From positions 1 through 57,676 of the forward strand of contig JAAYJK010000045.1 of NCBI GenBank assembly GCA_012522955.1: a stretch of 57,676 nucleotides of DNA. The letters are read 5' to 3'. A program made the translations under genes and the position numbers. Under the pieces are notes generated by a model. That model worked only from the letters and a program-made list of their open reading frames with translations. It was not told where the DNA came from and searched no databases. Shown piece after piece: positions 1 to 57,676 of this stretch (positions within the stretch are counted from its first letter, which is position 1; each line of letters starts with the position of its first letter). This DNA comes from Syntrophomonadaceae bacterium. GTDB taxonomy: Bacteria > Bacillota > Syntrophomonadia > Syntrophomonadales > Syntrophomonadaceae.

Positions 1-176
1 TATCTACTATTATTATAATAAATGGCAGGTATAGATGCAATGTTTATGGAAATGCAATAAAGGATATAGGCTGAAAGATGAATGGGATAAAGTGGATTTA
101 TTTCATAAGCCGTTTTGATTATAATAATATTAGGTTTGCGATGTTTGGAAAAACTATAGTAAAAGGAGTATCAGAA

Positions 177-860
177 TTGAGTAAATATCAATCTTACAAA
201 GAAACAGTGTTACAATACAGCCAGCGTCTTTCCAACAAACGGTACACAGTTGGCACTGGTGGCAATATATCCCTGCTGATTGAAGGGGAAAATGCTATAG
301 CAATAACTCCCACCAGTATGGACTACTTTGGTATTCACGTGGATGACATCTGCATAGTTGACTTTGAACTGAATATCCTGGAGGGAAAACTTAAACCTTC
401 TATCGAAACCAAAATGCATATTGAAGTATATAAAAACCGGCTTGATGTTAATGCCATCATTCATACCCATCAAGTATATGCCAGTATATTCGCTTTAATC
501 AACGAGCCCATTCCTGCTCTGTTTGATGAAGTTACCTTGAATACCGGACATATTGTTGATGTCATCCCTTATGCCTTATCCGGCAGTCAGCAATTATCAC
601 AAAACATAGTGAACCGATTGGCCAACCGCTGTAATTGTTATTTTATTCAAAATCACGGAGCACTGAGTCTGGGAATGTCAATTGAAAATGCCTATCGCAA
701 TGTAGAGCTTTTGGAAAAGATTTCCCGCACTTATTATTATGCTATGGCCAGCGGTCGTCCGATTACCAAACTGCCCGATTCAGTGGTTGCTCGTTTATGT
801 AAAACACTTTATGAAAAGCAAGACCAGGAAATAGCCCGGAAAAAAGTTGGCCAACTATAA
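177..860 (+). CDS. Class II aldolase/adducin-family protein (fuculose-phosphate-aldolase-like)
   Basis: Predicted zinc-dependent aldolase of the L-fuculose-/L-ribulose-phosphate family, about 227 residues, close to the usual 215-230. Visible family marks are GGNIS near the N-terminus (phosphate binding), the catalytic-region stretch IETKMH, the zinc-ligand pair in IIHTHQVYAS and the third ligand in QNHGAL. An ATG at 78 is in frame, but a TTG at 177 is preceded by AAAAGGAG with an 8-base gap and gives the family-length N-terminus, so TTG is chosen. The substrate cannot be told from sequence; methylthioribulose-phosphate or fuculose-phosphate type chemistry are both possible. It stands alone and is followed by a terminator. 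Confidence 0.85.
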   Translation: MSKYQSYKETVLQYSQRLSNKRYTVGTGGNISLLIEGENAIAITPTSMDYFGIHVDDICIVDFELNILEGKLKPSIETKMHIEVYKNRLDVNAIIHTHQVYASIFALINEPIPALFDEVTLNTGHIVDVIPYALSGSQQLSQNIVNRLANRCNCYFIQNHGALSLGMSIENAYRNVELLEKISRTYYYAMASGRPITKLPDSVVARLCKTLYEKQDQEIARKKVGQL

Positions 861-902
861 TACCATCTTAGGCATAAGGGCTTCCAAGGGCTTCTTGAGG
901 CG

Positions 903-930
903 AGAGGGCAAATTTTGGGCCCTCTTTTTT
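903..930 (+). terminator. Rho-independent terminator of the aldolase gene
   Basis: A 7-bp perfect stem (AGAGGGC / GCCCTCT) with a 9-base loop is followed by a run of six T. It lies about 40 bases after the aldolase stop. Confidence 0.85.
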
Positions 931-1027
931 CTGTTGCTCAGACTCTGCTCATTACTGAACCGTTGACATCAACCTTATTGTCCAGCTGCGATACCCCCTG
1001 TGCCCGATTGTATATTATAAGCATAGA

Positions 1028-1063
1028 AAGCCCTGAGCCCATCTACATATAGGCCCAGGGCTT
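1028..1063 (-). terminator. Probable terminator of the dnaK-clpB operon
   Basis: An inverted repeat AAGCCCTG.GCC / GGC.CAGGGCTT with a 13-base loop lies 39 bases past the clpB stop. On the minus strand it is followed only by TTTCT, so the U-tract is weak. The stretch 931-1100 holds no gene. Confidence 0.6.
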
Positions 1064-1101
1064 ATTCCTATTAATAATAACAGCATATTATTCAACAGCC
1101 A

Positions 1102-3696
1102 TTACTTCATTACTTCGATAACAATGCTCTGCTCATCGGAGCTGATATTCACCCGGTCATCGGGTCCAATATACCCAGCGATAATCTTCCTGGACAAAGC
1201 AGTCTCGATCTCCTGTTGAATAAATCTCTTTAAAGGCCGAGCTCCATAAGCTGGTTCATATCCCTTCCGGGCCAGATAATCAAGGGCCTTTTTATCCCAG
1301 GTGAGCAGAGCGCGAACGGTCTGCCGAAATCGCAAGGCCAGGTTCTTAAGCAACATTTGTGCAATCTCTTCGATCTGTTCTTGGGCCAGGGCATGGAATA
1401 CAATAGTTTCATCAATACGATTCAAGAATTCGGGACGGAAATTCATCTTCAGCAATCCCAATACTCTTTCTCTCATCTCCTCATAGCTGCCGCCTTGCTC
1501 CTGATAATTGAGAATTTCCTGGCTGCCGATATTGGAAGTCATTATGATTATAGTATTTCGAAAATCAACCCGGCGGCCTTTACCGTCAGTCAGTCTTCCA
1601 TCATCCAGTATCTGCAAAAGGATGTTGAAAACATCATAATGGGCCTTTTCAATTTCATCAAAGAGAACCACTGAATAGGGTTTCCGCCTGACCGCCTCGG
1701 TTAATTGTCCGCCTTCTTCGTATCCCACATAACCGGGAGGAGCGCCTACTAGCCTGGATACGCTATGTTTTTCCATATACTCTGACATATCCAGTCGGAT
1801 AATGCTCTTCTCGTCATCAAACAGGGCTTCAGCCAGGGCCTTGCTCAATTCGGTCTTGCCCACCCCTGTAGGTCCCAGAAATATGAAACTGCCCACCGGC
1901 CGGTTGGGGTCTTTTAAACCACTGCGGGAGCGCAGCACTGCGTCAGCCACTGCAGCAACTGCCTCATGCTGGCCAATAACCCTATTATGCAAAATGTCAT
2001 CCAGGTGCATGAGTTTTTCCTTTTCGCCGGCCAATAATCGGCTCACCTGAATGCCAGTCCAACGGCTTACCACCCGGGCAATATCTTCCTCATCCACTTC
2101 TTCCTTGAGCAAACTACTGCCCTGCTTGTTCAGCCCCTGCTCCTCTTCCTCCTTAAGCTTGCGTTCCAGTTCGTTCATACGGCCATATTTCAATTCTGCA
2201 ATGCGATTTAAATCATAATCCCGTTCAGCCTTTTCAATTTCTGTCCGGCATTCGTCCATCTGCCGCTTTATCTCCCGCACCCGGGCAATAGCTTCCTTCT
2301 CCGCTTCCCATTGACCCTGCATCACCCCGGATTCACTTTTTAAATCCTGTAGTTCCTGTAATATGTTTTTATGCCTTTCCTTGGAAGCCTCATCCTTTTC
2401 CTTTTCCAGGGCTGCAGCCTCTATTTCCAGCTGCATAATGCGCCGGGTTATCTCATCCAGTTCGGCAGGCATACTATCTATTTCTGTACGCAGTTTGGCC
2501 GCAGCTTCATCCATCAAGTCAATGGCCTTATCTGGCAGAAAGCGGTCCGATATATACCTTTCGGAAAGCACGGCAGCTGCCACCAGGGCCGAATCCTGAA
2601 TACGCACCCCGTGATGTACTTCGTAGCGTTCTTTCAGTCCCCTTAATATTGATATGGTATCCTCCACCGAGGGCGGATTAACCATAACCGGCTGAAAACG
2701 CCGCTCCAAAGCCGCGTCTTTCTCAATATGCTTGCGGTATTCGTCCAGGGTGGTAGCCCCGATAGCCCTCAATTCCCCCCGGGCCAACATGGGTTTTAAA
2801 AGATTACTGGCGTCCATAGCTCCTTCAGCTGCTCCGGCTCCGATGACCGTGTGCAGCTCATCAATAAACATGATAACCTGCCCACTGGATTGCTCTACTT
2901 CTTTTAGTACCGCCTTTAATCTTTCTTCAAATTCACCCCGATATTTAGCCCCGGCTACTAATGATCCCATATCCAGGGATATGAGCTGTTTCCCTTTAAG
3001 TCCTTCCGGAACATCTCCAGTGACTATGCGCCGGGCTAAACCTTCTGCAATGGCGGTTTTACCCACTCCCGGTTCTCCAATTAAAACCGGGTTGTTCTTG
3101 GTGCGCCGGGACAATATTTCCATAACCCGGCGTATTTCTTCGTCTCGTCCTATTACCGGGTCCAGTTTCCCTTCCCGGGCCAGGTTGGTCAAGTCTCGCC
3201 CATACTTTTCCAGAGCTTCATAACTCTCCTCCGGGTTGTCACTGGTAACCCGTTGTGATCCCCGTACCCCCTTAAGTGAGGCCAGAAGCACTTCCCGGGA
3301 GAGACCCACCTGAGCAAAGAGGGCTTTCAGATCATTTTCCCCTTCTGCTATTAATCCTAGAATTATATGTTCAACACTGATATAATCGTCTTTTAAATCA
3401 GCCGCTTCTTGCTCAGCCTTGCCTAATACCCGAGCCAGAGCGGAACTCATATAGACCTGGCTTTCATAGCCATGAACCGCCGGCACTTTATCCAAGAGCT
3501 GATTTAATCTCTGTTCCATAGTGCCAATACTGATGCCGGCCTGTTCCAGCAAGCGGGGAGTAATTCCGTCTTCCTGTTTAAGCAGTACTGCCATCAAGTG
3601 TTTACCGCTGATTTCCTGCTGGTGCCGCTCAGCTGCTAATTGCTGAGCTGATGCCAGAGCCTGCTTGGATTTTTGGGTTAATTTTTCCATATTCAT
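1102..3696 (-). CDS. clpB: ATP-dependent disaggregase ClpB
   Basis: Hsp100 disaggregase that works with the DnaK system to solubilise aggregated proteins in the cytoplasm. At 864 residues it has the full ClpB plan: N-terminal Clp repeats (about 1-145), first AAA+ domain with Walker A GEPGVGKT, the long coiled-coil middle domain (about 400-530) that separates ClpB from ClpC, second AAA+ domain with GPTGVGKT, and the D2-small C-terminal domain. The ATG overlaps the stop of the cbpM-like gene as TAATG, and a GAGGTGAT ribosome site sits just upstream, pointing to translational coupling. It is the last gene of the dnaK operon and probably shares its CtsR-type control. Confidence 0.97.
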
Positions 3697-3977
3697 TATT
3701 TATCACCTCTTTTTAAACGCTCAATCTCCTCTTCCAACTCTTCAATTCTCTGCAAGAGATCCACTATAACTGCCGCCCCATTGAAATTTATACCCAGGAA
3801 GTCCTTCAAGCGCAGCATTTTATATAGGCGCCGACAATCCTTATATCCAATATGATTATCTTTGACCTCTATGATCCCTGATTCCACTAAGATATCCAGC
3901 AAATCTGGGTGGATATCCAATTCAGAAGTCGGTAATTGATCAGAAGCGCTATGGTAATATACTCTTATCATTCTCAT
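3696..3977 (-). CDS. CbpM/MerR-like chaperone modulator
   Basis: A 93-residue protein between a DnaJ-family gene and clpB. The N-terminal half ([14 protein letters not shown], then [20 protein letters not shown]) resembles a winged-helix MerR-type fold, and the C-terminus is a short coiled coil ([18 protein letters not shown]). CbpM proteins bind the J-domain of CbpA and inhibit it, and are typically encoded directly after cbpA as here. The size and position match CbpM well. Residue-level identity to characterised CbpM could not be tested, so a short heat-shock DNA-binding regulator is an alternative. Confidence 0.7.
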
Positions 3978-3987
3978 ATATGTCCCC

Positions 3988-4989
3988 CTACTTCCTGCGC
4001 AAGTCCATTAAACTGACATACAATTTCTTTTCCTCTTCGCTCAGGTCCCGTGGTATATCTATATTAATCACTAGATAATGATCCCCCCGTTCTCCTCCTT
4101 TATTGAGCATACCTTTGCCCTTGAGCCGCATTTTCTGTCCACTCCGGCTGCCAGGGGGGATATTGACATTTACACTGCCATCGATAGTGATCGCGCTGAC
4201 TTTATCACCTACAACTGCCTGCTCGGGCCTTATAATCACTTGGGATTCCAAATCATATCCTCTAACACTAAAAACCGGGTGGGGACTGAATCGCACCTTC
4301 AGATGGAGATCTCCTCGGCTGCCTCCCGCATAACCCTCCCCCCCTTGATTTTTTAGTCTTATAATACTGCCTTCACTTACCCCGGCCGGGATCTTGACTT
4401 CCAAATTTTTTCTATCTGGTATGCTTCCGGTACCCCCACAGCGGCTACAGAAACTCCGATCAATAATGCCTCTTCCTCCGCATTCGCTGCAGGCCCGACT
4501 GGAGCTTAGGCTGATGGAACGGGTACCGCCATGGTAGGCCTCTTCCAGGCTCACCTCAATCTCGCTTTCTATATCCTGTCCCCGCATGGGCCGGTTATTA
4601 AAACCGCCCCTATCCGCACCGGCCGTGGATCTACGACCGGTGCCAAATAGAGTTTCAAAAAAATCGCTAAATCCTCCCAAATCTCCCGGATCTCCAGTGC
4701 TATAATAGAAACTCCCTTCCCCCCAATCCGGTGGAGGAGTAAAATTTTCTCCATTACGCCAGTTTTTCCCCAAACGGTCATACTTGGATCGCTTCTCCTC
4801 ATCGCTGAGGACTTCATAAGCCTCATTGATCTGTTTAAACTTCTCCTCGGCTTCTTCCTTTTTCTTCCCGCTATGCAGGTCTGGATGCCATTGCCGGGCC
4901 ATTTTTCTATAGGCCGCCTTGATGTCTTTGGCCGTGGCGTCTCTCTTTACTCCCAGAAGCTCATAATAATCCTGATATTGTACTGCCAT
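3988..4989 (-). CDS. DnaJ/CbpA-family co-chaperone with a half zinc finger
   Basis: Hsp40 co-chaperone that stimulates DnaK ATP hydrolysis. Residues 1-75 are a J-domain with the essential WHPD loop; a Gly/Phe/Ser-rich linker follows to about 135; then two CxxCxGxG motifs (CSECGGRG and CSRCGGTG) instead of the four of canonical DnaJ, and the two beta-barrel C-terminal substrate-binding domains. At 333 residues it is shorter than DnaJ (about 375) and nearer CbpA. Two cysteine repeats are enough for only one zinc site. The neighbouring CbpM-like gene supports a CbpA-type role. No grpE or hrcA is adjacent, so another dnaK/dnaJ locus may exist elsewhere. Confidence 0.88.
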
Positions 4990-5015
4990 TGTACACAGCC
5001 TCCGTTATCAATCTT

Positions 5016-6866
5016 TTAGTTCTCCTCATATTCGGCATCTATTACCTGTTCACCCGAGTCATTGCCAGCAGTCTGTGGTCCCGGTTGAGATAAGACCAGG
5101 GCCGCTGCTTCCAGCTCATTAATCAAGCTGTTAATCCTATCTGCTCCCGCCTTTTCCTTAACTGCCTCCCTCAACTCTTCCAAAACCTTCTCTATCTGAG
5201 TCCGGTCCTGGACCGAAAGGTTTGCCTCCCCTTCTTTTAGCTGCCTCTCTACCTGGTAGATCAGGGCATCGGCCTGGTTTAGTTTTTCGCTCTGCTCCCT
5301 TTTCCTTCGGTCTTCTTCCTGGAATTTTTCAGCCTCTTTAACCATCCTCTCAATCTGGTCTTGTTCCAGGTTGGATGATCCACTGATGGTAACTGTCTGT
5401 TCCTTCCCGCTGCTCTGATCTTTGGCACTGACCTTGAGAATTCCATTGGCATCTATATCAAAAGTCACTTCTATCTGAGGTACGCCCCGGCTGGCCAGAG
5501 GTATTCCTTCCAGCTTGAACTGTCCCAGAGTTCTATTATCAACCGCCATCTCCCGTTCCCCTTGCAGAACGTGTATATCTACTGCGGGCTGGTTATCATC
5601 GGCGGTGGAAAATATCTCACTGCGTCTTACCGGTATGGTAGTGTTTCTTTCAATTATCCTGGTCATGATGCCGCCCATGGTCTCCACCCCCAAAGACAAG
5701 GGAGTGACATCCAGCAAGACCACATTTTTGACTTCTCCGGCTAAAACTCCAGCCTGTATTGCCGCTCCCACAGCTACTACCTCATCCGGATTAACCCCCA
5801 TGTTAGGTTTCTTGCCTGTAATCTCTTCCACAATTCTCTGCACTCCTGGTATACGAGTAGACCCTCCCACCAGTATTACTTCTTCTATATCAGCGGCAGT
5901 AAGTCCCGCGTCTTTTATGGCATTTTCCACCGGCTTCCGCAGAGACTGCAGAAGATCATGAATTAAATCTTCGAATTTGGCCCGGCTCAATTTCAGATCC
6001 AGGTGCCGAGGACCGCTGGCATCAGCAGTGATAAAAGGCAGGCTGATATGGGTTTCCATCATACTGGACAGTTCCATTTTAGCCTTTTCAGCGGCTTCGG
6101 TTAGACGCTGCAGAGCCTGTTTGTCCTTTCTTAAATCAATACCCTGCTCCTTTTTGAATTCATCTGCCATCCAGTTAACTATGGCTTTGTCAAAATTATC
6201 TCCACCCAAGTGAGTATCCCCACTGGTAGACTTAACCTCAAATACTCCGTCCCCTACTTCCAGTATTGAAACATCGAAGGTTCCTCCCCCCAGGTCAAAT
6301 ACCAGGATAGTTTCATTCTTTTTCTTGCCCAGACCATAGGCCAGAGATGCGGCAGTAGGTTCATTAATTATCCGCAGCACATTTAAGCCCGCAATTTTAC
6401 CTGCATTCTTGGTAGCCTGCCGTTGGGCATCATTAAAATAAGCAGGTACGGTAATAACCGCATCGCTTATCTTCTCGCCCAGATACTGGGAAGCATCTTC
6501 CACCAGCTTCTGCAAGACCATGGCTGATATTTCCTCTGGTGCATATACTTTATCATCCACCTTAAAGCGCACAGTGTCATCCTGACCTTTAACAATGCTA
6601 TAAGGTACCAGATCTCTCTCGTTATCTGCTTCAGAGTAGCGGCGGCCCATAAATCTTTTAATAGAATAGAAAGTCTTTTCCGGGTTTAATGCTCCCTGCC
6701 GCTTGGCTACCTGTCCCACCAGCCTCTCATTCCCAGCCTTAAACGCAACAACCGAAGGTGTAGTTCTCGATCCTTCGGCGTTCACGATTACGGTGGGGTT
6801 CCCACCATCTATTACTGCTACAACTGAATTAGTTGTACCCAGGTCGATTCCAACTGCTTTTGGCAT
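5016..6866 (-). CDS. dnaK: Molecular chaperone DnaK (Hsp70)
   Basis: Full-length Hsp70 of 616 residues. The N-terminal nucleotide-binding domain begins GIDLGTTNS, contains [10 protein letters not shown] and GGSTRIP, and passes through the linker [12 protein letters not shown] into the substrate-binding beta domain and helical lid. Unlike many DnaK proteins the C-terminal tail ends in EYEEN after a Gly/Ser-poor stretch. It is the first gene of a minus-strand operon dnaK-dnaJ/cbpA-cbpM-clpB with gaps of 26, 10 and -1 bases. The missing grpE and hrcA neighbours distinguish it from the usual hrcA-grpE-dnaK-dnaJ cluster. Regulation appears to be through the CtsR-like operator at its promoter. Confidence 0.97.
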
Positions 6867-6991
6867 ATTGTCAACCTCCTCTTTTATATATTGTCAATGG
6901 CTTCCTGCATTAAACTCCTTAGCTGCACTTGATTCTCTCACAACCCTGCCAAGTGATATCTTCAGTCTTGCTAAGGGCTTATCTAAGTACA

Positions 6992-7020
6992 ATTATAGTA
7001 AGACAATAGCTATTAGTCAA
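6992..7020 (-). promoter_or_regulatory. Sigma-A promoter of the dnaK-clpB operon
   Basis: On the minus strand TTGACT (7020-7015) and TATAAT (6997-6992) are separated by exactly 17 bases, a near-consensus vegetative promoter. It is about 125 bases upstream of the dnaK start. The -35 hexamer lies inside the CtsR-like operator listed separately. Confidence 0.8.
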
Positions 7021-7031
7021 TAATAGTCAAA
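7015..7031 (+). promoter_or_regulatory. CtsR-like heptad-repeat operator
   Basis: The plus strand reads AGTCAAT-AAT-AGTCAAA. The CtsR heat-shock repressor site is a direct repeat (A/G)GTCAAA-NAN-(A/G)GTCAAA; this site departs at one base (T for A at the end of the first heptad). It overlaps the -35 element, the expected place for repression. No ctsR gene is in the window, so the assignment rests on the site alone. Confidence 0.7.
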
Positions 7032-7126
7032 AAAAATTTCCTATATTCAGTATCCATCCCGCGACTTTATTCACAGATGGAAAATCTGTAACAGAAGTGT
7101 AGTTGAAAGAGGAGGAGATTAGCCCC

Positions 7127-8839
7127 TTATAGAATCTCCAGGATACCTTGGGCAATGGTTTTGAATACGGGGGCCGCATCAGCGGCACCTGAGGTCCCGT
7201 CCTCTACCAGAACCACCATTGCCCAGCGGGGGTTTTGGGCTGGAAGATAACCGGCAAACCAAGTGTTAAGTACTTCTCTTTCTTTATCGCCGTCTTTTTC
7301 TATTCCTACTTGACTGGTTGCTGTCTTGCCTGCCACCTGAACCATGCTAAGGGTGGCATTCTTTCCAGTACCCTCTTCCACCGTCATCTCCATTAGTTCT
7401 TGTACCATCTGAGCGGTCTGTACACTTATCACTTGTTGTTTGGTCACCGGTTCCAGTCTGGTTTTTATCCCCTCCCCGTTTATCCAATAGCGTACGAGTG
7501 ATGGCGGAGCCCACTGACCATTATCAGCTATGGTAGCAATTAAGGAAACAATCTGTAGGGGAGTTAACATAACCCCCTGCTGTCCCAGGCAGGCATTAGC
7601 CAGTGCTGCCCGGGCCGGTTCCACCTTTACATAAGAATATTCTTGGTCAGGGCTATATCCCAAACAGCTTTCGTCGGTAATATGAAATTTCTCCACATAC
7701 TCCATTAGCCGACTATGGTTCAGGTCCAAGGCTATGTCAATAAAGGCGGTATTACATGAATTGGCAAATGCTTGTGGAAAAGTCAATTGACCGTGTCCTT
7801 CAGGTTTCCAGCAGGAAATTGAAAGATCTTCAGAAAATTCATAGCTACCGGAACAAAGAAACCGGTCCTGCCATTTTACCGTCCTTTCCTCCAAAACGGC
7901 TGCAGCCACTAATATTTTAAAAATAGATCCGGGATGATATCTGCTTAAGGCTCTATTTATTAATACGCTCTGTTTATCATTCTTAATTAATTGTTCCATA
8001 TCAGTATAGGGGCTAAAAGTAGGCCTGCTGGCCAGGGCCAGGACTTCTTTGTTCTTGATGTCCATAACCACCACTGCCCCCCTAATTATTTGATCATTCA
8101 TTGCCTTTTCAACCACTTCTTGCACCCGGCTGTCAATGGTTAAGACTAAACAACTCTGGTCCCGATCCTGTTCCTGCCGTATGCGAAACATTAATCCTTG
8201 TATGGTCATACCTCTGGCATCCTGGACCGATACTATCTTCTGACCTGAAGTGCTGCCTTTCAAAACCTCATCATACATTTTTTCTAATCCGGCCTTACCA
8301 GAGCTATCCGCACCTTTTCCTACATAGCCCAGCACATGAGCACAAAAGCCATCATCTCTATACCTTTTTAATAAAGGTGCGGCCACGACCCCAGTTAAGC
8401 CAGTATCTTTAACAGCCTGTACTTCCTCCTGCTCCAAATCAGCAGCCAATCTGATAATCCCCTGTCCACTATCCTTGGCTTTTTTTAGTGCTGAGTTAAT
8501 ATCATCACTGCTAAGATCCTTAAGGCATCCAGCCAGTATTTCTGATGCTTTAGTCATCCTTGCTTCCTCCTGGCTGTATTTTAAACCACTGACTTGAATA
8601 TCCCGAGGCAAACAATATAGAGCGGTAGAACTGACATTCCCAGTCAGTAAGAGGTGATTTCGATCATATATCTCTCCCCGGTTCCATTCCTTAATTTCTA
8701 TTTGCTGGTTCCTCATGGCAGCTGCTTCCCGGGCCAGACTTGGCCCTTTCATGAGTTGATAATAGCCAACAGTACCAGTTAAAAATACAAACAAAAATAA
8801 AAAAAAACACATTAAGGTGGCCAGACGCCGCCTAATCAT
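7127..8839 (-). CDS. Penicillin-binding protein 2-like transpeptidase (FtsI/SpoVD/PbpI type)
   Basis: Class B penicillin-binding protein, 570 residues, anchored by one N-terminal membrane helix (about 8-27). It cross-links peptidoglycan outside the membrane. A dimerisation domain precedes the transpeptidase domain, which shows the three active-site motifs: SIFK (in HPGSIFKILVAAA), SCN (in FANSCNTAF) and KTA (in VAGKTATSQVG). The last is KTA rather than the more common KTG, a variation known in this group. An AAGGAGG site with an 8-base gap fixes the ATG. No PASTA domain is present, so it is not a full SpoVD. B. subtilis has pbpI in a comparable neighbourhood after U32 peptidase genes. Confidence 0.88.
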   Translation of the reverse strand: MIRRRLATLMCFFLFLFVFLTGTVGYYQLMKGPSLAREAAAMRNQQIEIKEWNRGEIYDRNHLLLTGNVSSTALYCLPRDIQVSGLKYSQEEARMTKASEILAGCLKDLSSDDINSALKKAKDSGQGIIRLAADLEQEEVQAVKDTGLTGVVAAPLLKRYRDDGFCAHVLGYVGKGADSSGKAGLEKMYDEVLKGSTSGQKIVSVQDARGMTIQGLMFRIRQEQDRDQSCLVLTIDSRVQEVVEKAMNDQIIRGAVVVMDIKNKEVLALASRPTFSPYTDMEQLIKNDKQSVLINRALSRYHPGSIFKILVAAAVLEERTVKWQDRFLCSGSYEFSEDLSISCWKPEGHGQLTFPQAFANSCNTAFIDIALDLNHSRLMEYVEKFHITDESCLGYSPDQEYSYVKVEPARAALANACLGQQGVMLTPLQIVSLIATIADNGQWAPPSLVRYWINGEGIKTRLEPVTKQQVISVQTAQMVQELMEMTVEEGTGKNATLSMVQVAGKTATSQVGIEKDGDKEREVLNTWFAGYLPAQNPRWAMVVLVEDGTSGAADAAPVFKTIAQGILEIL

Positions 8840-8896
8840 AAAAATAACCTCCTTTACCAGCTACTTTTATCATGGGCGGTACCGGAGGCCTTTATA

Positions 8897-9115
8897 CTAT
8901 TTATTTTCTATTGTTTCCAGGGGAAAAGGCAGATTGACCAATATTTTCAGCAGTTCAGGACGGGTATCCACCGTCCCTCGAATAATAACCATTCCCTGCT
9001 GACGATTTAAGGTAGAAACAATACCCAGGTGGTCATAGGCTTCAATGATTTTAGTTAACATATCGATATCTTGGACTGCTACCCGGGCATATATGTCACT
9101 ATTAATTATCAGCAC
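8897..9115 (-). CDS. DUF4911-type small protein
   Basis: A 72-residue protein starting at GTG and overlapping the 3' end of the U32 peptidase gene by 14 bases, so translation is probably coupled. It has an RRM/ACT-like alternation: VAVQDIDMLTKIIEAYDHLG, then a strand VSTLNR, then MVIIRGTVDT and a C-terminal helix. This pattern matches what I recall of DUF4911, often found beside U32 peptidases and mltG in Firmicutes. Its function is unknown; a role in binding the same RNA or protein target as the U32 enzyme is only a guess from linkage. Confidence 0.6.
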   Translation of the reverse strand: MLIINSDIYARVAVQDIDMLTKIIEAYDHLGIVSTLNRQQGMVIIRGTVDTRPELLKILVNLPFPLETIENK

Positions 9116-10331
9116 CTGCCCTTCTCAATATGGAGTATTCCGGACAGGGCTCGGGATAAGGAATAAAAACCCTCTGCTTGGCATGACGAGCTCGCTCGAT
9201 AGGCATTCCCTCCATATCAAACATGGAAGACAACTCCAGCCGCTTTATCCCCTGCTGGGGCAGCATTAATTCCATATGCTCCCCCCTACCGAAATTGGCT
9301 CTTTGTTCAATCTCCAACATCTTGGTGTCTTGGTGATAGGCCTTTACCACCCCGCAAAAATCCAGTCTGCCAAGTTGGGGATCTTTATTGATATCCTGCA
9401 GCAAAGAAGATTCTCCTTCGATAAAACCATTGGTAAAAGGACGGCTAGCAGTGCCCGCCAATTCCCGGATCCAACTATCCAGTTCGGACTGGATAAACTC
9501 CTGGCCTGTTGCGGTATAATGGTCTATGGCACTGCGATAGGTGGCGGCGGTACTGGCCACGTATAGGGGGCTCTTCATTCTGCCTTCAATTTTGAAGGCA
9601 TCTATCCCCCTTTCCATTAATTGGGGCAGGTGTTCAATAAGACAGAGATCTCTGGAATTTAAAATATAGCTGCCTTGTTCATCCTCATGTATAGGAAAGT
9701 ATTCTCCAGCTCTCTTCTCTTCCACCAGTCGGTAGGAATAACGACAGGGATGAGCACATTCACCTCGGTTTCCGGATCTCCCCACCATATAGTGGGATAG
9801 TAAGCAGCGACCTGAGTAGGAAACACACATGGCTCCATGAACAAATATCTCTATCTCTATATCCACCCGACTCTTGATCTCACTTATTTCATCCAGGCTT
9901 AGTTCCCGGGCCAGTACTATCCTCTTCGCCCCCAAATCCCGGTAAAATTGGGCACTTTCATAATTGCTCACACTGGCCTGGGTGCTTATGGTAATTGGCA
10001 GCATGGGCGCATATCGGCCAGCCATTTTCATCACCCCGGGATCGGAAACAATCAGGCCATCCACGCCTAGGTACGCAAGGAATTCCAGATATTCGGGCAG
10101 CGATTTCAGATCAGAGTTACGAGCCAGAACATTGACCGCCACATAGACTTTTTTCCGTTGTTGCCGAGCCAATTCTACTCCTATACTGATTTCTTTCAGA
10201 CTAAAATTACCAGCATAGGCACGCAGACTATATTCCTGGCCGCCCAGGTAGACGGCATCTGCTCCAAATAAACAGCCGGTTTTGAGCTTTTCCAGATCTC
10301 CTGCCGGCAACACCAATTCCGGACTTTTCAT
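9102..10331 (-). CDS. U32 family peptidase / tRNA or rRNA hydroxylation protein
   Basis: U32 family member, 409 residues. The N-terminal half has the TIM-barrel-like PAGDLEKLKTGCLFGADAVY opening; the family signature runs EIFVHGAMCVSYSGRCLLS, followed by GNRGECAHPCRY, giving the four conserved cysteines. Family members called TrhP (tRNA 5-hydroxyuridine) and RlhA (23S rRNA hydroxycytidine) are RNA-hydroxylation factors rather than clear proteases, so an RNA-modification role is likely. It follows mltG, as the yrrN/yrrO genes follow yrrL in B. subtilis. An AAGGAGG site sits upstream of the ATG. Confidence 0.9.
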   Translation of the reverse strand: MKSPELVLPAGDLEKLKTGCLFGADAVYLGGQEYSLRAYAGNFSLKEISIGVELARQQRKKVYVAVNVLARNSDLKSLPEYLEFLAYLGVDGLIVSDPGVMKMAGRYAPMLPITISTQASVSNYESAQFYRDLGAKRIVLARELSLDEISEIKSRVDIEIEIFVHGAMCVSYSGRCLLSHYMVGRSGNRGECAHPCRYSYRLVEEKRAGEYFPIHEDEQGSYILNSRDLCLIEHLPQLMERGIDAFKIEGRMKSPLYVASTAATYRSAIDHYTATGQEFIQSELDSWIRELAGTASRPFTNGFIEGESSLLQDINKDPQLGRLDFCGVVKAYHQDTKMLEIEQRANFGRGEHMELMLPQQGIKRLELSSMFDMEGMPIERARHAKQRVFIPYPEPCPEYSILRRAGADN

Positions 10332-10398
10332 AAGCAGATCCTCCTTGAATAAATAATTAAAGGCAAACTGAAGCTAACGGGATGCATCCCATCTGTTA

Positions 10399-11439
10399 TT
10401 AGTTTATGTATTGGGCTTTAGCCTGTAAATGTTCACTGTAGGTTTTGCTAAAATGGTGGCTCCCATCCCCACGGGATACATAATAAAGATAATCATGTTG
10501 CTGGGGATTTAAAGCAGCATGGATAGCGGCCTGTCCAGGACAGGCAATGGGGGCCAGGGGCAGTCCCGCATACTTGTAGGTATTGTACGGGGAATCTATT
10601 TCCAGGTCTTCATAATATACTATGTCTTTTTCATCCTTACCCAGACTATATAAAACAGTGGCATCAATCTGTAAGAGCATGTTTCTTTCCATACGGTTCT
10701 TTATTACTCCAGATATAATTTCTCTCTCGCTGTCCACCATAGCTTCCCTTTCAATCATGGAAGCTATAATAAGTGTATCGTAGACCGTTATTCCTTGCTC
10801 TATAGCCTCTCGTTCATGTTCTTCCCATATTTTACTGAATTTGTCTAACATGGCTTGAACTATTTCAACCGCACTGGTGTCTTCCGCTATTACATAGGTA
10901 TCCGGAAACAGAAATCCCTCCAGATAAGGTTTTCCCTCACCCGGGTTAGCCTCTTGGAGAAATGGGTACTCATAAGTAGCGTTAATGGCATTTTGCCACT
11001 CAGCCCAGGTGCATATTCCTCGGTCTTCCAAAACACGACCTGTCTTTTCAACGGTAAATCCTTCGGGAATAGTGAAAGATATGGTCACTACTTTTCCCGC
11101 AGCAATGGCTGCGGCTATTTCAGGCAGGGATTGGCTGGGGCTTAATTGATAATGTCCCGCTTTCAACCTGCTGTCCAAACCTTTATGGCGACAATAGGCC
11201 AGGAACAAATCACTGTTCCGGATAAGCTGCTGACTGTGCAGAAGCTGGGCTACCTGAGTGGCGGTAGTGTTTTCAGCTATCCTAATATCTACATAGCTGT
11301 TCGCGTCAGAATTTACCGGTTTCAGTTGCATTATTAATATCCCATACCCGGCCAGCCCACTTACCATCAACAATACTATTATAAAGAGCATAAACCGGAG
11401 GGTGCTTTTAGCTTTTATCATCGGCTTTAACTCACTCAC
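10399..11439 (-). CDS. mltG: Endolytic murein transglycosylase MltG (YceG-like)
   Basis: Membrane-anchored lytic transglycosylase that cuts nascent glycan strands and sets their length. The 346-residue protein has one N-terminal membrane helix (about 14-33), a LysM-like region (about 45-115) and the YceG domain with FLFPDTYVI, the catalytic-glutamate segment LIIASMIEREAM, and the C-terminal YNTYKYAGLPLAPIACPG. The start is GTG, seven bases after AAAGGG. Position between a VanW-family gene and a U32 gene follows the conserved alaS-yrzL-yrrK-yrzB-yrrL order. Confidence 0.93.
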   Translation of the reverse strand: MSELKPMIKAKSTLRFMLFIIVLLMVSGLAGYGILIMQLKPVNSDANSYVDIRIAENTTATQVAQLLHSQQLIRNSDLFLAYCRHKGLDSRLKAGHYQLSPSQSLPEIAAAIAAGKVVTISFTIPEGFTVEKTGRVLEDRGICTWAEWQNAINATYEYPFLQEANPGEGKPYLEGFLFPDTYVIAEDTSAVEIVQAMLDKFSKIWEEHEREAIEQGITVYDTLIIASMIEREAMVDSEREIISGVIKNRMERNMLLQIDATVLYSLGKDEKDIVYYEDLEIDSPYNTYKYAGLPLAPIACPGQAAIHAALNPQQHDYLYYVSRGDGSHHFSKTYSEHLQAKAQYIN

Positions 11440-11486
11440 TTCATTACCCTTTCTCTAAGTCCAGGAAGTTGGGGATGATCAGGTTC

Positions 11487-13037
11487 TTATTGCCCTGGCT
11501 GCTCTTCTATGGGTTCAGGTTCCGTCTGCTGGTCTTGGTTTTCCGTATCTTCTCCGTTTTCAACCGGATCAGTGGTTTCCTCAACGCTAGGAGGAATGTC
11601 CTCTGGAATATCATTTTCTTCAACGCTAGGAGGAATGTCCTCTGGAATATCAGTTTCTTCCGGAGTCGGGGTAATGGTATCTTCGATATCGCTGGGACCT
11701 GGAGGACCAACATAGGTAATTTCATCAAATGGTTTATACCGATCCTTAGCCAGCAATTCGCTTTTTATAACTTTTCCTGCCCCATCATAATAAGAACGAA
11801 AAGACCTTACTATATAGCCGGTAAATCCCCTATGCTCCACTCTACTCTCCCCGGGTTTTAGGCTCAGGTCTATTTCATCCCTATATGCAAAAGGTATTAT
11901 CTCATCTACTATATGACTGGTCTTTATGTTCTGCTTGTATTCCATATGTCCGTAGATATTAACCGTAAGTTTGCCTCCTCCGGCCAGGGATCTAATGTAT
12001 ACGGGGTGGTCCGTATTGTTCCGAAAGCGATAATCGAAAATGCCATAAGCTACTGTAGCATCCAGCCCCAGGGGCACATAGGATACTGCCAGGCCGTGGT
12101 TGTGTCTTTCTACTATTTCCAATCCAGCCAGAAGGCAAGCGTTATAAAGAGTGGAAGAGACCTGGCATATGCCTCCTCCCAGACCGGGTTCCAGTGTATT
12201 ACCTACAATTATCGGGGCATCTCTGAATCCAGTGCTAAGGGTACGGGGACCCACAGTGCTATTAAATGAAAATTCTTTTCCTGGTCTTAAAACATGACTA
12301 TTTATGGCCTGGGCGGCTTGAGTCAGATTATGAGTTCTATCCACTTCTGCTACTCTATACCAGGTAATAAAAGAAGACAACTCACCCATGTATTCCAAAT
12401 CCTTGGCTACAACTTCCGGCCTTTGATCCGCCATTACTATTGGAACCTTTATTGGTTCTAAAGCCTCCCATTGCTGGGGCAATTGCTCAAAAGTAGCCTG
12501 AACATCTACCATCTGACCTGGTTTTTCAGGCACTATAACCAGACCCTGGGCTGGATCCATATCCAGTTTGGCATCTACTGCTTGCTGGCCCAATATCCCA
12601 TTCCAGGTAGTAACCAAGGTTTCTTTGTGGGCCTGGTCATAGCTTATGGGAGCTGCGTAATCATAATGGCGCTTACCCTTGAGGTTGCTTAGCTTGGAAA
12701 TTAGACCCCGTTTTCTTTCCTTTTGCTTTACCTCTTTCAGCAGCTGTTCTAGATCTACCTCTTGGGAAATATCACCTAGGATAGTACTATAGATATAATC
12801 ACCTGCAGAAAAGACTACCGGTGTAGCATAAGCTCCATTAAGGAACTCCTCTATAAGTTCTTCGGCTTCTGTCTGGCTGCATCCCTCAATGCTTATGCCT
12901 GCTACTCTTACTCCCGGCAAAAAACGATCGGAGAGATAGAACTGCTGGTAAAAGTATCCCATAATACCCAATACAACAACAAGTAGCAGCGCCAAAGCAA
13001 CAAAATAAATTCTCCTTATCCCTTTGAACAAAGCCAT
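11487..13037 (-). CDS. VanW-family protein with peptidoglycan-binding-like domain and acidic repeat tail
   Basis: Exported, probably membrane-anchored protein of 516 residues. An N-terminal membrane helix (about 8-30) is followed by a PG-binding_4-like region (SIEGCSQTEAEELIEEFL) and the VanW domain (about 230-370) with RPGKEFSFNSTVGPRT and GGGICQVSSTLYNACLLAG. A G5-like segment (ESRVEHRGFTGYIVRS) comes next. The last 75 residues are rich in Pro, Glu, Asp and Thr with a 13-residue direct repeat containing EDIPPSVEE, typical of a wall-spanning spacer. The family's biochemical role is not established. B. subtilis YoaR is comparable. It sits between the DUF1292 gene and mltG. Confidence 0.85.
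   Translation of the reverse strand: MALFKGIRRIYFVALALLLVVVLGIMGYFYQQFYLSDRFLPGVRVAGISIEGCSQTEAEELIEEFLNGAYATPVVFSAGDYIYSTILGDISQEVDLEQLLKEVKQKERKRGLISKLSNLKGKRHYDYAAPISYDQAHKETLVTTWNGILGQQAVDAKLDMDPAQGLVIVPEKPGQMVDVQATFEQLPQQWEALEPIKVPIVMADQRPEVVAKDLEYMGELSSFITWYRVAEVDRTHNLTQAAQAINSHVLRPGKEFSFNSTVGPRTLSTGFRDAPIIVGNTLEPGLGGGICQVSSTLYNACLLAGLEIVERHNHGLAVSYVPLGLDATVAYGIFDYRFRNNTDHPVYIRSLAGGGKLTVNIYGHMEYKQNIKTSHIVDEIIPFAYRDEIDLSLKPGESRVEHRGFTGYIVRSFRSYYDGAGKVIKSELLAKDRYKPFDEITYVGPPGPSDIEDTITPTPEETDIPEDIPPSVEENDIPEDIPPSVEETTDPVENGEDTENQDQQTEPEPIEEQPGQ
11582..11652. repeat. Two tandem 39-bp copies inside the VanW-family gene
   Basis: The 32-base string beginning CAACGCTAGGAGGAATGTCC recurs at 11582 and 11621 with period 39, coding for two copies of a 13-residue unit in the acidic tail. 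Period divisible by three keeps the frame, so copy number could vary without inactivating the gene. Confidence 0.9.
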
Positions 13038-13121
13038 CCCCCAAAACTAACTAATTTTTATAAACTATAATATGTATATTGTATTATCTGCCTCATTAAT
13101 TGTACCCTATTGTTGGCAATT

Positions 13122-13174
13122 TTAAAAACAAAAAGGATAGCATTCTCCATAAAAGTAGAGAATACTACCTTTTT
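13122..13174 (-). terminator. Terminator after the DUF1292 gene
   Basis: On the minus strand a long stem pairs AAAAAGG.TAGTATTCTC with GAGAATGCTA.TCCTTTTT around a 10-base loop, and TGTTTTTAAA follows. It lies 19 bases past the DUF1292 stop and separates that group from the VanW gene. Confidence 0.8.
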
Positions 13175-13192
13175 CAACTCTCGTGACTATAT

Positions 13193-13513
13193 TTATATTT
13201 CCTCGTTTTCAGCCAGCTCCTGCCATACATCAGCGACCATTTCCCATTCTTCATCGTCATCTATGTCAGCAAGATACTCATTTCCTTCATCGTCATACAT
13301 GACTTTGAATATTACTACTCCTCCGCCTTCCAGTTCTCCTTCGGCATCGTCCTCATCTTCTTCAAAAAAGAACTCGTCCAATGGTAACAGAACTCGGTAC
13401 TTGGACTCCTGAATATCCAGTTCAGCAATCAGCTCAAACTCCATCTCAGTTCCTTCTTCGTCGACCAGTACCAGCACAGGGTATTCTTCCTCAAAAAGTT
13501 CTTCGTCGCTCAT
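13193..13513 (-). CDS. DUF1292 family protein (YrzB-like)
   Basis: A 106-residue, strongly acidic protein of the DUF1292/UPF0473 family. The beta-rich core contains VLVDEEGTEMEFELIAELD and YRVLLPLD, typical of the family, and an unusual run of Glu/Asp (FFFEEDEDDAEGELEGGG) interrupts it before VVIFKVMYDDEGNEYLADI. It follows ireB and ruvX exactly as yrzB follows yrzL and yrrK in B. subtilis. No biochemical role is established. An AAGAGGTG site precedes the ATG. Confidence 0.88.
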   Translation of the reverse strand: MSDEELFEEEYPVLVLVDEEGTEMEFELIAELDIQESKYRVLLPLDEFFFEEDEDDAEGELEGGGVVIFKVMYDDEGNEYLADIDDDEEWEMVADVWQELAENEEI

Positions 13514-13597
13514 ATTTTCACCTCTTCCTTCAGCTACAGCAATTCTATATTCTGACTATTAATTTGTCAAATAACTTTTTCATATAGAGTTAAATTT

Positions 13598-14011
13598 TTA
13601 CTGTCTGGCCCCATCCAGATAGTTTTGCAGTATATTTACTGCAGCCAGTTTATCAATAACCTTTTTCCGTTTAGAGCGAGACATATCCGCCTGTAAAAGC
13701 ACTCTCTCGGCAGCTACGGTGGATAACCTTTCATCCCTAAAGGTAATGTTAATGCCTGTATATTCTTCCAGCTCTTGAGCAAATTTCTGGATTTCCAAAG
13801 CTTTTGGACCTATAGTGCCGTTCATATTGATGGGCAGTCCCAGAACAATTAATCCCACTTCATTATTCAAGCATAGCTGTTTTATATGTTCCAGATCTTG
13901 TCCCAGAGAACTGCGTTCCAAGACCGAGTGTCCACCAGCTATTATTTTCAAGGGGTCGCTGAGGGCAATTCCTATTCTCTTTTCTCCTACATCTAAGCCC
14001 ATTATTCTCAT
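13598..14011 (-). CDS. ruvX: Holliday-junction-resolvase-like protein / pre-16S rRNA nuclease RuvX (YqgF)
   Basis: YqgF-family RNase H-fold nuclease of 137 residues, linked to maturation of the 16S rRNA 5' end and possibly recombination. The first strand has the catalytic Asp in MGLDVGEKRIGIALSDP; IVLGLPINMNGTIGP and FRDERLSTVAAERVL carry the other acidic residues (RDERLST), and the C-terminus has KLAAVNILQNYLD. Length and motifs are normal. It lies between ireB and the DUF1292 gene, but a strong hairpin in the ireB-ruvX spacer may reduce read-through. Confidence 0.95.
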   Translation of the reverse strand: MRIMGLDVGEKRIGIALSDPLKIIAGGHSVLERSSLGQDLEHIKQLCLNNEVGLIVLGLPINMNGTIGPKALEIQKFAQELEEYTGINITFRDERLSTVAAERVLLQADMSRSKRKKVIDKLAAVNILQNYLDGARQ

Positions 14012-14029
14012 AAAAAGTACTCCCTATAC

Positions 14030-14065
14030 TATAAATATAAAATCCCCATGCTTAGCATGGGGATT
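14030..14065 (-). terminator. Hairpin terminator between ireB and ruvX
   Basis: An 11-bp perfect stem (AATCCCCATGC / GCATGGGGATT, 14041-14065) with a three-base loop is followed on the minus strand by TTTATATTTATAG. It has terminator form inside an otherwise conserved operon, suggesting attenuation or a separate ruvX promoter. Confidence 0.65.
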
Positions 14066-14077
14066 AGGTTGATGAAT

Positions 14078-14344
14078 TTATTCTTTGATTAGATACTCTC
14101 TAACCAGCACTTCTATGATTTCATCCCTATCAACTTTGCAGATAAGGCTGCGGGCATCATTATGACTCGTAATATAAGCCGGATCGCCTGAAATCATGTA
14201 CCCTACCAGTTGGTTTACTGGATTATACCCTTTCTCCTCCAGCGCTTTATACACCGACTGCAGAATCTCCTTGATACGCTCTTTGCTTTCCCGTTCTCTT
14301 TTAAAGCTAACGGTCTCTTCCATTCCATGAGTCACATACCACAC
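14078..14344 (-). CDS. IreB family regulatory phosphoprotein (UPF0297, YrzL)
   Basis: Small cytoplasmic protein of the IreB/UPF0297 family, known in Enterococcus as a substrate of the Ser/Thr kinase IreK. The conserved core reads [34 protein letters not shown] and [14 protein letters not shown]. The Thr of the METVSF-like N-terminus corresponds to the region phosphorylated in IreB. The first ATG is favoured because GAGGAGG lies six bases before it; a second ATG seven codons in would match other members' length but has no ribosome site. It sits directly after alaS. Confidence 0.93.
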
Positions 14345-14389
14345 CTCCTCTTAATCCAAATTCTACATCCACAGTGGAAATCCCTTTGT

Positions 14390-17071
<2,682 letters not shown>

Positions 17072-17077
17072 TTATCT

Positions 17078-17106
17078 ATTTTCTGGTATAAAAACACTGG
17101 TGTCAA
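17078..17106 (-). promoter_or_regulatory. Probable alaS promoter
   Basis: On the minus strand a consensus TTGACA (17106-17101) is followed after 17 bases by GAAAAT, a weak -10. It lies about 40 bases upstream of alaS in the only gap between alaS and the AI-2E gene. Confidence 0.5.
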
Positions 17107-17135
17107 CTTTTTAGCCAGTATTTTCGCAATTTCTG

Positions 17136-18161
17136 TTAAGATGCATAACGTAAGTAAAGCCAGGCAACGGTTACCTTAATCATAGCAGCAACTGGGACCG
17201 CAAACAATATCCCCCATATACCATAAAGATTGCCTCCAGCCAGCAGAGCAAAAATGATAAACAGAGGATGCAACCCCAGTTTGCCTCCCAATATACGGGG
17301 GGTAATAATATTGCTTTCAATCTGCTGTATGACCACTATGGCAATAGTCTGATATAAGGCCAAGCGCCAGGATTCGGAGTAAGCGATTACAACTGCAGGT
17401 ATAGCTCCTATTAACGCACCAAAGTAGGGAATCAGATTGGTTACCCCGGCTAGTAGTCCAATGACCAGGGGAAGTTTCACCCCCAGAATCAATGCTGATA
17501 ATCCCACCAGAGTCCCTACTACTGCGGCTATTAAAACACTTCCCTTTAGCCCCTCTATTAACACCCGGTCCATATCTACCATTAGAGCCCGTACTTCTCG
17601 GCGAAAGGAAGGAGAAAACAGGTTAAGCAGCCATTCCCGGATTTTTTCCCAATCCATTAGGATGTAGAAGGCTAAGATAGGAGACAGGATCAGGATAAAT
17701 ATCTTGTTAAAAAAACTATAGATACCTTCAATGAACTTTTCCAAGCCATTATATACGGTGGACTCAATTTTATTAATATTGGAGTCAATCATTTTGTCAA
17801 TCTGGGGTGGTTTATTATAACCATCTATTTCTTCTGCAATTTGTTCCGCCTTAGCTTCCATCTGAGGGTACATTTCCAGCAGATGTCCAGCTTCATTGAT
17901 TAAACCCGGTACCCCCCAGTATAAAATGAATCCCAAAGCAATCAATACTATCAGATATAGGGCCAATATAGAATACAGGCGTTTTAACCCCTGTTTCTGT
18001 AAAAAGCCTACCGGGTGGTATAGCAAGTAGGCTAAAATCCCTCCCCAGGCAAAGGTTAGCATTACCTCCTGCAAGAGGTACAAAAAATAAGAGGCAGCTA
18101 TAGCCACCCCGATGAAAAGCAGATAACGATGCCAGTGGCTGAATTCTGTCTTCAAGTTCAA
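17136..18161 (-). CDS. AI-2E family transporter (permease)
   Basis: Integral membrane protein of 341 residues in the AI-2E/UPF0118 permease family, with about eight hydrophobic segments and the characteristic central soluble region between the third and fourth helices. Typical family text includes LILSPILAFYILMDWEK, LGVKLPLVIGLLAGVTNLIPYFG and the C-terminal LGLHPLFIIFALLAGGNLYG. Members export diverse small molecules or ions, and the substrate here is unknown. The TTG start overlaps the stop of the upstream small gene as TTGA, and AGAGGA lies four to six bases ahead, so the two are translationally coupled. Confidence 0.9.
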   Translation of the reverse strand: MNLKTEFSHWHRYLLFIGVAIAASYFLYLLQEVMLTFAWGGILAYLLYHPVGFLQKQGLKRLYSILALYLIVLIALGFILYWGVPGLINEAGHLLEMYPQMEAKAEQIAEEIDGYNKPPQIDKMIDSNINKIESTVYNGLEKFIEGIYSFFNKIFILILSPILAFYILMDWEKIREWLLNLFSPSFRREVRALMVDMDRVLIEGLKGSVLIAAVVGTLVGLSALILGVKLPLVIGLLAGVTNLIPYFGALIGAIPAVVIAYSESWRLALYQTIAIVVIQQIESNIITPRILGGKLGLHPLFIIFALLAGGNLYGIWGILFAVPVAAMIKVTVAWLYLRYAS

Positions 18162-18346
18162 CTCTTCCTCTTCACCGATTCCTCAATATCCTGGCCCAGG
18201 TTGTTCAAGAAGTTAATAGCCTGTTTTCCATTTTCCCTAAAGTTACGACCTGCACTGCATAATTCTTTTTCATTATTAAGATAAAACATGGTTGCAGCTG
18301 CTCCGACTACTGCTCCTAATAATACGGCGCTAAACATATCCTTCAA
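18158..18346 (-). CDS. Small YtxH-like single-pass membrane protein
   Basis: A 62-residue protein with one N-terminal hydrophobic segment (FSAVLLGAVVGAAATMFYL) and a charged, amphipathic C-terminal half. This layout is that of YtxH-type general-stress proteins, although the similarity is of form only. GGAGGTGAT lies eight bases before an in-frame TTG at 18346; upstream ATG codons overlap that ribosome site, so TTG is taken as the start. It overlaps the AI-2E gene by four bases. Confidence 0.7.
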   Translation of the reverse strand: MKDMFSAVLLGAVVGAAATMFYLNNEKELCSAGRNFRENGKQAINFLNNLGQDIEESVKRKS

Positions 18347-18365
18347 TGATATCACCTCCAAGCTA

Positions 18366-18542
18366 CTACAATATCTGGGAAGATTCTTCTACTGCTAATA
18401 GGGAACCGTCTTCGGCTACTTCATAAAGATTTAGTCGTCCCTTATGATAATTGAATTCCAAGTAGCAATTCCAGCAATAATACTGATCACTCCCTACTTT
18501 CCCCACCTGTAAGCCTCCACAAACCGGACACTTATTCACCAC
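18366..18542 (-). CDS. Small zinc-ribbon protein (58 residues)
   Basis: An open frame too short for most gene finders, starting at GTG 18542 (or 18539) nine bases after GGGAG. It encodes two CxxC knuckles 15 residues apart: CPVCGG near the N-terminus and CWNCYLEF in the middle, a typical four-cysteine zinc ribbon, then a beta-rich tail (RLNLYEVAEDGSLLAVEES). It begins 5-8 bases after the PRC-barrel gene stop and ends just before the ribosome site of the YtxH-like gene, so it fits tightly into the operon. The function is unknown. Such ribbons often bind nucleic acid or a partner protein. Confidence 0.8.
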   Translation of the reverse strand: MVNKCPVCGGLQVGKVGSDQYYCWNCYLEFNYHKGRLNLYEVAEDGSLLAVEESSQIL

Positions 18543-18547
18543 CTGTT

Positions 18548-19006
18548 TTATCTCCCTTCGCTATCAACTATTGCACTTTCAGTACTGGTCCAGCAAATCT
18601 CTTCCAACCCCAGTTCCTTGCGTCCATGTAGCAAGTCTCCAATGGCTCCGGAAAACACTTCTACCCCGGCCACTTTTTTTTCCGGGGATGAGAGTATAAA
18701 GTCACTGATGCTGCCTAATTCACGCCCCTTGTCATCGAACACCATGTCACCCAGCTTTTTTTCATATATTGATAATTCTTCCCCATGCAGATAGGATTTA
18801 ATACAATCCAGGTCTCTAATCCACAACATCTCTTCACCCAGGTACAGGTCTTGGCTCAATATCATGCCCGGCGGATTTCCTTCCCTTTCTATCACTATAT
18901 AGCTTAGTTGGAAGTCATCTCCAATTACAGCCTTGATAACCTTACCCGCCACTTCAGCGCTATTCTCAACAAATACTGGCATCTGCTTAATATGACGCAG
19001 TTTCAT
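18548..19006 (-). CDS. PRC-barrel domain protein
   Basis: About 152 residues from the ATG at 19006, chosen because GGGAG lies eight bases upstream. Two PRC-barrel halves can be seen: MPVFVENSAEVAGKVIKAVI at the N-terminus and KKLGDMVFDDKGRELGSISD in the second half, with IVIEREGNPPGMILSQDLYL between. PRC barrels occur in RimM, photosynthetic reaction centre H subunits and sporulation proteins of the YlmC/YmxH type. No specific role can be assigned. It leads the minus-strand run PRC-barrel, zinc ribbon, YtxH-like, AI-2E transporter. Confidence 0.75.
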   Translation of the reverse strand: MKLRHIKQMPVFVENSAEVAGKVIKAVIGDDFQLSYIVIEREGNPPGMILSQDLYLGEEMLWIRDLDCIKSYLHGEELSIYEKKLGDMVFDDKGRELGSISDFILSSPEKKVAGVEVFSGAIGDLLHGRKELGLEEICWTSTESAIVDSEGR

Positions 19007-19077
19007 TCTCATTTCTCCCTTCATACTATAGTTATTGTTTCCCAGACCCCAAAAATCATGCGTTATCGCTAATAATA

Positions 19078-19111
19078 AAGAGGTCAGGACTCGTAAAGAG
19101 CCTGACCTCTT
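19078..19111 (-). terminator. Strong hairpin, probable terminator upstream of the PRC-barrel gene
   Basis: An 11-bp perfect stem AAGAGGTCAGG / CCTGACCTCTT encloses a 12-base loop. On the minus strand it is followed by the T-rich TATTATTAGC. It would stop transcripts coming from mnmA through the repeat element before the PRC-barrel gene. Confidence 0.6.
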
Positions 19112-19153
19112 GGACCTCACCCCGTTATTGGAGCTTAAGCCAGTACCTTATTT

Positions 19154-19347
19154 TTCTTGTCAACCTCTATGATTAGAAAACACAAGCGAGTAGAAAAATC
19201 TGTGTCTATACCCGAAACGGGCGGTCAAAGACCGCCCCTACATATGCCCGCCTGAGATCCATATTAACGGTGCGAGTCTGTAGGGGCGACCTGTGGTCGC
19301 CCTAAATGATTACCAATTTTTCGGCGGATAAACCATTTTCGTGTGAA
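19154..19347. repeat. Dispersed repeat, copy 1
   Basis: This 194-bp block recurs at 39614-39792. Shared text starts TTCTT(G/A)TCAACCTC and ends CATTTTCGTGTGAA. Inside are two hairpins, GGGCGGTC-AAA-GACCGCCC and GGCGACC-TGT-GGTCGCC, and the segments CCCCTACA and TGTAGGGG that flank the middle are complementary, so the whole can fold into a branched cruciform. No open frame of significance and no transposase is seen. It lies between mnmA and the PRC-barrel gene. Confidence 0.85.
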
Positions 19348-19376
19348 CCTAAATCCCTTAGGGTCATCTACTTTTC

Positions 19377-20444
19377 TTAGACCGAGGGAACCGTGGGAAT
19401 ATCAGCTCCCCTGTTGGCTGTAGCCAGTATTATTCCTCCACCCAGAACATAATCACCCTTATAGAAAACCGCTGATTGGCCGGGAGTAATAGCTCGCTGC
19501 CCTTGTCCAAACACTAGCCTCAGCCGATCATTTTCTCCTCCAACCCTTTCCAGACCAGCAGGTGCAGCGGCATGGGCATACCTAATCTTAGCCTCCACCG
19601 TTATAGGCTGCTGAATATCATCCAGGTAGATTAAATTATTCTGCCCGATCAAGACCAGGTCCTGATATAGATATCTCTCCTCCCCCACCAGCAGCCGGTT
19701 GGTCCGGGTATCCAAATCCAATACATATATAGGCCGACCAGCGCTTATTCCCAATCCCCGGCGTTGGCCAATGGTATAAAAAGGAAGTCCCCGATGCCGG
19801 CCCAGAACCCTTCCCCCCGGGTCCACCACATCGCCGGGCTGGTATTCTACCTGATCTTTAATAAAATCCCGATAATCCTCTTTTATAAAGCATATTTCCT
19901 GGCTCTCCCCTTTATCTATCCCCTGTACACCCAAGTCCCTGGCCATTGCCACCACCTCTTGCTTTTTCAGCTCACCCAGAGGGAACAGGCTGCGCTTCAG
20001 TTGTTCCTGCTTGAGTCCATACAGAAAATAACTCTGGTCCTTACGGGGATCCACACCTTTTTTGAGCAGGCAGCGATTCCGATTCTTATCCCATTCTATC
20101 CGGGCGTAGTGTCCAGTAGCCACCTGATCGAAACCTTTTTCCAGGGCATAGTCCAGTAGAGCTCCGAATTTAATATGCCGATTACACTCAACGCATGGAT
20201 TAGGGGTTAGCCCCTGCTCATAGCTGCGATAAAAGTACTCTATGACTTGATGGTAAAAAACCTCTTGTAAATCCACTACCTCATGAGCTATACCCAGATA
20301 ACGGGCTGTTTGGGCTGCTGCCTGGGCAGCACCGGTATCCCAGTTTAACATGGTTAAACCGCTAATATGATAACCCTGCTCTTTAAGCAGCAGGGCGGCC
20401 ATGGTACTGTCAATTCCCCCGCTCATCAATACTGCCACCTTCAC
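19377..20444 (-). CDS. mnmA: tRNA-specific 2-thiouridylase MnmA
   Basis: ATP-pyrophosphatase that thiolates U34 of Lys, Glu and Gln tRNAs. At 355 residues it is normal length. It shows the PP-loop MSGGIDSTMAALLL, the first catalytic cysteine in NPCVECNRHIKFG, the second in GESQEICFI, and the C-terminal OB-like domain ending GQSAVFYKGDYVLGGGII. The PP-loop has SGGIDS where many have SGGVDS. The start is GTG, eight bases after AAAGGGGG. The sulfur donor cysteine desulfurase is not adjacent. Confidence 0.97.
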   Translation of the reverse strand: MKVAVLMSGGIDSTMAALLLKEQGYHISGLTMLNWDTGAAQAAAQTARYLGIAHEVVDLQEVFYHQVIEYFYRSYEQGLTPNPCVECNRHIKFGALLDYALEKGFDQVATGHYARIEWDKNRNRCLLKKGVDPRKDQSYFLYGLKQEQLKRSLFPLGELKKQEVVAMARDLGVQGIDKGESQEICFIKEDYRDFIKDQVEYQPGDVVDPGGRVLGRHRGLPFYTIGQRRGLGISAGRPIYVLDLDTRTNRLLVGEERYLYQDLVLIGQNNLIYLDDIQQPITVEAKIRYAHAAAPAGLERVGGENDRLRLVFGQGQRAITPGQSAVFYKGDYVLGGGIILATANRGADIPTVPSV

Positions 20445-20534
20445 CGTACAGACCCCCTTTAACGGTCATTGTAACATTAATAAATCACCCAAAACAAGAA
20501 AGAACGTCCCCGTGTTTCACGTCCTCTTGTTTGC

Positions 20535-20564
20535 TTGTGAGTTGGTCCACTTTTGTTTTATAAT
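20535..20564 (+). promoter_or_regulatory. Probable rarA promoter
   Basis: TTGTGA at 20535 and a consensus TATAAT at 20559 are separated by 18 bases, with the rarA ATG 38 bases downstream and a GGGAGG ribosome site before it. Confidence 0.55.
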
Positions 20565-20601
20565 AACGGCAGTTATTATTGTTCTTTAGGGAGGCAGCAA
20601 G

Positions 20602-21915
20602 ATGGATTTATTTGACCGGGGAAAACAGGTGGCAGCGCCTCTGGCTTATAGAATGCGTCCTCGCACCCTGGACCAGGTAGTGGGCCAGGATCATCTTTTG
20701 GCCCCCTCTGCCCCTTTGCGTCAATTAATAGATAAAGACCAGTTACATTCCTTGATTCTATTTGGTCCCCCTGGCACTGGCAAAACCACGATTGCTGGTA
20801 TTATTGCCCATATGACTCGGGCCCATTTTGAATCCATACTGGCAGTTACTGCAGGCGTCAATGATATTCGTAAAATTGCGGCGGATGCAGCTCAAAAATT
20901 AAAGTATTATCAGCAGAAGACCATATTATTCGTGGATGAAATTCACCGTTTTAACAAAAGTCAGCAGGATGTTTTGCTTCCGTTTGTGGAAGATGGTACT
21001 CTACTGCTCATTGGAGCAACTACTGAAAATCCTCTATTTGAGCTTAATAACGCATTACTCTCTCGGCTTAAGCTATATATTCTGGAGCCTCTGCAGGAGG
21101 AAGATCTGAACCGAATAATTCAACAAGTCCTTCAGGATCAAGAACAGGGTTTGGGCCTTCAAAATATTTCTATTTCCCCAGAAGGAATTTCAGCTATTGC
21201 TTCCTTTTGTAAAGGGGATGCCCGTATGGCTCTCAATATAATAGAAACGATAGCAAATACTTATTCATATAAAGACGAACCTTTAATCGTTGATTTGGAG
21301 TTGCTGGAAAAGGTACTATCCCGTCCCCTGATAAAATATGACCGCCTGGGAGATGCGCATTATGACAGTATTTCCGCTTTTATCAAAAGCATTCGGGGTT
21401 CAGATCCGGATGCTGCTGTATTCTGGCTGGCGGTAATGCTGGAGGGAGGGGAAGATCCCATGTTTATAGCTCGGCGGCTGGTCATTCATGCGGCTGAGGA
21501 TATCGGATTGGCTGACCCGGAGGCCTTGAAACTGGCTGCTGCTGCTGCCCAGGCAGTCCAATTTATAGGTATGCCGGAAGCCAGAATACCCCTTGCCCAA
21601 GTTGCCATTTACCTGGCTACGGCCCCAAAAAGCAATAGCAGTCTTACCGCCATCGAAAAGGCTTTGACAGCGGTAAGGAAATCTAAACAGATCAAGGTTC
21701 CTTTAGCTATTGCCGATTCTTCTCATCCCCATTCCAAAAAGCTGATGCAAAAAGGAGTTGCTTATAAATATCCCCATAATTACGGGGGCTATATAAACCA
21801 GCAATACCTTCCGGAAAATATGGCAGGTACAGTTTTTTATCAGGCCGGATCAGAAGGCTATGAAGTAAAAATCCAAGAGTTTATGAAAAAATTAATTCAG
21901 AGCAGAAGTAAATAG
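20602..21915 (+). CDS. rarA: Replication-associated recombination protein A (RarA/MgsA)
   Basis: AAA+ ATPase of the clamp-loader clade that acts at stalled replication forks. The 437-residue protein has the N-terminal AYRMRPRTLDQVVGQDHLL, Walker A GPPGTGKTT, Walker B FVDEIHRFNKSQQD, sensor 1 GATTENP, and the C-terminal tetramerisation region with ALTAVRKSKQIKVPLAI and PHNYGGYINQQYLP. Length and domain order are normal. It is transcribed divergently from mnmA with its own promoter. Confidence 0.97.
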   Translation: MDLFDRGKQVAAPLAYRMRPRTLDQVVGQDHLLAPSAPLRQLIDKDQLHSLILFGPPGTGKTTIAGIIAHMTRAHFESILAVTAGVNDIRKIAADAAQKLKYYQQKTILFVDEIHRFNKSQQDVLLPFVEDGTLLLIGATTENPLFELNNALLSRLKLYILEPLQEEDLNRIIQQVLQDQEQGLGLQNISISPEGISAIASFCKGDARMALNIIETIANTYSYKDEPLIVDLELLEKVLSRPLIKYDRLGDAHYDSISAFIKSIRGSDPDAAVFWLAVMLEGGEDPMFIARRLVIHAAEDIGLADPEALKLAAAAAQAVQFIGMPEARIPLAQVAIYLATAPKSNSSLTAIEKALTAVRKSKQIKVPLAIADSSHPHSKKLMQKGVAYKYPHNYGGYINQQYLPENMAGTVFYQAGSEGYEVKIQEFMKKLIQSRSK

Positions 21916-21947
21916 AAATAGTATTAAGAGAGGTCAGGAATATTAAT

Positions 21948-22097
21948 ATGAAAAGCGAAATTATCATGGGTAATTTTATTTTTTGTCTTTTAAGGCACAT
22001 GCCGGTAATGGGTAACGATTGTCATGGCTGTGAATACATACTACAGGAAGGCGATACTTACTATTGTACCCTGGAGGAAGAAGAATCTGATAAATAA
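21948..22097 (+). CDS. Small cysteine-containing protein (49 residues), hypothetical
   Basis: A short open frame 32 bases after rarA. The C-terminal half contains NDCHGCEYILQEGDTYYC, a CxxC plus a third cysteine, followed by an acidic tail, which looks like a metal-binding knuckle rather than random translation. The N-terminal half is hydrophobic (MGNFIFCLLRHMPVMG). AGAGAGG lies 13 bases before the ATG, a poor distance, and an internal ATG at codon 7 is possible. Its stop overlaps the T-tract of the convergent trxA terminator. Confidence 0.5.
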   Translation: MKSEIIMGNFIFCLLRHMPVMGNDCHGCEYILQEGDTYYCTLEEEESDK

Positions 22098-22130
22098 AAA
22101 TATCCCGACCGAGTTACTCTGCCGGGATAT
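22095..22130 (-). terminator. trxA terminator
   Basis: An 8-bp perfect stem ATATCCCG / CGGGATAT with a 15-base loop. On the minus strand it is followed by TTTTTATTT and lies 28 bases past the trxA stop. Confidence 0.85.
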
Positions 22131-22157
22131 AATGTACGAAACCTATATAGCAATAGT

Positions 22158-22484
22158 CTATCCAATTACTTCTTCTATTACTTTTTGCAATTGAGCTTTG
22201 CCCTGAGCTCCTACTATTCTTTTGACTTCTTCCCCACCCTTGAAAAAGGACAGGGTAGGAATAGACCTTATTCCATATTGCAGGGCCAGAGCCTGATTTT
22301 CGTCTACATTAATTTTAGCTACCCTTATTTTTCCCTGGTTATCCTCGGCCAGGTTTTCTACCACCGGGCTCACCATCCTACAGGGTCCACACCAGGGCGC
22401 CCAAAAATCAATAAGTACCGGCAGTTCAGATTTTAATACTTCTTTATCGAAATTGCTGCTGTTAATATCTTTGATATTTGACAT
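22158..22484 (-). CDS. trxA: Thioredoxin
   Basis: Typical 108-residue thioredoxin for protein disulfide reduction in the cytoplasm. It has the active site WAPWCGPCRMVSP, the buried-acid segment IDFWAPW, and the cis-proline region YGIRSIPTLSFFKGG. A TAAGGAGGGATTAAT ribosome site precedes the ATG. It is transcribed alone on the minus strand, divergent from the NifX-like gene, and no thioredoxin reductase is beside it. Confidence 0.97.
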   Translation of the reverse strand: MSNIKDINSSNFDKEVLKSELPVLIDFWAPWCGPCRMVSPVVENLAEDNQGKIRVAKINVDENQALALQYGIRSIPTLSFFKGGEEVKRIVGAQGKAQLQKVIEEVIG

Positions 22485-22687
22485 ATTAATCCCTCCTTAA
22501 TTTGACCCAGCATTTGTCTCGATACATATATTCTTTTTTGTATTATCAGCATAGCATAAATTATTAACCCTATGCGAAAAATAACATATTATTGTTTATA
22601 TTGTCAATCAAGTCTACTATCTATTAACTATTATGGCTATGATAGTATGATAATAAACACGAAAATTAAGTGTTCTCCTTAAGCTTG

Positions 22688-22714
22688 TTGACATATGCCC
22701 ATTATTTCTATAAT
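22688..22714 (+). promoter_or_regulatory. Probable promoter of the NifX-like gene
   Basis: A consensus TTGACA at 22688 is followed by TATAAT at 22709 with a short 15-base spacer; an overlapping TAATAT at 17 bases could serve instead. It lies about 60 bases upstream of the gene. Confidence 0.5.
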
Positions 22715-22771
22715 ATAAACTTGGAGTCAGGAAAAATTGATGAATTAGATAATTTATAAGGAGTGAAAGGT

Positions 22772-23128
22772 ATGAGATTAGCCATAGCTAGAACTGGCGA
22801 TGAAGCTGCCCAGCATTTCGGGCACTGTGATAACTTCGTTATATACGATTTAGAGGACAATAAAGTCATTAGTCAAACGGTTTTACAGAACCCGGGGCAT
22901 GCTCCCGGAGTACTGCCGCCATTTTTGCATCAGCAGGGAGTTCACGTAGTTATTGCTGGAGGCATGGGACAGCGGGCCCGAGACTTATTCTCTGAAAACA
23001 ATATTCAAACTATTACCGGCCTGGCTGGCAGTGTAGATCAGATCCTGGCAGCTTATTTAACTAATACTCTGCAGGCTAGCAATGAAACCTGTTCCCATGA
23101 AGAGCATGATCATGAATGTCATAACTAG
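22772..23128 (+). CDS. NifX/NifB-type dinitrogenase iron-molybdenum cofactor biosynthesis domain protein
   Basis: A 118-residue protein consisting of one NifX-like domain: MRLAIARTGDEAAQHFGHCDNF, a central VHVVIAGGMGQRARDLF and LAGSVDQILAAYL. The C-terminus carries a Cys/His cluster (CSHEEHDHECHN) that suggests metal binding. Stand-alone members of this family in anaerobes are often near Mrp/ParA-type iron-sulfur carriers and are thought to hold Fe-S or metal clusters. The ATG at 22772 follows AAGGAG by eight bases. No nitrogenase gene is present, so a nitrogen-fixation role is not implied. Confidence 0.88.
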   Translation: MRLAIARTGDEAAQHFGHCDNFVIYDLEDNKVISQTVLQNPGHAPGVLPPFLHQQGVHVVIAGGMGQRARDLFSENNIQTITGLAGSVDQILAAYLTNTLQASNETCSHEEHDHECHN

Positions 23129-23274
23129 AGCATGAAGATCTGCCACTTACAGTCCAGCTGTTCTCGTCCAGCAGTATTATCCCTGCTAGACTACGAAAAT
23201 CTGTAGCATAAGTTCCCTACTGATACCTGCCCAGCTGGCGGTAATTCCATAGTAACCCGCACTATATAGTTAAT

Positions 23275-23304
23275 AAAACCCCGATAATAATTTATCGGGG
23301 TTTT
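23275..23304. terminator. Bidirectional terminator between the NifX-like gene and a 34-residue peptide gene
   Basis: AAAACCCCGATAA is mirrored by TTATCGGGGTTTT, giving at least 11 bp of stem with a very short loop and T-runs on both strands. It separates two convergent genes. The stretch 23129-23274 has no recognisable gene. Confidence 0.85.
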
Positions 23305-23331
23305 AATCTATCTCATACCTCCTGCTCAGCC

Positions 23332-23436
23332 TTACCAAAGCAGGTAATATATGGCTGCGGCTATGCCCACTGAAACTAAAGCCCAGATCAGCATTCGCAG
23401 CAGATCATTTTTGACTTGTTTTGACAGTTCTTCCAT
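23332..23436 (-). CDS. 34-residue single-helix membrane peptide
   Basis: A very short open frame with an excellent ribosome site (GAGGAGG, seven bases before ATG) and a terminator about 30 bases past its stop. The peptide has a charged N-terminus (MEELSKQVKNDLLR) and one hydrophobic helix (MLIWALVSVGIAAAIYYLLW). This is the profile of small regulatory or complex-stabilising membrane proteins. No homolog is recognised. A consensus -10 box lies about 35 bases upstream. Independent start, stop, promoter and terminator signals support it as a real gene. Confidence 0.75.
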   Translation of the reverse strand: MEELSKQVKNDLLRMLIWALVSVGIAAAIYYLLW

Positions 23437-23471
23437 TAAGATTCCTCCTCATATGGTGATACTTCCCTATT

Positions 23472-23497
23472 ATTATACCACAAAGCTTAATTAAGCT
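23472..23497 (-). promoter_or_regulatory. -10 box and palindrome upstream of the 34-residue peptide gene
   Basis: On the minus strand TATAAT lies at 23477-23472. Immediately upstream the 14-base perfect palindrome AGCTTAATTAAGCT (23484-23497) covers the spacer and -35 position, where no good -35 hexamer is seen. It could be an operator or activator site. Confidence 0.45.
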
Positions 23498-23730
23498 GGC
23501 ATTGACTTATCGATCCCCAAATCAAACATTTTCTCCCAGGTCAATGTCTATTATTGACAGATGAGTGTTCAATTTGTCTGAATTATATGTTTATTGCAAT
23601 ATATATTACTCTATCGTTGTATATCGTGTTTTTGCGGCAGGATTTTAGAATATGGATCTAGAATATCATCTGTGAGTGGTTATGGTTGCTAAGGTAGTAT
23701 GGGGAAATGTGTTAAAAGGGGGATTATTTT

Positions 23731-24957
23731 ATGCCAATTAATGAAGTGGTAATGGTTAGCGCTTGCAGAACGCCTATAGGTGATTATGGCGGAACTTTGC
23801 AAGGAGTAAAAGCTAACGATCTATCCAAACTGGTTGCTAGTGAGGCAGTTAAAAGAGCTGGTATCGAAGCGTCTATGATCGATGAACTGGTTCTGGGTAT
23901 GTGCCTGCATCATGGCAATGGTTCCTGTCCGGCTCGTATAGTAGCTATTGAATCCGGCCTGCCTGATCGCTCATCAGCGGTCATGGTCAACCAAAACTGT
24001 GCCTCTGCCATGCGGGCAGTAGAAATCGCCGCCCACAACCTGATGCTGGGCAAGACCGAGATCGCTATTGTAGTTGGTACTGAGAGCATGAGCAATATAC
24101 CTTATATCGTACAGAATGGCCGGTGGGGCTATAGGATGGGCGATGGCAAATTCCAGGATCCCATGTTGTCAGACGGTTTGGTCTGCAAACTGGCCGGCGG
24201 GGTTCACATGGGCGTAACTGCTGAGAATATTGCAGAACAGTATGGTATCAACCGGGAAGAATGTGATGCACTGGCACTGATCAGCCATACCCGGGCGGTT
24301 GCAGCTAATGATGAAGGCCGTTTTAAACGGGAGATCGTCCCCGTAAGTGTTAAGAAGGGCAAAAAGGAAATTGTATTTGATGCTGATGAACATCCCATCC
24401 GGGGAGCCAGCTTGGAAGCCATGGCCCGCCTATCTCCTGCCTTCAAAAAGGGTGGGGTGGTAACAGCGGCTAATGCCTCCGGCTTAAATGACGCTTCTGC
24501 TGCGGCGGTATTTATGACCAAGCAAAAAGCGGAAGAGCTAGGCATCAAGCCCCTGATGAAACTAGTCAATATTTGCTGCGAAGGTGTGGAAGCCAGGGTT
24601 ATGGGACTGGGTCCGGCTAGAGCTATCCCCAAAGTGCTTAAACAAGCCGGCATGAACTTCGATCAGGTGGAATACTGGGAAATAAATGAAGCCTTTGCCG
24701 CTCAGGTACTCGGGGTGGGCAGGATGATCAAGGAAGAAGCTGGTATTGAGTTAAATATCGGCACACTGGATAAACCCGGCAACGTCAATAATAATGGATC
24801 CGGAATTGGCTTGGGCCATCCAGTTGGCTGCACCGGCTTGAGAATCATTGTTAGCCTTTATCATGAATTGGAAAGACTGGGAGCCACAACCGGCGGAGCA
24901 TCCCTGTGCGTGGGTGGCGGTGCTGCAATGGCTTCCCTGTGGACCCGGGATATTTAA
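23731..24957 (+). CDS. Thiolase (acetyl-CoA C-acetyltransferase family)
   Basis: Thiolase that either condenses two acetyl-CoA or cleaves 3-ketoacyl-CoA in beta-oxidation. The 408-residue protein has the acyl-enzyme cysteine in VNQNCASAMRA, the NEAFAAQ motif, the catalytic GHPVGCTG, and the C-terminal CVGGGAAMAS containing the usual cysteine context. It has its own gene unit with AAAAGGGGG before the ATG and a terminator after it. For a syntrophic butyrate oxidiser the cleavage direction would be the likely one, but direction cannot be read from sequence. A TTGACA at 23554 may be part of its promoter. Confidence 0.93.
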   Translation: MPINEVVMVSACRTPIGDYGGTLQGVKANDLSKLVASEAVKRAGIEASMIDELVLGMCLHHGNGSCPARIVAIESGLPDRSSAVMVNQNCASAMRAVEIAAHNLMLGKTEIAIVVGTESMSNIPYIVQNGRWGYRMGDGKFQDPMLSDGLVCKLAGGVHMGVTAENIAEQYGINREECDALALISHTRAVAANDEGRFKREIVPVSVKKGKKEIVFDADEHPIRGASLEAMARLSPAFKKGGVVTAANASGLNDASAAAVFMTKQKAEELGIKPLMKLVNICCEGVEARVMGLGPARAIPKVLKQAGMNFDQVEYWEINEAFAAQVLGVGRMIKEEAGIELNIGTLDKPGNVNNNGSGIGLGHPVGCTGLRIIVSLYHELERLGATTGGASLCVGGGAAMASLWTRDI

Positions 24958-25003
24958 TCCTTTGCCCCCCAAGCGGGGATGTAATCCTTCTAGTATAATT
25001 GCA

Positions 25004-25030
25004 AGCAGCAGGTTCACCTGCTGCTTTTTT
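25004..25030 (+). terminator. Thiolase terminator
   Basis: A 10-bp perfect stem AGCAGCAGGT / ACCTGCTGCT with a two-base loop is followed by six T. It lies 47 bases past the thiolase stop. Confidence 0.9.
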
Positions 25031-25186
25031 AAATCGGACGAAGCTGACTATAAACTTAGGATAAATAAGGTCTTATAATAAATGGTGTTTGTTCGTTTAT
25101 ACTTATGCTCAAGAAGCTGTCCCTGAGCCTAGACTGCTGCCCCAATTGGCTACCCCTACACTATATATAAACTGGAGGTGTTTATT

Positions 25187-25858
25187 GTGAAATCACTGTT
25201 ACTGCTGTCTCCTCATCCCCGCCAAGGCAAAACCACCATCGGGGTTAATCTGGCGGTGGGCTTAACCCGCTTGGGATACAAAACCCTGCTGCTGGAATGC
25301 GGTGACCCTTCTTTATTAAGGCTATGGTTTGACCTGCCCCAGGATAGCCAGGGGGTGCAGCACCCAAGGCCTGAGATGGGAATTGATCTACTCCTTATTT
25401 CTGATTATTCCTATGAGCTGGACCGATTGGCCTCCTATGACTGTATAGTAATAGATACCAGTGAAGACTATATCCAATATAAGCAGCTTATAGATCAGGC
25501 TACTCTTATAGCAGCCTGTACTGATTTGAGAGCAGATGATGCCCATGATATACCGGCCTTGGAGCAGGAGATAAGCCGGGTTAGATCCAGACAGCCGGCC
25601 ATAGATATCATCATTCCTAATATAATTAATACTAAAGAATGGAGCCATAATAGCCAGGTACTGTTCAATCTGATGGATTCCTGGGGAGAAGATAGAATAG
25701 CTGATATGATACCTAAATGAAGCGCTATTTACGACCTTCCCCGGGTCGGGAAGCATATCTGGCAGCTGCCGGAACAGTATCTTAACCGACAAAAAGTCTT
25801 TGATCGTCTGGTACAAGGGATACACTCCGCCTGTTATCCTAGTGGAGATAAACCGTGA
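25187..25858 (+). CDS. ParA/MinD-like ATPase-fold protein with an in-frame TGA at codon 178 (possible selenoprotein or nonsense mutation)
   Basis: P-loop protein of the MinD/ParA type. GTG at 25187 follows GGAGG by eight bases. The P-loop SPHPRQGKTTIGVNLAVG lacks the signature first lysine of deviant Walker A proteins, and a second motif reads YDCIVIDTSEDY. The frame meets TGA at 25718-25720 (codon 178, after DMIPK) and continues open for 45 more codons (SAIYDLPRVGKHIWQLPEQY and onward) to a TGA at 25856. In MinD-like relatives I expect a cysteine near this point, in an IPxC..I.DLP context. A 6-bp hairpin with GGU in its loop follows the TGA at selenocysteine-insertion distance. Either the TGA is read as selenocysteine, or the gene carries a late nonsense mutation; the 177-residue product may still fold. 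Confidence 0.7.
25736..25753 (+). promoter_or_regulatory. SECIS-like hairpin after the in-frame TGA of the ParA-like gene
   Basis: CTTCCC (25736-25741) and GGGAAG (25748-25753) form a 6-bp perfect stem around the loop CGGGTC, which contains GGU. It begins 16 bases after the TGA. The E. coli fdhF element has a similar stem size, loop and distance with AGGUCU in the loop. Activity is inferred only. The alternative pairing CGACC/GGTCG competes with it. Confidence 0.45.
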
Positions 25859-25898
25859 TTATATGCCAGCAACGTCTGCCACTAGCCCCTTTGAGATT

Positions 25899-26771
25899 TC
25901 AATAAAAAACCAGCCGCCCTTCCTGCACAGCTATTTGCACTCGTCCCGTATTGTGTAAGAAGGCGGCATAGGCTGAGGTGCTAATTAGCAAACGAAAGTA
26001 GTTCTTCTTATTAACTTTTACCCCCTTATCAGCCAATCTACTCACCATTTCCTCCCGGGTACAGCCTTTACCGATTATAGTTGCCAATAAGTCCAGGTTG
26101 TTATTTAAAAGCTCCTGATTGCTTTGGATTACAGCTTCCCCGTTATCCAGTAGCCCTCCATGAGACAAGTATATTAATTGGCTCTGTTTTAATATTTCCA
26201 GAGTCTTAAACTGACTTTCAATATCCTCCAGGTGATAAAAGCCCGATTGGGCTATGATCTTTTTATCCACCAAACTATCGCCGGCAAATAATACCTTATC
26301 AGGAGTCTCTATCCCAATATGACCTAGACTATGCCCTGGCAGCTTCCGTATTTGCATCTTTTCACCCTGAAACTCCAGCTCATCACCTTGGATAACTGTA
26401 TTAATGGTGCCAGAAGGAACCGTGTAGTATTTATTCTTGAATTCCAGCATAGGCACTGAATGATATAAAGAATAGGCAGCCAGGACCGGGTGGTTAAGGT
26501 AAGCTGCTTCCAGGGAGGAGGTGTATATCCTGCAGCCGGAACTATCCTGCAGATACTTATTGCCTCCAGAGTGGTCACCATGCGAATGAGTATTAATTAT
26601 GGCTTGCAGCTTCCACCCCTGTTGTTCAATAATTCTCAAGGTCCGACTAGCATATACCTGACTGGCACCGCTATCAATCAATATGCACTCCTGATTGGGC
26701 AGTACATATATGCCAACTGAACTAGGGTAATGAATGGCATAGGTTCGACCACCAATTTTTTCTAATCTCAC
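25899..26771 (-). CDS. Metallo-beta-lactamase-fold hydrolase
   Basis: Zinc-dependent hydrolase of 290 residues. The metal ligands are in THSHGDHSGGNKYL, LPGHSLGHIG and AGDSLVDKK, and a final histidine in YLSHGGLLDNG. The C-terminal region (about 215-290) is a helical domain as in the glyoxalase II / RNase-unrelated MBL subfamilies. The substrate is unknown. The gene stands alone between the ParA-like gene (convergent) and the folD terminator. Confidence 0.88.
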   Translation of the reverse strand: MRLEKIGGRTYAIHYPSSVGIYVLPNQECILIDSGASQVYASRTLRIIEQQGWKLQAIINTHSHGDHSGGNKYLQDSSGCRIYTSSLEAAYLNHPVLAAYSLYHSVPMLEFKNKYYTVPSGTINTVIQGDELEFQGEKMQIRKLPGHSLGHIGIETPDKVLFAGDSLVDKKIIAQSGFYHLEDIESQFKTLEILKQSQLIYLSHGGLLDNGEAVIQSNQELLNNNLDLLATIIGKGCTREEMVSRLADKGVKVNKKNYFRLLISTSAYAAFLHNTGRVQIAVQEGRLVFY

Positions 26772-26800
26772 TCTTTCTGCTCCTCTATTACTTTCAAATT

Positions 26801-26829
26801 AAAAGGACCTCTCTTGGGGGGAGGTCCTC
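26801..26829 (-). terminator. Terminator of the murI-folD operon
   Basis: An 8-bp perfect stem AGGACCTC / GAGGTCCT with a nine-base loop is followed on the minus strand by TTTTAATTT. It lies 26 bases past the folD stop. Confidence 0.85.
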
Positions 26830-26854
26830 AGCAGGTATTAGAACATCCCTGGCC

Positions 26855-27727
26855 CTAGCCGGGTTGTTGCATATAGACTGCATCAACCGTGTTCTTCATT
26901 AGCAGAGCAGTAGTAACTGATCCTACTCCGCCGGGAACGGGAGTTATATAGCTGGCTCGGGCTGCTGCTGCTTCGAATTCAACGTCCCCCACCATTTTGC
27001 CTTTTTCCTCGTTAATTCCAGCGTCGATTACAATGGCTCCCTCTTTGATCCAGGATCCTTTTACAAATCCGGGTACTCCCAATGCCGCTACTACAATATC
27101 CGCCCTGGCCACATGTGATTCCAGTTTTCCCGTCCTGGAGGTAAAAGAATGGCAAATAGTTATCGTAGTGTTTTCTGCCAAAAGCAGCATACTCACTGGT
27201 TTTCCTACTATGTTGCTGCGTCCTATAACCGCAACTTCCTTTCCTTTCAGGTCTACTCCGGTTGATTTGATCAATTCCGTAATGGCTAAAGCAGTGCAGG
27301 GTTTCAATCCCCGAGCCCCTAAAAACATGGCCCCCATATTGTGGGGAGTAACCCCTTCCACATCCTTGGCACTGCTTATACTCCATTGCATCTCACTAAC
27401 TGCAAGGTGTTTCGGTAAAGGAAGATTTATTATCAAGCCATGTATGTCCGGGTCCCGGTTTATCTCTTCAATAACTCCCAGCATTTCCTCCCGGGAAATA
27501 TTCTCGTTAAGCTGCCTGGATTCATACTTAAGCCCTACCTTTTCAGCGGTACGCCTTTGATTTTCCAAATAATATCTGGAGGCAGGGTCGGCACCTACTT
27601 CAATGGTACATAAACAGGGATAAATCCCCCTTTCCTTTAGCTTTTGCAGGCCTTTGGCAGTCTCGGCCAGAATACTATCTGCCAAGGGCTTCCCCTTTAA
27701 CAACTTGGATGTAATATCACCAGTCAT
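26855..27727 (-). CDS. folD: Bifunctional methylenetetrahydrofolate dehydrogenase/cyclohydrolase FolD
   Basis: Interconverts 5,10-methylene- and 10-formyl-tetrahydrofolate. The 290-residue product has YYLENQRRTAEKVGL with the catalytic Lys region, the INLPLPKHL motif, the Rossmann motif VIGRSNIVGKPVSMLL, and the C-terminal ITPVPGGVGSVTTALLM. AGGAGG lies six bases before the ATG at 27727; an upstream in-frame ATG would add an unlikely 22-residue leader. In anaerobes the enzyme serves one-carbon flow and, in acetogens, the Wood-Ljungdahl methyl branch. It is the last gene of the run that begins at murI. Confidence 0.96.
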   Translation of the reverse strand: MTGDITSKLLKGKPLADSILAETAKGLQKLKERGIYPCLCTIEVGADPASRYYLENQRRTAEKVGLKYESRQLNENISREEMLGVIEEINRDPDIHGLIINLPLPKHLAVSEMQWSISSAKDVEGVTPHNMGAMFLGARGLKPCTALAITELIKSTGVDLKGKEVAVIGRSNIVGKPVSMLLLAENTTITICHSFTSRTGKLESHVARADIVVAALGVPGFVKGSWIKEGAIVIDAGINEEKGKMVGDVEFEAAAARASYITPVPGGVGSVTTALLMKNTVDAVYMQQPG

Positions 27728-27792
27728 CTTCTTCCTCCTATATTCAGGATAATACTTTTTAACCCCCCCCCAGGGCCACAAGCAACTATCCA

Positions 27793-28269
27793 TTATATTT
27801 CCAAGCCCATCACTTCAGGTTTAAAAACCCCATTCCCAGCTTCCAGCACAATAAAGCTCCCCTGAGATCCTATACGAGGTAAGCTGGGACTACCGGGATT
27901 GAGCAGCCAGATTCCTTCCTGTAACTCACAAGAGGGAATATGAGTATGCCCAAAAACCACCACCTGAGCTCCTATTTCCAATCCATGATAATAAATGTGG
28001 TTCAATGTGTGTTTAACCTTGTGTTGATGACCATGCAGAATACAGAAACGATAGTCGGCCAAATCCAATACCTCTACCGCTTTACCTTTTACAACCGGGT
28101 CGCAATTCCCCCTGACCCCGGTAAAGCTTATACCCAAGCCCTTGGCTAGCCTCTTCCCATCGGTATAGAAATCTCCGGTATGGATTAAATAATCGGGTTT
28201 TAATCGCTGCAAGTGACATCTTATCCCATCTATTCGGCCATGGGTATCACCAGTAATAGCGATCCGCAT
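27793..28269 (-). CDS. YfcE/MJ0936-family metallophosphoesterase
   Basis: Binuclear-metal phosphodiesterase of 158 residues. Ligand motifs are seen in order: ITGDTHG, LIHTGDFYTDG, GVRGNCDPV, ILHGHQHKV and VVFGHTHIP, followed by LLNPGSPSLPR, which is typical of the family. The natural substrate is not known. It lies in an operon between rdgB and folD. The 65-base gap to folD contains a run of nine C on the plus strand. Confidence 0.92.
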   Translation of the reverse strand: MRIAITGDTHGRIDGIRCHLQRLKPDYLIHTGDFYTDGKRLAKGLGISFTGVRGNCDPVVKGKAVEVLDLADYRFCILHGHQHKVKHTLNHIYYHGLEIGAQVVVFGHTHIPSCELQEGIWLLNPGSPSLPRIGSQGSFIVLEAGNGVFKPEVMGLEI

Positions 28270-28292
28270 TCATAGTCCCTCTTCTCTATTTT

Positions 28293-28895
28293 TTATAAGC
28301 CCAGGAATCTGCCCAGGATGGGCTGGCATTTTTTTAAGGCATGGGCCCGATGGCTGATGGTATTCTTGATCCTGGCCGGTAATTCCCCAAAGCTCTGGTC
28401 ATAGCCTTCCGGAATAAACAAGGGATCGTAGCCGAAACCTCCCCCGCCGCTCAGAGCCAGGGCAATTTTTCCCTCACATACTCCGCATACGCTTTCTAAT
28501 TCTCCAGCTGGGGTGCTGATGGCTATAACACAAATAAAGCGTGCCGTTCGACTGCCTACCTTAATATTTTTCATCATATCCAGCAGTTTTTCATTGTTCT
28601 CTTGGTCAGTGGCTTCTTCTCCGGCAAAACGAGCCGAGTAGATTCCCGGTTTGCCCTCCAGGGCATCGACTACCAGCCCAGAGTCATCGGCCAAACATGT
28701 GTAGCCGCTTAATGCTGCGGTTTCCCTGGCTTTTTTGACCGCGTTTTCTTCAAAACTGGATCCGTCTTCGATTATTTCCGGTATATGTTCAATATCCTCC
28801 AGAGTCAAAACCTGGATCCCGGGATTATCCAGCAATTCTTGCAGTTCAAGCTTCTTTTTCTTATTGCGGGTGGCCAGTAAGAGTTTATTAGCCAT
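28293..28895 (-). CDS. rdgB: dITP/XTP pyrophosphatase RdgB (HAM1 family)
   Basis: House-cleaning nucleotidase that removes deaminated purine triphosphates. The 200-residue protein starts LLLATRNKKKKLELQELL, has EIIEDGSSFEENAVKKA, CLADDSGLVVDALEGKPG, YSARFAGEEATD, GGFGYDPLFIPEG and the C-terminal ISHRAHALKK. All family landmarks are present. It starts two bases after the rph stop, an arrangement of rph and rdgB that is common in Firmicutes. Confidence 0.96.
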   Translation of the reverse strand: MANKLLLATRNKKKKLELQELLDNPGIQVLTLEDIEHIPEIIEDGSSFEENAVKKARETAALSGYTCLADDSGLVVDALEGKPGIYSARFAGEEATDQENNEKLLDMMKNIKVGSRTARFICVIAISTPAGELESVCGVCEGKIALALSGGGGFGYDPLFIPEGYDQSFGELPARIKNTISHRAHALKKCQPILGRFLGL

Positions 28896-28896
28896 A

Positions 28897-29616
28897 CTAT
28901 TCTCCTATTATATTTCTTTGCAGGGCAATAAGTTCTTCTATTCCTTTTTGAGCTAAAGCCAGCAGTTCATCCAGGTCTTGACGGCTGAAAGTCTTACCCT
29001 CTGCCGTTCCCTGTATTTCCACAAATTCTCCGCGACCGGTCATAACCACATTCATATCCACTTCGGCCCCTGAATCTTCTATGTAATCCAAATCCAATAG
29101 TTTTTCTCCATCTACTATTCCTACACTTACTGCCGCCACATAATCCCTTAAGGGTATTTCATCAATAATACCCGCCTCCTGGTACTTCTTCAAGGCCAAG
29201 GCCAGAGCCACAAAACTGCCGGTAATAGATGCAGTCCGGGTTCCTCCATCCGCCTGGATTACATCACAATCTATCCAGATAGTTCTCTCTCCCAGCTTTT
29301 CCAAGTCTACTACCGATCTTATTGACCGTCCGATCAATCTTTGGATCTCTGATGTTCTCCCGCTTACTTTGCCCCGGCTGGACTCCCGAGTGGTCCTAGT
29401 ATTGGTAGAGGATGGCAAAAGGGAATACTCTGCGGTAATCCATCCCTTCCCGCTTCCTTTCTGAAAAGGCGGCACCTTCTCTTCCAGCATGGCTGAACAC
29501 AAGACCCGGGTATCTCCTGTTTGCATTAAAACCGATCCGTCTGGATTCTTAACAAAACTAGGAATTATAACCACCGGGCGCATATCATTATTAGAACGTT
29601 TGGTGCTTCTTGTCAT
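28897..29616 (-). CDS. rph: Ribonuclease PH
   Basis: Phosphorolytic 3'-5' exoribonuclease that trims tRNA 3' ends. The 239-residue protein shows the [19 protein letters not shown] core, [19 protein letters not shown], the [20 protein letters not shown] stretch, and the phosphate-binding [20 protein letters not shown]. Length and motifs are normal. It lies upstream of rdgB. Confidence 0.97.
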
Positions 29617-29660
29617 ATTACACTCCTATCTTTGGTTTTCCCGCTTAATAATCCCTTTTA

Positions 29661-30197
29661 TCAGGAATCATTACTTATATCATAAATGTTATGGCCCTGG
29701 CAGTCTATGGCAACAATACAGGGGAATTGCTCAAGCTCCAGCTTCAACAAGGCCTCTGGCCCTAACTCCAGATAAGCAATAGTATCTACTTTTTTGATTC
29801 TAGCCGCCAGGTAGGCTCCAGCTCCACCCACGGCCGCCAAGTATACCGCCCTATGCTTTTTCATGGCTGCAATTACTTCCGGGCTGCGGTTGCCTTTGCC
29901 TATCATGGCTTTCAATCCCCGTTCAATTAAGTATGGAGCATAGGCGTCCATCCTGCCACTGGTAGTAGGACCCGCCGAACCAATAACCTTTCCCGGTGGC
30001 GCAGGACAGGGACCCACATAGTATATAAGCTGTCCCTGCACATCAAAAGGTAGTTGGCCGCCCTGCTTTATAGTATCCACCATATTCTTGTGAGCAGCAT
30101 CCCGGGCTGCATATACGGTTCCTTCCAACAACACGTGATCCCCTGTTTTCAAGCTGTATATATCTTCTCCATTCAAAGGAGCTCTTAACACTTTCAT
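29661..30197 (-). CDS. Fe-S hydro-lyase beta subunit (class I fumarase/tartrate dehydratase, C-terminal part)
   Basis: The 178-residue beta subunit of a two-subunit class I fumarase-type hydro-lyase. It has LLEGTVYAARDAAHKNMVD, YYVGPCPAPPGKVIGSAGPT, TTSGRMDAYAPYLIERGLKA, MIGKGNRS and LAAVGGAGAYLAARIKK, typical of the swivelling beta domain. It starts 21 bases after the alpha subunit gene. Whether the substrate is fumarate or L-tartrate cannot be decided, but for a syntroph fumarase is the more useful call. Confidence 0.92.
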   Translation of the reverse strand: MKVLRAPLNGEDIYSLKTGDHVLLEGTVYAARDAAHKNMVDTIKQGGQLPFDVQGQLIYYVGPCPAPPGKVIGSAGPTTSGRMDAYAPYLIERGLKAMIGKGNRSPEVIAAMKKHRAVYLAAVGGAGAYLAARIKKVDTIAYLELGPEALLKLELEQFPCIVAIDCQGHNIYDISNDS

Positions 30198-30218
30198 TAT
30201 TGCCTTCTCCTTATGGCT

Positions 30219-31070
30219 CTATAGCTCAATGCTGGCCCGACGAGTACAATGGCACCCCAGAACTACTGCTACCGGCAAACAGGCAATATGAGTGGGGAAG
30301 GTATTAATATTTATGCCCAGGGCCGTAGTAGACCCTCCCATACCCTGGGGGCCAATACCTAGAGCATTAATCCGAAGCAGCATTTCTTCTTCCAAAGCTG
30401 CTATTTCCGGACTTTCGTGGAGTATATTAATAGGCCTCATCAAGGCTTGTTTGCCCAAATAAGCTGCTTGATCCAAGTTACCCCCAATACCAACCCCCAC
30501 TACCAGAGGTGGGCATGCATTGGCTCCGGCGGTTTTAACTACCTGGAGGATAAAGTCTTTGACCCCCTCTATTCCCTGGGATGGTTTGAGCATAGTCAAC
30601 TGCCCCATGTTTTCGCTGCCAGCTCCTTTGGGCAAGACAGTGATTCGAAAATGTTTTCCCTCTTCGATTCGAGTATGTATAATGGCTGGGGTATTGTCTG
30701 AGGTATTGATTCTGATGAAAGGATCCTTAACTATGGACTTTCTAAAAAAGCCTTCCTCATATCCAGCCTTGACTCCAGTATTAACTGCCCCTTCTAGACT
30801 GCCCCCCACTATCTTAACTTCCTGCCCCAGTTCAATATGGGCTGAAACCATGCCCGTGTCCTGACACAGGGCCATTTTCTCTTTTTTGGCTATTGCGGCA
30901 TTTTCCAGAAGTATGTTTAGAAACATCCGCCCCCGGCTGTTGCTTTCATTTTCTGCCGCCAACTGCAATGCTGCCAGTATATCATCAGGCAACAGGATAT
31001 TGGCTTTAATAACTGCTATTTTAACCGCTTGACTAATATGATCATGGCTTATATAGCGCACCTTATTCAC
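30219..31070 (-). CDS. Fe-S hydro-lyase alpha subunit (class I fumarase/tartrate dehydratase, N-terminal part)
   Basis: The 283-residue alpha subunit that holds the catalytic [4Fe-4S] cluster. Candidate cluster cysteines are in MALCQDTGMVSAHIELGQ, AGANACPPLVVGVGIGGN and VVLGCHCTRRASIEL. The oxygen-labile class I enzymes hydrate fumarate to malate and are common in strict anaerobes. It is directly downstream of murI and upstream of the beta subunit gene, in a run of housekeeping genes. Confidence 0.93.
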   Translation of the reverse strand: MNKVRYISHDHISQAVKIAVIKANILLPDDILAALQLAAENESNSRGRMFLNILLENAAIAKKEKMALCQDTGMVSAHIELGQEVKIVGGSLEGAVNTGVKAGYEEGFFRKSIVKDPFIRINTSDNTPAIIHTRIEEGKHFRITVLPKGAGSENMGQLTMLKPSQGIEGVKDFILQVVKTAGANACPPLVVGVGIGGNLDQAAYLGKQALMRPINILHESPEIAALEEEMLLRINALGIGPQGMGGSTTALGININTFPTHIACLPVAVVLGCHCTRRASIEL

Positions 31071-31114
31071 CTTCTCTTATAGGGTATATTGCACTCTTCC
31101 AAGTTTAATTAATG

Positions 31115-31915
31115 CTAACCTTCCAGCTTATTCACTTTCCCAATCATATCACCTAAGAGCAATCGACCAACCCTAAAAAACGATTCATCGTGGCCGCTAA
31201 CATAGAATTGGCGTAAAGGTTCTTGCCCGCTTTGCTCGAGTAAATCATCCATAGTTAATAGTTCTCTCAGTTCCTCTATAGTTCCCCGAGAAGGATCAAC
31301 CAGTTCTACATCTGCTCCCACAAACTCTTTAATAGGCTGGGTTAAAAATGGATAATGAGTACAGCCCAAGACCAGAGTATCTATTCGATTATCAAGTAGT
31401 GGAGCAACATATTCCCTCACCGATTGATTAATCTTTTCTCCACTTAATACACCGCCTTCTATCAGAGGCACAAATTGATGACAGGCTCTTTCAAAAACCT
31501 GACATTCAGGATTAATGGCCTTGATGGCCTGAGTATAAGCTTGGCTATTAACTGTAGCTTGAGTGGCTAACACTCCAATTCTAGAATTCTTGCTCACCTG
31601 TATGGCGGAACGTGATCCTGCCTTAACCACCCCTAACATAGGAAAAGGGTAATGCCCCTCCAGTTGGGGAAGAGTTAGCGAAGAATGGGTGCCACAGGCC
31701 GCCACTACAGCTTTTACCTCCTTGGTTCTCAGAAAATTCAAAATACTAATGGCATAGCTCATCAACTGTTCCCGAGTTTTGCTCCCATAAGGCACATTGG
31801 CAGTATCACCGAAATATATAAAACTTTCCCCAGGTAATAGTTCCAGCAAAGACTTAACTACCGTAAGTCCTCCTACACCAGAATCAAAAATACCTATGGG
31901 GCTTTGATTTCCCAA
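31115..31915 (-). CDS. murI: Glutamate racemase
   Basis: Supplies D-glutamate for peptidoglycan. The protein (266 residues) has PIGIFDSGVGGLTVVK, YFGDTANVPYGSK, the catalytic cysteine segments VVAACGTHSS and LVLGCTHYPFL, and EGGVLSGE. The TTG at 31915 is chosen because AGAGG lies eight bases ahead; a GTG three codons upstream overlaps the ribosome site. It is the first gene of a seven-gene minus-strand run ending at folD. Confidence 0.96.
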   Translation of the reverse strand: MGNQSPIGIFDSGVGGLTVVKSLLELLPGESFIYFGDTANVPYGSKTREQLMSYAISILNFLRTKEVKAVVAACGTHSSLTLPQLEGHYPFPMLGVVKAGSRSAIQVSKNSRIGVLATQATVNSQAYTQAIKAINPECQVFERACHQFVPLIEGGVLSGEKINQSVREYVAPLLDNRIDTLVLGCTHYPFLTQPIKEFVGADVELVDPSRGTIEELRELLTMDDLLEQSGQEPLRQFYVSGHDESFFRVGRLLLGDMIGKVNKLEG

Positions 31916-31924
31916 TACTAACAC

Positions 31925-32309
31925 CTCTTTTTTGCGGCTATAGGTACCAAATTAGCTAATACTATTATTTATTAAAAACTTTGGCATCGAACCCAATAAT
32001 TAATTTAACACTTTTGTTAGATATATTCTATATAAACTTGCCCTCAGCTATGCTTACAGATATGTTATTCCAAATTATAGCCTTTGGTATTAGTCCATAT
32101 CTTGCTTATAGAACAATTCCGTATTTTTCACACCTTACTAGTTCTTTAAGAAAAAGGAATCATTCCCTATCGCACCTTTTACAGCACTACCTATAATCTT
32201 TGAATATATCATTACATAGTTTCCAAAGGCTCTATCTTACCAAAGTCTCATGTATTGGATCAAGGCATTATGCAAAGGATATTATTATAACAAGAAAAGA
32301 GGTGTTGTT
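31925..32309. other. Intergenic region without recognisable gene
   Basis: AT-rich divergent spacer between murI and the SDR gene. It must hold promoters for both. No hairpin, riboswitch or convincing small open frame was seen. Confidence 0.6.
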
Positions 32310-33074
32310 TTGATAGATCTAAACGGTAAAGTAGCAATTATAACCGGAGGAGCAATGGGCATGGGGGCTGCCACTGCGGAATTATTTGCCTCCGCTAAGG
32401 CTGAGGTAGTTATAGCTGATTTTAATGATGAATTGGGGAGAAAGACAACTCAGCGCATTTGTGATCAAGGTGGAAAAGCAGCATTTGTTTATGCGGATGT
32501 ATCTAAGTCTCGAGATGTAGAAAAAATGGTTAACTTTGCCGTAGATACCTATGGACGCCTTGATGCAGCAGTAAACAATGCTGCCCGAACTCCTGATGAT
32601 AAACCCATCGCTGATTTAGATGAAAACGAATTTGATGCTTTGATAGCGGTGGATTTAAAAGGGGTAGCTTTATGTATGAAGTATGAACTCCAACAGATGA
32701 TGCAACAGGGTAAAGGCGGATCTATCATAAACATTTCATCTGTTAGCGGTATTCGCCCCCAACCACGTACCCCCATATATATTGCAGCCAAATTCGGGGT
32801 TATCGGTTTGACTAAATCCGGAGCCATAGACTATTCACCCCATGGTATCCGAGTAAATGCTATTGCCCCAGGGGCAATCGATACCCCTATGCTAAGGGGA
32901 GCTTTAAAACAATTCGGTTTTGATCCCAATACTTATGCAAAACAATTATGTATGATGGGCAGATTTGCTCAGCCTAGTGAGGTAGGGCAGGCAAGCCTTT
33001 GGTTAGCATCAGACTTGTCGTCTTATGTTACTGGTGCAGTCATTACCGTAGATGGTGGTTACACCGCCATGTAA
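32310..33074 (+). CDS. Short-chain dehydrogenase/reductase
   Basis: Classical SDR of 254 residues that oxidises or reduces an alcohol/ketone with NAD(P). Motifs are the cofactor-binding TGGAMGMGAATAE, the structural NNAA, the catalytic Ser in NISSVSG, Tyr and Lys in YIAAKFG, and the C-terminal VTGAVITVDGGYTAM. The acidic residue after the second strand (IADFNDE) favours NAD. TTG at 32310 is chosen because AAGAGG lies seven to eight bases before it. The substrate is unknown; 3-hydroxyacyl-CoA or 3-oxoacyl-ACP chemistry are possibilities. Confidence 0.92.
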   Translation: MIDLNGKVAIITGGAMGMGAATAELFASAKAEVVIADFNDELGRKTTQRICDQGGKAAFVYADVSKSRDVEKMVNFAVDTYGRLDAAVNNAARTPDDKPIADLDENEFDALIAVDLKGVALCMKYELQQMMQQGKGGSIINISSVSGIRPQPRTPIYIAAKFGVIGLTKSGAIDYSPHGIRVNAIAPGAIDTPMLRGALKQFGFDPNTYAKQLCMMGRFAQPSEVGQASLWLASDLSSYVTGAVITVDGGYTAM

Positions 33075-33112
33075 TATACAGATACTGAATTGAATCCAGG
33101 TATTGCATTCGT

Positions 33113-33146
33113 CTCCCAGAGAGGATGATTTTTTGCTGGGAGTTTT
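33113..33146 (+). terminator. SDR gene terminator
   Basis: A 7-bp perfect stem CTCCCAG / CTGGGAG with a 16-base loop, then four T. It lies 38 bases past the stop. Confidence 0.65.
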
Positions 33147-33208
33147 ACCGCAAGACAGGTTAGACTAATGATGGCGGGTGACCTGAGCTTCTTTGCGGAT
33201 TTTAATCT

Positions 33209-33240
33209 AAAACGGATAGTATAAGTACTATCCGTTTTTA
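33209..33240. terminator. Bidirectional terminator between SDR and GerM genes
   Basis: A 12-bp perfect stem AAAACGGATAGT / ACTATCCGTTTT with a six-base loop and T/A runs on both sides. It serves two convergent genes. Confidence 0.85.
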
Positions 33241-33263
33241 TTCCTTTTAGAGGAAAATCTTAC

Positions 33264-33887
33264 TCATTCACCTTTTGGATTCATTAGCTCAATGGTCTGT
33301 GGCAGATCCATATATCCTGCCAGGGAATCTACACTTTGACTGTCTATCAAAATACTGACCAGCTTAATGGTAGGAAATTGACCTAAGGTTTTTATTATCG
33401 AGTTTAGCAGTAGCTGTTCCTCCTGAGCATTTGCAATCTGCCGTACCTGTGCACTCAAGTCTACAATACACCAACCATCCTCTTTGATATTAATGTCCAG
33501 TAGCTGGCTGCCCGGGGGGAAAAGATTTTTGTACTGGGTATTTTCGGGACCCTTTAATAATTCCTGTAGGGTTCGGCGAGCGATTCCTTCAGTTTTAACT
33601 ATCTGCCTATCTTCAGCTACCAGGCTTCCAGCCCCATCAGCAAAATAGAGAGAAACCTCTATATATTCTTCCACCATATCCTGCCCTTCTGTCTGCTTGT
33701 CCAATAGTAAATCCTCCAGACTGGTGCCCTGCTTGTCGCTGCTGGCAGTTTCTGTTTCTGGAGCCAGACTTAGTAGCTCTTTCCAGGCTTTTAAGCTGCT
33801 GTCTCCGGTAAAAGTAGAACATCCTCCAGCCAGCAAGCAGATAGCAACTAGTATAATGGCCGCGATAATCACTATTTTTTTATCCAT
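33264..33887 (-). CDS. GerM-domain lipoprotein
   Basis: Exported lipoprotein of about 207 residues from the ATG at 33887 (AAAGGAGG ten bases upstream). The signal peptide IVIIAAIILVAICLLAGGC ends in a lipobox LAGGC. A GerM domain covers about 85-195, with VSLYFADGAGSLVAEDR, ARRTLQELLKGPENTQYKNL and DLSAQVRQIANAQEEQLLLN. GerM domains are found in spore germination and sporulation proteins of Firmicutes and in lipoproteins of other bacteria. It stands alone. Confidence 0.88.
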   Translation of the reverse strand: MDKKIVIIAAIILVAICLLAGGCSTFTGDSSLKAWKELLSLAPETETASSDKQGTSLEDLLLDKQTEGQDMVEEYIEVSLYFADGAGSLVAEDRQIVKTEGIARRTLQELLKGPENTQYKNLFPPGSQLLDINIKEDGWCIVDLSAQVRQIANAQEEQLLLNSIIKTLGQFPTIKLVSILIDSQSVDSLAGYMDLPQTIELMNPKGE

Positions 33888-33992
33888 AATTATCCAACCT
33901 CCTTTCTTAGTTTCTTTACTAAGATACGAAGGCAGTTTAAGTTTTATGACAAAAAAGAAAAGAAAAGAGAGCACCCGGTACGAGTGCTCAAC

Positions 33993-34109
33993 ATGAAGGA
34001 GGAGTTATTTAAACAAGAATATTGCTGCGAAGATTTCTGTGACTATTATAACCGCTCTAACTCTACTAAAATTTTAGCCGAAATTATCGAATATTGTCAA
34101 TTGAATTAA
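33993..34109 (+). CDS. Possible small cysteine-containing protein (38 residues)
   Basis: A short open frame in the spacer between the GerM and VWA genes. It encodes KEELFKQEYCCEDFCDYY and a helical C-terminus (KILAEIIEYCQLN). No ribosome site is found upstream of the ATG, although AAGGAGG lies just inside it. A hairpin GAGCAC / GTGCTC precedes it. Weak support; it may be chance. Confidence 0.25.
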   Translation: MKEELFKQEYCCEDFCDYYNRSNSTKILAEIIEYCQLN

Positions 34110-34116
34110 TTCGACA

Positions 34117-35889
34117 TCATGCCAGTTTGTTGTCGCTAGTGCTTTGTTTCTCCATTCTGACTATGTTGATAAGATTATCTTTATTCAAATCATCCACTAA
34201 ATAAACTACTCCGTCTGCTTTTTCAGCCAGTTTTTCTAGATAAAATCGATGAGCTTCTACTCCTATGCAGATAAAACGTATCTTCTCTTTGCTTATTAAG
34301 GTAGCAGCTTCCAAGGCATCCGCTTTGGCATCCAAAGTCCATAGGGGAATATTGGGAATCCCATCGGTTATCAATACCAGCATGGGATTGCGAACTTTGC
34401 TGTTCTTAATTAGATTGACTGCACTTACAATACCATCCGCCATTGGAGTAAGACCGGCCGGATTAATGGTAGCCAAGCCCTGCTTTAATACCAGTTGCTT
34501 ACGAGTAAAGGGTACTACCACATTGCTTCCTCGTTCCTGAAAAGTAACTACTGCCACTTTTTCTTTTCCTGTTAATAACAGGTGCTCTGCCAAAAAGCAA
34601 GCCGCCTGTCGTTTATCTCCAGCCATACTGCCGCTGGCATCAATTAATAGGCATATATCTACCGGCACATAGCTTTTTTTCTCATAATAATGCAAATCCT
34701 GCTTTTTTATGGAGAAGTGATCGTCGCCTCGCAGGTAGCTGTTTTTTAAGGCTTGAATTACCGTTTCTGGTACTGCTAAGTCCCCTGACCAGTTCTGGTC
34801 TGGATTATTGATGGTTTTATTGCGATTGGTGTATTCAACCTTGGATGTTTTCCGGTCTATTTGGCCAAGTTTCTTAAAGCGCCCACCACCCCCTGCAGGT
34901 AGCCTTCTGGTATTACGCCTAATTTCAGTTTCCAGTTCACACTTATGGTTTATTACAAATTCTTTGAGTTTTAAGCCTTTACTGGTAAGAACCTTGCCAA
35001 AAGGCGTATCTTTCAATATACCGAGATCTTCCAACTGCTCTATATCGTGTTCAATATCTCCCCATTTTTTCATCTGCTGCTGAATACCTTTGCGTTTAAA
35101 TATATTAGTGGAATAGTTTTCCATAAACTCCTGTATCTCTTCTACTCCACCAAATTTCTCGGCCAGTTTGATAATTAACTGGTTTACATTCTCTTTGTCC
35201 GGCAAATGACGGGCTTGTTGTCCCTTCAAGTGCTTCCAGGGCAACTTAATGTATCCTGCATAACTGTCCTGAGCCTGTTTTTCATTACCGTGGATAATGT
35301 TGCGTACCTTGGCCAGCTTTATGTCGCTTTCCAGAACTACCTGCTCAACTATCTCGGCAATAATATAGACTAGATAATAGTCCTCTCGCTCCAGTTGGGC
35401 TAGGATATGGACATGATCCCAACCTTCTTCGTAGTCAAGCAAATGCTCAACTTCATCCTGAAGTAAATTATAAAGAGTCCCTTTACCCTGATTGGTGGTG
35501 ATATATATCTTGCTGGCATAAGCAATTACCAAGTTAAAACGCTCATCTTCGGCATACTGAAGCTGAGGGTCCTTATCCATAAAATGGCCATCTATGGCGG
35601 AATATATGGCTCGGGCCACATCCCTGGGATCAATCTTGCCAGGCCGATGATATACATCTATATGTATCACGCGGCCTTCCTCAACAAAATCCAGGAACAC
35701 CTTGCCCGCATCACGGTTAACCAGGATTTTTAGCTGCCCCTTTATCCTTTTTTCCGGCATTCGGGCATGAACCTTGGAACTGGCTACAGTGCTTTCTCCC
35801 AGCCTGACACCCTGGCCCTGACCAAAATACAGGTTCAGATAATTACCCACCGAAGCTGCTTTATCTACGTTGGTACGTTCACCCAGCAT
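34117..35889 (-). CDS. VWA-domain protein paired with an AAA+ ATPase
   Basis: A 590-residue protein whose C-terminal third is a von Willebrand A domain with an intact MIDAS: DASGSMAG, a Thr region at GLTPMADG and ITDGIPNIPLW. The first 390 residues are not recognised; they contain a basic segment (RRNTRRLPAGGG) just ahead of the VWA domain, as in magnesium-chelatase ChlD/BchD-like proteins. It starts 14 bases after the AAA+ gene. AAA+/VWA pairs of the MoxR and chelatase types insert metals or remodel protein complexes. The client is unknown, and no porphyrin, gas-vesicle or dehydrogenase gene lies nearby. Confidence 0.82.
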   Translation of the reverse strand: MLGERTNVDKAASVGNYLNLYFGQGQGVRLGESTVASSKVHARMPEKRIKGQLKILVNRDAGKVFLDFVEEGRVIHIDVYHRPGKIDPRDVARAIYSAIDGHFMDKDPQLQYAEDERFNLVIAYASKIYITTNQGKGTLYNLLQDEVEHLLDYEEGWDHVHILAQLEREDYYLVYIIAEIVEQVVLESDIKLAKVRNIIHGNEKQAQDSYAGYIKLPWKHLKGQQARHLPDKENVNQLIIKLAEKFGGVEEIQEFMENYSTNIFKRKGIQQQMKKWGDIEHDIEQLEDLGILKDTPFGKVLTSKGLKLKEFVINHKCELETEIRRNTRRLPAGGGGRFKKLGQIDRKTSKVEYTNRNKTINNPDQNWSGDLAVPETVIQALKNSYLRGDDHFSIKKQDLHYYEKKSYVPVDICLLIDASGSMAGDKRQAACFLAEHLLLTGKEKVAVVTFQERGSNVVVPFTRKQLVLKQGLATINPAGLTPMADGIVSAVNLIKNSKVRNPMLVLITDGIPNIPLWTLDAKADALEAATLISKEKIRFICIGVEAHRFYLEKLAEKADGVVYLVDDLNKDNLINIVRMEKQSTSDNKLA

Positions 35890-35903
35890 CTATTTCACCA
35901 CCT

Positions 35904-37112
35904 TTACCCATGAGTAGGTGTTAGATCTTTTTCAGTATTTACCAGCTCACTTCTGCTCATATCCTTTAATGCACGTGCATTTTGCTGAAAATACTCGTCA
36001 TCTTCATCCCGCTTATTCTTTTTGTTCTTAAAGCTTAAAATACCTTCTCTGGCCCCCCGGCTTTCTACATCGTTTATGAGTTTGACCAGGGTATCTCCAT
36101 CCACCCGATGTTTAAGAGCTAAAGGCAATATTCTTGTAACATCAGTAATCATTACCTTGTCCCGGTTCTTAATTAGACTATGCAATATGGCACCTTGTTG
36201 CATGGCCTCAATGGCTCTAATGCTCTCCAGGTTGTGTTTAATGTAAAGCCGGGCAATAAAATTACGGAGAAAATCTGGCATATCGGTTTGACTGTACTTT
36301 TGTGCCCATATGATTATCTCCTCCCGGTATTTATCATTCTTACTATAATCATATACATTGCTGCTTTTCTTCATAGCATTACGTATCTTCTGCCGATGAG
36401 AGTTTTCCTCCAGCATATTAGCCAGCACATCCACCGAATCAGGTCTTCCCATATAACATACCAAATCAAACCGGTCCGACAATTGTCTTCTTATTTCTTC
36501 CAGTGGCCCTGGATCTTCGTCCGGATTGGATGCAGCCCATACTGATACACTGACCGTAATATCCACTGTAGGCAGACCGGCCTCTTCTATCTGCAGGTGT
36601 CCCGGTTTATTGCCCATAACATCCAGAAGAATATCTGTAATTTCCGGTGAAGTATCAGCTAGGCGGTTTATTTCGTCTATGAATATAATGCCCCGGTGGG
36701 CCTGAGGAATCAATCCTGGCAAGAGCTGAGCAGCAGGATTATTAGGATCTGTAAGCCGGGCTAGATCAATACTTCCTGCTACCGTACCCACCTTGGCTGA
36801 ATGAGATATTTCTAAGAATGGCATAGGGATTTCTTCTGATCCCAGAGCTGCGATCTCTTCTAGGCTCATATCCCGGTGCAGTGGACAATGCGGATTATCC
36901 GGGTCACAATTATAAATACAGCCCTTTATTCTAGTAATATTGGGCAAAATATCACGGCAACTTCTCATTATGGTGGTCTTACCCGTTCCTCGTAATCCTT
37001 CCGCATGGACATGTAAAGGCTCACCCGCATAAGTAGATACCATAGACATTGTCACTAGCTCAAACAAGGGCTCATTCCCTTCGTATCGCTCAAGCATATA
37101 AAACGGTATCAT
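35904..37112 (-). CDS. AAA+ ATPase of the magnesium-chelatase/MoxR type
   Basis: About 402 residues from the ATG at 37112, with GGAG eight bases upstream. Walker A is unusual, GLRGTGKTT; Walker B is GIIFIDEINRLAD; sensor 1 is VWAASNPDED; the arginine-finger region is IRRQLSDRFDLVCY. Between Walker A and B lies a cysteine cluster (CIYNCDPDNPHCPLH) like that of ChlI-type chelatase subunits and potentially able to bind a metal or Fe-S cluster. It is co-transcribed with the VWA gene downstream. The pair resembles the two ATPase subunits of a chelatase without the large catalytic subunit. Confidence 0.85.
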   Translation of the reverse strand: MIPFYMLERYEGNEPLFELVTMSMVSTYAGEPLHVHAEGLRGTGKTTIMRSCRDILPNITRIKGCIYNCDPDNPHCPLHRDMSLEEIAALGSEEIPMPFLEISHSAKVGTVAGSIDLARLTDPNNPAAQLLPGLIPQAHRGIIFIDEINRLADTSPEITDILLDVMGNKPGHLQIEEAGLPTVDITVSVSVWAASNPDEDPGPLEEIRRQLSDRFDLVCYMGRPDSVDVLANMLEENSHRQKIRNAMKKSSNVYDYSKNDKYREEIIIWAQKYSQTDMPDFLRNFIARLYIKHNLESIRAIEAMQQGAILHSLIKNRDKVMITDVTRILPLALKHRVDGDTLVKLINDVESRGAREGILSFKNKKNKRDEDDEYFQQNARALKDMSRSELVNTEKDLTPTHG

Positions 37113-37145
37113 TAGCATCACTCCGATCTTTTCTTGACCGTACAC

Positions 37146-37591
37146 TTTTATAAAACGAGTTCCCTAACTTTGATACATTGCACCCCTATATATAAATTAC
37201 TTAATTATTTTATCGTATTAATAATAGCCGGAAAAAGTCTTCCGTTCAATATCCCGGCTGCAATGTAGAAATCTTTCCTCCTTTCCCCTAATAGTTCAAC
37301 GTCCCCCTAGTATTACATTAACTATAAATCATTTTGTGATTTATTTCTCTATTTTGGCAGCACTTGGTTTCATATATAGGATACTTTGCTGCAAAAATAA
37401 CAATCTATCGCCATTTTACGGTTTACCTAAAAACTCAAGTAAAATATTCAGTACCAACATTATGTAGCCCAGTACCCACCACGTCTACCACTGGATTTAT
37501 AAGTATACTCATATATTGCTATGAATGACCTTGTTGTTTTCTTATTTAGTCCAAAATAATGTTTATAATGCCCTATTTAATGTTTATTCGG
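37146..37591. other. Intergenic region, AT-rich
   Basis: About 445 bases between two minus-strand genes. It must include the promoter of the AAA+/VWA operon. No open frame with a ribosome site, repeat or RNA was recognised. Confidence 0.6.
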
Positions 37592-38377
37592 TTAAATACC
37601 CATCCTATCCCTTAATAGCCGTAGTTTAGAACGGCTCAGAGTGATATCCCGGTCGCAATTCTCTAATCTAATTATGTATGATCCTTCGCCAAAATTCCTG
37701 ATTTCATCAACAAAATTCAAGTTAACCAAATAAGCTTGGTGAACCCGGAAGAAATAGGTGTCACTAAGACGTTTTTCCAGTTGATTGAGAGTAAAACTGG
37801 TAAGAAAGCCTCCTTTTCTAGTACAGATGAAAACTTTTTTACCCTGACTTTCACAAACAATAATATCTTCTGGTTTAATCAGGGTCAGTTTTCCTTTTTC
37901 TCTTATGGGAAGCCTTTTCAACAGCGCTTCTTCCTGGTTGTAAAGAGCTAGAATATACTCCATCCTATTTTTCAACCTTTGCCTCACCAGATTTTCGATA
38001 TAATCCTGGTGGGCTATTACCTTCTTTGCCTTGCCAATACTCTTTTCGATTCTGTTCGGCTCAATGGGTTTAACTATGTAGTCCAAAGCTCCTAGTTCAT
38101 ATGCAGTCACCGCCATCCCGGTTTGAGCGGTTACAAAAACTATAGCGGGAGGTTCCTTCATATCCATCAGTTTAGCCGCTGTTTCCAGGCCATCCATTTT
38201 CGGCATAGTAATATCCAAAAAAACAATATCTACTTTTTTCTCCTGGCAAAGCATTAATGCTTCTAAACCGTGTACTGCTTCTCCCACTATCTTTAAATCT
38301 TTACGCTGTTCCAATAAGTATCTTAAGATGATTCTTTCTTTTTGATCATCATCAACTATCAAAGCTCTTATTGGCAT
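37592..38377 (-). CDS. LytTR-family response regulator
   Basis: A 261-residue two-component regulator. Residues 1-120 are a receiver domain with the acidic pair VDDDQ, the phospho-acceptor in VDIVFLDITMPKMDG, the Thr in VFVTAQTG and Lys in YIVKPIEPNR. Residues about 150-255 are a LytTR DNA-binding domain (KGKLTLIKPEDIIVCESQGK, then FFRVHQAYLVNL). No histidine kinase is adjacent, so it is an orphan here. LytTR regulators of this form control autolysis, carbon starvation or competence in other Firmicutes. GGGGG lies eight bases before the ATG. Confidence 0.93.
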   Translation of the reverse strand: MPIRALIVDDDQKERIILRYLLEQRKDLKIVGEAVHGLEALMLCQEKKVDIVFLDITMPKMDGLETAAKLMDMKEPPAIVFVTAQTGMAVTAYELGALDYIVKPIEPNRIEKSIGKAKKVIAHQDYIENLVRQRLKNRMEYILALYNQEEALLKRLPIREKGKLTLIKPEDIIVCESQGKKVFICTRKGGFLTSFTLNQLEKRLSDTYFFRVHQAYLVNLNFVDEIRNFGEGSYIIRLENCDRDITLSRSKLRLLRDRMGI

Positions 38378-38658
38378 CTTCCATTCCCCCTACTACTACC
38401 CCTATTTTACAATATACCTTCTCCTCTTGGATAATACAACTCATTTTACTATGCTTCCTATTCTTAACTTTTAAAAGTAAGACTTATTTGATAATCTTAA
38501 TAGGAAAGGGTCAGGTCTTTAGCTTGGCCTAAGTCTATTAGATTAGCGGGAACTAAGACCATCCCAACTTTTTACGCATTGATTCCCCACTCATGCTTTC
38601 TATATAAGTACTTATAGCCTCCGCCATGGGGAGAAAAATTAAGATAGGAGATCGACTT

Positions 38659-39534
38659 ATGAGATATGAAGGTACTATATATCGTCCCCCTAGTGAAGCT
38701 GGAAGTTTGCTGATTCAAGCCACAGTAGGCTGTCCTCATAATAAGTGTACATTTTGTAAGATGTATAAAGATGAGAAATTTAAAATCCGTCCGGTGCAGG
38801 ATATCAAAGAAGACTTATTAGCGGCTAGGAATTATTATGGAGAATTTATTGAATCTCTCTTTTTCCCTGATGGGAATACCATATTAATGAGAACCAATCA
38901 GCTGGTGGAAATATTCGAATACGCCTCCGAATTGTTTCCCCATCTGAGCCGCATCACAGTTTATGGCTCTTCCCGGTTCGTAAATAAGAAAAGCCTGGAT
39001 GATTTAAAGCGTCTTTACCATGCTGGCTTGCGCCGGGTTCATACCGGCATGGAAAGTGGTGATGATATTACCCTGACTCGAGTATGCAAAGGTACTACTT
39101 CCCAGGAAATTATCTCGGCGGGAAAGAAACTCAAAGAGGCTGGTATAGAGGTAAGCGAATATTTTCTTACCGGGGTGGGGGGACTGGAGAGAACCAGAGA
39201 ACACGCCATTAATAGTGCTAAAACCCTTAATCAGTTCAGCCCCAATTTTATTCGGATAAGAACCCTGGTACCATATCCGGGCACTCCATTGTATGAAGAA
39301 TGGGAAACCGGCTTCTTCCAGCTTTTAACAGCCCATCAGGCTTTACAGGAAGTCAGATTGCTCATTGAAAACCTGGAATGTGAGAACAGTATGCTTTTAT
39401 CTGACCATATGGCCAACTTTGCCAATGTTAATGGACTCATTCCTAGAGATAAAGAGCTAATGTTAAAGCAATTGGATGAACTCTTGACTTATCCGGCCAG
39501 TTATTTTAGGCCCCCTCATATTTCTCGTCTTTAA
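38659..39534 (+). CDS. Radical SAM protein
   Basis: A 291-residue radical SAM enzyme. The [4Fe-4S] site is GCPHNKCTFCKMYKDEKF, a cysteine spacing of C-x4-C-x2-C seen in a B12-lacking subgroup related to Elp3 and YgiQ-type proteins. The barrel continues with SLFFPDGNTILM, HTGMESGDDITL and VPYPGTPLYEEWE. ATG at 38659 is chosen because TAGGAG lies eight bases ahead; a further ATG 11 codons upstream has none. The reaction is unknown. It stands alone. Confidence 0.88.
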   Translation: MRYEGTIYRPPSEAGSLLIQATVGCPHNKCTFCKMYKDEKFKIRPVQDIKEDLLAARNYYGEFIESLFFPDGNTILMRTNQLVEIFEYASELFPHLSRITVYGSSRFVNKKSLDDLKRLYHAGLRRVHTGMESGDDITLTRVCKGTTSQEIISAGKKLKEAGIEVSEYFLTGVGGLERTREHAINSAKTLNQFSPNFIRIRTLVPYPGTPLYEEWETGFFQLLTAHQALQEVRLLIENLECENSMLLSDHMANFANVNGLIPRDKELMLKQLDELLTYPASYFRPPHISRL

Positions 39535-39613
39535 AGCGAAGTAATATAGCGATTGCACGGCTATGAATGTCATGACCGCTGATCAGGAATCATCCAGATC
39601 GTGTTCAGGCTCC

Positions 39614-39792
39614 TTCTTATCAACCTCCATGATTAGGGAACACAAGCGAGAATGCAAATTTGTGGCTAGCCAACGGGCGGTCAAAGACCGCCCCTACATA
39701 TATCCATATTTACGGTGCGAGTCTGTAGTGGCGACCTGTGGTCGCTTGCAACGATTACCAGTTTTTCGGCGGATAAACCATTTTCGTGTGAA
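39614..39792. repeat. Dispersed repeat, copy 2
   Basis: 179-bp relative of the block at 19154-19347, same orientation. It keeps GGGCGGTC-AAA-GACCGCCC perfectly, but the second hairpin has changed to GGCGACC-TGT-GGTCGCT and about 15 bases are missing in the centre. It lies between the radical SAM gene and the convergent DUF1285 gene. An open frame running across it (39563-39835) is not regarded as coding. Confidence 0.85.
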
Positions 39793-39802
39793 TTATATAG
39801 CT

Positions 39803-39845
39803 AAGCCCGTTCCTAAAGATAATCTGATCTTTTAGGAACGGGCTT
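39803..39845. terminator. Hairpin between radical SAM and DUF1285-like genes
   Basis: A 15-bp perfect stem AAGCCCGTTCCTAAA / TTTAGGAACGGGCTT with a 13-base loop in the spacer of two convergent genes. The flanking T-runs are short. Confidence 0.7.
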
Positions 39846-39900
39846 AATTCATAAACAACTGCTCTTAGATGATCTCTCAATATTTTATCGGTCCCGGGTG

Positions 39901-40326
39901 TTAGTTAATATCCCTGTTCACTGCTGGAGGCACTATATATACTTCTTCTCCCCGAAAGTCAAAATAATCGCTCAACTTCCAGTACACTCCCCGGCTTAAG
40001 CGGGTATCAGACGGCCAACGAAAGCTTATATAGGGAACATCTCCCTTGAAATAAATTTTATGCTCCCTATCCAGTATCATTTCCTGTAGATCGTGGAAAA
40101 CCAGTTTAATGCTGCCATCCTCCTCCTGCACATAACCACTGGCTAGAAACGGTACATCTTCCACTGTAATGGGGTTCATGTCATCTCCCAGTTTAATGCA
40201 ATAACTGCCGTCATCATTTCTTTCGATATGTGCTGCCAGTATATTAAGAATGTTGCGTCGAAACATCTCTGCAGTGCCAAAATACCATTTACCACTCTTA
40301 CTAATAACTATCTCGGTTAGATTCAA
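39901..40326 (-). CDS. DUF1285-like protein
   Basis: A 141-residue protein beginning at TTG behind a run of eight G that serves as ribosome site. The sequence EMFRRNILNILAAHIERNDDG, YCIKLGDDMNPITVEDVPFL and ASGYVQEEDG resembles DUF1285 proteins, which have a two-domain beta fold and the phrase VEDxPFL. The remainder contains YISFRWPSDTRLSRGVYWKL. Function unknown. It lies alone after the repeat element. Confidence 0.6.
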   Translation of the reverse strand: MNLTEIVISKSGKWYFGTAEMFRRNILNILAAHIERNDDGSYCIKLGDDMNPITVEDVPFLASGYVQEEDGSIKLVFHDLQEMILDREHKIYFKGDVPYISFRWPSDTRLSRGVYWKLSDYFDFRGEEVYIVPPAVNRDIN

Positions 40327-40589
40327 GGCCGCCCCCCCCTAGTAAAACTTCAAATCAAACTGGAGATGCTCCTCCTATTGGCTTCTTGATTTATAAAAGG
40401 TTATTATTATTGCCCGCTTAATCGCTTTTGCCAAGATAAAGCTAAGTAATTCCAGGTTTCTTTCCCAACAATAAGCCAATGGAAGTTTCCAAATTTACCT
40501 GTACCTGTATATTGTATTCGTACACAGGCTAGATTGCAAGTCACAGATCCCTAGCCCGACTATGGTCAGGGCAGGAAAAAATGGATCTA

Positions 40590-43274
40590 CTAAGACAATG
40601 CTGCCTCTTCAAGCTTTTTTTGTGCGTTCAAGTAAATCTCCTCAACTTCTTTGTCACATATCTCTTGGTTGCCCATCTTAAGTCCAGCCAGGGTAAAGCC
40701 GTGCTTGGCTCCCAGATATCTCATATATTCAATGGTTTCCAGAGGCATCTTGCTGCCGATACTGTAATCGTTATAATCGCCTTCCAGGGCCAACAAAATA
40801 GTCTCGGAAAGACATGCCACATTCACACCATCCCGGTATCCCAGGTTGGGTCCAAAGGAAATGGTATCTGGATACTGAACCAGTCCACCCTCCAATATTA
40901 AGACATCATTCCTTTCCGTATAACACTCGGGAGCTACATCCGCCGGACGAGCCACATCACAAATCACCGCTCCCGGTCTCAAATCCTCAGGATAAACCAG
41001 GAACTCTGGTGAATTACTGGTGGCAATTATTATGCTGCAGTGGGGCAGAGTTTCTTTTATCTCCAGACTGCTGCTGACTGGCAATGGTATATTTAGATAA
41101 TGGCATATTTCTTCTATCAATCCTGAATCAATGGTTTTCTCCTCTAACATTTCTTTGTAGTATTCCTGTGCTTCCCGGGTATTTAAGGCTGCCAGGGCCC
41201 GAAGAGTTTCATCAACCCATTTGCTTAACCCCTCTAACTCACCCATTTGGTATCTTTGCACTGCCTTTCGATACATATCCCGCATTAAAGAAGCCAGGCG
41301 GTTTTTACTGCTGGTTACATGATCGGGGTTACCCAAAACCACAATATTAGTCATTTTCTCCGATAGTAATAAAGCACAAGCACGTCCAATGGAACCGGTA
41401 GCACCTAATACCGCCCCTTTGGCCGTGGCCAGATTAATGTGCATTTTCTGAGCTCCCAAAACCAGAGCTTCCATGGCCATCAAAACGGTAAAACTATTGC
41501 CACTGGTTATGGCCGGGCCCCGCCCTTGTACTGCTCGACCACCTCGGGTAACTACTGAGCTCAATGCTCCTAGTCCGACAATTTTCGCTCCCAGGTCTCT
41601 TCCCATGTCTACTGCTTGTTTAATAACTTCAGCTGTTTCTTCACGGGGTAATGACATTATTTCTCGTGCTCCAAAAGGCACTCCAATCAGCCAACCTTCT
41701 GCTAGGGTTCCGTCCAGGGACCTAATGGCCGGCATATGACACACCAGTCCGGCTTCCTTTGTTTTGCTCTGCCATTCCATCAATTGGTAAATCTCATCTC
41801 GGCTATAGGTAACAAAAGATGGATTATTTAATACCACATCTTCGGGAGCCGCATAATGAATAATGAAAGCAAATTTCTCTGTTGCCCTTTCTCCAGATTC
41901 TAGGAATGAAGATTTGATTGCTCTGCTTACCCCTCTGTAGTCAATGATTTTTTCCGGCTTTTTATAATCTCCGATTAAGTGACGATAGAGCTTGGAATAA
42001 TCGCGATAATAAAGTATTTTAAATACTAGCTCCAAGGCCTCAACGGTCCTGTCTATTTCTTCATAAGTAATGGTAAGTGTGGGTTCCAGCCTGAGGGTCA
42101 TAGAACTGTTCAAATAGGGAGCCAGACGGATATTATAAATATTCAGCAAAAAGCCGGCTATGAGAGCCGTAAAGCCTTCGCAATCAGCCAAATAGGTCAT
42201 GTCAAATGACCCACAGTCGGTAAGCTCATTAATCTCCACTCCCACCATCAAGCCGCTGCCGCGTATCTCCTTAACCACTCCGGGATATCGGGCATCAATA
42301 TCCCGTAATCTTTGCAGCAGATATTCCCCTTTAGCTTCTACTTCTCCGATTAATTCCCGGTCGTTCTGTTCCAATCTTTCCAGTACTGCTATTCCTACTG
42401 AACAGCTAAGCTGATTGTTGGCAAAAGTAGAACTGTGTAGCATACCAAACTCATCATTCCAGACACGGGGAGAACTTATACAAACCCCAATGGGCAGGAG
42501 GCCTCCGCCCAGTGCCTTAGCCAACAACATTATATCTGGTTCAATACCTTCATGCTCACAGGCAAACAACCTGCCGGTACGACCTAGTCCGGTTTGAATC
42601 TCGTCAACTATAAATATTACCCCATACTTATGGCATAGTTCCTGAGCTCCTTTTAAATAGCCTGCTTGGGCAGTTATGATGCCACCCTCACCCTGCACCG
42701 GTTCAACAATAAAGGCAGCAGTGTTTTCTGCCTGTTCCTGCAATACCCTTTCCAGAGCCGGAAGATCATTAAAAGGTATTTTAACAAAACCCGGAGCCGG
42801 TGCCCGGAATGGCTCCTGGTAAGATCCTTTGCCGGTTGCGGATAAAGATCCCAGGGTCTTGCCATGAAAACTATTCAAAGTAGATATGATTAATTCCTTT
42901 CCCGTAGTAGAACGGGCTAATTTAATTGCCGCCTCAACAGCTTCGGTACCACTCTGACAGAAGGTGCAGTAGGATAGATCTCCCGGACTGCATTCTGCCA
43001 GCATATTAGCCAACTTTAGAGCCTCTCCCGGAATAGAGGGCTGCACCAGACTGGGAAGGCTTCTTTTGCGGACTTCCTCCAATTGATCCCAGATAAAATC
43101 AGGATTATATCCAAAAGGTACCGCACCATACTGGGCTATAAAGTCCAGATATTCTATGCCCTCATCATCAAGCAGACAACTACCCCTTCCATAAGTATAG
43201 TTCTTATCCAGACGGAAAGTTTCTAAAACATCTTTTAATGTAGGATTAAGCAAGTCCCTCCGTATAACAGGCAA
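40590..43274 (-). CDS. Fusion of class III aminotransferase and acyl-ACP-reductase-like (AAR) dehydrogenase
   Basis: An 894-residue two-domain enzyme. Residues 1-430 are a class III PLP aminotransferase with GTEAVEAAIKLAR, FIVEPVQGEGGI, VDEIQTGLGRTGRLFACEHE and the PLP lysine in LLAKALGGGLLP. From about 480 to 890 the protein resembles cyanobacterial acyl-ACP reductase (fatty-aldehyde-forming): GLGALSSVVTRGG, TSGNSFTVLMAMEA, the Rossmann motif VLGATGSIGRACALLL, AVICDVARPADVAPE, VLILEGGLVQYPDTI and ACLSETILLALEG. The likely chemistry is NAD(P)H reduction of an acyl thioester to an aldehyde and transamination to an amine, or the reverse. That coupling is inference. The gene has its own promoter and a possible operator. 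Confidence 0.82.
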   Translation of the reverse strand: MPVIRRDLLNPTLKDVLETFRLDKNYTYGRGSCLLDDEGIEYLDFIAQYGAVPFGYNPDFIWDQLEEVRKRSLPSLVQPSIPGEALKLANMLAECSPGDLSYCTFCQSGTEAVEAAIKLARSTTGKELIISTLNSFHGKTLGSLSATGKGSYQEPFRAPAPGFVKIPFNDLPALERVLQEQAENTAAFIVEPVQGEGGIITAQAGYLKGAQELCHKYGVIFIVDEIQTGLGRTGRLFACEHEGIEPDIMLLAKALGGGLLPIGVCISSPRVWNDEFGMLHSSTFANNQLSCSVGIAVLERLEQNDRELIGEVEAKGEYLLQRLRDIDARYPGVVKEIRGSGLMVGVEINELTDCGSFDMTYLADCEGFTALIAGFLLNIYNIRLAPYLNSSMTLRLEPTLTITYEEIDRTVEALELVFKILYYRDYSKLYRHLIGDYKKPEKIIDYRGVSRAIKSSFLESGERATEKFAFIIHYAAPEDVVLNNPSFVTYSRDEIYQLMEWQSKTKEAGLVCHMPAIRSLDGTLAEGWLIGVPFGAREIMSLPREETAEVIKQAVDMGRDLGAKIVGLGALSSVVTRGGRAVQGRGPAITSGNSFTVLMAMEALVLGAQKMHINLATAKGAVLGATGSIGRACALLLSEKMTNIVVLGNPDHVTSSKNRLASLMRDMYRKAVQRYQMGELEGLSKWVDETLRALAALNTREAQEYYKEMLEEKTIDSGLIEEICHYLNIPLPVSSSLEIKETLPHCSIIIATSNSPEFLVYPEDLRPGAVICDVARPADVAPECYTERNDVLILEGGLVQYPDTISFGPNLGYRDGVNVACLSETILLALEGDYNDYSIGSKMPLETIEYMRYLGAKHGFTLAGLKMGNQEICDKEVEEIYLNAQKKLEEAALS

Positions 43275-43292
43275 AGATATTCCTCCTTTATG

Positions 43293-43354
43293 TGCACATT
43301 ATTGTGCATTTTACCCAGCTATATATATTTTATAGATTATATCTCCCCTGTCAA
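43293..43354 (-). promoter_or_regulatory. Promoter and operator-like palindrome of the aminotransferase-AAR gene
   Basis: On the minus strand a consensus TTGACA (43354-43349) and TAAAAT (43332-43327) are 16 bases apart. Just downstream, near the transcription start, is the inverted repeat TGCACA-N4-TGTGCA (43293-43308), well placed for a repressor. An AAAGGAGG ribosome site follows. Confidence 0.6.
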
Positions 43355-43441
43355 ATATTATTGAACTTTTAATTCTATTACATAATTATTGCCTTCAGTG
43401 GTAATAGTATTATTAAAATAGCAAAAAGGAGGAGCTATATT

Positions 43442-43609
43442 ATGGAAGAGGAACGCAATCGGAATGAAGGCTCCGATAGGATGACTACCAAGGAAGGATA
43501 TGATTTGGGAACCTTTGATTTCCTTAAGACCGGATGGTGGGTATGGCATATTATCGCCATCGCAGGTGTATTTTATCTAGGTTATGTTTTTGGTGGCTCA
43601 ATTTTCTAA
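43442..43609 (+). CDS. 55-residue single-pass membrane protein
   Basis: A short gene with a strong ribosome site (AAAAGGAGG, nine bases before ATG). The first 28 residues are hydrophilic (EEERNRNEGSDRMTTKEGYD) and the rest form one aromatic-rich membrane helix (WWVWHIIAIAGVFYLGYVFG) with a two- or three-residue tail. It is convergent with the multihaem cytochrome gene and divergent from the aminotransferase-AAR gene. No family is recognised. Size and form suit a small subunit of a membrane complex. Confidence 0.75.
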   Translation: MEEERNRNEGSDRMTTKEGYDLGTFDFLKTGWWVWHIIAIAGVFYLGYVFGGSIF

Positions 43610-43646
43610 TCCAGCCAGGTCAAACCCTCTCTCATAGTTTAATCAC

Positions 43647-43691
43647 CCGGGGCCAGGCACCGAATTAACTTAGGATAGTGTCTGACCCCGG
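43647..43691. terminator. Hairpin between the 55-residue gene and the cytochrome gene
   Basis: CCGGGGCCAGGCAC pairs with GTGTCTGACCCCGG (two non-Watson-Crick positions) around a 17-base loop, in the spacer of two convergent genes. On the plus strand CTTTCATTT follows. Confidence 0.6.
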
Positions 43692-43698
43692 CTTTCAT

Positions 43699-44262
43699 TT
43701 AATACTGTTCCCAGCTTTCATCCAAATCATCAAACCATTTGAATAAGTGGCATTGGGCGCAGTATACCTCTGACGTATCGTGCATGTTGTGACAAAGATT
43801 ACAATCCTGCTCCCCATGGTGGGAATCATGAGGATTTGAATCCTCAAAATCAGTAGCTGCTTTGATTTCATCCCAACTATGCCCTTCTCCCTCTTGGGAA
43901 TGGCAGTCCAGACACATAGCCCGATCTCCGGGAGGTCCTTCCAAGGGTATGGTATAATTGCCGGTTATAAAGTTTAGTCCTTCCATGGCTTTTTCAGGAA
44001 TGGTCCGATTATGACAATCCAGACACTCGATATCCTCCTGGGCATGTTGGTTATCCAACAAAACCCCAGTATTCCAGGACTCGTAATAGGGCTCGATTAT
44101 GTGACAGAGACCACAAAAGGATGGGTTTTCACTGGCTTTTAACAGTCCTCCGGCCACCACTGCTCCCAGCAACACAGCTACTCCGATTACTATCAGGATT
44201 ACCTTTTTATTCAGATACTTGTCCCGAAAGCTCTTCTCCGCTTTATTACTGGTTTCCATCAT
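43699..44262 (-). CDS. NapC/NirT/NrfH-type multihaem cytochrome c (five CxxCH motifs)
   Basis: Membrane-anchored c-type cytochrome of 187 residues. One N-terminal helix (VILIVIGVAVLLGAVVAGGLL) anchors it outside the membrane. Five haem-binding motifs are seen: CGLCH, CLDCH, CLDCH, CNLCH and CAQCH. NrfH and NapC proteins usually have four and act as quinol dehydrogenases passing electrons to a periplasmic or extracellular partner; the fifth motif is unusual for this length. No partner oxidoreductase or cytochrome maturation gene is in the window. It stands alone on the minus strand. Confidence 0.88.
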   Translation of the reverse strand: MMETSNKAEKSFRDKYLNKKVILIVIGVAVLLGAVVAGGLLKASENPSFCGLCHIIEPYYESWNTGVLLDNQHAQEDIECLDCHNRTIPEKAMEGLNFITGNYTIPLEGPPGDRAMCLDCHSQEGEGHSWDEIKAATDFEDSNPHDSHHGEQDCNLCHNMHDTSEVYCAQCHLFKWFDDLDESWEQY

Positions 44263-44636
44263 ACATCACTCCCATTGTCATTTTAATGCTCAAGATATAG
44301 TGTTCATTTGCGATTTTTCTGGTTTTTTGTCATTTTAAGCCTAACCTTGGTATTATTTTAAACTAAAACTCAAATATTGTCTTTGTATTACCATACAGTA
44401 ATCCAGGTTCCCTTATGTAGATAATACATAAAAAGATCTCCGGCTTATTGTTCTTGAATCTGATACTTACCTGTTTTTCCCCGCTCATTCGACGACTCCA
44501 CTCTGAAACCTATGAAGGAGCCGTTATACACAACATGATAGCAACGCCATGCCAAAGCATCTTCTTCACATATTTCTAAATATTGAAATTTACTGAAATT
44601 AGTAGTATAAAAAAAGAAAAGACTATGGGGGAGATT
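44263..44636. other. Intergenic region upstream of the regulator island
   Basis: A divergent spacer of about 370 bases between the cytochrome gene and the HTH gene. It should contain both promoters; no clear operator, repeat or RNA was recognised. Confidence 0.55.
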
Positions 44637-44825
44637 ATGCTTGATTATATGACTGTGAAGGAAGCGGGAAAAAAATGGGGAATCGGCAGCCGGATGGTAA
44701 CGCTATACTGTGTCGCGGAACGAAATAAGGGAGCAGAGAAAGTCGGTAATCTGTGGCTGCTCCCCAAAAATGCCCAAAAGCCTGAAGACGGCCGATATAA
44801 AAAGGTGATGAAAAATGGGTATTAA
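44637..44825 (+). CDS. Small helix-turn-helix DNA-binding protein
   Basis: A 62-residue protein starting at ATG 44637, five bases after GGGGG. YMTVKEAGKKWGIGSRMVTLYC is a MerR/excisionase-type helix-turn-helix, and GAEKVGNLWLLPKNAQKPED matches the typical second half of clostridial small DNA-binding proteins. Such proteins often sit in mobile or regulatory islands. It overlaps the next gene by 11 bases and so is probably co-expressed with it. Confidence 0.8.
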   Translation: MLDYMTVKEAGKKWGIGSRMVTLYCVAERNKGAEKVGNLWLLPKNAQKPEDGRYKKVMKNGY

Positions 44826-45588
44826 TATGAATGACAGTCAAAACACCATTTCAGATTCATTTCAATCCCTTTTAACCAAAGAAGAACTCCTGGCCAAAGT
44901 GATCGAGTTTTTCCCCTACCCAATTCAGGTTTATGCTCCAGACGGAACATCGGTGCTGGTGAATAGGGCTTTGCTCTCCGAATACCATGCTTTAAGCCTG
45001 GACCTGGTGGTGGGGAAGTATAATGTATTAAAAGATCCTGACGTTATGGCAACCGGCCAGTTCCATGAGTTAAAGCGGGCTTTTCAAGGAGAAAGCGTCT
45101 TTCTCTCCGATATTAAAGTACCCTTGGAAGAAATAGTACATCGATACGGTCTACAGGGCGTTGATGTAGAGGCCGTATATCAGGACATTACGCTTTTCCC
45201 TATTCTGAATGAGGTAAAACAGGTGCTATATGTTGTGGCATTTTTGATCAACAGGAGGGTTTATCGTGGAAAATCGGAGATTGAAAAAGCTAAAGAATAT
45301 ATAGAAACCCACTGGTTGGACAAGTTTGACGCTGACCAAACAGCAAAGGCGGCTTCCCTCAGTAAAGCCCATTTCACTAAACTGTTTAAGCAGCATACGG
45401 GGGTAACTCCCAATGAGTATTATATAAATTATAAAATCAGTAAATTGAAAGAACAACTCTTGGATCCTAATCTTTCCGTCACCCAGGCCTTCTCTGCCTG
45501 CAATATGAATTATAATGGCCATTCCGCCAATTTATTCAGAAAGAAGGTGGGCGTTTGCCCATCTGTATATCGAAAGAGCTTAGAATAA
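44815..45588 (+). CDS. PAS-like/AraC transcriptional regulator, paralogue 1
   Basis: A 257-residue regulator. Residues about 25-150 form a PAS-like sensor (VIEFFPYPIQVYAPDGTSVL), and 165-255 an AraC-type double helix-turn-helix (DQTAKAASLSKAHFTKLFKQ then HTGVTPNEYYINYKISKLKE). It is clearly paralogous to the following gene over its whole length, including nearly identical DNA in the HTH part. The ligand is unknown. Its targets may be the neighbouring membrane cytochrome or the Hdr/Flx operon, but that is only proximity. Confidence 0.85.
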   Translation: MGINMNDSQNTISDSFQSLLTKEELLAKVIEFFPYPIQVYAPDGTSVLVNRALLSEYHALSLDLVVGKYNVLKDPDVMATGQFHELKRAFQGESVFLSDIKVPLEEIVHRYGLQGVDVEAVYQDITLFPILNEVKQVLYVVAFLINRRVYRGKSEIEKAKEYIETHWLDKFDADQTAKAASLSKAHFTKLFKQHTGVTPNEYYINYKISKLKEQLLDPNLSVTQAFSACNMNYNGHSANLFRKKVGVCPSVYRKSLE

Positions 45589-45608
45589 AAGGAAATGAGG
45601 ACGGATCC

Positions 45609-46382
45609 ATGAAAAATCAGCTTGAGGATGCACAAAATAGCCTGGCTAAATCATTCCAGTCCCTTTTTGAAAACCAAGAACTCTTGGCTAAAGTAATCGA
45701 GTTCTTTCCTTATCCAATTCAAGTTTTTTCCCTGGATGGTACAGCAAGGCTTATTAACCAATCGGCTCTGGACATGATAGGAATCAAAAGTACGGAATCC
45801 CATGTGGGTAAATACAATGTTTTTGAGGATCCCATCGTTCGTAAGCTTGGGGCAATGGAAGAGCTCAGGCAGGTATTGACCGGCAAAACTGTATATATTA
45901 CTGACTTCAACGCACCCTATCAGGATATGATCCGATATTTTAATGTAGACAATAGAGATATACATACCATAAACGCAGACATTACCTGTTTCCCATTAAT
46001 AAATTCTGATGGAGTGGTAGAATACTTTGCCGCCGTTTTCATCTTTAAAAAAATATTCCGGGGCAAAAAAGAAATTGGACGGGGCAAACAGTACATAGAG
46101 ACACATTGGCAGGAGCCCTTTGATGCTGACGGAACGGCAAAGGCGGCCTGCCTTAGCAAGGCACATTTCACCAAGTTGTTTAAGCAGCATACGGGGGTAA
46201 CTCCCCATGAGTACTATATAAATTATAAAATCGGTAAACTTAAGGAGAAGCTCCTGGATACCAATCTTTCCATTGCCCAGGCCTTTGCTGCCTGCAACAT
46301 GAATTATAATGGCCATTCTGCCAGCTTATTTAGAAAGAAGGTTGGTCTTTCCCCATCTGAATTTAGAAAAATATCTGATTAA
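45609..46382 (+). CDS. PAS-like/AraC transcriptional regulator, paralogue 2
   Basis: The second of two tandem paralogues, also 257 residues, starting at ATG 45609 eight bases after GAGG. The PAS-like domain opens VIEFFPYPIQVFSLDGTARL and the AraC domain has CLSKAHFTKLFKQHTGVTPH and NYNGHSASLFRKKVGLSPSE. Divergence is greatest in the sensor half, which fits duplication followed by ligand or partner specialisation. The gap to paralogue 1 is 20 bases. Confidence 0.85.
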   Translation: MKNQLEDAQNSLAKSFQSLFENQELLAKVIEFFPYPIQVFSLDGTARLINQSALDMIGIKSTESHVGKYNVFEDPIVRKLGAMEELRQVLTGKTVYITDFNAPYQDMIRYFNVDNRDIHTINADITCFPLINSDGVVEYFAAVFIFKKIFRGKKEIGRGKQYIETHWQEPFDADGTAKAACLSKAHFTKLFKQHTGVTPHEYYINYKIGKLKEKLLDTNLSIAQAFAACNMNYNGHSASLFRKKVGLSPSEFRKISD

Positions 46383-46540
46383 ATTATCGTATAAAGCAAT
46401 AAAACCCTGGAAATATAACCTTTCGCAGGAAAATCAAAATAATATTTTTCATACTAATAATAAGCATATTAGGCCTATCCTTTAAGCCATCTCCTTAATA
46501 AAATATTAAATAAGATCAGCAGTGGGAGAGGAGCCATTTT

Positions 46541-47023
46541 ATGGATAATGATGGGAAGATGCAGCTGCTTGAGGAACTTACAGCAGTACAAAAAATGTTG
46601 GAGGAAAAAATAGAGTCTCAAGGCCAAATGATCAGAAAATATGGAATGCTTATGGCCAATGACGGGTTGGTTTCTCAAATCATCGATTTCTTCCCTTATC
46701 CCATGGCCATATTCACGCGTCAGTTTACGGTGGTCTTGGTGAACCAGGCTTTTGAGACGGAAACCAAAACCGGGTTTAACAATTTGGACAAAGGCGCTGT
46801 CCGCCTTCTTAAAAACGGAAATACTCAACTGGCTGCCTCCGTAATAAGGGTCTTTGCCGGGGAAACCTCTTTATTGGAAAACTTGAAGAACCCTTTTTCC
46901 TTGTTTTCAGGAATTACACCACCAAGTGAATTACAGTCTGACCATTTCCATAAGGCGGTCATTTTTCCTGTTCCGACTGATGATAGTATAATCACTCACG
47001 GCGTAATTGTGTTTATGCCATGA
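46541..47023 (+). CDS. PAS-like sensor protein without DNA-binding domain
   Basis: A 160-residue relative of the two preceding regulators. An N-terminal coiled coil (LLEELTAVQKMLEEKIESQG) leads into the same sensor opening (IIDFFPYPMAIFTRQFTVVL) and the domain ends at FPVPTDDSIITHGVIVFMP, where the paralogues go on into an AraC domain. It has its own ribosome site (GGGAGAGGAG) and no C-terminal remnant follows, so it appears to be a natural single-domain protein. It may dimerise with the AraC paralogues and modulate them. Confidence 0.75.
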   Translation: MDNDGKMQLLEELTAVQKMLEEKIESQGQMIRKYGMLMANDGLVSQIIDFFPYPMAIFTRQFTVVLVNQAFETETKTGFNNLDKGAVRLLKNGNTQLAASVIRVFAGETSLLENLKNPFSLFSGITPPSELQSDHFHKAVIFPVPTDDSIITHGVIVFMP

Positions 47024-47131
47024 GTAGGGCAGGCTAAAACTTCAGGAATCCAGATTTGATTCCCCCGGGAAATATACTTTTCGCACAGGAATCATCCTTG
47101 AGTCTCGGAAGAAAATTCACGCTAACATAAA

Positions 47132-47156
47132 GCAGGCAGCAAAGTGTGCTGCCTGC
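47132..47156 (-). terminator. Terminator of the hdr-flx operon
   Basis: A 9-bp perfect stem GCAGGCAGC / GCTGCCTGC with a seven-base loop. On the minus strand TTTATGTT follows. It lies 80 bases past the flxA stop, and on the plus strand follows the PAS-only gene. Confidence 0.75.
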
Positions 47157-47235
47157 CTAAATCTTTATTGTGTTTCGGTCTATGCCTAGTGCCATGTGGC
47201 AGAAATATTGGTCTTTATTGAATGTTTGGTGTATC

Positions 47236-48075
47236 CTACCACTCCTGGGGCAGCTGTTTCAATTGGGCCAGAGTAAATACCGGGCCATCCAGGCAGATGT
47301 ATTCACTCCCTATATTGCAGCGGCCGCATTTACCTATCCCGCATTTCATACGCATTTCCAGGGTAGTTATAACCTGATCATCAGTGTATCCCATCTTCTC
47401 CAAGGATTGCAATACAAACTTGATCATTATAGGTGGTCCGCAGGTTACCGCAATCAAGCCTTGAGGATTGGGATTAATTTCTTCCACATATGCAGGCACA
47501 AAGCCCACATGGCCATCCCAGCCTTCTTCCGGGTTATCTATGGTAACATAAACTTGAGTATCCTTGATAGCCGGCCATTCATTGAACAATTCTTCCTTGA
47601 AACAAAGGTCGGCATAGCTACGGCTGCCATAGACTATGGTTATCTTGCCGTAGTCCTCCCGGTGCTTAAAGCAGTATTTTATGAAAGAACGCAAGGGGGC
47701 TAAACCAATGCCCCCGGCAATAAAGAGCATATCCTTGCCTTTGCACTCTTCCACCGGAAAGCCGTTGCCATAGGGGCCACGGACCCCCAGCTTCTGTCCC
47801 ACTTCAATGGCATGCAGTTCATCGGTTAAAAGGCCTACCTTTTTGATGGCAAACTGCAGATATTCCTGTTCTTCCTGCCAGGTACAGGAAAACATCCCTT
47901 CTCCCACCGGCAGATAAGAAACCATGGCACACTGTCCGGGGGCTACATTAAAAGGCACTCCCCCTTCGCTTAAACGGCAGTAAAAGCTCTTAACATCAGG
48001 AGTTTCATCCTTTATATCTACCACTTCCACCACAGTCGGCACCAGCGGTTGTTCGCAGCTGCATTTATCAGACAT
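47236..48075 (-). CDS. flxA: FlxA: FAD/NAD(P)H-binding electron-transfer subunit
   Basis: Flavoprotein of the ferredoxin-reductase/PyrK/HydG type, 279 residues. The FAD domain has GQCAMVSYLPVGEGMFS; the nucleotide domain has FIAGGIGLAPLRSFIKY and VTCGPPIMIKFVL; the C-terminus carries a [2Fe-2S] motif CGIGKCGRCNIGSEYIC. In FlxABCD-HdrABC complexes of anaerobic bacteria FlxA takes electrons from NADH. ATG at 48075 is chosen (GGAGG nine bases ahead) and overlaps the flxB stop by eight bases. It is the last gene of the seven-gene operon. Confidence 0.88.
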   Translation of the reverse strand: MSDKCSCEQPLVPTVVEVVDIKDETPDVKSFYCRLSEGGVPFNVAPGQCAMVSYLPVGEGMFSCTWQEEQEYLQFAIKKVGLLTDELHAIEVGQKLGVRGPYGNGFPVEECKGKDMLFIAGGIGLAPLRSFIKYCFKHREDYGKITIVYGSRSYADLCFKEELFNEWPAIKDTQVYVTIDNPEEGWDGHVGFVPAYVEEINPNPQGLIAVTCGPPIMIKFVLQSLEKMGYTDDQVITTLEMRMKCGIGKCGRCNIGSEYICLDGPVFTLAQLKQLPQEW

Positions 48076-49084
48076 CAACACTCGCCTCCTTTACTTCATT
48101 AATTATATTAACGATGTTGATCCCGGTAGGGCAGGCCACAATACATCTTCCACAGCCGGTACACAAGGGATATCCATATCTTTCCGTAAAGAATTCCAGC
48201 TTATGCAGGAAGCGGTTGCGAAATCTCTCCTTGGTAGTGGACCGAGGATTGCCTCCTCCTGCTTCAGTAGTATATTCTGTATACATGCAGGAATCCCAAC
48301 AACGGAAACGATAGCCTTCCTCTCCCCAGGTTTTGACCTGTATATCAAAACAATGACAACTGGGACATACATAAGTGCATATGCCGCAGTTCTGACAGGC
48401 TGAAGATAGACCTTCCCAAATCGGGTGTTCAAACATTCCCTTTAATTTCTCAGCTACCCCGCTGTAATCTACCTGAGTAGGGAAAGCCTTTAGTTCTGGT
48501 GCCTTTAGCTCTTTTTCTTGCAAAAGGCTGGAAATACCCTCGGTCAGTTCTTCGCCTTTAGGGGTTTTAGCCTCCCAGATATAGCCTTGGGCTCCAGTAT
48601 CCCGGATTATTATATCCACCTCGGGCTCTACCGGGTCAACTCCCATGCCCTGGCAGAAACAATTAGGCCCTGGCTCATAACAGGCATTGCCGATCAAGAC
48701 CGTGTTGTCCCGGCGGGCTTTGTAGAAACTGTCTTCATAACCACGAGTTAAAAAAACGTCATCCATACAGCGTATAGCCCTAGCATCGCAGGCTCTAAGA
48801 CCAAATATTATACGAGGGCTGCTGTCTTCAAAGGTTTCCTTAATTTCAGCATTGGGCCCGGACTGAATAATGCTGTACATTTTTTCGTTCTGGGGGAAAC
48901 CTACGTTCTTGGGTGATAAATATACATTTAAGGCATCCAGCATTAGCCGTTCTTTTTCTGGATTTCGGTTTTTCCAGGAGTAGAAGCCGCTGCTGTTTGC
49001 TCTGGATAGGGGTACGAATACTTCTGCCGATTCGGATAGCTTATCCAAAACGCTTTCCAGTTTATCTTTACTTAAAATTTTCAT
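48068..49084 (-). CDS. flxB: FlxB-like 4Fe-4S subunit (HydB/AsrA family)
   Basis: A 338-residue iron-sulfur protein of the sulfhydrogenase-beta/anaerobic-sulfite-reductase-A family. The N-terminal two-thirds include PRIIFGLRACDARAIRCMDD and a cysteine segment CYEPGPNCFCQGMG. Two ferredoxin-type motifs follow: CQNCGICTYVCPSCHC and CTGCGRCIVACPTGIN. It would pass electrons between the flavin subunit FlxA and the Hdr part. The ATG at 49084 has GGAGG eight bases ahead. Letters B and C for the two iron-sulfur subunits are assigned by mirror order and could be swapped. Confidence 0.8.
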   Translation of the reverse strand: MKILSKDKLESVLDKLSESAEVFVPLSRANSSGFYSWKNRNPEKERLMLDALNVYLSPKNVGFPQNEKMYSIIQSGPNAEIKETFEDSSPRIIFGLRACDARAIRCMDDVFLTRGYEDSFYKARRDNTVLIGNACYEPGPNCFCQGMGVDPVEPEVDIIIRDTGAQGYIWEAKTPKGEELTEGISSLLQEKELKAPELKAFPTQVDYSGVAEKLKGMFEHPIWEGLSSACQNCGICTYVCPSCHCFDIQVKTWGEEGYRFRCWDSCMYTEYTTEAGGGNPRSTTKERFRNRFLHKLEFFTERYGYPLCTGCGRCIVACPTGINIVNIINEVKEASVDV

Positions 49085-49100
49085 GCTTCTTCCCTCCTTT

Positions 49101-50009
49101 TTACATAAATCCTTCATCCGGATCATCCAGACGGTATACGCTTAAAGCCGGTTTGGCACCTTCCACAAAATTGATCCCGGCTTGATAGGGTCCGAAAAAT
49201 TCGTTGGCATCTTGGGCCAATTTGGTGTTTATTAACATTAAGGGTATATCTACCGGGCATACCCGTTCGCATTCACCGCATTCCACACAGCGACCGGCCA
49301 TATGATAGGCCCTTACCAAGTGATACATCAGGTTGTCGGTTTCGTTGTTTTCCCGCCCTACCCACTGGGGTCTCATTTCGTCAAATATACAGACCCGACA
49401 GTTACAGGCTACACACGCCTGGCGGCAGGCATAGCAGCGGATGCAGCTCTCAAAGGTGTCCCGGAAGAATTCATAACGATCATCCGGGCTCATATTTTCG
49501 ATTTCCTGAATTTTAGCCTGTCTTTCTCCGCTCATATTGGGCTCTTGTTGACTGCCCAAGAGTTCATCATATATCAGGGGATTGGGATAGGCGCAATTGC
49601 TGCACTTGTCTGCTTTATCATCCTCTGCTATATTCTGCAGTAAACCTGAGTTCCTCTTAATAGCTTTCAATGGGTCTTTCATCCCCGGGCAAGATACCCC
49701 TACTATATACAGGCGGTCCCGGCTAAACTGATTATCTTCCAGGAGTCGAATAACTCCCCGGGAGTCACAGCCTTTTACTACCAGGCCGATTTTCTCCTGG
49801 GAGTCCCGGAATTTGAGCAGGTAATTGGACAGGTTGTGAATGGAGTATTCATCGAATACTATTCTTTCTGCCTCTTCTGCGGTTCGGGCGGCTAAGGGAC
49901 GAGTCAGATAATCCTGATTCCCTTTTTCCCAGGCCAGGAATACGTCAACTTGACCCTTGCTAAGAAGCCGGCTCGCAATTTCTTTTACTTTATTACTTAT
50001 TTCTTTCAT
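49101..50009 (-). CDS. flxC: FlxC-like 4Fe-4S subunit
   Basis: A 302-residue protein with an N-terminal domain (KIGLVVKGCDSRGVIRLLED) related to the F420-hydrogenase beta/HydB group, a possible cluster in KADKCSNCAYPNP, a cysteine-rich stretch CIRCYACRQACVACNCRVC, and a ferredoxin motif CVECGECERVCPVDIP. It starts as ATGA overlapping the flxD stop and so is translationally coupled. It is placed between FlxD and FlxB as in known flx clusters read backwards. The name is by context. Confidence 0.8.
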   Translation of the reverse strand: MKEISNKVKEIASRLLSKGQVDVFLAWEKGNQDYLTRPLAARTAEEAERIVFDEYSIHNLSNYLLKFRDSQEKIGLVVKGCDSRGVIRLLEDNQFSRDRLYIVGVSCPGMKDPLKAIKRNSGLLQNIAEDDKADKCSNCAYPNPLIYDELLGSQQEPNMSGERQAKIQEIENMSPDDRYEFFRDTFESCIRCYACRQACVACNCRVCIFDEMRPQWVGRENNETDNLMYHLVRAYHMAGRCVECGECERVCPVDIPLMLINTKLAQDANEFFGPYQAGINFVEGAKPALSVYRLDDPDEGFM

Positions 50010-50437
50010 CGCGCATCCCTCAGCTTTCTGTTCGGTCCCAGTTTCTTAACGTCTTCTACCACTTTTTTCATGGTTTCCTGGAACTTGGGTCCTTCGGCTC
50101 CGGATATCCAGGCGGTCTGGTATCTTTCCGGTTCCATGCCGATATATTCCATCAGGCTTTTTATCATAATATGACGACGGCGGTTGTAGTAATTGCCACT
50201 ACCATAGTGGCAGTCTCCCGGGTGTCATCCGGACAAAAGTACGCCGTCGGCTCCCCGATTAAATGCTCTTAAGACCAGCATGGGGTCCATGCGTCCTGAG
50301 CAGGGGGTTCTGATTATTCGCACATCGGCGGGATACTCCAGGTGGTTTAGCCCGGCTAAATCTGCTGCTGCATAGCTGCACCAGTTGCAGGCGAATACTA
50401 TTACCTTGGGTTCCCATTTTTCTTTATCTATAGACAC
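50006..50437 (-). CDS. flxD: FlxD/MvhD-family [2Fe-2S] subunit, predicted selenoprotein (TGA = Sec71)
   Basis: MvhD-family protein of 143 residues that links the flavin/NADH module to HdrA. Reading starts at GTG 50437. Conserved cysteines are in FACNWCSYAA and TPCSGRMDP. After GADGVLLSG there is a TGA (50227-50225), followed in the same frame by HPGDCHYGSGNYYNRRR and the family's usual end, EGPKFQETMKKVVEDVKKLG. Family members have cysteine there (CHPGDCHY). A 7-bp hairpin with loop AUGGU follows the TGA. VhuD of Methanococcus, the same family, is a known selenoprotein. The real stop is TGA overlapping the flxC ATG. Treating the gene as broken would need the frame and all motifs after the TGA to be conserved by chance. 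Confidence 0.85.
50194..50212 (-). promoter_or_regulatory. SECIS-like hairpin of flxD
   Basis: On the minus strand TGCCACT-ATGGT-AGTGGCA forms a 7-bp perfect stem with a five-base loop containing GGU. It begins 12 bases after the in-frame TGA, so the loop is about 20-24 bases downstream, as in bacterial selenocysteine insertion elements such as that of E. coli fdhF. Confidence 0.75.
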
Positions 50438-52419
50438 AGTGCATCCACCTCCGATACCAGTTGTTCGTCGGTATAGCCTTTAAGGTTTAGCGCTGCAGTT
50501 CGGCAGGCGGGGATACAAGCTCCACAACCCTGGCACAAACTGCTGTTTACCTCGGCTATGGTCCTAGTAAACGGTCCATGACCATGACCGCCTCGCTCCT
50601 GAATGTCTTTTAAGGATATGGCATTATACGGACAAATAGGTACACACAGACCACATCCAGAACACTTGATGCTATCCACCTCTGAGGTCATGGGTTCGGT
50701 GGCCAGCTCAGTCTTGGAGAACAGTCCACACACCTTAACTGCGGCAGCACTAGCCTGGGCTACGCTGTCCGGGATATCCTTTGGTCCCTGGCAGGCTCCG
50801 GCCAGATATACTCCGGCGGAAAAGGTTTCTACCGGCTGCAGTTTGGGATGGGCTTCCTGGTACCATCCGTCTTTATCTGTGGAAAATCCTATGGTTTTAG
50901 CCAGTTCCAAAGACCCTTGGGATGGCACCATGGCGGTGGCCAGTACTACCAGGTCGGCTTCTACTTCAATGGGCCTCCCTATTAGAGTATCTTCGGACTT
51001 TAGTACCAGCTTGTCCCCCTTAGGATAAATCTTGCTTACCCGCCCCCGGATAAAGGTGGCTCCTTCGTTAAGGGCCCGCTGATAGAATTCTTCATAGTTT
51101 TTGCCTGCAGTACGTACGTCCATGTAGAATACATAGGCTTCGCTGTCTTCAATCTTGGTTTTCACCTGATAAGCATGCTTGGCGGTATACATACAACAGG
51201 CTCTGGAGCAGTAGCTCTTGCCTTTAGTATCATCACGGGAACCTACGCATTTAATAAAGGCTACGCTCTTGGGTTCTTTGCCATCCGAAGGCCTCTTTAT
51301 GTGACCCAGGGTGGGTCCCCCTGCGCTGACCAGTCTTTCAAAATGGAGACCGGAGATAACATCCGGGTATTTACCATAACCATATTCTCCATAGGCTTCT
51401 TCCCACTGGAATAGGTCGTAACCAGTGGCCATAACGATGGCGCCGATTTCGTAATCCACATATTGATCCTGGTCATCAAATTTAATGGCTCCTACCGGGC
51501 ATATTTTTTCACAAACTCCGCACTTGTCTTCGGTCAGCTTGCGGCAGTTATCGGCATCAATATATGGTTTACCGGGTACGGCCTGGGGAAACAGCTTGTG
51601 AATAGCCGGTCTTATTCCCATTCCCAGGTCGAATTCGTCTTTCAGTTTCTTGGTAGGACATTTTTCGGTACACAGTCCGCAGCCGGTACAGGCGTCCCAG
51701 TCAACGTATTTTGCTTTCTTCTTTATCTGGACTTGGAAATTACCAATATATCCAGATATTTTGCTCACTTCTGCATAAGTTACTAGTTCAATGTTAGGAT
51801 GCTGCGCCACAGCAACCATCTTGGGGGTGCCTATTCAGGCGGCGCAGTCCATGGTGGGGAAAGTTTTATCCAGCTGAGTCATTTTGCCTCCGATGGAGGC
51901 TTCCCGCTCTACCAGCACTACCTGGTGCCCGGCCTCGGCTATATCCAAGGCGGACTGCATACCCGCTATTCCTCCCCCTATGACCAGTGCCCGTTTGGTA
52001 ATGGGTATGGTAGAAACCTGCAAGGGCTTGTTTTTTAAGACCTTACTTACTCCCATCCTCACCAGATCTTGGGCTTTTTTGGTAGCTGATTGCAGGTCAT
52101 GGTGTACCCAGGAGATTTGTTCCCGAATATTTACCATTTCAAACATATATCCATTCAGTCCTCCGCTTACTACGGCTTTGCGGAAGGTGTTCTCGTGCAT
52201 GCGCGGCGAACAGGATGCAACTACAATCTGTTCTAATTGGTGCTCTTCTATGGCATTCCTGATCAGTTCCTGGCCGGGATCTGAGCACATATATTTATAG
52301 GTGGTAGCATAGGCTACCCCGGGTAATGTTCTGGCGTATTCTGCCACTTTTTCGGTATCTATGGTGGCTTCTATATTGGTGCCGCACTGGCAAACAAATA
52401 CGCCTGCTCGTTTCTTCAT
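50428..52419 (-). CDS. hdrA: HdrA: FAD/4Fe-4S subunit of heterodisulfide-reductase-like complex, predicted selenoprotein (TGA = Sec195)
   Basis: Flavin-based bifurcating subunit, 663 residues with the TGA read through. The N-terminal domain has VFVCQCGTNIE and VASCSPRMHE; the FAD site is VIGGGIAGMQSALDIA; inserted ferredoxin motifs are CTGCGLCTEKCP and CGVCEKICPVGAI; C-terminal ones are CSGCGLCVPICP and CQGCGACIPAC. At 51837-51835, after TFPTMDCAA, TGA takes the place of the second cysteine of the family phrase DCxxCxLTPKM; IGTPKMVAVAQHPNIELVTY follows in the same frame. HdrA of Methanococcus is a known selenoprotein. A hairpin lies 20 bases after the TGA. Two separate proteins or a frameshift are ruled out by frame continuity. 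Confidence 0.88.
51800..51814 (-). promoter_or_regulatory. SECIS-like hairpin of hdrA
   Basis: On the minus strand TGCTG-TGGCG-CAGCA is a 5-bp perfect stem with a five-base loop that contains GG. It begins 21 bases after the TGA; a two-base outer helix with a bulge extends it. It is less canonical than the flxD element because the loop has GGC instead of GGU. Confidence 0.55.
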
Positions 52420-52449
52420 GGCCTAATCCCTCCTTTTACTACTATTAAC

Positions 52450-53643
52450 CTATTTCTCCCGTTTCTTTATTTCACCAGTTACATAAGCCTCAGCTGCTTT
52501 GCTAGCCTTTTCCTGGTCAATAACCATTAGTTCGGCCAGTTTGTTTATTTTCTTTTCATCGGCGGCGACTATTTCGGCCAGGATCTTGGCCCGTTCTTCA
52601 TCCTGTATCAGCCTGAGGGCCATTTTGTCCGGATTCTTCTGGAATCCTTTGATCATGGCATCTATTTTCTTTTTATTGGCTTCGGCATCCTCGGCAGTAT
52701 CTGCTGCTTTGGCAGCTCCTTTCTTGCCGGCTTTGGCTTGTCTAGCTGCTTCTTCGGCTTCCATCTGGGCTGCCTTGGCGGGCAGGGTATTAAGATAACT
52801 GCTGGCTTCTACGAAGTGCCGGGGTATTCCTATTTCCTCTTGGCTATATCCTCCGGCCAGGGCTACCAGCTCGGTAAGGTAATATACCGGCATATTTAAG
52901 TTTACTCCGTATTGTTTTCCGGCCCCGGCCTGGCGCATGTCCAAATTTAGCATGCATAAGGGACAAGCGGTTACTATACATTCGGCTCCGGCTTCCCGAG
53001 CATTTTGTATTACTTCATAGATCATTTTGGCTCCGATTTCGGGCCGGGAAGTGGCCAGAGCGGCTCCGCAGCACTCGGTTTTATATGCCCAATCTACGGC
53101 TTCGGCTCCAGTAGCTTTTATTATCTGATCCATGCTCTGGGGGTCTTCATTGTCATCAAATCCGGTATATTCTTCGGGTCTGACCAAGAGACAGCCATAA
53201 TAACAGGCTGCTTTCATGGCTTTTAAGGGTTTGCTTACCTTTTCCTTGATCTTATCAACCCCTACATCATTAACCAGCCATTCCAATATTGATACCGTAT
53301 GACTGCTGGCCTGGAACTCCATGTCAATTATTCCTTCGATTTTTGAACGTAAGGCTTGGTCTTCCCGGGCTTTTATTTCTGTGGCCCGATGCCGGCTAAA
53401 ACAGGCTGCGCAGGGGGCCAGTACGGTTTCCAGTTCCATTTGCTCCGCTATGGCCAGGTTCCGGGCCGGCAGAGCCAAAGCTAAAAGCTGGTTGGTATTA
53501 TGAGCTGAGGTGGCTCCACAGCAGTTCCAGTCTTCTAGTTCTTGTAATTTTATCCCCAGCATCTCGGCGGTCTTTTCTGTGGACATTTTGTATTCAATGC
53601 CACTTCCTTCTCCTGAACATCCAGGATAGTATCCTAAAGGCAT
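52450..53643 (-). CDS. hdrB: HdrB-like subunit with a long C-terminal extension
   Basis: Heterodisulfide-reductase catalytic-type subunit. Two CCG domains are seen: YYPGCSGEGSG with DWNCCGATSAHN and APCAACFSRHR, then CYYGCLLVRPEE with TECCGAALATSRPE and CPLCMLNLDMRQ. These bind the two non-cubane [4Fe-4S] clusters. ATG at 53643 is chosen (GGAGG seven bases ahead). The protein has 397 residues where HdrB usually has about 290-300; the last ~110 are Ala/Lys/Glu-rich and predicted helical (QAKAGKKGAAKAADTAED), with no cysteine. This tail may mediate docking. It follows hdrC by one base. Confidence 0.9.
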   Translation of the reverse strand: MPLGYYPGCSGEGSGIEYKMSTEKTAEMLGIKLQELEDWNCCGATSAHNTNQLLALALPARNLAIAEQMELETVLAPCAACFSRHRATEIKAREDQALRSKIEGIIDMEFQASSHTVSILEWLVNDVGVDKIKEKVSKPLKAMKAACYYGCLLVRPEEYTGFDDNEDPQSMDQIIKATGAEAVDWAYKTECCGAALATSRPEIGAKMIYEVIQNAREAGAECIVTACPLCMLNLDMRQAGAGKQYGVNLNMPVYYLTELVALAGGYSQEEIGIPRHFVEASSYLNTLPAKAAQMEAEEAARQAKAGKKGAAKAADTAEDAEANKKKIDAMIKGFQKNPDKMALRLIQDEERAKILAEIVAADEKKINKLAELMVIDQEKASKAAEAYVTGEIKKREK

Positions 53644-53644
53644 A

Positions 53645-54214
53645 TTATTCCCTCCCCATCGTCTCAATTCGCTGGAATATTTTCTTTACCTGATCTTTGC
53701 CTTTGATCCTGTCAGGGAGTATTGATACTTTGCCTCTTTTCATCATGGGCAGACCAAGTTGGGCGTCTTTTAAGGGTTGCATGGTCTTAAGGTTATGCTG
53801 TATTAATAACCCGGCTTCATAGGTACGACCAAAGTTCTTGACCCCATTTAAAAAGGCTTCATTAAATACCGCTACTTTTTTATCGCTTATCTTTCCAGCT
53901 GCTAAGGCTTCTCTTCTGCAGGCGTCCATTAAGGAAGCTATGTCTACTCCCCGGGGACAACGAGCTGAACAGGTTTCACAGGTGGCACATATCCATATGC
54001 TCTGGGCAGCCAATACCTCTTCCACTAAACCCAACTGTAAATATCTGATTATCTGCCGGGGCGGACTGTCCATGGCAAATGCTGCCGGACATCCTGCTGT
54101 ACACTTTCCGCATTGATAACAGAGCTTGATGCTGGTATCTGCCGCTTCTTCAATCCGAGAGATAAATTCTTTATCTGCTGCGCTGGGTGGTGCTAGGTTC
54201 AGGGTTTGCTTCAT
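53645..54214 (-). CDS. hdrC: HdrC-like 4Fe-4S subunit
   Basis: A 189-residue electron-transfer subunit with two ferredoxin motifs, CYQCGKCTAGCPAAF and CATCETCSARCPRGVD, typical of HdrC, which carries electrons from HdrA to HdrB. It is the first gene of the operon hdrC-hdrB-hdrA-flxD-flxC-flxB-flxA. AAGGAGAG lies nine bases before the ATG. A 300-base upstream region contains inverted repeats that may be regulatory. The order is the reverse of the flxABCD-hdrABC order described in sulfate reducers. Confidence 0.92.
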   Translation of the reverse strand: MKQTLNLAPPSAADKEFISRIEEAADTSIKLCYQCGKCTAGCPAAFAMDSPPRQIIRYLQLGLVEEVLAAQSIWICATCETCSARCPRGVDIASLMDACRREALAAGKISDKKVAVFNEAFLNGVKNFGRTYEAGLLIQHNLKTMQPLKDAQLGLPMMKRGKVSILPDRIKGKDQVKKIFQRIETMGRE

Positions 54215-54290
54215 GCTCTTTCTCTCCTTTCCTCGTGTTCTCGTATATATAAAACGGCATTATCTGTAATGCTCGTCTTAAATTACCAAA

Positions 54291-54309
54291 TGCAGCAAAA
54301 TATGCTGCA
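54291..54309 (-). promoter_or_regulatory. Hairpin in the hdrC 5' leader
   Basis: TGCAGCA-AAATA-TGCTGCA is a 7-bp perfect inverted repeat about 77 bases upstream of hdrC. On the minus strand it is in the predicted leader, downstream of a TATAAT at 54367-54362. No long T-run follows, so it is more likely an operator or RNA-stabilising hairpin than a terminator. Confidence 0.5.
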
Positions 54310-54441
54310 CACAGCTCGATAAAATCAATATATATGATAAATATTTTCGCCACGTTACTACATTATATAAAAAATATGACTCATAATCCCGTTAAAATTT
54401 TGTTAATATCCATACTTTTTAAGCCAAAAGTACACAATACT

Positions 54442-54473
54442 GTATCAGTATATACATAATTGTATACTGATAC
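54442..54473. promoter_or_regulatory. 11-bp inverted repeat upstream of the hdr-flx operon
   Basis: GTATCAGTATA and TATACTGATAC are perfectly complementary across a ten-base spacer. The site is 230 bases upstream of hdrC and just downstream of the HAD gene. It may be a regulator binding site for the operon or a terminator of the HAD gene without a clear U-tract. Confidence 0.5.
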
Positions 54474-54519
54474 CTGTATAAGCAATTTTTACAACTTCGA
54501 ATTTCTGTTATTGCGCTCT

Positions 54520-54993
54520 TTAAGCTCTCAAGGTAGCTATTACCCGCAATGGATTAATTAATAAATTCAAAGCATCATTTATACTATGGACTGCTATATC
54601 TGCTGCTTGCAAGGCCTGCATAGAGCATCCTTCAGCTTCTATTACCACTATTGATAAAGCAGCTCGGGAAAGCATTAAACGATCGTTGTACCCGTTACCT
54701 ATAGCTACACAATTATGGGCTGGCATTGAATTAAGAATACCTAGCTTATGCTGTGCACCGTCTTCAGGGTCAACCATAACCCAGTTTACCTCTAGTTCCT
54801 TTGCAATTTCCCTGCCAGCTCCATAAGTATCAGCAGTTAAAATATAAATCTGCAGTGTATCTTTGAGCAGCTCTATCTTTTCTTTAACTCCATTTATAAG
54901 CTTTCCATCCACAGCCAGAGTTCCATTTAAATCCAGCAGCAGATTCTTCAATTGCAGTGTGCTCTGCCGCCCGGGCACGGAAACTTCAATCAT
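54520..54993 (-). CDS. HAD-superfamily protein (soluble P-type-ATPase-like, COG4087 type)
   Basis: A 157-residue haloacid-dehalogenase fold. Motif I is LLLDLNGTLAVDG: the nucleophile Asp is kept but the second Asp (usual DxD) is Asn, as in P-type ATPases and the archaeal soluble P-type ATPase group. Motif II is YILTADTYG and motif IV is VAIGNGYNDRLML. The protein is probably a phosphatase of low turnover or a phospho-protein. The substrate is unknown. It lies upstream of the hdr operon in the same direction, with its own AGGAGG site. Confidence 0.8.
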   Translation of the reverse strand: MIEVSVPGRQSTLQLKNLLLDLNGTLAVDGKLINGVKEKIELLKDTLQIYILTADTYGAGREIAKELEVNWVMVDPEDGAQHKLGILNSMPAHNCVAIGNGYNDRLMLSRAALSIVVIEAEGCSMQALQAADIAVHSINDALNLLINPLRVIATLRA

Positions 54994-55234
54994 ATCCCAT
55001 ACCTCCTAATTTGCTGCACTGCTACCTCAGACTATATTCTAACACCCTTTTGGCTCAGAATAAATAATATTTCCTTGCAAAAACCACCACTATTTAACAA
55101 AATACCTTATAAAATACAATAATGTGTCGAATGCACCACTTATCATAAGTTCCCCTAATTACTGCGTCAAGGTGTAAATTTTGAATACACTATTTTCCAG
55201 CATAAGTTTGGCTTTCCTGCACATACTAAGGCTA

Positions 55235-55349
55235 CAGTCAGTGATACCGCAACCTTTTAAAGCATCAGGGTTCCTTTTAACTAAGGAAATCTTAATACTT
55301 TAGAAGACAGGAGCTGTTAATGCAGCACATGAACCGGTGTCACTGACTG
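55235..55349. other. Structured element closed by a 15-bp inverted repeat
   Basis: CAGTCAGTGATACCG (55235-55249) is complementary, apart from one position, to CGGTGTCACTGACTG (55335-55349). Inside is a second hairpin TTCCTT / AAGGAA. The 115-base block lies in the 387-base spacer 54994-55380 that otherwise contains no gene. It could be a structured RNA, a large terminator, or a non-autonomous mobile element. Confidence 0.5.
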
Positions 55350-55380
55350 TTTTGGATTAAAGCGCTTTTGACAGCTGGGC

Positions 55381-55860
55381 TTAGCTATCCCTTCGAGTAA
55401 TTAATGATATTCTACCGTGCTTGGCAAAATCAGTACTGGCCCTGGTATATAAAACCGAGGCTATACCAAGATAGTATAAAGAGCTTATAAATGGCAAACA
55501 GATTAAAAGGTAATAATATATTGGTTTATCCAGATATAAATATACTCCCGACAGAGACACCAGGCCCAATAGGGGGGTAAGCCAAAATTGTATTATAAAG
55601 ATTGCGTATTCATAAACTCCCATAAAATCAAATGTGGTAATAAGGATCAAAGCGAAAAAAAGGCCCGGAGCCTGCCAGATCAAGGCAGTCATGCCTTGTT
55701 TCCACCAAGGCAATTTATAAGCCCGTCGGGCCTCCATTCCTATGATCAGCAGGTATAACAGAGCTACAATAATATCCATTCCTGGAAAGTAACTACTGAG
55801 AATGCCGGCTGCAACAGCAGTTATGTGAATAAAATATAATCTTATAAGATTTACCAGCAT
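55381..55860 (-). CDS. Polytopic membrane protein, hypothetical
   Basis: A 159-residue protein with about five hydrophobic segments (LYFIHITAVAAGILSSYF, IIVALLYLLIIGME, LFFALILITTFDFMG, FIIQFWLTPLLGLVSLSG, YYYLLICLPFISSLYYLGIA). No domain is recognised. Its ATG follows directly after the stop of the permuted NlpC/P60 gene (TAAATG), with AAAGGA six bases ahead, so the two genes are translationally coupled and probably work together at the membrane. Confidence 0.75.
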   Translation of the reverse strand: MLVNLIRLYFIHITAVAAGILSSYFPGMDIIVALLYLLIIGMEARRAYKLPWWKQGMTALIWQAPGLFFALILITTFDFMGVYEYAIFIIQFWLTPLLGLVSLSGVYLYLDKPIYYYLLICLPFISSLYYLGIASVLYTRASTDFAKHGRISLITRRDS

Positions 55861-56487
55861 TTAATATCCTTTCTCTCGAATAATGCTTGTCTGCCCACTC
55901 TTATAAAATATATCGGGAGATATCCATAAATCTCGGCTGTCATCCAAGTCAATGCCCTCTTCCAGGTAAGCTCTCCAAATAAGCTTACTGCAATTCCATA
56001 TTCGGTCGCCAGGTTTAAAAGCCAGAGCATAAAACATCTTACCTTGCAAGTTTTGGGCATAATCCACTGCTTGCTGTTTAATTCTAGGCTCGGCTTCCAC
56101 TCGCAGCAAACAGACTTCCTTATAATCCCGGAAGTGATATATGGGTCGGATATGCACCCCGTAATCCACAAAGGCTTCTATAACCTGACCATTGCCTATA
56201 TACATGGCCACATGAGAAAATCGGCCATAGGCGCAGTCTGGATAACCACCCAGGATAATATCGCCTTCTTCCAGACCGGCAAAGGAAATATCATTGGCGT
56301 ATTTCATACTGGTGCCATAACCAAAATTACCTTGGGTGGCGCTGTCAATATATGCATACATAACCGCTTGCCGGTTTTCAAAAACTGGACGGTTAGTGCT
56401 TAGCAGTAAGGCATAAAATATTAGGGCCAGCAATGGGAATAGCAGCAATGTCAATTTATCCAGCCCTCTTATGGAGTCAGTATTCAT
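55861..56487 (-). CDS. Permuted NlpC/P60 (YiiX/YaeF-like) family protein, membrane-anchored
   Basis: A 208-residue protein with an N-terminal membrane helix (LLLFPLLALIFYALLLS) and a permuted papain-like domain. The histidine motif comes first (GDIILGG, then FSHVAMYIGNGQVIEAF) and the cysteine motif near the end (WNCSKLIWRAYLEEG), the reverse of classical NlpC/P60 order and characteristic of YiiX/YaeF-type enzymes. Family members hydrolyse or transfer amide or acyl links in cell-wall peptides or lipids. The domain probably faces outside. It is paired with a polytopic membrane protein downstream. Confidence 0.78.
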   Translation of the reverse strand: MNTDSIRGLDKLTLLLFPLLALIFYALLLSTNRPVFENRQAVMYAYIDSATQGNFGYGTSMKYANDISFAGLEEGDIILGGYPDCAYGRFSHVAMYIGNGQVIEAFVDYGVHIRPIYHFRDYKEVCLLRVEAEPRIKQQAVDYAQNLQGKMFYALAFKPGDRIWNCSKLIWRAYLEEGIDLDDSRDLWISPDIFYKSGQTSIIREKGY

Positions 56488-56580
56488 AAGGCATCTCCCT
56501 TTATACTATATCCTGCTTAAACTATATTACCATTTTTCTTTGCTCACAAACCGTCCGAGACCACTGGAAAAAATATTCAA

Positions 56581-56781
56581 TTAAAGCACTGGGACAATGT
56601 CTTCAGCCCTGATTCCCAGAGTAACTGGTTTTCCTGCATAGCCTTTCGCTTCAACCGCGGTTTTATTTTTCCCTTCCAGCAACAGGCTGCCCTGTTGGAA
56701 ACAAACCCTCAACCGGCCATCTTTTGCTTTAATCTCAGCTTTTATCAAATTCATTGGCGGCGTGCCTATGAAATTGTTTCT
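56581..56781 (-). pseudogene. C-terminal remnant of a MalK/UgpC-type ABC transporter ATPase
   Basis: On the minus strand an open stretch from just after TGA at 56784-56782 to the stop at 56581 encodes NNFIGTPPMNLIKAEI, KDGRLRVCFQQGS and YAGKPVTLGIRAEDIVPVL. This is the hinge and OB/TOBE end of sugar or polyamine importer ATPases (consensus FIGSPPMN and GIRPEDI). The Walker motifs and the other 300 residues are absent upstream. An internal ATG at 56754 could start a 57-residue protein, but a decayed gene is the better reading. Confidence 0.7.
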
Positions 56782-57170
56782 TCATAAAAGGATCGATGAT
56801 TGTACTGCGAAAGTATATCAATATTTCTCATAGTTATTATGCTTATTTTTTATGTATTAAGCGTTTTCTCCCGGACTTTATTTTTGGCCAACCCAACCCT
56901 TAATAATAATCCCCCAATCATTTGGCCATCCGATTCGCCAAAATAGATATTCATTTATTGCATAATCATAAATTATCATCATATCTGTTTTATAACTTAT
57001 TTGGGTTTGCATAAATCTCTCCAAATCCAAATTTATTTCGATCTTCAGCGCCATTATATAATAATAGGTTATTGTTCGTATAACAATTATTAGGTATTTG
57101 TTGACACACCAAATAATAAGCGTTTAAGATTAATATCATAAGATGTATATCTTGCCGGGAGGATCAATTA
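56782..57170. other. Intergenic region upstream of the activator gene
   Basis: AT-rich stretch with no gene. It contains TTGACA at 57101-57106 and TAAGAT-like hexamers downstream that could form the promoter of the final gene, which has GGAGG eight bases before its ATG. Confidence 0.5.
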
Positions 57171-57676
57171 ATGAATTATATAGGCATCGATATTGGATCA
57201 ACTGCCGCTAAAACTATTGTTTTTGACGGGACCCAGATAGTATCTTCTTTTATTCTGCCTACCGGTTGGAGTAGTAAAGAGACGGCTGGACTAATCAGAA
57301 CTCAGCTGGGAGGGGCAGGTTTTGATGTGGGTTCTGATGATACCAGAACCATCGCTACCGGGTATGGGCGGATATCAGTGGAATACGCCGACAAGATATT
57401 AACCGAAATAAGCTGCCACGGAAAAGGCGGGTCTGCTCTTCTGGCCGGAGATGGAGTCATCATTGACGTAGGAGGGCAGGACACCAAGATTATTACGGTA
57501 GAAAATGGAGTTGCCGTACGCTTTCTAATGAATGATAAATGCTCGGCCGGAACCGGTAAATTTATTGAGATAATGGCCAACCGCATGGGGGTGGATATCA
57601 ATGAGTTATTTGCCCTGGCTCAAAAGGGCAACCCCATAACCATTAGTTCCATGTGTACAGTTTTTGCCGAATCTGA
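57171..57676 (+). CDS. 2-hydroxyacyl-CoA dehydratase activator-like ATPase (BadF/BadG/HgdC family), cut by the window end
   Basis: The first 168 codons of an ASKHA-fold ATPase. Motifs are IGIDIGSTAAKTIVFDG, GYGRISVEYADK, DVGGQDTKIITV and the two cysteine sites of the subunit-bridging [4Fe-4S] cluster, NDKCSAGTGKFIE and SSMCTVFAESE. HgdC/BadF-type activators hydrolyse ATP to send a single low-potential electron to a dehydratase or benzoyl-CoA reductase partner. The gene continues past the window, so the partner is not visible. Reduced ferredoxin from the Hdr/Flx complex would be a suitable electron source, an inference only. Confidence 0.92.
   Translation, partial: MNYIGIDIGSTAAKTIVFDGTQIVSSFILPTGWSSKETAGLIRTQLGGAGFDVGSDDTRTIATGYGRISVEYADKILTEISCHGKGGSALLAGDGVIIDVGGQDTKIITVENGVAVRFLMNDKCSAGTGKFIEIMANRMGVDINELFALAQKGNPITISSMCTVFAES

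Follow-up and report, generated by a model that had tools for sequence, protein, structure and literature searches.

A gene on the forward strand of the 57,676-nucleotide stretch of DNA analysed here (the window) very probably belongs to a family of SelB-dependent selenoproteins, with selenocysteine (Sec) at an in-frame UGA at codon 178 (probability about 0.93), because its relatives show either UGA with a conserved hairpin or cysteine at exactly the same place. The features of the gene and its flanks are as follows.

25187-25858, forward strand: predicted ParA/MinD-like selenoprotein gene, 223 residues, GTG start, Sec codon 178, terminal TGA at 25856-25858
25174-25178, forward strand: Shine-Dalgarno-like GGAGG, 8 nt 5' of the GTG start (25187), seen in the sequence
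25718-25720, forward strand: in-frame UGA, predicted Sec codon 178, motif IP-x-U-x-x-I-x-D-L-P; only TGA, TGT or TGC aligned here in 42/42 homologues
25003-25026, forward strand: intrinsic-terminator-like hairpin, 3' of the upstream thiolase gene

The gene probably has its own transcript, since a terminator-like hairpin follows the thiolase gene and the metallo-beta-lactamase gene downstream is convergent. The sequence-only reading had placed a TGA at codon 178 followed by 45 open codons and, 16 bases after the TGA, a 6-bp hairpin with loop CGGGUC; coordinates, spacing and loop were all exact on the sequence, with 45 sense codons between TGA 178 and the terminal TGA. Taken alone, the open frame past the TGA is weak evidence, because 16 TGA codons in the window are preceded by at least 80 open codons and followed by at least 40. 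Synonymous and nonsynonymous counts 3' of the UGA leaned to constraint, over a stretch too short to count alone. The 16 comparable frames, and a standard ORF call that ends at TGA 178, would fit an ordinary stop, with a 177-residue truncated ParA-like protein as the product and a downstream frame that is decaying or open by chance.

Homologues were found in 30 of 61 related genomes in a first search, about half of the matches having exactly one in-frame TGA. A C-terminal profile (A2) searched in 63 genomes of the Syntrophomonadales and in 398 genomes sampled from the phylum gave matches in 39 genomes of the order and, in the phylum sample, in three genomes of one other family. A contig scan with A1, a pattern of the Walker A motif only, gave mainly generic ParA proteins, the only true relatives being L060 (Syntrophomonas sp. 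DTU019) and L061 (Syntrophomonadaceae). A total of 42 homologous loci were extracted from the Syntrophomonadales and the one other family, of which 41 aligned members are used for column counts. The codon at site 178 was TGA in 21 homologues and a cysteine codon (TGT/TGC) in 21, with no other residue, and the family motif around the site is [IVL]P-x-[U/C]-x-x-I-x-[DE]-L-P...[VI]W. All 42 continued past the site into a conserved C-terminus (IxDLPxxGxxVWxL; L055 is cut by the contig end) and none ended near codon 178. The sequence-only reading had looked to homologues with Cys at the site and the same C-terminus for support, and to homologues that all end near codon 178, or that carry an unrelated residue and no hairpin, for refutation; the family bears out the former, with Cys in half of the members and UGA in the rest, and the UGA members keep the hairpin. 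An ordinary stop at codon 178 is thus extremely improbable, as all of the homologues run on, half of them with Cys, and truncation would leave the ParA fold without its final portion. At least six changes between the Sec and Cys states were counted on the best maximum-likelihood tree (4-6 in bootstrap trees), so Sec and Cys have been swapped repeatedly. In the other family of the phylum, L131 (G205) has the UGA form with the hairpin and the remaining members, L129 and L130, have Cys. The UGA form is also carried by G025, which we take to be Syntrophomonas wolfei; G038 is presumably Syntrophothermus lipocalidus.

The hairpin lies directly downstream of the UGA.

25736-25753, forward strand: putative bacterial SECIS hairpin CUUCCC-CGGGUC-GGGAAG, starting at the 16th base after the UGA, loop CGGGUC

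The stem in the window has 6 bp with pairing probabilities of 0.81-0.86, the family consensus stem has 7 bp from +16, and apical loops in the UGA genes are of the UGGA, CGGG or GGGU type, with G in the loop. The case for the hairpin rests on comparison, because the single-sequence fold of the window was ordinary for its composition (z = -0.69 over 81 nt; z = -1.31 over 58 nt). A gapless alignment of the 51 nt from the TGA compared 20 distinct TGA sequences with 20 Cys genes, pairing stem columns 19-25 with 30-36. In the UGA genes 92.1% of stem cells were paired, 25 cells were altered on both sides and four of the seven pairs varied on both sides (CG/UA, GC/UA, CG/GC). Covariation was 0.523 compared to 0.247 in shuffles, with none of 500 shuffles as high, and sliding the partner columns abolished the pairing signal. 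In the Cys genes, whose peptide motif is the same, the equivalent columns were 50.7% paired, the level of the shuffles, and RNAalifold returned no structure. A stem of dG <= -5 kcal/mol was present in 21/21 UGA genes compared to 2/20 Cys genes, and permutation of codons for the same peptide gave a median P of 0.028 for the UGA genes compared to 0.669 for the Cys genes. The compensatory changes that the sequence-only reading had proposed to look for were therefore found in the UGA members, with the hairpin missing from the Cys members save for one or two relics. The Cys-encoding L040 (Syntrophomonas sp. DTU019) keeps a strong SECIS-like hairpin at the equivalent place, probably a relic of a recent change from Sec to Cys. 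Rfam SECIS_1 (RF00031) had no match in the genome of the window and none in the control genomes either, and is hence uninformative.

The machinery for Sec insertion is encoded in the same genome, where selB (377 bits) and tRNA-Sec (71 bits) lie approximately 1.7 kb apart on contig C57. Among UGA genomes, selB was above the cut-off in all 15 searched for it and a strong tRNA-Sec was present in 19/21, the exceptions (G075, G077) being fragmented MAGs. In G018, which has the Cys form, no selB match reached the cut-off and no strong tRNA-Sec was present. The window holds two further genes with an in-frame UGA, which the sequence-only reading had taken as a sign that the organism decodes UGA as Sec, and both proved real.

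50428-52419, reverse strand: HdrA2-type selenoprotein gene, UGA at 51837-51835, MDCAAU (a CxxU motif); ordinary ORF calling splits the gene at the Sec codon
50009-50479, reverse strand: MvhD/VhuD-like selenoprotein gene directly after HdrA2, UGA at 50227-50225, LLSGUHPGDCHYGSGNYYNRRR (motif GUHPGDC)

An 8-bp hairpin lies 3' of the UGA of the MvhD/VhuD-like gene. That UGA 178 might be decoded otherwise, as Trp by reassignment or readthrough, or might be a sequencing error, is very unlikely. The exchanging residue was Cys and never Trp, and TGA also terminates the selenoprotein gene itself, which speaks against reassignment. An error or a non-Sec reading would also have to explain why 21 separate genomes have UGA together with a covarying SECIS hairpin not shared by the Cys genes, and why selB and tRNA-Sec are present. 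By sequence comparison, UGA 178 is instead very probably read as Sec under the SECIS hairpin 16 nt downstream.

Pfam and NCBIfam gave weak ParA/MinD-type matches only, far under their cut-offs, with three members scoring 23-37 bits on ParA_partition (NF041546) compared to the curated cut-off of 180 bits. A profile search of solved structures found Soj and ParF. The AF2 model, built from three sequences, had a pLDDT of 62.6 and a pTM of 0.68, with residues 147-179, including Sec, below 50. It matched Soj of T. thermophilus (1wcv) with a Z of 16.1 and an rmsd of 3.3 over 207 residues. The model thus indicates a ParA/Soj fold that is completed by the last 45 residues, since the match spans model residues 1-217. 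In the profile alignment Sec178 falls on the Asn of IPRNVRL in Soj. In ParA, MinD and NifH structures this IP-x-x loop borders the nucleotide pocket on its adenine/ribose side. The P-loop of the protein is degenerate.

25214-25237, forward strand: degenerate P-loop HPRQGKTT in the translation, Walker A lysine kept, signature lysine absent

The sequence-only reading had stated that the P-loop lacks the signature lysine and that the protein may not be a standard ATPase. The first statement holds, KGGxGKT reading HPRQGKT with H at the signature position, although the Walker A lysine of GKTT is nevertheless kept. The second fits the family as a whole better than the window protein. Among the 41 members the signature position was K in one, the Walker A lysine position was K in 14, Q in 19 and another residue in eight, and the switch aspartate was D in 12, compared to Sec or Cys at site 178 in 41/41. 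Because of this imbalance, the selenol or thiol, rather than ATP hydrolysis, appears to be the conserved core of the family. The window protein may still bind and hydrolyse ATP, because it keeps both the Walker A lysine and the switch aspartate. These two residues and the ParA/Soj fold are what would be expected of a standard ParA/MinD ATPase for partition or septum positioning, with Sec as a minor ornament. Such a function is improbable given the loss of ATPase residues across the family and scores so far under the NF041546 cut-off.

A possible partner for Sec178 is Cys111 (codon 25517-25519, at the end of the CTDL strand), which was present in 33/41 members and could pair with it in most of the family. 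No CxxC was found in the translated window protein and no CxxU or UxxC in the selenoprotein. The missing CxxU speaks against a dithiol oxidoreductase of the classic type, although pairing with Cys111 is conceivable in most members.

The neighbourhood of the gene provides the main lead on its role. ORP-like genes (the NifX/ORP domain PF02579, a ferredoxin-insert MinD pair, Mrp/NBP35 and DUF134) were present within approximately 6.5 kb at 12 of the 41 loci (L037, L038, L040, L045, L048, L050, L051, L057, L120, L121, L124, L127). These include UGA as well as Cys loci, and the gene order and orientation take several forms. DUF134 is near-ubiquitous in the order, so that its presence in a genome tells nothing and the evidence lies in its proximity; as genomes of 2-3 Mb hold one or two DUF134 genes each, we estimate that about 0.6% of loci would be expected to have such a neighbour by chance, far below what was observed. 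In the window and its genus the sole ORP-like neighbour is a NifX-like gene, which occupies an equivalent place in L033-L035 of the same genus.

22763-23128, forward strand: NifX/ORP-type protein (PF02579; Pfam 1.5e-22), two genes upstream of the selenoprotein gene

The ORP complex of Desulfovibrio consists of proteins of these ORP-like kinds, which bind Fe-S or Mo-Cu sulfide clusters; it receives Fe-S clusters from MrpORP, and a part in septum placement is no more than a suggestion (PMC6345978, PMC3897727, PMC4672049). The protein could also be a selenoprotein whose link to ORP genes is incidental, such as an enzyme of thiol/selenol redox chemistry or detoxification, or an orphan regulator of the ParA type, a reading to which we give slightly less than an even chance. 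About 29/41 loci had no close ORP-like cluster, many of them on short contigs, and a CofE/F420-0 ligase-like gene (PF01996), mostly divergent, is also a recurrent neighbour, at five loci (L036, L037, L039, L056, L058). The conserved Cys111 would suit a redox enzyme, and the missing CxxU/UxxC would set it apart from most redox selenoproteins. Inherited synteny explains poorly why ORP-like neighbours recur in varied orders and orientations across lineages.

Because the gene repeatedly adjoins ORP-like clusters, a role alongside ORP-type machinery is the most likely one, and we propose it tentatively. Sec178, or Cys in half of the family, would form the functional centre in the IP-x-x loop, acting either as a selenolate or thiolate ligand of a metal or cluster or as a redox switch with one thiol, to which Cys111 may be a partner in most members. 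The residues that ATP hydrolysis requires, the lysine and the aspartate, are missing from much of the family, and the selenoprotein would partner ORP/NBP35-type anaerobic metal-sulfur cluster machinery, perhaps as a heterodimer subunit. A more speculative proposal, on balance doubtful, is that a ParA-type nucleotide pocket was rebuilt around Sec, with selenol chemistry or the binding of a metal taking over from ATP hydrolysis at the working centre, and serves an ORP/NBP35-type complex in syntrophic anaerobes.

We could not find the family in current catalogues. ParA/MinD is absent from the 119 prokaryotic families and subfamilies of selenoproteins tabulated in a 2026 review (PMC13188914), no model in NCBIfam 20.0 is specific to a ParA-like selenoprotein family, and no ParA/MinD selenoprotein was found in the literature, in keeping with the sequence-only reading, which knew of none. 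The list of selenoproteins published in 2006 for Syntrophomonas wolfei is likewise without a ParA-like family (PMC1794560), and catalogues would thus have missed it despite its occurrence in a genome presumed to be of that species; ordinary ORF calling cuts such genes at the UGA. If correct, the bacterial selenoproteome would gain a family whose fold is neither thioredoxin-like nor that of the metal oxidoreductases, the folds usual among its members. That the family holds on to Cys/Sec as its ATPase residues decay suggests that the ParA scaffold has a use so far unrecognised, and the link to ORP-type genes offers a lead, open to testing, on the building or use of metal-sulfur complexes in anaerobes.

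The nearest P-loop entry in the 2026 table, the CobW-related NF041053, is also a selenoprotein of the P-loop NTPase type whose prediction came from Cys/Sec pairing, but it belongs to the CobW/G3E P-loop family and has its own UxxC motif (PMC13188914). The HdrA and MvhD/VhuD selenoproteins share the genome and the decoding system; they are known families that differ in motif (CxxU or GUHPGDC) and in having unrelated folds. The Desulfovibrio ORP complex (Orp3/Orp4, MrpORP) likewise contains ParA/MinD-type P-loop proteins of anaerobes, and the family's gene often adjoins relatives of Orp3/4, Orp8 and Mrp. The selenoprotein is, however, not among the described ORP proteins, has no ferredoxin insert or CxxC, and has a Sec/Cys unreported there (PMC6345978). 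The Mrp/NBP35/ApbC Fe-S carriers have a C-terminal CxxC motif that is absent from the window protein. ParA/Soj (1wcv) and ParF/MinD are like the selenoprotein in fold (residues 1-217), P-loop position and alignment of the IP loop, whereas the selenoprotein is without the signature lysine, most members are without the Walker A lysine and switch aspartate, and the Asn that follows IPR in Soj is replaced by Sec or Cys throughout the family.

What the first reader, a model, noticed from the sequence alone, without database searches (positions are those of the whole stretch)
44637..47023. Regulator island: HTH protein, two tandem PAS-AraC paralogues and a PAS-only derivative
Three consecutive proteins share the sensor opening (FFPYPIQV or FFPYPMAI). 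Two have nearly identical AraC domains and the third has none but adds a coiled coil. This looks like local duplication with loss or gain of the output domain, giving a possible built-in antagonist. A small excisionase-like HTH gene overlaps the first.
Basis: partly seen in the sequence, partly recalled or inferred. Interest (0 to 1): 0.5.

Follow-up and report, generated by a model that had tools for sequence, protein, structure and literature searches.

The report
Surface-protein switch with probable feedback sensor
Four neighbouring genes look like a small control circuit, shared by anaerobic bacteria related to Syntrophomonas, in which two sensor-activators switch on giant cell-surface proteins together with a stripped-down copy of their own sensor that probably feeds back on them.

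Summary
In detail: a 62-aa HTH gene, two PAS-AraC paralogues (56% identical) and a 160-aa PAS-only gene lie in a row. A recent local duplication does not fit: the three sensors belong to three old, widely shared lineages, and the cassette recurs across clostridial genomes, so the PAS-only gene is neither an error nor a local relic. The small HTH gene looks like a detached N-terminal domain; three relatives carry it fused to PAS-AraC.

New here: a conserved 78-bp promoter-like element directly upstream of the PAS-only gene (46436-46509). In 87 sources it occurs 59 times; 28 sites precede a PAS-only gene and 22 an exported protein, often an SLH surface protein. The window's own genome has two strong sites: this one, and one on another contig directly upstream of a 2,299-aa SLH protein. 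The sister species keeps that second site and gene but lacks the PAS-only gene.

Best reading: the PAS-AraC proteins activate this element, switching on a giant surface protein in trans and the PAS-only protein in cis; the latter probably feeds back through PAS-PAS pairing. Binding, activation and the sign of the feedback are inferred. The signal is unknown.

The parts
44566..44595 (+). degenerate copy of a palindrome (consensus CAGTATATTTC-N8-GAAATATACTG) in front of the cassette, candidate operator of the small HTH protein
   Evidence: 17 of 22 letters in the window, a score that two genes without the HTH (L157, L192) also reach, but at the same distance as the good copies. All 13 of 105 AraC genes scoring 19 or more have an intact or decayed HTH gene.
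44637..44825 (+). small HTH gene (62 aa), read as a detached N-terminal domain of the PAS-AraC regulator
   Evidence: HTH_59 26.6 bits, cut-off 27. Fused to PAS-AraC in L068, L069, L075; separate and intact in 10 loci including the window; remnants in 9.
44827..45588 (+). PAS-AraC1, sensor-activator (alternative start 44815)
   Evidence: HTH_18 59.2 bits, cut-off 33.6. Member of a 47-row AraC1-type group.
45609..46382 (+). PAS-AraC2, sensor-activator
   Evidence: HTH_18 63.2 bits. Model pLDDT 88 with PAS and AraC-type DNA-binding folds. Member of a 46-row AraC2-type group.
46436..46509 (+). conserved promoter-like element (model R1), candidate AraC operator, with TAAAAT box at 46499-46504
   Evidence: One of two strong sites in the own genome: 56.1 bits, E 7.6e-15.
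46524..46533 (+). likely ribosome-binding site of the PAS-only gene (GGGAGAGGAG)
   Evidence: Read from the sequence; name from general knowledge.
46541..47023 (+). PAS-only protein (160 aa): long N-terminal helix plus PAS core, no DNA-binding domain
   Evidence: Model pLDDT 72, pTM 0.62. PAS folds top the PDB search. One side of a 99-supported branch with 32 other PAS-only rows.

Best explanation
This is a regulatory cassette for cell-surface proteins. PAS-AraC1 and PAS-AraC2 are one-component sensor-activators that bind the conserved element at 46436-46509 and start transcription from the TAAAAT box inside it. In this genome the element has two strong copies: in cis it drives the PAS-only gene; in trans, on contig C25, it drives a 2,299-aa secreted protein with S-layer homology (SLH) domains. 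In many relatives the PAS-only gene and an exported protein follow the element together. The PAS-only protein has the sensor fold without a DNA-binding domain, so once made it can pair with the activators' PAS domains and most likely damps them (negative feedback). The small HTH protein is a detached domain of the regulator and may act at the palindrome in front of the cassette. Shown by computation: gene content, homology, conservation, element positions, and co-occurrence of element and regulator. Inferred: that the AraC proteins bind the element, that binding activates, the sign of the PAS-only feedback, and the HTH-palindrome link. The signal is unknown.
For: Element: 24 loci align with 16 invariant columns. 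In 87 sources the model finds 59 sites at E <= 3.4e-4, in 57 sources: 28 precede a PAS-only gene, 22 an exported protein, 5 a contig end, 3 other genes, 1 none; for the 34 sites in loci that gave nothing to the model the tally is 4, 21, 5, 3, 1. Own genome: two sites at E about 1e-15, next best 0.17; the second, not in the model, lies directly upstream of a secreted protein with SLH, fn3 and CBM_X2 domains. Sister species G013: its one strong site (E 1.1e-9) precedes the orthologous 2,393-aa gene, 78% identical over 2,039 aa, on another contig than its regulator. L121: an out-of-model site behind the cassette precedes a 2,545-aa exported protein, 46% identical over 2,098 aa to the C25 protein. 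Co-occurrence: of 54 family genomes, 9 hold a regulator at least 50% identical to P0002; 8 of these have a strong site, and in the ninth (G036) the contig ends 34 nt after the gene (L119); 0 of the other 45 have one. Gene order: the first downstream gene is same-strand and exported in 47 of 73 loci, the first upstream gene in 11 of 71. Sites occur without an HTH gene, without a PAS-only gene, and with AraC1 or AraC2 alone, so the AraC genes are the part that nearly all sites share. AraC1 and AraC2 are fused in one frame in L116 and L142, a hint that they work as a pair.
Against: No binding or expression data. A direct repeat, expected of many AraC sites, was tested and is not significant (p 0.65). 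The general promoter scan reports no sigma-70-like site over the element, and over the region no more sites than in shuffles. The sister species lacks the PAS-only gene, so the switch can do without it. In the window no terminator was found between AraC2 and PAS-only (found in 19 of 29 such regions), so read-through is possible. 30 of 87 sources show no site; some end too soon, but loci such as L129, L133, L137 and L145 have an A1- or A2-type gene with DNA downstream and no site. The distant PAS-AraC relatives (for example L068, L069, L070, L072, L075, L190) have cassettes but no R1 site. Loci are not independent (L172, L174 and L177 are near-copies), and 'exported' is a crude hydrophobicity rule.
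Confidence: 0.62

Rival explanations
1. The PAS-only protein is a co-activator or signal-delivering partner (positive feedback or heteromeric sensor), not an antagonist; the rest of the circuit is as above.
For: Its gene heads the activated unit and is under purifying selection. Position alone does not set the sign. Many cassettes keep it between activator and exported protein.
Against: Many loci with the element have no PAS-only gene (22 sites precede an exported protein directly), and the sister species keeps regulator and trans site without it, so it is not needed for activation.
Confidence: 0.25
2. The PAS-only protein acts elsewhere, for instance at the cell envelope or on the exported protein, and shares only the promoter with the surface protein.
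For: In the own genome its target-gene partner is unlinked, and its sensor has moved far from the AraC sensors (28 of 98 identical).
Against: It shares the PAS ancestry of the activators and stays beside them, also where the exported gene differs. No signal peptide is visible in its sequence.
Confidence: 0.1
3. The element is bound by another factor (the small HTH protein, or a regulator outside the cassette) and the AraC proteins act elsewhere.
For: No direct repeat was found in the element.
Against: The element occurs in many loci without any HTH gene, and strong sites occur in 8 of 9 family genomes with a close AraC relative and 0 of 45 without.
Confidence: 0.08
4. Decaying remnant: the cassette was carried into this spot and no longer does anything.
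For: The HTH gene is broken and the PAS-only gene missing in the sister species. In 9 of 12 relatives checked the flanking oxidoreductase is followed within about 2 kb by the aminotransferase, with neither cytochrome nor cassette between.
Against: Four intact frames, and the trans site is kept in front of orthologous genes in both species although unlinked.
Confidence: 0.05

Closest known systems
AraC/XylS family one-component activators
   Same: C-terminal AraC-type DNA-binding domain above the Pfam cut-off in both proteins; candidate site next to a -10-like box.
   Different: Sensor is a PAS domain instead of the usual cupin-like arm (recalled); no direct repeat demonstrable in the site; two paralogues plus a PAS-only partner.
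ANR family (AraC negative regulators; Aar and AggR), PMC4038620
   Same: Works like: a protein without AraC domain whose gene depends on the AraC-type activator and feeds back on it (abstract and outline seen).
   Different: ANR proteins are under 10 kDa by that abstract; P0003 has 160 residues and a PAS fold. No common descent is claimed.
VIVID and White Collar complex of Neurospora, PMC4039372
   Same: Works like: a small photoreceptor that sequesters the activator complex and gives adaptation (abstract and outline seen); that VIVID is a lone LOV/PAS domain induced by the complex is recalled.
   Different: Fungal, light-sensing, unrelated DNA-binding domain; no light link here.
NifL and NifA
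   Same: PAS-bearing protein that controls an activator; the NifL PAS domain is the top fold match of P0003 (2gj3, E 2.3e-5); a NifL-NifA complex is solved (title only, 9qq6).
   Different: NifL is larger and NifA is not an AraC protein (recalled).
ExsA and ExsD
   Same: AraC-type activator of an exported system with an anti-activator (listing of PMC7303211 only).
   Different: ExsD is not a PAS protein (recalled) and the system is type III secretion.

Membership tests
AraC/XylS regulators | C-terminal AraC-type double HTH domain | tested here: met
   HTH_18 59.2 and 63.2 bits against a cut-off of 33.6; model matches 3oio and the AraC domain 2k9s.
AraC/XylS regulators | direct-repeat binding site near the -35 region | tested here: not met
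   No significant repeat in the element (p 0.65). This is usual rather than strictly defining.
AraC/XylS regulators | activates transcription | not testable with these tools
   Needs a reporter assay.
PAS domain (sensor of all three proteins) | sequence above a Pfam PAS cut-off | tested here: not met
   PAS_9 14.6 of 27 bits for P0002, PAS_8 13.4 of 21.8 for P0003, none listed for P0001.
PAS domain (sensor of all three proteins) | PAS fold | tested here: met
   PAS and LOV domains lead the PDB matches of both models; P0001 was not modelled.
ANR family | small protein under 10 kDa | tested here: not met
   P0003 has 160 residues.
ANR family | gene controlled by the cognate AraC activator | tested here: inconclusive
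   Element directly upstream, binding not shown.
ANR family | binds and inhibits the AraC activator | not testable with these tools
   Needs two-hybrid and reporter tests.
Excisionase (TIGR01764) for the small HTH gene | score above the family cut-off | tested here: not met
   14.6 against 28.8 bits.
SLH surface proteins (target on C25) | SLH domains and exported N-terminus | tested here: met
   Three SLH stretches, 102.8 bits; hydrophobic leader read from the sequence.

The most novel reading that the evidence does not exclude
A bacterial counterpart of VIVID: a stand-alone PAS protein, made from the operon that its activators switch on, pairs with their PAS domains and resets them, giving pulse-like or adapting expression of giant S-layer-anchored surface proteins in syntrophic clostridia. 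The cassette moves between genomes and can control its surface protein at a distance through one conserved element.
Probability: 0.35. Interest if true: 0.7.

Novelty: new variant of a known kind. Interest (0 to 1): 0.58.

Why it matters
It replaces an isolated curiosity by a testable circuit: candidate regulators, a 78-bp element and two predicted target genes in a 2.5-Mb genome that has no other AraC-type regulator. How syntrophic and digester clostridia choose their surface proteins is, as far as I know, little studied, and this gives an entry. A PAS-only feedback partner of AraC activators would add a simple design for sensory adaptation in bacteria. One relative with HTH, AraC1, PAS-only, element and SLH gene is a named culture-collection strain record (Syntrophomonas wolfei subsp. 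methylbutyratica JCM 14075, L177).

Tried and rejected
Recent local duplication: rejected by the tree, which is a quick tree on few columns.

PAS-only gene as a truncation or sequencing error: rejected; 33 distinct PAS-only rows, dN/dS 0.22-0.43 in 9 of 10 pairs, the tenth with dS 0.

21-bp direct repeat in the element, seen by eye: tested and dropped (p 0.65).

Element as a structured RNA: no Rfam match at E <= 1 in window 44200-47300; folding z-scores of five copies from -1.24 to 1.24.

The SLH relative on C1 of the own genome (56% to the L067 protein) as target: no strong site there, so not claimed.

Regulation of the flanking oxidoreductase operon: considered because it is next door, but it lies on the other strand and no strong site precedes it.

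Literature: searches listed nothing that describes this cassette (1 of 1, 1 of 1, 15 of 142 and 8 of 41 papers listed); the library lacks most subscription papers, so this is no proof of absence.

Full report
What is there. Window 44637-47023 holds an HTH gene of 62 aa, two PAS-AraC genes (253 and 257 aa) and a PAS-only gene of 160 aa, all on the + strand (the translation was out of frame and was repeated). AraC1 and AraC2 are 56% identical over 250 aa; the AraC halves are 77 of 98 and the sensor halves 61 of 150 identical. PAS-only matches AraC1 at 28 of 98. In this genome (2.53 Mb, 137 contigs) no other PF12833 match reaches E 0.001, and no further PAS-only relative reaches E 1.

Folds. The PAS-only model (31 sequences, pLDDT 72, pTM 0.62) has a helix at 3-37 and a mixed core; the first PDB matches are PAS domains, led by NifL (2gj3, E 2.3e-5). 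The AraC2 model (45 sequences, pLDDT 88) matches VqmA, an AraC-type domain of 3oio, and AraC itself. By sequence the sensors stay below Pfam's PAS cut-offs.

Relatives. Of 54 family genomes 15 have a match to P0002 at E <= 1e-15 and 15 a match to P0003 at E <= 0.01, many of the latter to the AraC sensors. The genome-contig scan gave 127 relatives, of which the best 80 were kept as 78 loci. Most titles are Clostridia-type MAGs; a few odd labels (Parabacteroides, Synergistaceae, Micrarchaeota) may be binning errors, the last being nearly identical to the S. wolfei subsp. methylbutyratica locus at the PAS-only gene (161 or so of 162, 99%). The window arrangement HTH, AraC1, AraC2, PAS-only recurs in L122, there followed by a lipoprotein-like gene and an SLH protein. 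I found 38 PAS-only hits, 33 after removing places fetched twice. Both AraC types stand together in 18 loci, AraC1 first in 14; they are fused in L116 and L142, and two distant units are fused in L070.

History. A quick IQ-TREE of 136 PAS domains puts 33 PAS-only rows on one side of a branch (99) and AraC1-type and AraC2-type rows in separate multi-taxon groups. Five AraC rows without the motif were left out before the tree, and the tree warns of few columns. The paralogues are therefore older than this genus. PAS-only dN/dS is 0.22-0.43 in 9 of 10 pairs; the AraC1 sensor gives 0.11-0.19 in 4 pairs.

The small HTH gene. L068, L069 and L075 carry the same domain fused to the front of PAS-AraC. 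Across 105 AraC genes checked, 22 have the domain: 3 fused, 10 separate and intact (window included), 9 as remnants or broken. In the 10 intact cases the stop overlaps the AraC1 frame in the same way, with ATG in 9 and GTG in L178. In front of the gene stands a palindrome; the 13 genes scoring 19 or more of 22 all have an intact or decayed HTH gene, while the window's copy scores only 17, which L157 also reaches and L192 exceeds (18) without an HTH gene. Link and function are inference.

What lies downstream. In 85 loci the first downstream gene of at least 120 aa is same-strand and exported in 47 of 73, against 11 of 71 for the first upstream gene (Fisher p 1.5e-9) and 28 of 226 exported among far genes; an SLH protein is among the first three downstream in 23 of 73 and upstream in 9 of 71. 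Loci are related, so the p-value is too small. Pfam confirms SLH in the 10 large downstream proteins scanned. The window and its sister are exceptions: an oxidoreductase operon on the other strand follows.

The element. The gap between the AraC stop and the PAS-only start (median 200 nt, n = 30) holds a conserved element. 24 copies align with 16 invariant columns. The sequence-only model R1 finds 59 sites at E <= 3.4e-4 in 57 of 87 sources; two weaker hits were dropped. Of the 59, 28 precede PAS-only, 22 an exported protein, 5 a contig end, 3 other and 1 none; of the three 'other', L163 is a PAS-only gene cut by the contig end, L166 runs off the contig, and L128 encodes a zinc-ribbon protein. 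'Exported' here allows any start within 70 residues and is lenient.

The own genome. R1 finds C130:46436-46509 (E 7.6e-15, window) and C25:25741-25816 (E 1.4e-15); the third is at 0.17. The C25 site ends about 10-20 nt before the GTG starts of a 2,299-aa protein (L207:1334-8233, minus strand) with SLH, fn3, CBM_X2, Big_2 and CarboxypepD_reg matches. In the sister G013 the single strong site precedes the orthologous gene on another contig than its regulator. G014 and G015, without a regulator match, and G016, with a distant one, show only weak sites (E 0.003-0.04). In L121 the site and a related 2,545-aa exported protein stand directly behind the cassette, so the linked state exists elsewhere.

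Co-occurrence. In 63 genomes of the class, 8 have a site at E <= 5e-4 (stricter filters there lose weak matches). All 8 are among the 9 family genomes with a regulator of at least 50% identity. Five of the nine sites found are not in the model's training set by locus or position: G049, G050, G013, C25, and none of these was used; that makes four new sites plus five trained ones.

The insertion. In 9 of 12 relatives examined (of 42 with the oxidoreductase) the aminotransferase follows the oxidoreductase within about 2 kb with no cytochrome match between; in the other 3 it was not seen in the stretch. The cassette and cytochrome thus probably entered this spot in the ancestor of window genome and sister.

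Mechanism. Steps shown: parts, conservation, positions, co-occurrence. Inferred: AraC proteins bind and activate the element; PAS-only pairs with them. Negative feedback is my choice because the switch persists without PAS-only in the sister and in the directly controlled loci, and because known lone partners such as Aar (PMC4038620, abstract and outline) and VIVID (PMC4039372, abstract and outline) act so.

Correction of wording in this report: the count of new sites in the co-occurrence test is four (G049, G050, G013, C25) of nine.

Noticed in passing
window 50428-52419, minus strand: An HdrA-like gene is split by one in-frame TGA (DCAA-U-IGTPKM when read as selenocysteine); the sister shows the same split. 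Probably a selenoprotein; SECIS and Sec genes were not looked for.
   Followed up: partly
window 47236-54214, minus strand: Operon of NAD-binding oxidoreductase, Fer4, HdrA-like and CCG-domain proteins, probably an Hdr-Flox type electron-transfer complex (name recalled), conserved in 42 of 54 family genomes by its first gene.
   Followed up: partly
window 43699-44262, minus strand: Multihaem cytochrome (Cytochrom_c3_2 and NapC/NirT matches) that seems to have come into this spot with the cassette.
   Followed up: partly
L086 10165-12686, minus strand (own genome C1): SLH protein with DUF6591- and DUF4870-like neighbours resembling genes behind cassettes in relatives, but without an R1 site.
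   Followed up: partly
L060 8219-9805 and L142 7104-8783: AraC1 and AraC2 fused into one open frame of 528 and 559 aa; whether these are real fusion proteins is untested.
   Followed up: partly
L184 11112-11186: An R1 site far behind the regulator, downstream of a 2,334-aa SLH gene, with no gene read after it before the contig ends.
   Followed up: no
L077 6045-6329, minus strand: Lone PAS fragment of 94 aa in the G035 genome, far from any AraC gene found there.
   Followed up: no
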